Shown: piece after piece, positions 1 to 34,046 of the stretch
Layout of the letters: the number at the start of each line of letters is the position of its first letter
Numbering within the stretch: position 1 is the stretch's first letter
Source of the DNA: Rhodothermales bacterium
GTDB lineage: Bacteria > Bacteroidota > Rhodothermia > Rhodothermales > Bin80
Direction: 5' to 3'
Length of the DNA stretch: 34,046 bases
Assembly: GCA_012271205.1 (NCBI GenBank)
Contig: JAAXGT010000175.1
Coordinates: 1 to 34,046 of the forward strand
Program-made: the position numbers and the translations under genes
Notes under the pieces: model-generated
What the model saw: the letters and a program-made list of their open reading frames with translations, nothing else
Database searches by the model: none
What the model was told of the DNA's origin: nothing

Positions 1-537
1 GCCGGACGTCTCCAGGCAGCGCCAATATATATAGACGATACGCCCGCACTCAGTGTGCTGGAAGTGCGTGCCAAGTGTCGTCGCCTCAAGGCCGAACATG
101 GCATCGGCCTGGTGGTGGTCGACTATCTGCAGTTGATGCAGGGCAACAATCCCAACAACCGGGAACAGGAGATCGCGCATATTTCGCGTTCACTTAAAGC
201 ACTGGCCAAGGAGTTAGATGTGCCGGTGGTGGCGCTCAGTCAGCTTAACCGGGAGCCCGAAAAGCGATCGGACAAGCGGCCGATTCTGGCCGATTTGCGG
301 GAAAGCGGTTCTATTGAGCAAGATGCTGACCTGGTCGCTTTTATTTATCGGGCCGAGCGATACAATATTGAGACGTTTGCCGATGGCCAATCCACCGATG
401 GAGTAGCCGAAATCATTATCGCGAAGCACCGAAACGGACCGACCGGCAGCGTCAGGCTGGCCTTTACAGACATGTATGCCAAATTCGAGAACTTGGATAT
501 GCTTCACAGGCCGACACCGCTCGAAACCCAGTCGTAA
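1..537 (+). CDS. dnaB: Replicative DNA helicase DnaB, C-terminal part (5' end outside window)
   Basis: The reading frame is already open at base 1 and encodes about 178 residues of the RecA-like helicase domain, so the gene begins upstream of the window. The stretch APIYIDDTP followed by VRAKCRRLK, the hydrophobic Walker B strand [10 protein letters not shown], the segment VVALSQLNR and the glycine-rich end with AKHRNGPTG are hallmarks of bacterial DnaB. DnaB is the hexameric 5'-3' helicase that unwinds DNA at the replication fork, works with DnaG primase and is loaded at oriC. The GTG at position 55 falls inside a conserved motif and is not a real start. The gene ends with TAA at 535-537 and converges with thyA. 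Nothing looks damaged. Confidence 0.95.
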
Positions 538-553
538 TTCCCCCCGCTGAATA

Positions 554-731
554 CCGCCACCGGCGGAAGTGACCGGGCAAAATGCGCACGGCCTTGCAAT
601 ACCGGCTGGGCCCGATGCGGCCCTCAGGAATATGCGCCACTACCATCCGGGTCACAAGCGCGGCATCATCACTCAACGAGGCTCCGCAACCTGCGGATTC
701 AGGTAGCCGGGTTACGGCCTACACGGCTACC
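554..731. terminator. Cluster of GC-rich stem-loops between convergent dnaB and thyA
   Basis: Four short inverted repeats lie between the two convergent genes: CCGCC/GGCGG at 554-566, GGGCC/GGCCC at 608-623, TCCGCA/TGCGGA at 683-697 (6 bp, 3-base loop) and GGTAGCCG/CGGCTACC at 702-731, which spans the thyA stop codon. None is followed by a clear T-run on either strand, so they are not classical intrinsic terminators. They could still stop or slow both transcripts, or protect RNA 3' ends. The repeats are read directly from the sequence; the role is inferred. No gene is visible in 538-718. Confidence 0.4.
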
Positions 732-1612
732 GGAGCCTTGATCGGTGCATGGTGGCGATAGTTTATCAGGTTGAAGTCGGCAAACTTGTAATCAAACAAG
801 GTTGGCGGTTTGCGTGTGATTTCCAGGTGGGGCAAGGGAAGCGGTTTGCGGCTCAACTGTTCTTTAATTTGCTCCAAATGGTTCAAGTATGCATGGGCGT
901 CCCCAATCGTGTAGACCAGCTCGCCCGGTTCCAATTGCACCTGCTGAGCCACCAAATGCGTTAGCAGGGCGTACTGCGCGATGTTGAACGGGGCGCCCAG
1001 GAACAGGTCGTTGGAACGGATATAGAGCTGACAGGAAAGTCTTCCGCCTCCCACATAGAACTGGTAAAACATGTGGCAGGGGGGCAGGGCCATGTCCGCG
1101 ATTTCTGCGGGATTCCAGGCGCTCACGATGTGCCTTCGGCTTGATGGATTTGCCCGAATAGCCGCAATCACACTGGTTATTTGATCCACCCCGCCGAATT
1201 GACGCCACTGTTTTCCGTACACGGGGCCCAAGTCCCCGTATCTGTCGGCGAATGTCCTCTCTTTCCGGATCTCTTCCTCAAAGTCAGCCTTGAGCCGGGC
1301 CCATTCTTCTGAATCGGAAGGTGGTACCAATTGGCCGTGAGCCTCCAGGTACTTCCGCAGTGGCCAGTCTGTCCAGATTGAAATACCTTGGTCCACTAGG
1401 GGTTTGATATTTGTGGATCCCGACAGAAGCCAGATCATTTCGCAGGCAAGTCCGCGAAACCAGACCCGCTTGGTGGTGCACAATGGGAAGCCCTCAGTCA
1501 AATCAAACCGCATTTGGTAGCCAAATACGCTTAGTGTTCCGGTACCCGTGCGGTCTTCACGACGCAGGCCGTGATCCAGTACGTGCTGAAGTAAATTCAG
1601 GTAAGTGCGCAT
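719..1612 (-). CDS. thyA: Thymidylate synthase ThyA
   Basis: This 297-residue protein is a folate-dependent thymidylate synthase, which methylates dUMP to dTMP using 5,10-methylenetetrahydrofolate in the cytoplasm. The N-terminus carries the phosphate-binding arginine region REDRTGTGT, followed by FPLCTTKRV. The catalytic cysteine sits in PPCHMFYQFYV, followed by the nucleotide-binding stretch RSNDLFLGAPFNIAQYALL. The end has the folate-proximal YTIGDAHAYLNHLEQI and a short C-terminal tail ending in valine, which matters for closure of the active site in this family. The length is slightly above the 264 residues of the E. coli enzyme, because of an insertion around residues 90-120 found in many other bacteria. 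The ATG at 1612 matches the usual family start. No dihydrofolate reductase gene is adjacent. Confidence 0.96.
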   Translation of the reverse strand: MRTYLNLLQHVLDHGLRREDRTGTGTLSVFGYQMRFDLTEGFPLCTTKRVWFRGLACEMIWLLSGSTNIKPLVDQGISIWTDWPLRKYLEAHGQLVPPSDSEEWARLKADFEEEIRKERTFADRYGDLGPVYGKQWRQFGGVDQITSVIAAIRANPSSRRHIVSAWNPAEIADMALPPCHMFYQFYVGGGRLSCQLYIRSNDLFLGAPFNIAQYALLTHLVAQQVQLEPGELVYTIGDAHAYLNHLEQIKEQLSRKPLPLPHLEITRKPPTLFDYKFADFNLINYRHHAPIKAPVAV

Positions 1613-1696
1613 GTAGCGGGCAGGAACGCAGCCATGGTACGCAGGGTTGTTGTTGCCGGTAATACCTCAAGATAAGTCACGACTAGTCACACCGGC

Positions 1697-1957
1697 ATGG
1701 ATCCCAATCTTCATCAAAAGCAGGGTATCAACCACCTTAACAAGGTGCTCCAGTACGCGCCTATGGTGGCCTCAAAAGGTCAGGCTACGGTGCATCTGAC
1801 GGTGGAGGACTGGCACGTCGTTGCAGATACGCTGTTTCGAATGGACACGCCGAAAGCTTTCCTGCCGGATGCCATAAATGACTACCGCCTGCGTGAAGAC
1901 CGGCGGGCCATTGAGCTTGATACAGACGCCTTCAGGATTACCGTCGAAATGTTCTAA
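1697..1957 (+). CDS. Hypothetical 86-residue protein
   Basis: A complete small ORF of 86 codons runs from ATG at 1697 to TAA at 1957. I do not recognise a family. The product is acidic and hydrophilic, with no signal peptide, no membrane segment and no cysteine motif. The segments VHLTVEDWHVVADTLFRMD and YRLREDRRAIELDTDAFRITVEMF have the regular alternation expected of a folded alpha/beta protein rather than a chance frame. It is divergent from thyA, with 84 bases between the starts, and its stop codon overlaps the last codon of the TonB-receptor remnant on the other strand. No convincing ribosome binding site is visible. It may be a real small gene; a chance frame cannot be excluded. Confidence 0.45.
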   Translation: MDPNLHQKQGINHLNKVLQYAPMVASKGQATVHLTVEDWHVVADTLFRMDTPKAFLPDAINDYRLREDRRAIELDTDAFRITVEMF

Positions 1958-2705
1958 AATGACATTTGATCGTTGAAATTGGCCGAATCCGACGGTAGGT
2001 GCTGGTGAATGCCATAAAGGTGGCCGTCATTGTTGTCGTAGCGCCCCGACACCAGAAAACGTACCCTCGCGCCAATGGAAATCGGGCCGCTTTGCAATCC
2101 TTCCACGGTGGTCGTGTTCAGACTCAGTCCTTCTGGCAAGAAGAATAGGTCCTCGTTACGGGTGAGATAGTCTCCGCCATAGACCGTGATCGAACCATCG
2201 TAATTGGTCCCACCCCTTCTTTGGTCACCAAGTTCACGACAGCGGACATGGCCTTGCCGTATTTCGGTGTTGAAGGCCCCAGAAATCACGGTGAGCTCTT
2301 CAATGGCATTAATGGCGACACGTGTATTGATGCCATTAGTGTTGAAGGGATTGCTGACGGCCAGACCGTCCACAAGGCGGGAGATCTTGTTGTTGTGCCC
2401 GCCCCGGACATGCAGTTCGCCGCTGGCGCCTGTCGTAACGCCGGCTGTCGCTGCCAGAACGCCAAAGAAACTCTCCATGGGCAACGCTTCGATTTCCTCG
2501 GCTATGACCATCTTCTTGGACGCAGTCAAATCCTTTTGCATCAGCGGTCGCTCGGCCTGTACAATTACCTCTTCGCCTTCAATGACCGTCGGGGCTATTT
2601 TGATGTCAATTCGCGCACGTTGCCCGCAATCTTACCCTGTCCGAAGGCCGCACCTGCGCACAGACATAGCGCCAGCACACAAGAGCAGCCGCTTTTGCAT
2701 CGCAT
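1954..2705 (-). pseudogene. TonB-dependent receptor remnant: signal peptide, broken regulatory domain and plug only
   Basis: The 5' end (ATG at 2705) encodes a signal peptide ending in AGAAFGQ followed by GKIAGNV, the first strand of a carboxypeptidase-D-like regulatory domain. Most of that domain is missing: the frame stops at TAG (2595-2597), and the shifted frame resumes with IAPTVIEGEEVIV and the typical linker AERPLMQKDLTAS. The plug domain follows (HVRGGHNNKISRLVDGLAV, AIEELTVISGAFNTEI). Two compensating frameshifts near 2250-2257 and 2212-2217 scramble about 14 codons; the hidden frame reads MSAVVNLVTKEG, the conserved plug end. The coding stops after SANFNDQMSF, so the whole beta-barrel (about 600 residues in the family) is absent. 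It cannot make a working outer-membrane transporter. Confidence 0.85.
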
Positions 2706-2742
2706 CCATTCTATTACGCACAAGCCACCCGTAAATATAAAG

Positions 2743-2775
2743 AAGGGGAAGCCCGCACGGGGCGCGCTTCCCCTT
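2743..2775 (-). terminator. Intrinsic terminator after the FG-GAP gene
   Basis: A perfect 10-bp stem (AAGGGGAAGC at 2743-2752, GCTTCCCCTT at 2766-2775) with a 13-base GC-rich loop lies 22 bases downstream of the stop codon of the - strand FG-GAP gene. On the - strand it is followed by a T-rich tract (CTTTATATTT). The position between the two - strand genes supports termination of the upstream one. Confidence 0.75.
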
Positions 2776-2797
2776 TTAGCAATTCTTGCTGGGTGGT

Positions 2798-4539
2798 CTA
2801 TTTGACGAGAATCATCTGTCGGGCATGCCGGAATTGCCCCCATGAGAGGGTATAGAAGTAGCTCCCGCTGGCCACGGCACTTCCGCTATTGCTGAGGCCG
2901 TCCCAAGTCACGTTGTGCGTACCTTCACTGTACAACTCATCGTTGATGAGCGTGCGCACGAGGCGCCCGGAAACGTCATAGATCCGAACGCTGACGCGTT
3001 TGTCGAGTGGCAGTGTAAAGGAAATGTGGTCGACGGATTGAACGGGTTCGGGTAGTTGGGATGCAGTTCAAAGTCCGAGGGCACAATCACACGATCGTAT
3101 TCGATCCTCGTGTCCAGCCCGTCTCCGGACAGCACGCGCAAGAAGGCCCGCCTCGGATGCAGCATGGCGCTTTCCATAGTACGCGTATAGGTGGAATCGG
3201 CCGGATTGAACACTTCCTTGTACACATAGACACTGTCATCCACACCTTGGAAGGACAACGCGACCTCATTAGGGCCATCCCCGTGAGGATCGCCCAGGAA
3301 GGCCAATTTTCCGGCGAATTCAGGTCCCTGAGGGCCATTCTCATAATACGTCGTCATGACCCCCGCCGAATCCCGATGGATGGTATCAAAGCCATTAACC
3401 AGGTCATCCGGAAATTGTATGCTCCGCACCGAATAGCTGGCTGGATCTTCGACATCCCCCTCAATGTAGTCCGCAATGCGTATCCAGGTCGGCGGATTGC
3501 CGGCGACAAAACTACCTGACGTGTAAGACAGCCCGCTGCCGATCAGCTCCGGCTGACCGTCCATGTCAATGTCTCCCGCCGTAAGGCCCAGCCCTGACAA
3601 GCCGGGGATAAGCCCGTAAACCAGATTCCCTGCATTTACTTCAAGCGCGTTTTCTCCGGCCTCGTAATTCAGAAGCGTGACATTGGAGGTCGGATAAGCG
3701 GGACAGTACACTTCGTCATCGCCATTGCCATCCATGTCTACGGCTGCACATCCGAAGAGCGCAACCTGATCAGTCGGAGCCGCATGTCTAAACGCCGCCG
3801 TGTCAGGTGCCGTCGGAGCCACGTACATATCCGGGTCGATTGTTCTGGCATTTGTAAAGTTGAGATTGTTCCAACTCATCATGGCAATCTCCATGTCACT
3901 ACCCCCATCCAAGTTGGCCGGAGTAATACCGTACGCACTGCCTCCGCCCCGATTTACTTCGTCAACGCCAGCCGTGATCCTTGACGTCCATCGCGCCTCT
4001 TGGAACCAAGCCCCCAATCCAGTGCCCAAATCGACGGCCGAAACGACATACCAACTGTCGTAGTTGTTATTAGAACCATTGTTACCAAACAGCAGCTCAT
4101 TGGCCCCGTCGCCGTCAACGTCAGCAATAACCATCTGCTCGGTACGCCAGCGGTCTGGCAGATCGCCATCGAAATCCCATAAATCGGGTAGAGACGAAAA
4201 TATGTTGTCCCCTACGGCTTCCAATGCAACCAGCGCGGGACGGAACAGCAGTGTAATTGGGTTCGTCGCGCTGTAACCGCGCCCCGAAAAGGACAACACC
4301 TCGCCCATTCCATCCCCGTCCAGATCACCACCAACAATACCACGTGTGTTGTTCGTCGTGCCGGTGGAATCAAGGAACGGGGACGACCAGACCAACTCCC
4401 ACATATCCGGGCCGACACTTTCCAACATGTGAACACGGCCACCACCGGTATAGTCCGAAAGGATGATGTCAACCTTGCCGTCGCTGTCCAGATCGTACGG
4501 CCCGGCCACGGTACGTGCCCCCGAATGAACACCTGGCAT
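2798..4539 (-). pseudogene. FG-GAP/VCBS repeat protein with type IX sorting domain; lacks export signal, one frameshift
   Basis: The frame encodes an extracellular beta-propeller of FG-GAP type with repeated calcium-binding loops of the form DxDxDG (DLDSDGKVDI, DLDGDGMGEV, DVDGDGANEL, DMDGNGDDEV, DIDMDGQPEL). After residue 480 comes ELHPNYPNPFNPSTT, the linker of the type IX secretion C-terminal domain. A one-base deletion near 3022-3027 throws off the frame. The hidden frame gives SFTLPLDKRVSVRIYDVSGR and ends MILVK with TAG at 2800-2798, an intact sorting domain. At the other end there is no signal peptide: the frame stays open upstream of ATG 4539 (GLGQTLPNPPAC, resembling a mature N-terminus) and then runs into transposase remnant DNA near 4570. 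Without a signal peptide the product should not be exported. Confidence 0.8.
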
Positions 4540-4574
4540 GCAGGCGGGCGGATTAGGCAGCGTTTGACCTAGGC

Positions 4575-5195
4575 CTGTTTGTCGAGGCAGCCGTGGCCGA
4601 CCCCGAGGTGGATCTCGAGGTCGGGGACATGTTGGTGTCGAGGGGTTGAGGAATCGGAGGAAGGCTTAGGAGCCTGCCTTGCCTGGGGCCACTGGCCCCG
4701 GGCAGGGCGGGCAACAGAGTCTTGGGGCCAGGGTGGAAGTAGTCGTGCGTGACGTCTTCCACATGTACCCAGAAGCAGCCGGGCTGGTAGTGTTTTTCAT
4801 CGACGCAGCGTCCCATCGTGTGGTCGGGTGGATTAAGCTACAGTGCGACGATATCGCGGACCTTCTCGGCAAAGAACATATCGGTGGAGCGCTTGAACTG
4901 CTTCGGCTGCAGGCGGAGCGCACTCCAGAGGCGGTGGATCGTAGATTTCGAGATTCCCGTCGTCTCGGCCATGGAACAGTCGCTCCAGTGCGGGGCGCCC
5001 CTAGGCGGCCGGGACGTGAGCGTTTGCGCCACGAGTCCACCGTCTGCTGGCTGGTGCGGACGCGCTCGGTGACGGTCTTGTCGCTCAAGCCCTCGCCGCG
5101 GCGCACGAGCCTAGCGGGTCTGCTGCGCGCCAGCGCTTCAAGCTCCGTACAGGCGCCCTTGCTGACTGCGAGCGGCTTCAGTGGACATCCCTTTG
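4575..5195 (-). mobile_element. Degenerate IS630-family transposase, 5' two thirds
   Basis: Reading leftward, pieces of one IS630 transposase appear in successive frames. First comes a helix-turn-helix region, CTELEALARSRPARLVRR and EGLSDKTVTERV (5195-5010). A second frame gives HWSDCSMAETTGISKSTIH, STDMFFAEKVRDIVAL, an in-frame TAG at about 4838, then LNPPDHTMGRCVDEK with the first DDE-type aspartate, and VTHDYFHPGPKTLLPAL after an internal deletion of about 10 codons. Short pieces AFLRFLN, LDTNM and VPDLEIHL follow in alternating frames down to about 4580. There the expected catalytic DN motif is replaced by GH. The C-terminal third is missing, and the DNA passes directly into the FG-GAP gene. 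The element is dead. Terminal inverted repeats were not identified. Confidence 0.8.
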
Positions 5196-5799
5196 TCAGG
5201 GCCGTCCCATCGTTCAGGTGTAGAGCTACGCATTGTTTTATTTTCCCTCTGGTGAGTGGAACAGAGGCGCGAATCAATGCCGTGCACACTCATTCAGTCA
5301 CACGGTTTCGGCAAGTCAAGATGGGAGTGTCCTGCATCAGGTGGACACCGGGGGGCACGAATAGAATGATGTGCAAGGAAGGGCGGTTTGGCACCCTGTC
5401 GCGGGTCGGCGAATGCTTCTGTGCGACCGATTGCGCAATTACTGCCGGGGGCGCATCACAGCAAAGGTCAGAATGGCGTGCGCACAGGTAGCAGTCGTCC
5501 TCAGTTGATTTGATGTACGGGTCGAAATGCGCAGCCAGACAGGATGGCAAATGGTCTCACTGGCCTGCAGCGGCGTAATCAATCACGTGGTGAACCCTAT
5601 GAATTACAGGGCCCACAACCTCGACGGCCACAAACATCCCCAGCATAATGAGCGCGTTAGGGCAGAGTTCACGAGTGTTCAGCCTGCGCATGTGAATGGA
5701 GGGCCCCAGTCTGAACTTGCCAGAAATTCTGAGGGTTCGCCAGCCGGGTGGCAAAAGCTATATTGTGGCGCTACCTTGCGTTGAACCGCTGCATATGCT
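5196..5799. other. Intergenic stretch with no recognised gene
   Basis: About 600 bases separate the IS630 remnant from the Tm-1-like operon. Open frames are present on both strands but match nothing I recognise. The least unlikely is a 44-codon - strand frame (5691-5557, ATG) reading MRRLNTRELCPNALIMLGMF, with one hydrophobic segment, and a - strand frame at 5290-5550 with clustered cysteines (CYLCARHSDLCC). A stem-loop, GTGTCCTG/CAGG-TGG-ACAC with a 3-base bulge, lies at 5327-5348. I read this as old insertion debris plus the leader of the downstream operon. Confidence 0.35.
5759..5765 (+). promoter_or_regulatory. Putative -10/-7 promoter box TATATTG before the Tm-1-like operon
   Basis: TATATTG lies 35 bases before the ATG at 5800. 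It resembles the Bacteroidota -7 element TAnnTTTG and is the only A+T-rich box in the region. No convincing -33/-35 element was seen. A near-identical box precedes the DNA glycosylase gene at 31094. Confidence 0.35.
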
Positions 5800-6996
5800 A
5801 TGGCTGCGACAATCCTGCTGGTGGGTACTCTGGATACTAAGGGGGACGAATATGCTTTTGTTCGAGAGTTGATTGCAGCGCGGGGCCATGTTCCCTTGCT
5901 AATGGATGTAGGCGTTGCCGGAGAAGCCGGTTGCGCTGCTGATTTTTCTGCGGCCGAAGTGGCCGAGGCGGGGGGCAGCACACTGGCACGTCTTCGAGCG
6001 GAGGGCGACCGCAATGCGGCCTTGAAAGTCATGACGCGTGGGGCCGTTGCCCTCGCGGGCAATAGCGCTTCGACGATTGGGGGTGTGCTGGCGCTGGGTG
6101 GATCCGGGGGTACTGCCGTAGGCACGGCTGTCATGCGCAATCTGCCCGTCGGACTGCCGAAAGTCATGCTGTCAACCCTGACTTCGGGTGATGTTGGGCC
6201 GTACGTCGGCGAATCGGACATCGCCATGATGTACTCCGTCGTGGACATAGCGGGTCTCAACCGGATTTCGAGGCCAATCATAGCTAACGCGGTCGGGGCC
6301 GTGTGCGGTATGGCTGAGCAAGCTGTGCCCAAAGTGCAGGACAAGCCGCTGATAGCGGCGACGATGTTCGGAGTGACGACGCCGTGTGTGACACGTCTGC
6401 GCACGCGCCTGCAGAATGCGGGCTTTGAGGTGGTAGTGTTTCATGCGACCGGCAGCGGAGGGCGGGCGATGGAAAAGCTTATCCGCAGCGGGTTCTTCGC
6501 CGGTGTGGCCGATGTAACTACAACCGAATGGTGCGATGAAGTTGTCGGCGGCGTACTCAGTGCTGGATCGGATCGCCTCACGGCTGCCGCTGAAAGCAGC
6601 GTGCCTCAAGTGGTTTCGTGCGGTGCGCTGGATATGGTGAACTTCTGGGCAGTGGGCACGGTGCCGGAGCATTTTCAAGCCCGTAGGTTCCACGCACATA
6701 ACGCCAACGTCACCCTGATGCGGACCAGTCCGAACGAGTGTGCTCGTATTGGCAAGGCCATCGCGCAGCGGCTGAGCCGGGCCAGGGCGCCAGTCACACT
6801 TGTGCTGCCGCTTGGAGGCGTAAGCGCGATTGACGCACCCGGGCAGCCATTTTTCGCCCCCGAAGCTAATACGGCTCTTTTTGACGCACTCCGAGCTCAC
6901 GCTGGCCCGAATGTCAACCTTGTTGCGCTGGACCTGCATATCAATGACAATGCGTTTGCGGACGCCTTGGCGAGTCACCTGATCGAACTGCTTTGA
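5800..6996 (+). CDS. Tm-1-like / UPF0261 family protein
   Basis: The 398-residue protein matches the Tm-1-like (UPF0261) family from the first residues. ATILLVGTLDTKGDEYAFV is the conserved nucleotide-binding start. It is followed by MDVGVAGE, the glycine-rich loop VLALGGSGGTAVGTAVMRNLP, MLSTLTSGDVGPYVGESDI and, in the second half, VFHATGSGGRAMEKLI and DVTTTEWCDEVVGGV. Structures of the plant Tm-1 resistance protein show ATP bound in this N-terminal domain; the bacterial enzymes' reaction is not established. There is no signal peptide, so it is cytoplasmic. It is the first gene of a three-gene operon; the cupin starts 4 bases after its stop. Length and motifs are complete. No Shine-Dalgarno sequence precedes the ATG. 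Confidence 0.88.
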   Translation: MAATILLVGTLDTKGDEYAFVRELIAARGHVPLLMDVGVAGEAGCAADFSAAEVAEAGGSTLARLRAEGDRNAALKVMTRGAVALAGNSASTIGGVLALGGSGGTAVGTAVMRNLPVGLPKVMLSTLTSGDVGPYVGESDIAMMYSVVDIAGLNRISRPIIANAVGAVCGMAEQAVPKVQDKPLIAATMFGVTTPCVTRLRTRLQNAGFEVVVFHATGSGGRAMEKLIRSGFFAGVADVTTTEWCDEVVGGVLSAGSDRLTAAAESSVPQVVSCGALDMVNFWAVGTVPEHFQARRFHAHNANVTLMRTSPNECARIGKAIAQRLSRARAPVTLVLPLGGVSAIDAPGQPFFAPEANTALFDALRAHAGPNVNLVALDLHINDNAFADALASHLIELL

Positions 6997-7000
6997 TTCT

Positions 7001-7408
7001 ATGGAGAAGATTGGCTCCTGCACAATCGCCTACAAAGGCGATGTTCAAACCTTGGTCTTCCCTTGGGGGGAAATCCGTCTCTTGGCTGAACCTGTGCTTT
7101 CTGGAGGCCAAACCATGACGTTCGGTGAAGTAACGGTGGCACCGGGAACCGGACATGCTCGGCACAACCATCCCAATGCCGACGAAATCATATATGTTAT
7201 AGAAGGTGAAGCCTTGCAAATGCTTGATGACGAGTCCCCTGTTCCAATCCGGCCGGGTGCCTGCATTTATGTGCCTCGCGGTGTTTACCATGGAACGCAA
7301 AACACGGGATCAGGGACGCTGCGGCTTATTGTGATCTATGCGCCGGCCGGCGAAGAAACCGTGTTGCGTGCGCTTCCCGAAGTCGAATTGCGCGATCCGG
7401 ACGGATGA
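7001..7408 (+). CDS. Small cupin-domain protein
   Basis: This 135-residue protein is a single-domain cupin. The first cupin motif is visible as GHARHNHPNADEIIYVIEG (about residues 47-65), with the metal-binding pattern HxH plus Glu. The second is PGACIYVPRGVYHGTQN, with the last metal-binding His. Such proteins bind Fe, Mn, Zn or Ni, and act as sugar or acid isomerases, dioxygenases or sensors; the substrate cannot be told from the sequence. There is no signal peptide. It lies 4 bases after the Tm-1-like gene, and its TGA stop overlaps the ATG of the next gene (ATGA at 7405-7408), so the three proteins are translationally coupled. Cupins often sit beside carbohydrate or aromatic catabolic genes, and a small-molecule pathway fits here too. 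Confidence 0.85.
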   Translation: MEKIGSCTIAYKGDVQTLVFPWGEIRLLAEPVLSGGQTMTFGEVTVAPGTGHARHNHPNADEIIYVIEGEALQMLDDESPVPIRPGACIYVPRGVYHGTQNTGSGTLRLIVIYAPAGEETVLRALPEVELRDPDG

Positions 7409-10400
7409 GGGCATCCACTGCATTCCTGCTGCTACCCCTGATCCTCTCGGCCTGCCAGTCGGAGCAGCCCCGTCGTCTGGAAGTGCTCTTTTTGGGACAT
7501 GATAGTCGACACCACGATTCCGGCACCTACGCGCCAATGCTCAAGGCCGCTCTCGCACCGGACGGTATCAATCTGACCTACACAACCGACGTCGCTTCAT
7601 TAGGTGAAGATCATCTTGCACAGTTTGACGCTCTGATCGTGTATGCGAATCACGACTCTATATCGGCAGACCAAGAATCGGCACTGCTGGATTTTGTGGC
7701 CTCCGGAGGGGGCTTTCTGCCCATCCACAGTGCCTCGTACTGTTTTCGCAACTCTGATGCTTATGTGCAACTGGTGGGCGCACAGTTCCTCTCTCATGGT
7801 GTGGGTATGTTTACGGCCCGGATTGTGGATGCAGAACACCCAATCACGCGGCAATTGACGCCGTTTGAGACTTGGGACGAGACTTATGTGCATACGCATC
7901 ACGCGTCCGACCGCCATATTCTGATGGAGCGGACGGACTCATCCGGACACGTGGAGCCCTGGACATGGACGCGTACGCACGGCAAGGGGCGTGTCTTTTA
8001 TACCGCTTACGGACACGATGAGCGTACGTGGCAGCATTCGGAATTCCATGCGCTGATCAAGGCCGGGCTTTTGTGGGCAATTGGGGACAAGCGCCGCGCA
8101 AGTTTTGAAACATTGGAGCTGCCGCCACTGGAGTATGTGTCCCATGACAGCATTCCCAACTACGAAGAGCGCAATCCTCCACCCATGCTGCAGCGCCCGC
8201 TTGCGCCGGAAGCCTCGGCACGGCACATACAAGTGCCTCCGGGCTTCAGCCTGTCACTGTTTGCAAGCGAACCGGACATCATTAACCCGATGGCCATGGC
8301 TTGGGATGAACGGGGACGACTGTTTGTCATTCAGACGCAGGATTATCCGAATGCGTTGCAGCCTGCCGGTGAAGGCCATGATGTTATTACGATCGCCGAG
8401 GATACGAATGGTGACGGCCGAGCGGATAAGTTTAATAAATTTGCCAGCGGACTCAGCATTCCAACGAGCCTGACGTTCGCGCGTGGCGGTGTAATCGTAT
8501 CACAGGCGCCGCATATGCTGTTCTTGAAGGACACCGATGGTGATGATCGCGCAGATGTGCGCGAGGTGCTGTTCACTGGATTTGGGACGGGTGATACGCA
8601 CGCGGGGCCGTCTAATCTTAGATACGGATTTGACAACTGGATCTGGGGTACAGTGGGCTACAGTGACTTTAAGGGTGTAATCGGCGGCGATTCCGTCTTT
8701 ATGCCCCAAGGAGTTTTCCGGTTTACACCTGGAGGTGAGCGGTTTGAACCCATTGCCGAGTTTACCAATAATACATGGGGATTGGGATTCAGTGAGACCT
8801 TTGACGTATTCGGCTCTACGGCGAATAACGAGCACAGCGTTTTCGTTGCCATTTTCAACCGCTACTACGACGGTGTTCCAAGCCTGCGCGCAGATGGCAA
8901 GATCAAAATCGATGGGCACTATGCTATGTACCCGAATACACCGAACATCCGTCAGGTGGATGTGTGGGGCGGGTACACAGCGGCTGCGGGTCACAATCTG
9001 TACACGGCGCGGGATTTTCCCCGGGAGTACTGGAACCGTGTGGCACTTATAAACGAGCCTACGGGGCACCTGCTGCACAAGGCCATAATGGAACCTTGGG
9101 GATCGGGTTTCAGGGAGCGCGACGCGTGGAATCTGCTGGCCAGCAGCGATGAATGGGTGTCGCCGGTACATGCCGAAGTCGGACCGGATGGTGCGGTGTG
9201 GATTCTGGACTGGTACAATTTTGTCATCCAGCATAACCCAACACCGGCAGGGTATGCCACAGGGCCCGGCAATGCCTATGTCAGTGCGTTGCGCGACAAG
9301 GCGCACGGGCGCATCTGGCGTCTAAGCTATAACGGGGCGCATCGGACGCGGCAGCCTGAGCTCACGCGAGCAAGTCCAGACGTACTCGTACGCACGCTGG
9401 GGCACGACAATATGTTCTGGCGCCTAACGGCACAGCGCCTGCTCGTTGAGCGCGGCAACTTGGATGTAGCCGACGCGCTGATTGCCTTGGTTCAGGAGCA
9501 GTCAATGGATGTCCTTGGGCTGAACAGCGCGGCCGTGCATGCCTTATGGACACTGCACGGCCTGCACACGCTGAATGACAAAAGTGCATTGGAAGCGGCC
9601 TACAGTGCGCTAAATCATCCGGCTGCCGGCGTTCGAAAGGCAGCCTTGCAAATCCTTCCTCGTACGGCTGCGTCACTGGATAGAATCGTGGCGGCTGATC
9701 TGCTGAGTGACGCGGATCTGAACGTACGCCTCGCCGCAATGCTGGCGGTCAGCGAAATGCCGTCGAGCCAAGAGGCCGGCGCACAATTGTATACCCAGAC
9801 CCGGCAACCCGGAGTGATAGATGACTTGTGGCTGCCGGAGGCACTCCTCATTGCGGCAACCCGTCACCGTACCGGATTCATGGCCGCCTACGCGGAAGAT
9901 GCAGGCGAGGGCCTCGGAGCTGTTGGGACGCCCGCGCCCATCAACTGGTCTGGTGTAAAGCTGGATACGCAGGACTGGCGCCGCATGTCACTGCCATTGC
10001 CTTGGGTTAGAACGGATGACTTAGCATCTTTTGACGGCGTCGTTTGGTTCCGGACAGAGGTGGAAGTTCCTCAAGCCGGAGCTGCGTTGGAATTGGGATT
10101 AAGCGGCATATATGACAGCGATATTACATGGGTCAACGGGGTGGAAGTAGGCCGGACAGAGAACGGATACGGCGCACTTAGAACGTATACGGTGCCGGCC
10201 CATGTCCTGAAATCAGGGCGCAATGTCATGGCAGTTCGTGTGGATGATCCGCGCGGACGGGGCGGTTTTTGGGGTGAACCCGAGGACATGTACTTGCGGG
10301 GAGCGGGCGTGGACATTTCACTTGCCACCTTATGGCAGTACAAGGTGGAGGAAGAGTACGTAGGTGGCAAAAAGTCAGAGTTTAGTTCCCGGGAGCCGCT

Positions 10401-10815
10401 CGCCACTCAGATTATGCGCCTGTTTGCTGCGAGCGAAAGCACTCTCGAAACCATGGATGAGCGCGTTGTGGCGCTAAGCGTGTTGCCGGGCGAGCTTCGC
10501 TACGACCGGCCTTCGTTTACGGTCGCAGCGGGTGAACGTGTACGCCTGCGCTTTACAAATCCAGGCGATGTGCCGCACAATGTGGTAATTACGGTGCCGG
10601 GCGGGGTGAGTATGGTTGGGCCATTATTGGATGCGGATCCGGAAGGTCCATATGTGCCGGATATTGCTGAAGTGTTGTATTTCACCGACATGGTGGATGC
10701 CGGCGGCGAGACGGAACTCGTCTTTACTGCGCCATCGGAGCCCGGAAATTACCCGTTCGTGTGTACCTTCCCAGGACACTGGCGCCTTATGCAGGGGGTG
10801 ATGGCGGTGGAGTAA
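7405..10815 (+). CDS. Multidomain lipoprotein: ThuA + dehydrogenase-type beta-propeller + HEAT + jelly-roll + azurin-like copper domain
   Basis: A 1136-residue envelope protein. Residues 1-17 form a lipoprotein signal with lipobox LSAC. Residues 25-230 are ThuA-like (VLFLGHDSRHHDSGTYAPML, LPIHSASYCF, THGKGRVFYTAYGHDERTW). Residues 270-635 form the soluble-dehydrogenase beta-propeller of the planctomycete type, with VPPGFSLSLFASEPDI, NPMAMAWDERGRLFVIQT and DTNGDGRAD. Residues 645-830 are HEAT-like helices. Residues 855-965 form a galactose-binding-like jelly-roll (DGVVWFRTEVEVPQ, SDITWVNGVEVGRTENGYG). Residues 1020-1136 are a cupredoxin: PHNVV with His1058, then CTFPGHWRLM supplying Cys1120, His1125 and Met1129 in azurin spacing. 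Relatives of this propeller usually end in a CxxCH haem domain; here copper replaces it. I infer periplasmic oxidation of a sugar-like substrate, with copper as electron acceptor. The ATG overlaps the cupin stop. Confidence 0.85.
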   Translation: MRASTAFLLLPLILSACQSEQPRRLEVLFLGHDSRHHDSGTYAPMLKAALAPDGINLTYTTDVASLGEDHLAQFDALIVYANHDSISADQESALLDFVASGGGFLPIHSASYCFRNSDAYVQLVGAQFLSHGVGMFTARIVDAEHPITRQLTPFETWDETYVHTHHASDRHILMERTDSSGHVEPWTWTRTHGKGRVFYTAYGHDERTWQHSEFHALIKAGLLWAIGDKRRASFETLELPPLEYVSHDSIPNYEERNPPPMLQRPLAPEASARHIQVPPGFSLSLFASEPDIINPMAMAWDERGRLFVIQTQDYPNALQPAGEGHDVITIAEDTNGDGRADKFNKFASGLSIPTSLTFARGGVIVSQAPHMLFLKDTDGDDRADVREVLFTGFGTGDTHAGPSNLRYGFDNWIWGTVGYSDFKGVIGGDSVFMPQGVFRFTPGGERFEPIAEFTNNTWGLGFSETFDVFGSTANNEHSVFVAIFNRYYDGVPSLRADGKIKIDGHYAMYPNTPNIRQVDVWGGYTAAAGHNLYTARDFPREYWNRVALINEPTGHLLHKAIMEPWGSGFRERDAWNLLASSDEWVSPVHAEVGPDGAVWILDWYNFVIQHNPTPAGYATGPGNAYVSALRDKAHGRIWRLSYNGAHRTRQPELTRASPDVLVRTLGHDNMFWRLTAQRLLVERGNLDVADALIALVQEQSMDVLGLNSAAVHALWTLHGLHTLNDKSALEAAYSALNHPAAGVRKAALQILPRTAASLDRIVAADLLSDADLNVRLAAMLAVSEMPSSQEAGAQLYTQTRQPGVIDDLWLPEALLIAATRHRTGFMAAYAEDAGEGLGAVGTPAPINWSGVKLDTQDWRRMSLPLPWVRTDDLASFDGVVWFRTEVEVPQAGAALELGLSGIYDSDITWVNGVEVGRTENGYGALRTYTVPAHVLKSGRNVMAVRVDDPRGRGGFWGEPEDMYLRGAGVDISLATLWQYKVEEEYVGGKKSEFSSREPLATQIMRLFAASESTLETMDERVVALSVLPGELRYDRPSFTVAAGERVRLRFTNPGDVPHNVVITVPGGVSMVGPLLDADPEGPYVPDIAEVLYFTDMVDAGGETELVFTAPSEPGNYPFVCTFPGHWRLMQGVMAVE

Positions 10816-11013
10816 CACCCAGGTGTGATTTAGGAAAGTGTCTGCAGGAGTCAAGTCCCCAATTGTGCTGTAAATGAGGACTGGACGCGCCATGGACGAC
10901 GAAAAGCCTTGGGCATGGTTGACAGCAAACCCGTGTCCTCCGAGGCAACATGATGATCTAACGAGAAAGGCCAGTTTCGTTAGAGCGTATCCAGCAGGTC
11001 CTGTAGCTTGCGA
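10816..11013. other. Convergent intergenic region without a gene
   Basis: About 200 bases separate the copper lipoprotein gene from the oppositely oriented TonB receptor. A short inverted repeat, ACACC/GGTGT at 10815-10826, directly follows the first stop codon. No T-run and no convincing intrinsic terminator were seen, and the overlapping short frames look like noise. Confidence 0.4.
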
Positions 11014-13872
11014 TCACCAGCCTTGGCTAAAGAGAAGGCGCAGTGTGGCTACGCGGCCAATCTTGGGGGCACCAACAAACTCACGGTGCAGGTTATTTGT
11101 AAGGTTGGAAACACTAAAATCCGCCCTCAATCCTCCAATAATGTTGTAGCCTATGCCTAAGTCCACTAAGAAGTACGGCTCAACCTTGCCATTGTATTGT
11201 CCACTAAGCACTTTGAACCCGCCCACGTAGCGACACGAAGTCCTGACAGAGAGACCCATGCCGAATTCGTAAGACCCGCCGATCTTGACCTTGAACGCTG
11301 GTGCATTGAGCGCCAGTACCGAACTCTTATCCTTGTGGCCCGTCTCCGTGTGGTCAAAAAAGTCGTCGCTCACCCAGGAAAAGTTGGAAAACATCTCAAG
11401 TCGCTCCGACGCCAGCACCTGCACAGACACGTCGGCCCCATAATAGCTGATGTTGCCAAAGCTAGAGTACGTCATCAATAGATCCGGTAAATTCCCAACA
11501 CCTTCGTGAGTCTCTACAGTCTGGACTACCGCCACAGGCGTGCTGGCATCCGGTAGCGTCCCAGCGGCAACGCCTACCAGCGCCTCCGCTGCAGCTTCCG
11601 ACGTTAGGTCCAACCCCGTAAACGTCGATACCAGATCGAGAAGGGATATTAGATCCTCGTTACCCGCTATGCCGTTTGCTAGGTCTCGCGTGAGGTCTGC
11701 TCCAAGGGTGGGTACCACCACAAAGGGTGTTCTTAGCTGCAGATCGCTGACGAAGTTCTTCTTCCTGGCATGGTAGACATCGATGGCCAAGAGCATCCGG
11801 TCACCCAGAATGCCCTTGTAACCTACTTCGTAGGTCTGGGAAATCTGTTCCTCTACGCCCCGCAGCGGACTCAGCTCGTTGGGAATTGGCTCCAGCGACT
11901 GCGTGCTGAGATTTAGCATGTGAAGCTGTCCTGCACTGAATCCCTCTACTGCAGTTTTGTCCGGGTGCAGAAGCTCCTTGATAGTTTCCATCTGCGATAC
12001 CAGGATGGGCAGCAGCAAGGGGTCAATCCCAAAATGCTCGATCAGCAGGTTCGCTAACTCCTCGTTGGGCATGTCTACCAAGGCATCGTACACAAAGCCG
12101 TAGACCAGATCCGTCTCAACGCCTACAGGCATATCGACCCCCTCCAACCCGGGGATGATGCTCGTAGCGACAAGGTCCGTGGGCGCCCCCAAGTCTTCGT
12201 ACGCGGTGTTGCGATGCCAAGTGTACCCGGCAATGCCGCCGCGGCCTCGTACGTCGATATATGCGTCCGGTCCAATGGGAAGCCTCGCCGCCACAAGGTC
12301 AAGAAAGAGTACCGTGACCGATGGGTTGACGAAGCTACGGTTGTAGGTTGCCCTAAAACTGTGGGCAGTCGTGGGGTTCAGTACGAGGCCAACACGAGGC
12401 GAAAGCTGTACGCTTTCGAACACGCTGTGGTAGTCTCCGCGCAAAGCTGCTACCAAACGAAGATCTTCGCTGAGCAGTGTATTTGACTGGGCATACACCC
12501 CGAGCTCTTGTAGGTTGACCTTGCCCTCGTTCTCATCATAGAGCGAGCCTCCTGAGTTGGGGTACAGGAACTCAAAGTCGGTACCGATGACTAGTTGCCT
12601 GTGGCGTTGTCCTAGTGGGAGATCGTATTGAGCTTGAACGTTGACCTGTGTCGGATATCCATCGAGAGGATCGCCATTATATACGTATGATTCATTCGAG
12701 TCGACACTATTGAGAAAAGCCTGAGCAAAAAAGGGTCCGCTATGCACGCGGACTTGCCCAAAGGAGGACGCATAGTTCACACCTTGAAGAGTACCAATGC
12801 CGCTTAGCGCCGTCATATTGACGGTGCTGTATCCTGCATTGAGGTGAAGTGCGGTACTCTTGCCGAAGCGATACTCCATATATCCATTGATGCCACCCTT
12901 GCTGAATCTGCTGTCTCGCGGTCCATCGATATAGAGTTGCTGCGCATCGTGGGGGTCAGGGCATTTCTCAAAGGCCTTTTCCTGTAGCACCTCGGGCGTG
13001 CAGGACTCCAGCTCAAAATCATTGGCCCTCCCGTAGATACCCGTGACCTTTAGGCCAAGCTTGCCCTGCACCGTACCCGCAATGCGCCCCTGAAAATTCA
13101 GCAGGGACCGCTCGCCGCCGGTCGCCGTAACCGTTAGGCCCGGATATGAAAAGGCATCCTTCGTTATGTAGTGAATTACACCCGCGTCGACCCCTGCGCC
13201 GTAGAGGGCTGATCCAGGGCCACGCACCACTTCTGCGCGCTTAATGTCGATTGGCAGACTCGGCATGATACTGTGAACGTTGACCCCTATCACGGCTGCG
13301 TTAGCCTGTCGATAGTCTGTCAAGACATACGTCGCCGTGCTAAACGCGTTGTTGAAGCCCCGCAGCACCACCTCGTGGCGGTCAATACCGCTTTGAGCCA
13401 TGTCCACACCCACCACGTTGCGCAGTACTTTCACCGCCGTATGCGGCGCGTCTGCTTCTATCTCGTGCCCACCTACCACGCTGATAGACGCAGGAGCTTC
13501 TAACACCTTTTCTTGTCGACGATCCGCCGTAATCTGAATCGGATCCAGCTCAATGCCGGGATTAAGCACCACGTGGACCCACACTGTGTCTTCAGCGACG
13601 ACGGTGACAGGAAGCTCGGCGTTTTGGTATCCGGTATAGCTTACCAGCAGGAGGTATCCCCCTAGAGCCAGGCCTTCGATCGTGAAGGCTCCGTCAATGC
13701 CTGTGGCCGAGCCTTGCGTAGTGCCTTTGACCCTTACATTGGCCCCGTTGAGCAGCACACCATTCTCGGCGTCTCTGACAGTACCTGAGATGACACCTGT
13801 CTGCGCCACCACAGGGCACACGCCAAGCACGACGGTCAGCAAGAATGCCACTAACAGAACAAACAGCTTCAC
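11014..13872 (-). CDS. TonB-dependent outer-membrane receptor
   Basis: The 952-residue protein has a signal peptide of about 24 residues ending VVAQ, a carboxypeptidase-D-like regulatory domain (residues 28-115: GVISGTVRDAENGVLLNGA, GTTQGSATGIDGAFTIEG), a plug (about 130-250: ISVVGGHEIEADAP, VVLRGFNNAFSTATYVLTD, IKRAEVVRGPGSALYGAG) and a long beta-barrel with typical strands such as AQYDLPLGQRHRQLVIGTD and SFRATYNRSFVNPS. It imports large or scarce ligands across the outer membrane with TonB energy; the ligand is unknown. A Fur-like box over the promoter suggests an iron chelate or haem. The barrel ends LLFSQGW, without the usual final phenylalanine but still aromatic. The start is GTG, with GAAAGGG upstream. 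Length is normal and the frame intact, unlike the receptor remnant at 1954-2705. Confidence 0.93.
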   Translation of the reverse strand: MKLFVLLVAFLLTVVLGVCPVVAQTGVISGTVRDAENGVLLNGANVRVKGTTQGSATGIDGAFTIEGLALGGYLLLVSYTGYQNAELPVTVVAEDTVWVHVVLNPGIELDPIQITADRRQEKVLEAPASISVVGGHEIEADAPHTAVKVLRNVVGVDMAQSGIDRHEVVLRGFNNAFSTATYVLTDYRQANAAVIGVNVHSIMPSLPIDIKRAEVVRGPGSALYGAGVDAGVIHYITKDAFSYPGLTVTATGGERSLLNFQGRIAGTVQGKLGLKVTGIYGRANDFELESCTPEVLQEKAFEKCPDPHDAQQLYIDGPRDSRFSKGGINGYMEYRFGKSTALHLNAGYSTVNMTALSGIGTLQGVNYASSFGQVRVHSGPFFAQAFLNSVDSNESYVYNGDPLDGYPTQVNVQAQYDLPLGQRHRQLVIGTDFEFLYPNSGGSLYDENEGKVNLQELGVYAQSNTLLSEDLRLVAALRGDYHSVFESVQLSPRVGLVLNPTTAHSFRATYNRSFVNPSVTVLFLDLVAARLPIGPDAYIDVRGRGGIAGYTWHRNTAYEDLGAPTDLVATSIIPGLEGVDMPVGVETDLVYGFVYDALVDMPNEELANLLIEHFGIDPLLLPILVSQMETIKELLHPDKTAVEGFSAGQLHMLNLSTQSLEPIPNELSPLRGVEEQISQTYEVGYKGILGDRMLLAIDVYHARKKNFVSDLQLRTPFVVVPTLGADLTRDLANGIAGNEDLISLLDLVSTFTGLDLTSEAAAEALVGVAAGTLPDASTPVAVVQTVETHEGVGNLPDLLMTYSSFGNISYYGADVSVQVLASERLEMFSNFSWVSDDFFDHTETGHKDKSSVLALNAPAFKVKIGGSYEFGMGLSVRTSCRYVGGFKVLSGQYNGKVEPYFLVDLGIGYNIIGGLRADFSVSNLTNNLHREFVGAPKIGRVATLRLLFSQGW

Positions 13873-13906
13873 CTGGGTGCCCTTTCGTATACCAACCTAT
13901 ACTATT

Positions 13907-13938
13907 GATAATGATATGAATTGTTACTATTTGCTCAA
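13907..13938 (-). promoter_or_regulatory. Promoter with Fur-box-like operator upstream of the TonB receptor
   Basis: On the - strand, TTGAGC (13938-13933) and TATCAT (13916-13911) form a -35/-10 pair with a 16-base spacer, ending about 40 bases before the GTG start. The + strand segment GATAATGATATGAATTGTT (13907-13925) matches the classic 19-bp Fur consensus GATAATGATAATCATTATC at 14 of 19 positions, with a perfect left half. It covers the -10 and the spacer, where a repressor would block RNA polymerase. The match is seen in the sequence; regulation by Fur is inferred. Confidence 0.55.
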
Positions 13939-14007
13939 TCCCACGTGCTGGAAGATGGCGTCAACTCGACGCAAGTGATAGTCGCCATCGAAGGCGTCAT
14001 CAACATC

Positions 14008-14047
14008 CTTCACCGACCGGTATTCCATCACGGATGGATCGGTGAAG
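14008..14047. promoter_or_regulatory. Long imperfect stem-loop upstream of the TonB receptor
   Basis: CTTCACCGA (14008-14016) is perfectly complementary to TCGGTGAAG (14039-14047), and an inner hairpin CCATC/GATGG (14025-14037, 3-base loop) sits inside, with an 8-base bulge on one side and one base on the other. It lies 70 bases upstream of the receptor promoter and just before the IS630 C-terminal scrap. It may be a transposon-end relic, an operator or an RNA element; the sequence does not decide. Confidence 0.35.
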
Positions 14048-14057
14048 ACTAGGTCCT

Positions 14058-14210
14058 TAAAGGATTTCTTCTCATTTCCGTACGTGTCTGAAAGACTATA
14101 TCGAGACGTACAACGAGAAGCCTCGGCCCCGGGTGTGGACGAAGTCGGCCGCCTATATCCTCCAGAAAGTGGAACACGCCCGGTTCGCGCTGGCCGCCGC
14201 CTCCACCTAA
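14058..14210 (+). mobile_element. IS630-family transposase remnant, extreme C-terminus only
   Basis: From 14091 a clean 39-codon frame reads KDYIETYNEKPRPRVWTKSA, then AYILQKVEHARFALAAAST, and stops with TAA at 14208-14210. The pattern DYIxxYNExPxPxxWTKxAxxIL is the conserved last part of IS630 transposases. Upstream, 14058-14090 gives only a degraded, shifted trace of the preceding helix. Nothing of the catalytic core is present here. It lies on the opposite strand from the N-terminal remnant at 4575-5195, and the two cover different parts of the protein. An A+T-rich stretch follows the stop (14211-14240). The fragment is non-functional. Confidence 0.65.
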
Positions 14211-14296
14211 ATCAATAAAATAAATAGGTATAGGACACTACACTTTACCTTGAAAACGGCAATTTTGGTTAAGTGGAAGGACCACAGTAGTACATG

Positions 14297-14333
14297 GGTG
14301 GTGTTCGGTTTGGATTAAACCAAATCCACCACC
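14297..14333 (-). terminator. Stem-loop at the end of the DUF1501 operon
   Basis: GGTGGTG (14297-14303) pairs with CACCACC (14327-14333), and TTTGG (14309-14313) with CCAAA (14320-14324), giving a long interrupted hairpin 5 bases past the DUF1501 stop codon. No T-run follows on the - strand, so it may act as a factor-dependent terminator or as a 3'-end stabiliser. Confidence 0.45.
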
Positions 14334-14338
14334 GCAGG

Positions 14339-15772
14339 TCAAAGCAGAATATCACGCACCACGTGAGCCTCCTCCACACCGGTGAGCTTGTGGTCCAATC
14401 CCCGAAACTTTACTGTGAGTCGGTTGTGATCGATGCCCAACTGATGTAGCAGCGTAGCATTCAGATCGCGGATGTGTACCGGATTCTCAAGTACGTTGTA
14501 AGAAAAGTCATCGGTCAGCCCGTACTCAAATCCTGGGCGAATGCCGCCGCCAGCCATCCACAACGAGAAGCAGCGTCCGTGGTGGTCACGCCCACTGCTG
14601 GGATGACCGAGCGTGCCTTGGCTGTAAATCGTACGTCCGAACTCACCACCCCAGACCACCAGGGTCTCTTCGAGCAGGCCGCGCCTTTTCAGGTCCTTGA
14701 CGAGTGCCACCGAAGCCTGATCCACATCCCGGCACTGCGCAGGGAGCTGCTTTTGAAGCGCAATGTGCTGGTCCCATCCGCGATGAAAAAGCTGTACAAA
14801 CCGTACTCCCCGTTCAACCAGGCGACGCGCAAGCAAACAATTGGCTGCGTAACTTCCAGGCCTCCGGGACTGCGGTCCGTAGAGACCAAATACTTCTTGC
14901 GGCTCATCCGAAAAATCCGTGAGTTCGGGTACCGCGGTCTGCATGCGGTACGCCATTTCGTAGGCTGAAATCCGTGCCAGTGTTTCCGAGCTCCCGACAT
15001 TTTCCGCTTCTTTTTGGTTCAGGGCAGCCAAATCGTCGAGCATCCTTCGGCGCTGCCTGCGTGTGATGCCTGGCGGATCCTTCAAGTAAAGCACCGGATT
15101 GACGCCGGGTCTCAGCAGCACACCCTGATGGCTGCTGGGCAGGTATCCGTTGCCCCAGAGTCGCGCAAAAATCGGCTGTCCCGGATTCTTGCCGGAGCCC
15201 TGTGACAGGAGCACAACGTATGCAGGCAGATTCTCGTTTTCACTGCCCAGTCCGTAGCTGAGCCAGGCGCCAAGGCTCGCATGGCCGATCTGCTGTGATC
15301 CGGTGTTGATGAACGTGATGGCGGGATCGTGGTTAATCGCCTCAGTGACCATCGACTTGACGATACAAATGTCATCGGCGATCGTTTGTGTGTAAGGCAA
15401 GAGGTCGCTGATCCATGTTCCGTGTTTGCCGCACTGCCGCATGGACCAGTTTGGAGCCACGACCGGGAAAGAAGCCTGGTTGGCGGTCATGCCGGTTACC
15501 CGCTGGGTTCCACGTACCGAATTCGGCAGCTCGGTCGCGTGCAAATCACGTTGCCGGGGCTTGTAGTCGAACAGATCCACATGCGAAGGACCACCGGACT
15601 GGAAGAGGTAAATGACGTGTCGCGCCTCGGGCACAAAATGCAGTCCCGAGTGACGCTTGACCAGATTCGGGAAGAGAAGTGAGGCCAGGCCAATACGACC
15701 AATACCGCGGGCCGATTGCCCCAGAAACGTACGGCGCGTAATGGTTCGTTCGTAGGCTAGAAGCGGATTCAT
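14339..15772 (-). CDS. DUF1501 (sulfatase/phosphatase-fold) protein with Tat signal
   Basis: The 477-residue product belongs to the DUF1501 family, alkaline-phosphatase-superfamily-like proteins of unknown reaction, abundant in Planctomycetota and in Bacteroidota relatives. The N-terminus has a twin-arginine signal, [20 protein letters not shown], so it is exported folded. Family motifs include [64 protein letters not shown] and [21 protein letters not shown]. The longer frame opens at 15829, but ATG at 15772 is chosen because it puts the Tat motif near the N-terminus and overlaps the stop of the upstream gene by one base (TGATG), implying translational coupling. DUF1501 genes almost always follow DUF1549/DUF1553 genes, exactly as here. 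Confidence 0.9.
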
Positions 15773-18700
15773 CAGTTGCGGGTAATGGTTTCGCTGAGGT
15801 TGAAAAGCAGATTCGCCACGATTGTCCAAGCCGCATGTGCAGCTGTATCCGCTGGCAGCGTGGTCGATGAGGCACCAACACTCAGGATGGCACGGCTGCG
15901 GGCCGGATTGGCCTCAAATACGTGCATCTCCTCCGCAAGGCGGGCCTCCAGACGTTGCTGTTCCTCCTGGTCGGGTTTCCGGCTCGTCACCGCCTCGAAC
16001 GCATACGCAATTCGCTCCTCCTCATCTGTGGTGCGGAGTATTCGTGCCGCAAAAGCACGGCTGGCCTCAACAAATTGCGGATCGTTAAGCAGCACCAGTG
16101 CCTGTAAGGGCGTGTTTGTGTTTTCGCGCTGTACTGTACAGACTTCCCGCGTTGGCGCATCAAACACCATCATGCCCGGTGGAGGGGCCGTGCGTTTCCA
16201 GTACGTGTACAGACTGCGGCGGTAGAGTTTTTCGCCATGGTCCTGTACAAAGGTTTGGGCCGTAGCGGGCGTGCTCCCGTAATGACTGACTTCTTTCCAA
16301 AGCCCGGCAGGCTGGTAGGGACGCACACTGGGGCCGCCGAGTCGGCGTACCAGCAACCCGCTTACAGCCAATGCCTGATCGCGAATGAATTCGGACTGGA
16401 GCCTGAACCGTGGACCGCGGGCAAGGAGGATGTTTTCCGGGTCACGCGTTGTTTGCTCCGGTGTGGTACTACTCGATTGCCGGTATGTAGCACTCATTAC
16501 GATAGTCTTTAGAAGTGCCTTTGTGTCATATCCGGAGTCTGCAAATGTGACGGCCAGCCAGTCCAATAGCGCGGGATGCGACGGCAAAGTGCCCCGTGCA
16601 CCAAAGTCCGCTGGCGTAACGACGAGCCCACGCCCAAACAGCATTTGCCAGAATCGGTTGACTGAAACGCGGGCGGTCAGTGGATGGGAGGGGTCCATCA
16701 ACCACTCGGCCAGCTCCAGCCGTGATGCATTATCCGGCAGTGGTGGAAGCCAGGATGGTACACCGGCCGGCACAGAATCCGTGGGCTGGTCGTATTGACC
16801 CCGGTACAGGATGCGGGTCGGACGCGGCTTGTCCGCCATGGCCATGATCATTGTCGGGTGCGGCTGTGTGAGGATGCGAAGCCGGTCTTCCAGGTTTGCG
16901 ATTGCGTGACGCACAGGCGCCGCCTCTTCAGCCTGCGCATAGAAGGTCTCGCGCAAAAGGTTCGAATCCCCGTCGTCATCAAGCAGCGCACGCTCCACTT
17001 CCGGGGGAAGCGTAGGGCCGTCATCGATGCCCTCCATGGCCAATACTCGAAAATGTCTCGCCACCTGCCGGTTTCCAGCACCAAAATTCAGCATTACGGT
17101 AAGATGCGGCGCTTCCCTCGCATCAAGTGGCGTATCAAATGTCAGCGTCAGGTGTACCGGTCGACCCCGTAGCGGACCGGGTGACCAGCCATTGTGACGC
17201 CGGTCGTCCAGCACGTTCTCCGGAGAGTATTCTGAATGCGCATGCGAAGCTGTGACGCGTGCCAGTTCCAGTGTGTTGTGAAAGTCCACTTGGTCAGCCG
17301 GAAGCGCGCCAGCGCGTACATGGACACTAGTCATGACGAAGGATCGGGGCAAAACGTGATCCCCATGTCCAAGTGCGCCGGAAGGTTCATGCGGATAGAA
17401 AGTCACGCGCAGTCCCGTGATTGCGGCATCCAGCTCTTCGGGCATGGTCAGCGACACGTTGTACGCGGCAAGGTATGCCGGCTCATCAATTCGCACCGAG
17501 CCATCGGGCTGCACTTCGCCTGTGTATCCGGAATTGGGCGTAGTCACCTTTGTGGCCTGCAATGGATGCAACTGCAGATTCTGCCCTCGTAAGCGGAGCA
17601 GTCTCCGCTCACGCTCTTCCCAAATGCCTTGGGCCCAATGCGTACGGCTGGTTTCGGCGTGCAACAATGCCAATTCGGCCCTTACCTGTTCAATTTCGAC
17701 TTCTGTGGCAAGAGGGGTCAAGGTTTCCAGTCGTGGCACCGCGTTTATGCCGCCGTCTCCGTCCAGGCCGCGTTCGGGCACACTGTTGAAAAAGGCGAAA
17801 AGGCGGTAGTAATCGCGTTGAGTAATAGGATCGTACTTGTGGTCGTGGCACTGGGCGCACGCAAACGTCAGCCCCAGAAAGACCTCTCCCGTTGTTTTGA
17901 CACGGTCGGCGACGTAGTTCACCAGGTTTTCCTCCGGGATAGTGCCGCCTTCATGCGTAATCATGTGATTCCGGTGAAACCCTGTAGCCAGGCGCTGCGC
18001 ATCGGTTGCTTCAGGCAACAGGTCACCTGCGAGCTGCTCGATTACGAAGTCGTCGAATGGCTTGTTGGTATTGAAGGCGTTGATGACCCAGTCCCGCCAG
18101 AGCCACATATGCCGTCCGCCGTCTATGGAATAGCCATTCGTATCCGCGTAGCGTGCCAAATCCAGCCAATGCACGGCCATGCGTTCGCCAAAGTGGGGCG
18201 ACGCCAGGAGCCGATCTACCAGATGCTCATAGGCATTGGGCCGGGTATCAGCCAGAAACGCGCGCACGTCCTCCACCGGTGCTGGCAATCCTGTGAGATC
18301 TAGGTGCAGTCGGCGAATCAATGTACGCCGGTCAGCTTCTCTCGCGGGTTCAAGTCCCTCTCGCTCCAGTCGCACCAAGACAAAATGGTCGACTTCATTA
18401 CGCACCCATTTTCGCTGACGGATTCGGGGCAACTCCGGCAGGCCGGGGTAATAAGCGACCAGTGGGGCTTCCACTTGGCGCCTTGCGCGACCCAACTCAA
18501 AAGCGTCTGGATTTCGGACTCAGTGAGAGTGTGCCGGGTTTCTGGCGGCGGCATGCGCTCCTGTGGACGTTTGTGCGTAATGCGACGCACAAGTTCGCTG
18601 GCACTTGGATTGCCCGGCACAATGACACGCCGCGTGGTATCGTTCCGCAGCGGAGCGTACAGCCCCGCTTCCGTGTGCAGACTTAATTCGGCTTCACGGC

Positions 18701-18857
18701 TTTCCGGGTCCGGACCATGACAGGCATAGCAGTTGTCCGCCAAAATGGGCCGGACATCGTAGTTGTAATCCACCACCAGATGGGCATCCTGCAAGCAGCC
18801 CGCGGTAAAAAGTGCCAGTAGCAGCGGACCCAGCGTCCTTTGGTCCCCGAGCCTCAT
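15772..18857 (-). pseudogene. PSCyt1-DUF1549-DUF1553 (PSD1) cytochrome-like protein, split by one frameshift
   Basis: Two overlapping frames (18857-18318 and 18495-15772) together make one protein of about 1,030 residues. The first has a lipoprotein signal (lipobox FTAGC) and the planctomycete cytochrome C domain with haem motif CYACHG and RMPPPETRHTLTE. The second has DUF1549 (IRRLHLDLTGLPAPVEDV, CAQCHDHKYDPI) and DUF1553 (HPLTARVSVNRFWQMLFGRG, LPSHPALLDWLAVTF, REVCTVQRENTNTPLQAL). Homology crosses from one frame to the other between PHWSLITP and LPELPRIR, near 18443-18448; one base seems to be missing within ACCCCGG. The family binds haem and is thought to work on extracellular polysaccharide or sulfated sugars, but its reaction is unproven. 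The ATG at 18857 overlaps the stop of the glutamyltransferase gene. The frameshift may be real, programmed or a sequencing error. Confidence 0.82.
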
Positions 18858-20689
18858 TACCAAGCTAAGCCGTAATCCTCGCCATGGTTACTGGCGCCTC
18901 CCCACATGGTCCCGTGTTCGCGGTCAAAATAAATCGCGGTGATAGGGCCGGACGTGCGGGCACGGAAAGTCAGCCTATAGCCCATTTTACGCAATTCCTG
19001 GCGTACCCAGTCCGGCACGCCGTCATGCAAAAGCAGGCGGCCAGGCCAATTCTCGTGTTCTCCGAAGGAGCCTCTGAGCTGAGAGCTGTTGATATTGGCA
19101 GCCTCGACGGCTTCCTGTACATTCATGTCGAACTCGACCATGTTCAAAAAGAACTGCAGCAGATTTTGGTCTTGGCTGTCTCCGCCCTGCACGGCAAAGG
19201 AGAGATAGGGTTTGCCATCCTTGAGCGCCATGCCAGGTGTAAGTGTTGCTCTTGGTCGTTTGCCCGGCTCTGCGACGTTAAAGGGATTCTCGGCGGGGTC
19301 CAGAACGAAGCTTTGCATGCGCTGGCTGAGCCCAATACCCGTACGGCCCGCAATCGTGGCCGGAATCCAGCCGCCGCTGGGCGTTACGGACACAACCCAG
19401 CCTTCGGCATCCGCGGCTTGGATCGAGGTGGTGCCGGCGTAGAAATCCTCGTCAAAGGTCGTCTCATCGCTTGTCGTCTCTTCGAGTACAGCCCAGTCCT
19501 TTAAATACTCCAGATACGGGTTTTCCTCCCCTTGGAAGGGATAGGGATCACCGGGCTTTGCCTCGGCATTATTCTTTGTCCAGTCAATTTCTTTCGCGCG
19601 TTCCCGGGCGTATTCTTTGGAAAGGAGACCTGCAAGCGGCTCTTCCGGCGGGAAGTAGGGGTCGCCGTAATAGAAGTCACGATCAGCAAAAGTCAGGTTC
19701 ATGACCTGGTAGAGCGCGTGAATGTAACGCGCACTGTTGTAGCCCATAGCCTGGAGATCCATCTCCTCCAGCATGTTAAGCGCCTGCAGCATGACCGGGC
19801 CTTGCACCCAAGACGTGAGCTTGTATACCTGAACATCCTTGTAGTCCGTTGTGACAGGCTCCTCAATGTAGACTTGCCACTTGTCCAGATCAGCCATCGT
19901 GATAAGGCCGCCCTGTTCCTGCGTGCCGCGCACAAGCTCTTCGGCGATATCGCCGCGATAGAAGCGGTCATAGGCAGCATAGATGGCTTCCTTGCGCGAC
20001 TTGCCGGCAGCTAGGGCTTCGGCTTCAGCCTCCACCAGTTTGCGCAGAGTGCGGGCCAGCTCGGGCTGGCGGAAAATCTCGCCGGTGGCCGGTGCCTCAT
20101 ATTCCTCTCCTAGGTGCGGCAGAAAGACCTCTTTGGAATAGGGCCATTCCTTGATGCGCTCCTTGTGCTGCTCAATGCTTAGTGAAGCCTCCTCTTCAAT
20201 GGGATACCCGTCAGCCATCTGGATGCTGGGCATGAGAACGTCTGCGAGCCTCAGCGTGCCATACTCGGCGAGCATGACCATGAGTCCGCCAGGTGTGCCG
20301 GGTGTGACCGCCGCGAGTGGACCGAACTCCGGCGGGTATTTCAAGTCCTTTTGCTTGTAGAAGTTGGCAGTTGCTCCGGCAGGAGCTATGCCCAGTGCAT
20401 TAATGCCAACAACCTTGCCTGTATTTGGATTATAAATCAGGGCTTGAGTTTCGCCGCCCCAGCTCAGAACATCCCACATGGTGCTGGTGGCACCGAGCAT
20501 GGCACAGGCCGCGTCTACTGCATTTCCTCCCTTGGCAAACATCATGACACCCGCGGTGGCTCCAAGGGGCTTGCCCGTTATGGCTACCCAATGCCGGCCA
20601 TGCAAGACGGGCTTTGCGGTGCGCTGGGCCGTGGCAGGTAGTACCACCAGGGTCAGAACAGAGAAATGAAGGAAGCGAAGACAAGGCAT
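18857..20689 (-). CDS. Gamma-glutamyltransferase-family protein (exported)
   Basis: This Ntn-hydrolase of the gamma-glutamyltranspeptidase family has 610 residues counted from ATG at 20689. That start is preferred over 20737 because it gives a clean signal peptide, MPCLRFLHFSVLTLVVLPA. Family motifs include GNAVDAACAMLGATSTMWDV, PGTPGGLMVMLAEYGT, the nucleophile region FYAGTTSIQAADAEGWVVSV and the late glycine motif SFAVQGGDSQDQNLLQFF. The nucleophile should be the first Thr of GTTS, about residue 420, after autocatalytic cleavage. The usual TTH is TTS here. Known enzymes hydrolyse or transfer the gamma-glutamyl group of glutathione in the periplasm; some relatives are cephalosporin acylases, so the substrate is open. 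Its stop overlaps the start of the cytochrome-like gene (TAATG), so it heads this operon. The same stop could bring readthrough coupling. Confidence 0.88.
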   Translation of the reverse strand: MPCLRFLHFSVLTLVVLPATAQRTAKPVLHGRHWVAITGKPLGATAGVMMFAKGGNAVDAACAMLGATSTMWDVLSWGGETQALIYNPNTGKVVGINALGIAPAGATANFYKQKDLKYPPEFGPLAAVTPGTPGGLMVMLAEYGTLRLADVLMPSIQMADGYPIEEEASLSIEQHKERIKEWPYSKEVFLPHLGEEYEAPATGEIFRQPELARTLRKLVEAEAEALAAGKSRKEAIYAAYDRFYRGDIAEELVRGTQEQGGLITMADLDKWQVYIEEPVTTDYKDVQVYKLTSWVQGPVMLQALNMLEEMDLQAMGYNSARYIHALYQVMNLTFADRDFYYGDPYFPPEEPLAGLLSKEYARERAKEIDWTKNNAEAKPGDPYPFQGEENPYLEYLKDWAVLEETTSDETTFDEDFYAGTTSIQAADAEGWVVSVTPSGGWIPATIAGRTGIGLSQRMQSFVLDPAENPFNVAEPGKRPRATLTPGMALKDGKPYLSFAVQGGDSQDQNLLQFFLNMVEFDMNVQEAVEAANINSSQLRGSFGEHENWPGRLLLHDGVPDWVRQELRKMGYRLTFRARTSGPITAIYFDREHGTMWGGASNHGEDYGLAW

Positions 20690-20752
20690 GGCAGATTGTG
20701 TCAGATGGTACTGGAAAGGTACCACAACCGACCGCATTCATGCCGCCCCGAT

Positions 20753-22012
20753 TTAGAGCTTGTGCTGTCTTTGAGGGATGTCTTCTACGTTGGTGAGCTG
20801 GTGTCCCATGCGGTCGCGTTTAACGCGGAGGTAAACCGCATTTTCCGGGTTGGCGGGTGCCTCGATCGGGACACAGCCGACGATCTCCAGGCCATAGCCA
20901 TGAAGTCCGACGCGCTTGGTCGGATTATTCGTCATAAGTGTGAGCTTGCGGATTCCCAAGTCGCGCAGAATCTGACAGCCAATCCCGTAATCACGGTGAT
21001 CCATGTCATACCCCAGCGCTTTATTGGCCTCTACCGTGTCCATGCCCTTTTCCTGAAGCTCATAGGCACGCAGCTTGTTAAGCAGACCGATGCCGCGTCC
21101 TTCCTGCTTCATATAAAGTACGACCCCCCGTCCGGCGCTCTCCACGCGACGCAGAGCCATATGCAATTGGTCGCCACAGTCGCAGCGCAAGGAGCCAAAC
21201 AGGTCCCCAGTGGCGCACTGGGAATGTACACGTGTGAGCACGGGTTCGTCCTCCGTCCACGTACCCTTGCAAATTGCCAAATGCACATCACCGTTCGTTT
21301 GGTCTTCGTAAGCGACGAGGCTGAATGTGCCAAATCTGGTCGGTAGGTTTACTTGCGCCCTCCTGCGTATGAGGCTCCGCCGGGCCATTCGGTAGGCTAC
21401 CAAGTCACTGATTGTGACGATACGCATGTCCCGCTTGCGGGCAATTTTCATAAGTTGTGGCACACGTGCCATAGACCCGTCTTCGTTCATGATTTCCACG
21501 AGGACACCAACGGGATCCAATCCGGCTATGCGCACGAGATCCACGGTGGCCTCGGTGTGGCCGGTGCGGCGCAGGACACCGCCTTTTCGGGCAATCAGGG
21601 GAAAGACGTGCCCGGGCCTGGCAAAATCCTCCGGTTTAGCATCGGGGTTGGCAAGTGCACGGATGGTATGTGCACGGTCCGGGGCACTAATGCCGGTTGT
21701 GGTGTTGTGCCGGTAGTCGACGGAGACGGTCATAGGCGTGCTGTAGAGCCCTGTATTGGTGGGTACCATGGGTTCCAGCTGCAGCGCCGCTGCACGCTCC
21801 GGGGACATGGGTACGCAAATGAGCCCCCGGCCTTCTGTGGCCATAAAGTTGACCAACTCGGGCGTAATGGTGGATGCCGCGCCTACGAAATCGCCTTCGT
21901 TTTCACGATCCTCGTCATCTACCACAATAACCAGGCGGCCTGATTTAATATCGGCCACGGTGGCTTCAATGGAATCAAAAGAGTTTAGCCTGCGCTCACC
22001 GCCGGGTGCCAT
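20753..22012 (-). CDS. ribBA: Bifunctional DHBP synthase / GTP cyclohydrolase II
   Basis: The 419-residue protein carries both entry reactions of riboflavin biosynthesis. Residues 10-210 are RibB, making 3,4-dihydroxy-2-butanone 4-phosphate from ribulose 5-phosphate: VIVVDDEDRENEGDFVGAA, GRGLICVPMS, FPLIARKGGVLRRTGHTEA. Residues 215-410 are RibA, opening GTP: VHSQCATGDLFGSLRCDCG with the zinc cysteines, then QEGRGIGLLNKLRAY and MTNNPTKRVGL. All catalytic segments look intact, so both activities are expected in the cytoplasm. It lies 49 bases after yajC on the same strand and 63 bases ahead of the glutamyltransferase gene. No FMN riboswitch is recognisable in front of it, and no other rib gene is in the window. 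Confidence 0.96.
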   Translation of the reverse strand: MAPGGERRLNSFDSIEATVADIKSGRLVIVVDDEDRENEGDFVGAASTITPELVNFMATEGRGLICVPMSPERAAALQLEPMVPTNTGLYSTPMTVSVDYRHNTTTGISAPDRAHTIRALANPDAKPEDFARPGHVFPLIARKGGVLRRTGHTEATVDLVRIAGLDPVGVLVEIMNEDGSMARVPQLMKIARKRDMRIVTISDLVAYRMARRSLIRRRAQVNLPTRFGTFSLVAYEDQTNGDVHLAICKGTWTEDEPVLTRVHSQCATGDLFGSLRCDCGDQLHMALRRVESAGRGVVLYMKQEGRGIGLLNKLRAYELQEKGMDTVEANKALGYDMDHRDYGIGCQILRDLGIRKLTLMTNNPTKRVGLHGYGLEIVGCVPIEAPANPENAVYLRVKRDRMGHQLTNVEDIPQRQHKL

Positions 22013-22061
22013 GCGTAATGCGTTTGGATTGCGGACGGGGCATTATTCGGACAAAATGCGT

Positions 22062-22382
22062 TTAGTTCGCTTTCTGGCTCTTTGGGTTGACATTGGCCAG
22101 CGAGTTCTTTTCGAAGCGTAATTTGACGCCCGACGAGACTTCTGCCAGGACACTGGTCTCGTCAACCTTGGTGACAATACCGTGTATGCCACCGGAGGTG
22201 ATGATGCGATCATCTTTGGCGACAGCGGCAATCATGGCTTTGCGCTGTTTTTCACGCTTCTGCTGCGGGCGGATGATGAAAAGATAGAAGACCAAAAAAA
22301 TGCCAATCAAAGGCAGAAACAGGCCCATTCCTCCCAAGGGGTTCGCAGCTTGTTGCACGGCAGGCAAAAAAAGGGTTTCCAT
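22062..22382 (-). CDS. yajC: Preprotein translocase accessory subunit YajC
   Basis: The 106-residue protein has one N-terminal membrane helix (GMGLFLPLIGIFLVFYLF) followed by IIRPQQKREKQRKAMIAAV and a soluble domain with DRIITSGGIHGIVTKVDE, the diagnostic YajC signature. YajC binds SecDF and the SecYEG translocon in the inner membrane. ATG at 22382 is chosen over the longer frame from 22415, because it gives the usual short N-terminus and leaves the SRP RNA outside the gene. It is followed by ribBA after 49 bases. secDF is not in the window. Confidence 0.95.
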   Translation of the reverse strand: METLFLPAVQQAANPLGGMGLFLPLIGIFLVFYLFIIRPQQKREKQRKAMIAAVAKDDRIITSGGIHGIVTKVDETSVLAEVSSGVKLRFEKNSLANVNPKSQKAN

Positions 22383-22420
22383 TGAGATTTTACAAGTGTT
22401 ACGGGTTGGAGGCAAAAAAA

Positions 22421-22523
22421 GAAGGGTAAGCGACCCACATCGCGTCGCTACGACCTCCTACCGCTGCTGCCTTCCGGCCCTGACGGGGTTCAGAGGGAGC
22501 TGACCGTGTGGGACTCACCCTTC
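22421..22523 (-). ncRNA. ffs: Small bacterial SRP RNA (4.5S type) with terminator T-run
   Basis: On the - strand the segment contains GTCAGGGCCGGAAGGCAGCA, the Ffh-binding domain IV with its GGAA tetraloop and the conserved asymmetric loop (AGCAGC). Both ends close into a long stem: GAAGGGT at 22523-22517 pairs with ACCCTTC at 22427-22421, and CCCACA with TGTGGG inside it. The size, about 103 nt, matches the short SRP RNA without an Alu domain. The - strand continues with seven T residues (22420-22414), so the end stem may also serve as intrinsic terminator. This RNA and Ffh target nascent inner-membrane proteins to SecYEG. It lies between priA and yajC; exact ends are estimates. Confidence 0.93.
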
Positions 22524-22567
22524 GCATTTGGTGTACCGCAGGACCTTAGCGCAGTTCCTGTATAAAA

Positions 22568-25039
22568 CTAGTAGAGACCGCCGGAATCTACGCTGATTCC
22601 GACGCGGTAGCCATAGGCCGGCGTACCGGCATCACGAGTAACCGCCCGCAAGTCATTCTGCAAACCTTGATAGCGCTTTGGTGCCTTGATCAAAATTTGA
22701 TATCGATACTGGTTTTTGACTCGCGCGACAAACGCGGCTTCAGGACCGAGAACGGCGACCTCCTTGGGTAGCCGCTTCGACAATGATGCGTGCCATTTAT
22801 GCGCCAATGCGGCTGTGGTCTTCTTGTGGTGCCCCTTGAATTCAATGCCTACAACGCGACTGTACGGCGGATACCTGAGTGCCGCGCGCTGCTGCATCAA
22901 AATGGCGGCAAATCCTTCAAAATCATGTCGGACCAGATGTTGATAGACCTCATGGTGCGGCTGGCGTGTCTGCAGCAGGACCTCTCCCCTTAGCGCCGCC
23001 CGTCCAGCCCGTCCAGCTACCTGCATAAGAAGTTGAAAAGTACGTTCCTCGCTGCGAAAGTCAGGTAGTCGCAGACCCAAATCACTGTTAATGACACCTA
23101 CGAGTGTTACACGTTCGAAGTCCAGTCCTTTGGCCACCATTTGTGTGCCCACCAAAATATCTGCTTCGCCCCGCCCGAAGCTGCCAAGTATGGTGTAATG
23201 AGCGTCCTTGCCCCGGGTTGTATCCAGATCCATCCTGGCGATTCTGGCCTCAGGAAAGTGATCCGCCAGATCTTCTTCAATACGTTGCGTACCAGAACCA
23301 AGTATTCCGAAATCATGGCCTGTGCACTTGGGGCATTGGGAGCTTGGCGATTCCCGGTGTCCACAATAGTGGCAGCGCAAGTCTCCGGTGGCCTTGTGAT
23401 AGGTTTGGGACACCGAGCAGTTGGGGCACTGCGGCACAAATCCGCAGAGCTGGCACTCGTAGATGGGCGCAAATCCGCGCCGATTCTGCAGTATAATTAT
23501 CTGTTCCTCCCGCGCCAGACGCTCACGGACGGCTTGGATCAGCGGCATAGAAAGCGTGCCCGCGAGCAGGTTATTCTTTCGCTCGTGCCCCAGATCTATT
23601 ATGCGCACGTTCGGAAGCGGCGCGGCCGCATATCCGGGCACAGGCACGCGCTCCTTCATGGACAGTAAGGTGTACTTGCCATCCAGTGCGTTGCCAAGGG
23701 ATTCCAGTGACGGAGTCGCCGACCCGAGTACACAAACGGCATGCTCCATTTGGGCCCGCTTGACAGCCACGTCCCGCGCATGATAGCGTGGCGCAGGATC
23801 CTGCTGTTTATAGGAAGATTCGTGTTCCTCATCAACCACGATAAGGCCGATATTGGACAGTGGGGCCAGAATGGCGCTTCTCGGTCCGACCACCACACTG
23901 TACCGGCCAATCTGAATGTGTCGCCACGCGTCAAAACGTTCGCCGTAGCTCATTCGCGAATGAATGACGGCCACCTTGTCTCCAAAGCGGGCGCGGAAGC
24001 GTGCCACGGTTTGCGGCGTCAGGGCGATTTCCGGGACAAGCACGAGTCCCGCCTTTCCGCGCTCCAGTACCGTGTTGAGTGCCGCCATATAAACCTCGGT
24101 TTTCCCGCTTCCAGTGACGCCATGTAGCAGAAAAGTTCTGAATTGGCCCGCCGTAACGGCTTGTTGCAGGGCGTGCAAGGCGGTTTTCTGCGACGGATGA
24201 TAGTCCGGTGGTATGCTGCGGGTTTGGGGCGCGCGTTCCAAGGCTGCTGGTTTTCGGATGATTTCGCGCTCCATGAGTAACAGCATTCCCTTACCGACGA
24301 GCGAATCAACGCTGGATCTTGCAGCATCTGCCCGCACGAGCACATCCCGGAGGAGCGGTTCCTCTTCGCCAGCTTCAAAACAGGCCAGAAGGGCATCAAA
24401 TATCGCCTTCTGCTTTGGGCCGCGCACTTGCTGTCGAAGGTCTTTCAGTCCGCTGATACTGCGAAACGGGGGCGCGATTTGCACGTATTTCGCGCGCAGG
24501 ACCTTAACCTTGGGGCCTCTCAGAGTCCGGCGTAGCATTACGGCCCCGGCTCGCCCGGCGCGGCGAAGCATCCCGTGCGTTATCCTGAGACCCGCGTGTC
24601 TCAGGCCACGAAATGTGGCTTGGCGGTGCCTTACGAGATAGTCTCTCAATTCAGTCGGCAGGCCTTTCCAGGCGTCGGGAGAGTCAGTCTTCAGCGCGAT
24701 TAGCAGGACTTCCTCTGGCCACAGCCCCGCGGGCAATGCAGCACGCAGAACTTCCCCCCAGCCGCATACATAGTAGTTCGCCATCCACTGCGTAAGGGCA
24801 AGTATTTCGCGACTGGCTACCGGCTCCACGACGGCCAGGTCTCTCACGTATTTATACTTGTCCTCCTCTGCGAAATGCGTGTGAGTACGGGCGGTAACCA
24901 CCCCGGACATTAGGCGCTGGCGCACCGGCACCACGGCCAGCGATCCAACGTGAACAAATTCTTCCAATGCGTCCGGTAACAGATACGTATAGACCGTATC
25001 TAAAGAAAGCGGCAAGGCAACATCGACCTGCACCGGCAT
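22568..25039 (-). CDS. priA: Primosomal protein N' (replication restart helicase PriA)
   Basis: The 823-residue PriA restarts stalled replication forks by unwinding DNA 3'-5' and leading DnaB back on. The N-terminal DNA-binding domain has DVALPLSLDTVYTYLLPD and VGSLAVVPVRQRLMSGVV. The helicase core has Walker A LLHGVTGSGKTEVYMAAL and the DEEH box LIVVDEEHESSYKQQDPAPR. The zinc-binding insertion has cysteine pairs CQLCGF, CPNC, CHYCG and CPKC, and the last helicase motifs are QMVAKGLDFERVTLVGV and QLLMQVAGRAGRAAL. ATG at 25039 is preferred over 25108 because the family starts at this point. It follows the acetyltransferase gene by 14 bases, so the two may be co-transcribed. The SRP RNA lies 44 bases downstream. 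Confidence 0.95.
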   Translation of the reverse strand: MPVQVDVALPLSLDTVYTYLLPDALEEFVHVGSLAVVPVRQRLMSGVVTARTHTHFAEEDKYKYVRDLAVVEPVASREILALTQWMANYYVCGWGEVLRAALPAGLWPEEVLLIALKTDSPDAWKGLPTELRDYLVRHRQATFRGLRHAGLRITHGMLRRAGRAGAVMLRRTLRGPKVKVLRAKYVQIAPPFRSISGLKDLRQQVRGPKQKAIFDALLACFEAGEEEPLLRDVLVRADAARSSVDSLVGKGMLLLMEREIIRKPAALERAPQTRSIPPDYHPSQKTALHALQQAVTAGQFRTFLLHGVTGSGKTEVYMAALNTVLERGKAGLVLVPEIALTPQTVARFRARFGDKVAVIHSRMSYGERFDAWRHIQIGRYSVVVGPRSAILAPLSNIGLIVVDEEHESSYKQQDPAPRYHARDVAVKRAQMEHAVCVLGSATPSLESLGNALDGKYTLLSMKERVPVPGYAAAPLPNVRIIDLGHERKNNLLAGTLSMPLIQAVRERLAREEQIIILQNRRGFAPIYECQLCGFVPQCPNCSVSQTYHKATGDLRCHYCGHRESPSSQCPKCTGHDFGILGSGTQRIEEDLADHFPEARIARMDLDTTRGKDAHYTILGSFGRGEADILVGTQMVAKGLDFERVTLVGVINSDLGLRLPDFRSEERTFQLLMQVAGRAGRAALRGEVLLQTRQPHHEVYQHLVRHDFEGFAAILMQQRAALRYPPYSRVVGIEFKGHHKKTTAALAHKWHASLSKRLPKEVAVLGPEAAFVARVKNQYRYQILIKAPKRYQGLQNDLRAVTRDAGTPAYGYRVGISVDSGGLY

Positions 25040-25053
25040 GCAGTACCCGGAAG

Positions 25054-25638
25054 CTACTTTGGTGGCACTTCCGCTTCTGGATCGAAGAGCATACCCGTGC
25101 ACAGGCACATTTTGCGCTCCATACGCGTCAGCACGTCATAATTCGGACAACTCTGGCATCCCTGCCAGAAAATGTCGTCGCTCGTAAGCTCACTGAATGT
25201 TACGGGCTTGTAGCCGAGCTCGGAGTTGATCTTCATGACTGCCAGACTGGTCGTTATGCCGAAGAGCTTTGCTTTCGGGTATTTCTGACGTGAAAGCTCG
25301 AACGCGCGCCGTTTGATGCGACGTGCCAGCCCCTGCTTCCGAAACCGGGGCGACACAATCAGGCCGGAATTCACCGCGTAGCGCCCATGGTTCCATGTTT
25401 CGATGTAGCAGAATCCAGCTACTTCGTCGTTACCCAAAGCAATCACGGCTTTGCCCTCAGCCATCTTTCTCCGGATATAGTCTGGAGCACGCTTGGCAAT
25501 GCCGGTGCCACGGGCCTGTGCTGCCTGCTCGATGAGCAGGCAGATATCGTTTGCAAACCGAAAATGCTCCGGGCCCGCTACAACAACGTCAACCTGAGCA
25601 GCTTCGGGGGGGGCAACTGCCAGTTCCTCTGCAATCAC
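25054..25638 (-). CDS. GNAT N-acetyltransferase of the Bacteroidota arginine-cluster type
   Basis: The 194-residue protein is a GNAT acetyltransferase. The acetyl-CoA-binding motif A is VSPRFRKQGLARRIKRRAF, preceded by VAGFCYIETWNHG and followed by AKLFGITTSLAVMKINSELG. The C-terminal half carries WQGCQSCPNYDVL and KMCLCTGMLFDP, cysteine-rich signatures I associate with the acetyltransferase next to argG in Bacteroidota, proposed as an N-acetylglutamate synthase or related step of arginine synthesis. No arginine gene is in the window. The GTG at 25638 gives a variable N-terminus with a G/C run; a later start cannot be excluded. It is divergent from the zinc-ribbon operon and 14 bases upstream of priA. 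Cytoplasmic. Confidence 0.82.
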   Translation of the reverse strand: MIAEELAVAPPEAAQVDVVVAGPEHFRFANDICLLIEQAAQARGTGIAKRAPDYIRRKMAEGKAVIALGNDEVAGFCYIETWNHGRYAVNSGLIVSPRFRKQGLARRIKRRAFELSRQKYPKAKLFGITTSLAVMKINSELGYKPVTFSELTSDDIFWQGCQSCPNYDVLTRMERKMCLCTGMLFDPEAEVPPK

Positions 25639-25756
25639 TGGTTTCGCGAAAAGGTGAACCTAAATAAAAGCCCTTGCCGAGGGGTTGTTTCCGTGAACGT
25701 CCAGCTAACACATGCGTTGACCGGCGCAGCTCAGTGAGCGACCGTGCTGGTATGGT

Positions 25757-25930
25757 ATGATGCACGAATGTCCTTCTTGTGCCCTTGCGGTGAACCGCCG
25801 TGAGCAAGTCTGCCCATACTGTGCGTACGAGTTCCCCAAACAGCCCGTTTCACGTACTCTCATAGTGTGGGTCATGGTGCTGCTTTTGGCGTGGCCGCTG
25901 GTTGAGCTTATCAGATGGCTGATGCCCTGA
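25757..25930 (+). CDS. 57-residue zinc-ribbon membrane protein
   Basis: This small gene (ATG at 25757 or 25760, TGA at 25928-25930) encodes an N-terminal zinc ribbon with two CxxC knuckles, HECPSCALAV and VCPYCAYEFP (about residues 3-26), then one strongly hydrophobic helix TLIVWVMVLLLAWPLVELI (residues 34-52) and a short basic-aromatic end. Two clean CxxC pairs plus a membrane helix make a chance frame unlikely. The topology suggests a zinc ribbon on the cytoplasmic side of the inner membrane. Small proteins with this plan are common in Bacteroidota-type genomes and have no known function. The oxygenase gene starts 3 bases after its stop, so it probably opens a four-gene operon. Confidence 0.75.
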   Translation: MMHECPSCALAVNRREQVCPYCAYEFPKQPVSRTLIVWVMVLLLAWPLVELIRWLMP

Positions 25931-25933
25931 TCC

Positions 25934-27109
25934 ATGGCGATGAATCCACTTGGCGATGTAACGCCGAAGGAGTTTATGCGCACCCACTGGAATAGGCGAC
26001 CTTTGCTCGTTCGCGGGGCGCTGGCCGGTTTTGAGTTTCCCATCGGGGAGGTTTTCCTTAAGAAAATGGCGTTCGACTCCAGGTGGTCGTCCCGAATTAT
26101 TTTGGAGCAGGGCAAATACGAACCGTGGGAGGTGCAGTATGGGCCATTTAAGTATTCGCATTTTGATGCATTGCCTGAAAAGGGTTGGACGTTACTTGTC
26201 TCCGACACGGATCGTTGCCACAAGGAAGTGGCCGCTCTGATGGATCTATTCCGGTTTGTGCCGAACTGGCGCTTGGATGATGTTCAAGTCAGCTTTGCGG
26301 CGCCCGGCGGCAGTGCCGGCCCCCACGTGGACGAGTATGACGTATTCCTGGTTCAGGGATATGGGCACCGCCGATGGCAGATCGAATCCAAACGGGCCCG
26401 AAAGAAGAGACCGGTGCGGACGGATACGGATCTGGCAATACTGACCGAGTTTGAGCCGGACAAGGAGTGGATTCTGGGCCCTGGAGATTTGCTGTATCTG
26501 CCTCCCCGCTTTCCACATTGGGGCATTGCCCTGGACACGTGCATGACCTACAGTGTCGGGTTCCGTGTGCCGAGTGAGCAGGAACTTGTTTTTATGTGCC
26601 TGGAAGAGCTCGCAGAATCAGTTCCGGCAGAAGCTCGATTCCAAGACAGGCGTAGGGGGCCTACGTCCGATCCGGGCCGGATCGACGCACCTGTATTGTC
26701 TTGGGTGTGCAGCACCATGGAATCGCTGCTGACTGACCACCCCGGGTGGCTGGAGCGCCTCTTTTGCAGACACATGACGATGCCAAAGCGGCACTATTTT
26801 CCGGAAGGCTTCGAGATACCGGTCACCCGCAAATCCGTGATCAGATCGCTTGAGCATGGTGGGGCGTTCGAGCGCAGCGCAGCAGCGCACCTAGCCTACG
26901 CCTGTTTTGATGATAGTACCATGCTTTTTGCGTTGGGCCTGGAGTATGAGCTCCCCCCCCACCTGATTGGTTTCGCGCAACTCATAACCGGGACCGAGCG
27001 GTTGGATTTGCCTGCCCTGCGTCCTTATCTCGAGGAAGAAGAGGCCATAAAGGTCTTGGCACACCTTCTGACCTCGGGCGCACTGTACGAACCGAATACA
27101 ATCGATTAA
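25934..27109 (+). CDS. RoxA-like ribosomal-protein 3-hydroxylase (JmjC/cupin oxygenase)
   Basis: The 391-residue protein belongs to the YcfD/RoxA branch of 2-oxoglutarate, Fe(II)-dependent JmjC oxygenases. The iron triad is visible: H and D in GPHVDEYDVFLVQGYGHRRW (about residues 133-152) and the second His in LYLPPRFPHWG (about 194-197). The early segment HWNRRPLLVRGAL and the later KHYFP-like and winged-helix-like end also fit. E. coli RoxA hydroxylates an arginine of ribosomal protein uL16; the same target is likely but unproven. Length is close to the 373 residues of E. coli RoxA. There are two possible starts, 25934 and 25940. It is the second gene of the zinc-ribbon operon, and the NUDIX gene begins 7 bases after its stop. 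Confidence 0.88.
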   Translation: MAMNPLGDVTPKEFMRTHWNRRPLLVRGALAGFEFPIGEVFLKKMAFDSRWSSRIILEQGKYEPWEVQYGPFKYSHFDALPEKGWTLLVSDTDRCHKEVAALMDLFRFVPNWRLDDVQVSFAAPGGSAGPHVDEYDVFLVQGYGHRRWQIESKRARKKRPVRTDTDLAILTEFEPDKEWILGPGDLLYLPPRFPHWGIALDTCMTYSVGFRVPSEQELVFMCLEELAESVPAEARFQDRRRGPTSDPGRIDAPVLSWVCSTMESLLTDHPGWLERLFCRHMTMPKRHYFPEGFEIPVTRKSVIRSLEHGGAFERSAAAHLAYACFDDSTMLFALGLEYELPPHLIGFAQLITGTERLDLPALRPYLEEEEAIKVLAHLLTSGALYEPNTID

Positions 27110-27116
27110 CCTGATT

Positions 27117-27725
27117 ATGGGCCAAACCTGGGAGCGAATTTCCAGTGCGTTGCATGGTGATTACACAATCTTCCGTGTTCGTGAGGACGTATGCCGCTCA
27201 CCGCGTACGGGGACCCCACACCAGTTTTTCGTACTGGAATCACCGGACTGGGTCAACGTCGTGCCCATCACGCCGGAAGGGAAACTCGTTTGTATCAGGC
27301 AATGGCGACCGGGGTCTGACACCTTGGAGTTGGAGCTTCCGGGAGGAGTCATTGATCCAGGAGAGTCTCCCGCGGAAGCAGCTGAGCGCGAGTTGCGGGA
27401 AGAGACGGGCTACGTACCAGCCGCATTAACACTCATGGGATCGATGGCACCGAACCCGGCCCTGTTGGACAACCGGTGCCATTTTTTCCTAGCTCGGGGG
27501 GTAAAGCCGATGCAGGCGCAGGAATTGGACTGCGCCGAAGACATAGCGATTAAGCTAGTGGAGGTTGATGACGTCCCCCGCCTCATTCATGATGGTATCA
27601 TAAACCATGGCATCATCATTGCCGCCCTGTATTTTTACAAGTTGTACAAGCATAGAAGGGGCCATGACCGAAACGGCACTTCAATCAAAACGGAACCAGC
27701 TGAGGCAGTGGCGCCAGAGGATTGA
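27117..27725 (+). CDS. NUDIX hydrolase (ADP-sugar pyrophosphatase-like)
   Basis: The 202-residue protein has a complete NUDIX box, GGVIDPGESPAEAAERELRE followed by ETGY (about residues 80-103), which binds the metal ions that cleave a diphosphate linked to another moiety. The preceding LVCIRQWRPGSDTLELELPG and the following MAPNPALLDNRCHFFLARG resemble the ADP-ribose/ADP-sugar pyrophosphatase subgroup, so an ADP-sugar is the likeliest substrate. It is cytoplasmic, with no signal. The hydrophilic tail after residue 180 (HRRGHDRNGTSIKTEPAEAV) lies in the 62-base overlap with the potassium-channel gene and may be an extension without function. It starts 7 bases after the oxygenase stop. Confidence 0.9.
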   Translation: MGQTWERISSALHGDYTIFRVREDVCRSPRTGTPHQFFVLESPDWVNVVPITPEGKLVCIRQWRPGSDTLELELPGGVIDPGESPAEAAERELREETGYVPAALTLMGSMAPNPALLDNRCHFFLARGVKPMQAQELDCAEDIAIKLVEVDDVPRLIHDGIINHGIIIAALYFYKLYKHRRGHDRNGTSIKTEPAEAVAPED

Positions 27726-28506
27726 CCAAGTCGTAAATGGTAGCGAGACTTCGGTTGCAAGAAGGTTCGATGTAATCCTGATTGCTGTCATTTTGGCCAG
27801 CGTTGTGGCGGTCATGCTCGAGAGTATTGAGCCCGTCAACGTGCGCCATCATATCCTCCTTCACACCTTGGAATGGGGATTCACACTAATCTTCACGATC
27901 GAGTATACACTCCGCCTCTATAGCAGCCCGGCCCCCTTGGCTTATGCCCGAAGCTTCTATGGTATCGTGGATCTTATGGCTGTACTGCCAACATATATCA
28001 GTGTGTTGATTCCGGGTGCACAAGCGCTGATTGTAGTTCGCCTGTTGCGCATTATGCGCGTATTTCGAGTGCTCAAGCTTGCCAGCTACACGACTGCCGG
28101 TGAGGACTTGGTCAGAGCATTGCGGAAGGGAGGACGCACCATCGTTGTGTTTCTGGTGGCGATTTTTGCGCTGGCAATTACGCTAGGATCGCTGATCTAT
28201 TTGATCGAAGGTGCGGAGAACGGCTTTGACAGCATTCCGCGCAGTGTGTATTGGGCGATTGTGACGCTGACTACCGTAGGCTATGGAGATATTTCGCCCC
28301 AAACGCCCCTGGGGCAGCTTTTGGCCGCCGTCATAATGGTGCTCGGTTACGCCATTATTGTGGTTTGGGCTGGCATCATCAGCAGTCACCTCGCTTCCAA
28401 GAAAGGGACATCTACAATCTTTATGTGCGTAACGTGTGGCGACAGCACCAGTCACACCGAAGCGCGCTACTGCAGGAGGTGCGGTACTCCACTTCAGTCC
28501 GAATGA
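27664..28506 (+). CDS. Voltage-gated-type potassium channel with C-terminal zinc ribbon
   Basis: The 280-residue protein is a six-helix voltage-gated channel subunit. S1 is VILIAVILASVVAVML. S4 is the basic helix ALIVVRLLRIMRVFRVLKLA, with spaced arginines as voltage sensor. The pore loop carries TLTTVGYGDISPQT, the K+ selectivity filter, between S5 (TIVVFLVAIFALAITLG) and S6 (LAAVIMVLGYAIIVVWAGII). Instead of the RCK/KTN nucleotide-binding domain of many bacterial channels, the C-terminus is a short zinc ribbon, CVTCGDS...YCRRCGTPL (about residues 257-277). ATG at 27664 is preferred over 27607, which would add an unrelated peptide; it overlaps the NUDIX gene by 62 bases. Its stop overlaps the end of the convergent aspartokinase fusion by 13 bases. 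Inner membrane, probably a homotetramer. Confidence 0.88.
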   Translation: MTETALQSKRNQLRQWRQRIDQVVNGSETSVARRFDVILIAVILASVVAVMLESIEPVNVRHHILLHTLEWGFTLIFTIEYTLRLYSSPAPLAYARSFYGIVDLMAVLPTYISVLIPGAQALIVVRLLRIMRVFRVLKLASYTTAGEDLVRALRKGGRTIVVFLVAIFALAITLGSLIYLIEGAENGFDSIPRSVYWAIVTLTTVGYGDISPQTPLGQLLAAVIMVLGYAIIVVWAGIISSHLASKKGTSTIFMCVTCGDSTSHTEARYCRRCGTPLQSE

Positions 28507-31064
28507 AGCATGATTTCGGCAGCGGGTGCACGCATGTTGTAATCGGAGCTCATGACGCGGCCGTAAGCGCCGGCATTCGCGATTAGCAGTACATCTCCTT
28601 CTTCTGTGTGCGGCAAACGCCGCGCCCGGCCCAGTATGTCGCCGGTTTCGCAGATCGGGCCAACGATTTCCGCCGTAATGGCAGCTGGTGCATCCAGGCG
28701 AGACAGGTTCACTACGCGGTGGTAGGATCCGTACAGCGCGGGCCGGATAAGTGAATTCATGCCGGCTTCCACACCCACATAGCAGGCGCTGCCCTTGTGT
28801 TTGATTTGAGTGACGCGGGCTAGGAGTACGCCGCTTTCGGCAACGAGGAATCGTCCGGGCTCCACCCACAGTTCAAATCTCGGACAGGCCTCGTGGAATT
28901 CCTGAAGGCTGTGGCTAAGTTGGTCCAGATCCAGCGGCTGCGTACCAGGTTTCTCGGGAACGCCAAAACCACCTCCCACATTGAGTCGCCTGACCTCGGG
29001 AAACTGGGTACGCAGAGAGGCGAGAAAATAAGCCGTTTCGCTCCACGTGGCAGGCGTCAGAATTCCACTTCCCACGTGGGCATGCAAGCCCGTGATATGC
29101 AGATCGGTTTGGCGGGCCACGTGTGCCAAATGTGGCAGTACGTCCGGCGTGATCCCGAATTTGGATTGGGCGCCTGCGGTGCGGACATGTTTGTGATGGC
29201 CGTGGCCGTGCCCGGGATCCACACGAGCCAGCACCTCGCGACCGGCAAAAACATCGGGCCACAGTTCAAGTGCGCGCACGCTGTCAAGTGTAACATGCCC
29301 GGCCAGTTCAAATCCCAGCTCATATTCTTGGCGCGGCACGAAATTGGGTGTAAAAAGAACGCGATCCTTGTCCAGATCCTTGAACAGCGTGTGGATGTAG
29401 CGGAGCTCTCCAGGTGACACACACTCGAATCCTAAACCGGCGGCATAAAGGAGTCGTAACACTTCTGGATGGCTGCAGGCCTTCATCGAGTAGAAGCACC
29501 GGTCCGCTGCATTCAGAGCCTGAACGCGCTGTGCCGTATTTGAAATAGTCTCGGCGTCATACACAAAGCAGGGGGCTGAATCGGCAGCCATCTCCAAGAG
29601 CGCCGAACGGTGTGTGCGCCACCAAGGCGCCTTGACATCTCCAGGGCTGTGACCAAACAGCTCACGATAGGTCGAACCAAACAGGCCGTCCGGCCCGATC
29701 TGACCGAATATCAGTCCGTGAAGCTTTCTGGTCAGCCGTGCGGCGTGCGCGATGTCCACCACAAATGTAAAATTGAGGTCACTGGCGGCCTGTGTAACGA
29801 GATAGAGCTTCTGTTCATCCAGTACTTCAAGCGCGGGTCCAAGCTCGTGGAGCACGCTGCGAATGGCGCGACCGACCAGACTAACAGCAGCGCAGCCACT
29901 GATTTGTCGCGCTTTGCAAAATGCGCTTAAATCGGTAAGCAAAGCTTCAATGGCGGTTGCATCCAGTGTGAAGCCATGGATGGGATCGATGGAGACCGTC
30001 ACGTTAGTTTCCGAAGTGGCCACCAGCCCTACGGAAACCGCATGCCGTTCGAACACGCTGAACACACGTGCGAGAAAACCGACAGAGTGCCACATGCGTG
30101 GTGTTTCCATGGTGATCAGCGTAAGGTCAGTTCGGGCGGAAATGGCCTTTACCTGCGCGCCATAGCTGACTGCATCTGCAGCAATGACTGTTCCGGCAAT
30201 CTGCGGGTTGTGGGTCGAGCGGACATGCAGCGGAATTCGCTGCTGTCGAAGGGGCTCGATGCAGCGCGGATGCAGCACTTCTGCGCCGGAGCTGGCCAAT
30301 TCCTGTGCCTCGTCGTATTCCAGATGTTTGAGCAGGCGTGCACTGGGAATCAAGCTGGGGTTGGCCGTGAACATGCCCGGTACATCGGTCCAAATCTCCA
30401 GCCGGTTGGCTTGGAGTTTGGAGGCGAAGTATGCGGCTGAGGTGTCGGAACCTCCCCACCCCACCAGCACAGTTTCCCCGGATTGATCGCTAGCAATAAA
30501 CCCTTGCGTCAATACAGCCTCATGTTGCACCGCTTGCAAGTTCTTATCCGGGTCGTGGTGGCACTGGGCGGAGAGGTAGCGCTCACGCGGGAGAAGGCGT
30601 GCATCATAACGGGCCGTAAGAAGCTTTCGGGCGTCCAGCCACTGGGCGGGAATGCCTTGATGCTGCAGAAACGCTGCGCCGAGCGTCGTCACCATGATTT
30701 CACCCAACGCCAAGACCCGAGCTCTGAGGGAGGGCCCGGCATCACGCGTAAGCGAAATGCCATATGCCAGGCGCTCCAAATCCTTCAAGAGGGTTCCCAA
30801 GAGCGCCTGCCCATCGACTTTCAGCTCACTGGCCAATTCAAAATGGCATTGCCGAATAATTGCCAGTGGTGCTTCATGGCTGCCGTGAAGCGCCCCATCC
30901 ACGAGTGATTCCAGAGCGCGGGAAATGCCTGCAGCTGCGGAGCAAACGATGAATGGACGCTCCCCTTCGGAAAGGCGAGTGCGCGCAATGTCAGCGATCG
31001 TGTCCCAGTGTGTGCGTGAGGACACACTGGTACCACCAAACTTGAGTACTACCCAAGCAGACAA
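28494..31064 (-). CDS. Bifunctional aspartate kinase / diaminopimelate decarboxylase
   Basis: One 856-residue chain joins the first and last enzymes of lysine synthesis. Residues 1-300 are aspartate kinase (VVLKFGGTSVSSR, SDQSGETVLVGWGGSDTSAA), followed by an ACT-type regulatory region (VFSVFERHAVSVGLVATSE). From about residue 470 comes PLP-dependent diaminopimelate decarboxylase: FYSMKACSHPEVL with the PLP lysine, GFECVSPGELRYI, GLHAHVGSG, LNVGGGFGVPE, ELWVEPGRFLVAESGVL, ICETGDILGR and NAGAYGRVMSSDYN. The fusion is known from Xanthomonadaceae and a few other lineages. It lets lysine act on both steps in one protein, which is an inference here. It is divergent from the DNA-glycosylase gene with 65 bases between the starts. 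Confidence 0.94.
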   Translation of the reverse strand: MSAWVVLKFGGTSVSSRTHWDTIADIARTRLSEGERPFIVCSAAAGISRALESLVDGALHGSHEAPLAIIRQCHFELASELKVDGQALLGTLLKDLERLAYGISLTRDAGPSLRARVLALGEIMVTTLGAAFLQHQGIPAQWLDARKLLTARYDARLLPRERYLSAQCHHDPDKNLQAVQHEAVLTQGFIASDQSGETVLVGWGGSDTSAAYFASKLQANRLEIWTDVPGMFTANPSLIPSARLLKHLEYDEAQELASSGAEVLHPRCIEPLRQQRIPLHVRSTHNPQIAGTVIAADAVSYGAQVKAISARTDLTLITMETPRMWHSVGFLARVFSVFERHAVSVGLVATSETNVTVSIDPIHGFTLDATAIEALLTDLSAFCKARQISGCAAVSLVGRAIRSVLHELGPALEVLDEQKLYLVTQAASDLNFTFVVDIAHAARLTRKLHGLIFGQIGPDGLFGSTYRELFGHSPGDVKAPWWRTHRSALLEMAADSAPCFVYDAETISNTAQRVQALNAADRCFYSMKACSHPEVLRLLYAAGLGFECVSPGELRYIHTLFKDLDKDRVLFTPNFVPRQEYELGFELAGHVTLDSVRALELWPDVFAGREVLARVDPGHGHGHHKHVRTAGAQSKFGITPDVLPHLAHVARQTDLHITGLHAHVGSGILTPATWSETAYFLASLRTQFPEVRRLNVGGGFGVPEKPGTQPLDLDQLSHSLQEFHEACPRFELWVEPGRFLVAESGVLLARVTQIKHKGSACYVGVEAGMNSLIRPALYGSYHRVVNLSRLDAPAAITAEIVGPICETGDILGRARRLPHTEEGDVLLIANAGAYGRVMSSDYNMRAPAAEIMLHSD

Positions 31065-31093
31065 AGCGGATTAGGGCTAAAGCGAAAGACGGG

Positions 31094-31100
31094 TATATTG
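31094..31100 (+). promoter_or_regulatory. Putative promoter box TATATTG before the DNA glycosylase gene
   Basis: TATATTG lies 30 bases before the ATG at 31130, in the 65-base gap between divergent genes. It is the same 7-mer as at 5759. No clear -33/-35 partner is seen. The reverse strand carries CAATATA, so it might serve either gene. Confidence 0.3.
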
Positions 31101-31129
31101 CGGCCGCGTGTCAAATACATTTGTGCACC

Positions 31130-31774
31130 ATGCTGCTACACGGCTTTTGGCAACAGTTCAGCGAAAAAGCACTCGCAACGCCCTCAACACCGGATTTGTT
31201 CAACCAGTACAGGGATGAAGATCCCGGCTATGACTGCCCCGGTGCTGCCAGGCAGCGCCGGGAAAATCTCCGGAATTATCTGGCCGCGTTTGAGGTGCCG
31301 CCACCGGTGTTTATTCTGGCTGAGGCACCGGGGCCTTGGGGGTGCCGATTTAGTGGCATTCCCGTTACCAGTGAGGCCCAGTTGGTTAGTGCGGACATAC
31401 CGGTGCACGGGCAAAAGACAAGCGTGAAGTCGAAGCCGCACACGGAATACACTGCGCGCATTTTTTGGCGCGAACTCCGATCGGCGTTCCCGAAGTTCCT
31501 GGTATGGAATGCCGTGCCCCTGCATCCGCACTACGAGGGGCATCCCATGTCGATCCGGACGCCGCGCAAGCGAGAAGTTCGGGCATTCACGCCGCTATTG
31601 GCCGGGCTGCTGCAGGTACTTCAGCCCGAAACTGTTCTGGCGATGGGTCGGACGGCCGAGGGGGCATTTGAATATGCAGGATGGCACTCCGAATACGTGC
31701 GCCATCCTTCCCAAGGGGGTGCCAATATTTTTGCGGAAAGCGTGCGCAGGGTTATGTACCGTTACCTTATGTAG
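31130..31774 (+). CDS. Uracil-DNA glycosylase-superfamily protein (SMUG1-like)
   Basis: The 214-residue protein looks like a uracil-DNA glycosylase superfamily member, which removes uracil or oxidised pyrimidines from DNA in base-excision repair. The first active-site motif is ILAEAPGPWGCRFSGIPVTS, resembling the GMNPGPFG motif of SMUG1. The second is WNAVPLHPH, with the conserved Asn. The last is VRHPSQGGANIF, the HPS loop that follows the flipped base. The ATG at 31130 is taken as start; the frame also opens with a TTG nine bases earlier. I would not assign the exact family or substrate: the first motif lacks the general-base Asp of classic UDG. It stands alone, divergent from the lysine fusion. 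Confidence 0.78.
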   Translation: MLLHGFWQQFSEKALATPSTPDLFNQYRDEDPGYDCPGAARQRRENLRNYLAAFEVPPPVFILAEAPGPWGCRFSGIPVTSEAQLVSADIPVHGQKTSVKSKPHTEYTARIFWRELRSAFPKFLVWNAVPLHPHYEGHPMSIRTPRKREVRAFTPLLAGLLQVLQPETVLAMGRTAEGAFEYAGWHSEYVRHPSQGGANIFAESVRRVMYRYLM

Positions 31775-31875
31775 TGTCGGCCTTGGACTGTGCGGGCATC
31801 TCGGTTACCCAGTCGAAAACGCACAAGGGATCGAATCATGTGCCTCATTCAGGATTCTCTGTGGCAGGTGCGTCT

Positions 31876-31883
31876 TATATTTG
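31876..31883 (+). promoter_or_regulatory. Putative Bacteroidota-type -7 box TATATTTG before the TRAP genes
   Basis: TATATTTG is an exact match to TAnnTTTG and lies 26 bases before the ATG at 31909. No TTG element was seen about 20 bases upstream, so the support is partial. The 134-base gap before the TRAP genes holds nothing else I recognise. Confidence 0.4.
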
Positions 31884-31908
31884 ACCGGTTCCTGCCGAGG
31901 ATTCGCCA

Positions 31909-32580
31909 ATGTCCGGGCCGCAAGACCTGTCAAGAGAAAGCAAAGGTGACCGCGTAATGGACGCGTGGTCGAGCATAGCGGATCGAATTGAGCGTGTGAA
32001 CGATGCTCTCGGAAGCATAACCTTTTACTGCACGCTGGCGATGGTGGCCGCAGGCACGTACAACGCGGTCATGCGGTACCTGTCTCGCTGGGCTCATATC
32101 GACCCCGGTTCAACCGATGGGTTGGATCCCGTTTTGTACTGGATTGGTGAAGCGGCGCGGAAGCTCAGTTCCAACACTTTCATTGAGTTGCAGTGGTATC
32201 TCTTTAGTCTGGTATTCCTGTTGGGGGCTGCATACACGCTTCGTTGCAATGCTCATGTACGAGTGGACGTGTTCTATAGTCGGCTAACACTGGAAAAAAA
32301 GGCTTGGGTCAATATTCTGGGGTCCGTGTTATTTCTGATGCCGTTTTGCGCGCTGATGATCTGGACTTCGTGGCCAGATGTAATGGATTCCTGGGCGCGA
32401 TTAGAGGGTTCGCCTGATCCAGGCGGGTTGCCGCGATATCCGCTCCTCACGGTCATACCACTGGCCTTTCTATTTCTCATGTTGCAGGGGGCCGTGTACA
32501 TCATTCGGGAAGTCTCAGTATTGTATGACATCTCTGTGCTTCGGCGGACCGTCCGCGAATGGCATGATTCGACCGATTGA
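31909..32580 (+). CDS. TRAP transporter small permease (DctQ-like)
   Basis: This 223-residue inner-membrane protein has four hydrophobic helices, at about residues 37-55, 97-117, 137-158 and 185-205. Conserved segments are FIELQWYLFSLVFLLGAAYT and AHVRVDVFYSRL, which mark the DctQ subunit of TRAP transporters. DctQ joins DctM in the membrane and uses a periplasmic binding protein to take up organic acids, driven by sodium. ATG at 31957 (preceded by AGGTGA at 7-base spacing) gives a more family-like N-terminus than ATG at 31909, whose extra 16 residues are hydrophilic; both are possible. DctM starts 18 bases downstream. The insertion before residue 95 (HIDPGSTDGLDPVLYWI) occurs in the mannitol/chloroaromatic-type subgroup. 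Substrate unknown. Confidence 0.9.
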   Translation: MSGPQDLSRESKGDRVMDAWSSIADRIERVNDALGSITFYCTLAMVAAGTYNAVMRYLSRWAHIDPGSTDGLDPVLYWIGEAARKLSSNTFIELQWYLFSLVFLLGAAYTLRCNAHVRVDVFYSRLTLEKKAWVNILGSVLFLMPFCALMIWTSWPDVMDSWARLEGSPDPGGLPRYPLLTVIPLAFLFLMLQGAVYIIREVSVLYDISVLRRTVREWHDSTD

Positions 32581-32598
32581 CCGGGCAGGAGGCTGCTA

Positions 32599-33945
32599 AT
32601 GGGCTACGAATGGCTGGCTCCGCTCATGTTTGCGGTGGCGCTGCTGCTCATATTTTCGGGGTATCCGGTAGCCTTTGCACTGGGAGGCACTTCGCTCATC
32701 TTTGCCGTAATTGGCGTGTCTGCAGGTTATTTCGACTGGTTGTTGCTGTTGGCATTGCCCGATCGCCTGTTCGGCATCATGTCAAACTATACCCTGCTCG
32801 CGGTGCCGTTCTTCATTTTCATGGGGACCATGCTCGAAAAGAGCAATCTCGCGCAGGACTTGCTGCAAACCATTGGGCTGCTGTTCGGACCACTGCGGGG
32901 TGGTCTTGCCTTGGCCGTGGTTGTAGTCGGCGCGATGCTTGCGGCAGCGACGGGTGTGGTCGGGGCCAGTGTAGTGGCCATGGGGCTGATTTCGTTGCCG
33001 GTCATGATGAAGTACGGGTACTCGAAGTCGCTGGCGACCGGGGTCATTACGGCCTCCGGCACATTGGGGCAGATCATTCCGCCCAGTGTCGTGCTGGTGG
33101 TTTTGGCTGACCAACTGGGTGTTTCCGTGGGTGATCTGTTTATTGGTGCACTTGTGCCGGGTTTAATACTGGCCACGCTCTATGGCCTGTATGCCATAGG
33201 GGTCGCAATCGTTAGGCCCCATGCTGCTCCGGCGCTGCCAGTCAGTGATCGCACGATTCCCACGGCCGAGCTCGTGCGGCGCATCTTTTTTGTTATGCTG
33301 CCGCCGCTATTGCTCATTTTGGTTGTGCTCGGCAGCATTTTTGCCGGTATTGCCACGCCCACCGAAAGTGGTGCGCTTGGCGCTGCCGGGGCGATGCTGT
33401 TGGCGGCTCTGAACAAGCGTCTGACGCGCAAAGCCTTGCGAAAGACCATGGAAGAGACGGCCAAACTCACGAGCATGGTCATGATGCTGCTGATTGCCTC
33501 GACGGTGTTTGCGCTCATCTTTCGGGGCTTGGATGGCGGGATCTGGATTGAGAATTTGCTTACGAACCTACCGGGAGGTGTAATAGGCTTTTTGATCGTG
33601 GCCAACCTCGCCATTTTCACGCTGGGCTTTTTTATAGACTTTTTTGAAATTGCCTTTATAATAATCCCGCTGCTGACCGCACCGGCCGCACAACTTTTGA
33701 GTCCGATGCTGGGTGTCCCAGCGAGCGTGGCGCTGGTCTGGTTCGGTGTGATGGTCGGTATGAACCTGCAAACTTCGTTCCTGACGCCGCCGTTCGGATT
33801 CGCATTGTTCTATTTGCGTGGTGTGGCCCCGAGAGGGATCAAAACCGAAGACATCTATCAAGGTGTCCTGCCCTTTATAGGTATTCAGCTGCTGGGCCTG
33901 CTTCTTCTTATCCTCTTCCCTGGGTTTGTTCTTTGGCCGCTGTAG
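32599..33945 (+). CDS. TRAP transporter large permease (DctM-like)
   Basis: The 448-residue DctM-type protein is the ion-coupled transport channel of the TRAP system, with about 11-12 hydrophobic helices. Family signatures include FSGYPVAFALGGTSLIFAV, LLAVPFFIFMGTMLEKS, ITASGTLGQIIPPSVVLVVL and GVMVGMNLQTSFLTPPFGFA. A strong ribosome binding site, AGGAGG, sits 7 bases before the ATG at 32599. It is co-transcribed with the small permease, 18 bases upstream. No periplasmic binding protein (DctP) is in the window before these genes. In this subgroup it can lie downstream, beyond 34046. The remaining 101 bases after the TAG hold nothing recognisable. Carboxylate or sulfonate substrates are typical of TRAP systems, but none can be assigned here. 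Confidence 0.93.
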   Translation: MGYEWLAPLMFAVALLLIFSGYPVAFALGGTSLIFAVIGVSAGYFDWLLLLALPDRLFGIMSNYTLLAVPFFIFMGTMLEKSNLAQDLLQTIGLLFGPLRGGLALAVVVVGAMLAAATGVVGASVVAMGLISLPVMMKYGYSKSLATGVITASGTLGQIIPPSVVLVVLADQLGVSVGDLFIGALVPGLILATLYGLYAIGVAIVRPHAAPALPVSDRTIPTAELVRRIFFVMLPPLLLILVVLGSIFAGIATPTESGALGAAGAMLLAALNKRLTRKALRKTMEETAKLTSMVMMLLIASTVFALIFRGLDGGIWIENLLTNLPGGVIGFLIVANLAIFTLGFFIDFFEIAFIIIPLLTAPAAQLLSPMLGVPASVALVWFGVMVGMNLQTSFLTPPFGFALFYLRGVAPRGIKTEDIYQGVLPFIGIQLLGLLLLILFPGFVLWPL

Positions 33946-34046
33946 TGATTGAGGCGGCAGATGCGCTGCGCCTGCAGTCGAGTTAAAGCAAGTGGCCCTT
34001 CAGTCACGTAAAAACTGAACTTTATAGTATGTGCGCCAGGCTAACT

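Follow-up and report, generated by a model that had tools for sequence, protein, structure and literature searches.

A conserved operon for a UPF0261 protein, a cupin and an exported copper-domain protein in a Rhodothermales bacterium, with a proposed role in the catabolism of oxidised sugars

The operon at positions 5800-10815 (+ strand) of the window, by which we mean the whole stretch of 34,046 nucleotides that was analysed (Rhodothermales bacterium, contig JAAXGT010000175.1), is real, conserved and, as a whole, undescribed within the literature searched. It represents a variant form of the UPF0261-TBST gene set with two additions, an exported redox protein and a cupin, and it most likely serves the catabolism of C3-oxidised sugars. 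More specifically, we propose, at roughly even odds, that it makes up half of a conserved module by which an oxidised (keto) sugar is catabolised, the order of the steps, the substrate and each reaction being as we infer them. The pointers to such a module are a structurally solved UPF0261 homologue with bound acetovanillone (PDB 9MPY), the exchange of a cupredoxin for a cytochrome c in the exported protein, and the 3-ketoglycoside, SusCD and sugar ABC transporter genes that adjoin the set in other genomes.

The first gene (5800-6996, +) encodes a cytoplasmic UPF0261 (Tm-1-like) protein of 398 residues, identified from its ORF, its Pfam domains (PF06792/PF23189), PDB sequence matches, a fold search and common core residues; scores of 205 bits for the N domain and 318 bits for the C domain, against a cut-off of 27, place it in the family. 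It is followed after 4 nt by the gene for a single-domain metal cupin of 135 residues (7001-7408, +; Cupin_2, PF07883, 67 bits), in which both cupin motifs (3 His + 1 Glu) are intact and H55, H57, E62 and H97 are invariant in 18 homologues. The cupin stop overlaps the start of the third gene by four bases (ATGA, 7405-7408, +; spacing -4), as it also does in two relatives (L059 and L063), and this gene (7405-10815, +) encodes an exported multi-domain lipoprotein of 1136 residues, resolved by Pfam and NCBIfam models into ThuA, DUF7133 propeller, HEAT, galactose-binding-like and cupredoxin parts. The three ORFs and their spacings are exactly as given in an earlier note made from the letters of the window, and the operon is intact.

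The N-terminus of the exported protein, MRASTAFLLLPLILSACQSEQ, reads as a lipoprotein signal with the lipobox LSAC (Cys17; 7405-7455, +, read from the translation). The ThuA domain occupies residues 27-225 (7483-8079, +; PF06283, 139 bits, 3.7e-40) and the DUF7133 propeller residues 268-642 (8206-9330, +; PF23500, 377 bits, 2.2e-112, with Foldseek and a motif comparison with YliI). These are followed by weak HEAT-like repeats (9544-9747, +; PF13646, 20.1 bits, under the cut-off) and by a galactose-binding-like domain (9925-10359, +; PF21467, BetaGal_gal-bd, 30 bits, and chains of sialate O-acetylesterase) that was found only in the window, L059 and L063. The protein ends in a cupredoxin domain of the auracyanin/azurin type (10450-10812, +; PF00127, Copper-bind, 35 bits, and alignment), the best PDB match of which is auracyanin A, and its type-1 copper ligands H1058, C1120, H1125 and M1129 are kept and nearly invariant in the aligned exported proteins. 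The propeller also passes the NCBI model TIGR02604 for PVC-type haem-binding CxxCH proteins (235 bits, cut-off 122); the window's protein shares the propeller with that group and differs from it in having a cupredoxin where that group has the haem domain, and in the added ThuA and galactose-binding parts.

The cupredoxin, with conserved ligands, forms the C-terminus in 10 of the 11 aligned exported proteins, and in the remaining one (L051) a cytochrome c (CFTCH) stands in its place. A cytochrome c match is likewise contained in a planctomycete relative of 1665 residues, and another DUF7133 protein of the window's own genome ends in cytochrome c. Since the carrier is exchanged, the most likely role of the domain is electron transfer and not copper catalysis, and we regard the C-terminus as most likely an exchangeable electron-transfer module. 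The earlier note's view of the cupredoxin as an electron-transfer part is thereby borne out, whereas its copper-dependent oxidation is not: the copper reads as an electron carrier, and the protein showed no copper site of a catalytic kind. Planctomycetota also hold proteins of 1660 residues with a ThuA-DUF7133-ThuA build beside UPF0261-TBST-cupin genes (L140:3855-8849 and L150), with a cytochrome c match in L140.

What the propeller itself does is less readily assigned. In a model of modest quality (pLDDT 69) its nearest folds by Foldseek are PQQ sugar dehydrogenases (2ism, 1cq1, the AA12 enzyme 6h7t and 3das), with an E-value of 2e-10 to 2ism, a match that on so modest a model identifies an sGDH-type propeller fold. 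The exported protein could thus be a PQQ-dependent sugar dehydrogenase of the sGDH or AA12 kind that passes electrons to its fused cupredoxin, comparable to the haem domain of AA12 pyranose dehydrogenase, and a fused, exchangeable carrier would suit a dehydrogenase. We nevertheless consider this unlikely. Where YliI has the R-N motif RNPQGMAM, the window's propeller family has NNTWGLGF, so that the Arg, the PQQ-binding residue in PQQ sugar dehydrogenases, is apparently lost to Asn; this comparison was made by motif matching because profile comparison and automatic alignment with YliI gave one short local match and were otherwise inconsistent. No PqqE above the cut-off was found in the genome, the assembly of which is 92% complete (PQQ uptake is possible), and a sequence-profile search of the propeller against the PDB gave no credible match. 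The propeller of the window therefore shares with sGDH, Asd and AA12 the fold and, with AA12, the fusion to an electron-transfer domain, but appears to depart from them at the RN motif, and PqqE was not detected above its cut-off. A sugar-related role of the propeller is likely, PQQ dependence is doubtful and periplasmic oxidation is plausible.

The usual partner of UPF0261, the TIM-barrel family TBST (PF09370), is absent from the window and is not adjacent to its UPF0261 gene. The genome encodes exactly one TBST, on another contig (C184), in an operon (L068) of the order TBST-cupin-propeller with a four-base TBST/cupin overlap and an adjoining divergent Gfo/Idh/MocA gene; the exported protein encoded there has the same parts permuted, as DUF7133-cupredoxin-ThuA, and this arrangement recurs throughout the window's family (f1). 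Among 148 relatives, UPF0261 is present in 45; both families occur in 44, UPF0261 only in 1, TBST only in 5 and neither in 98 (Fisher 9e-31, a descriptive value, as relatives are not independent). One relative (G008) has TBST and no UPF0261 of the window's subfamily. The co-evolution of the two families was reported in 2016 (PMC5028733) for the bacterial pair, which is fused as the plant Tm-1-like protein, and the co-occurrence is confirmed here. The literature found gives the pair neither a cupin or exported-propeller partner nor a function, and in the window's genome the pair is split over two operons. We conclude that TBST is an obligate-looking partner of UPF0261 and that the window's operon is one half of the set. 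The TBST of the window's family is only about 50% identical to other TBSTs, and hence the operon with that second half could act on a substrate of its own.

TBST also occurs, in Firmicutes and others, as a fusion with AraC-type HTH or sigma-54 activator domains (L137:5275-6465, L107:7879-9759 and L147:6822-8660). These fusions adjoin UPF0261 and stand-alone TBST genes and are likely sensors of the pathway ligand, and fusion to regulatory domains suggests that TBST binds a small molecule. The fusions would also fit UPF0261 and TBST being sensors or regulators and not enzymes, which we think improbable: at these loci UPF0261 also has a stand-alone TBST next to it, which is what one would expect of a fusion that senses the enzyme's ligand, and a kinase has been reported from Novosphingobium that we take to be a UPF0261 protein.

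The case for a kinase comes from the homologues of the window's UPF0261 protein. A PDB sequence search gave 3wrw-3wry (Tm-1) and 9mpy, and the fold search named the latter as Saro_1862, a UPF0261 domain protein of Novosphingobium aromaticivorans with bound acetovanillone; before this, no functional description of UPF0261 had been found in the literature. According to a 2026 paper (PMC13101465), acetovanillone catabolism in N. aromaticivorans begins with MarK, a single-component kinase. Saro_1862 and MarK are probably identical. The window's protein, the 9MPY protein, Tm-1 and a second UPF0261 subfamily have in common the core residues D12-T13-K14-E17, G100-G101, K121, D149, N154, H215, D238, E243, H300 and R308. 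The window's subfamily has 110 invariant positions, of which the 9MPY protein matches 67 and differs at 43, while Tm-1 matches 90; the 9MPY protein is 35% identical to that of the window, and in the tree the window's protein stands on the Tm-1 side and the 9MPY protein on another branch. Given this partial difference and the placement, we carry over the ATP-dependent kinase function and not the acetovanillone substrate: the window's UPF0261 protein is a putative MarK-type ATP-dependent kinase, like Saro_1862 in fold and in the conserved residues, yet on a separate branch, and with a putative sugar substrate where MarK acts on phenols. As a phenol is an enol, an enolised keto-sugar would be a chemically reasonable substrate for such a kinase. 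It should be added that the second subfamily (about 36% identity; L035-L039, L041-L043 and L047 of the relatives) lies in another conserved operon that has no TBST and that contains an FAD_binding_4 oxidase, a 365-residue protein with no Pfam match, UPF0261 and a creatininase-family protein, often together with ThuA and an AP_endonuc_2 TIM barrel.

That the closest functionally described homologue binds acetovanillone could also be read to mean that the whole set degrades a phenolic compound, with UPF0261 acting in a MarK-like manner on a hydroxyphenyl ketone. We give this little credence, since across lineages the neighbours of the set are sugar transporters, Gfo/Idh/MocA, APE2, ThuA and SusCD, and the 9MPY protein, on its separate branch, differs at so many of the positions that are invariant in the window's subfamily.

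The gene set was traced by reading the neighbourhoods of UPF0261 loci in the 148 genomes with domain searches on all ORFs, because longest-ORF gene calls masked genes under antisense ORFs in some relatives. Within the window's family, the order UPF0261-cupin-propeller is shared with L059 and L063, which belong to two further genera and both keep the ATGA overlap. Relatives of the same class (family f18) have cupin-UPF0261-TBST followed by the fused ThuA-DUF7133-electron carrier protein, some with a free ThuA in front, and the order cupin-UPF0261-TBST-propeller was read at L049, L050, L051 and L061. In family f15 the ThuA-DUF7133-cupredoxin protein precedes cupin-UPF0261-TBST, and the order propeller-cupin-UPF0261-TBST was read at L053-L056 and L060. 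Family f14 has UPF0261-TBST-cupin and family f9 UPF0261-TBST. At one f15 locus (L055:15942-18208), genes for an NgoMIV-type restriction enzyme and a DNA methylase lie directly past the ThuA gene of the joined operon.

Scanned with the UPF0261 alignment alone, a public genome collection yielded 80 loci, spread over Chloroflexi, Acidobacteria, Planctomycetota, Actinomycetota, Firmicutes, haloarchaea and other groups. In 59 of these 80, UPF0261 has a TBST gene within 2.5 kb, and in 23 a cupin of the window's type is equally near, TBST being present every time; from the background of one such cupin in 909 kb of the same loci's flanks, 0.44 would be expected. Annotated plasmids give the same picture, with TBST-cupin-UPF0261 in Haloterrigena and Halobaculum, UPF0261-TBST-cupin-Gfo in Mesorhizobium, and UPF0261-TBST facing a sugar ABC transporter, Gfo and cupin in Rhizobium. 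UPF0261, TBST and the cupin are thus a recurrent core gene set from haloarchaea to Actinomycetota. Genomes related to Rhodothermia add to this set an exported ThuA/DUF7133 protein, the last domain of which is of the type-1 copper kind or, in one relative, a cytochrome c. That the window's three genes are mere neighbours is very improbable in view of this conservation across phyla and the background test, even though some members of the window's family (f1) have UPF0261 and a cupin with no DUF7133 protein detected (L033, L065 and L066) or UPF0261 alone, lacking the cupin as well (L032, L062 and L067).

The joint operon put forward in the earlier note is accordingly supported, the neighbourhood search having found the grouping conserved in other genomes, contrary to the note's own refuting condition that the three genes be together nowhere else. 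Its statement that the combination has no described pathway holds within the literature searched, with the reservation that the UPF0261-TBST association itself was already in print. The note had covered half of the system and contained neither the TBST on the other contig nor the additional propeller operon with its permuted protein; it also lacked the breadth of the core, the connection with 3-ketoglycoside genes and the structure of a UPF0261 homologue that points to an ATP-dependent kinase.

The link to keto-sugars comes chiefly from the neighbours of the set. In L050, SusC, SusD and an alkaline phosphatase lie ahead of it, with an opposite-strand ORF in between, and a 3-keto-disaccharide hydrolase, a GMC oxidoreductase and a Gluconate_2-dh3 protein follow directly after it. 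In Neobacillus (L121) a single run contains a sugar ABC transporter, APE2, cupin, UPF0261, TBST, Gluconate_2-dh3 and GMC. These neighbours, with the SusCD and sugar ABC transporter genes, support the earlier suggestion of a sugar-like substrate. In the window, no GMC/Gluconate_2-dh3 dehydrogenase or DUF1080 (3-keto-disaccharide) hydrolase gene adjoins the operon; the genome as a whole has 2 Gluconate_2-dh3 and 9 DUF1080 matches, and on its contig C49 GMC, Gluconate_2-dh3, APE2 and Gfo genes face a DUF7133-cytochrome c protein. The LacC-like gene of the genome adjoins a DUF7133 protein other than that of the window. Across 18 genomes, 6 DUF7133 genes have a Gluconate_2-dh3 gene no more than 5 kb away where 0.57 would be expected, 5 of the 6 being apparently orthologous loci of one family and so not independent. 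LacA and LacC of the lactose 3-dehydrogenase pathway are GMC and Gluconate_2-dh3 proteins, so these neighbours are of the kinds that make up that pathway. The likeness to the 3-ketoglycoside pathway (LacABC dehydrogenase, DUF1080 hydrolase) therefore consists in the genes beside the set in L050 and their relatives in the window's genome, and the difference in their not being adjacent in the window and in no separate LacB-like cytochrome having been noted. What becomes of 3-ketogalactose in the lactose 3-dehydrogenase pathway was described as unknown (PMC9007349), and the set may act at this step.

Based on these data we put forward a hypothetical sequence of reactions. A GMC/Gluconate_2-dh3 dehydrogenase of the LacA/LacC kind with its genes elsewhere, or else the propeller, would carry out the periplasmic oxidation of a glycoside at C3, and the exported protein would bind or process the oxidised sugar through its ThuA and galactose-binding parts and pass electrons on via the cupredoxin. 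The keto-sugar would then enter the cytoplasm, where the cupin could reshape it by isomerisation or enolisation, UPF0261 could phosphorylate it with ATP, and TBST could cleave or dephosphorylate the resulting (enol-)phosphate. The earlier outline of a periplasmic redox step, a cytoplasmic step and a sugar-like substrate comes close to this but is incomplete, and any oxidation by the propeller itself is hypothetical. The most specific version, an undescribed 3-keto-sugar route in which a phenol-type kinase (UPF0261) acts on the enol form, the TIM barrel cleaves the product and the exported protein is a new non-PQQ periplasmic electron exit or oxidase for glycoside C3-oxidation, is a tentative proposal that we would sooner doubt than accept.

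Other genes of the window were considered. A DUF1501 and PSCyt2/PSD1 pair lies downstream (14339-18495, -), and the pair or a part of it recurs near the UPF0261 loci L059, L049, L133 and L160, which may be coincidence; it was set aside as part of the system, as the DUF1501 and PSD1 families are both common in such genomes. A downstream TonB receptor was set aside as the importer, being absent at the corresponding place in L059. An FG-GAP repeat protein (2908-4539, -) has a C-terminus that resembles a sorting domain at its start (FELHPNYPNPFNPSTT) but not further on, which suggests a frameshift or truncation; a 195-residue ORF (1954-2541, -) holds a TonB receptor plug domain only and is possibly the remnant of a larger receptor gene; and one ORF (28494-31064, -) fuses aspartate kinase-type and diaminopimelate-type PLP decarboxylase domains.

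Both UPF0261 and TBST occur widely, in bacteria, archaea, fungi and plants, the tomato virus-resistance gene Tm-1 being an example of the fused plant form, and the two families have had no known common function. In the exported protein, one propeller scaffold carries copper or haem electron carriers in exchange. The association of the two families with a cupin and with 3-ketoglycoside genes points to a concrete candidate class of substrates, and it could close a gap in the literature on what becomes of 3-keto-sugars.
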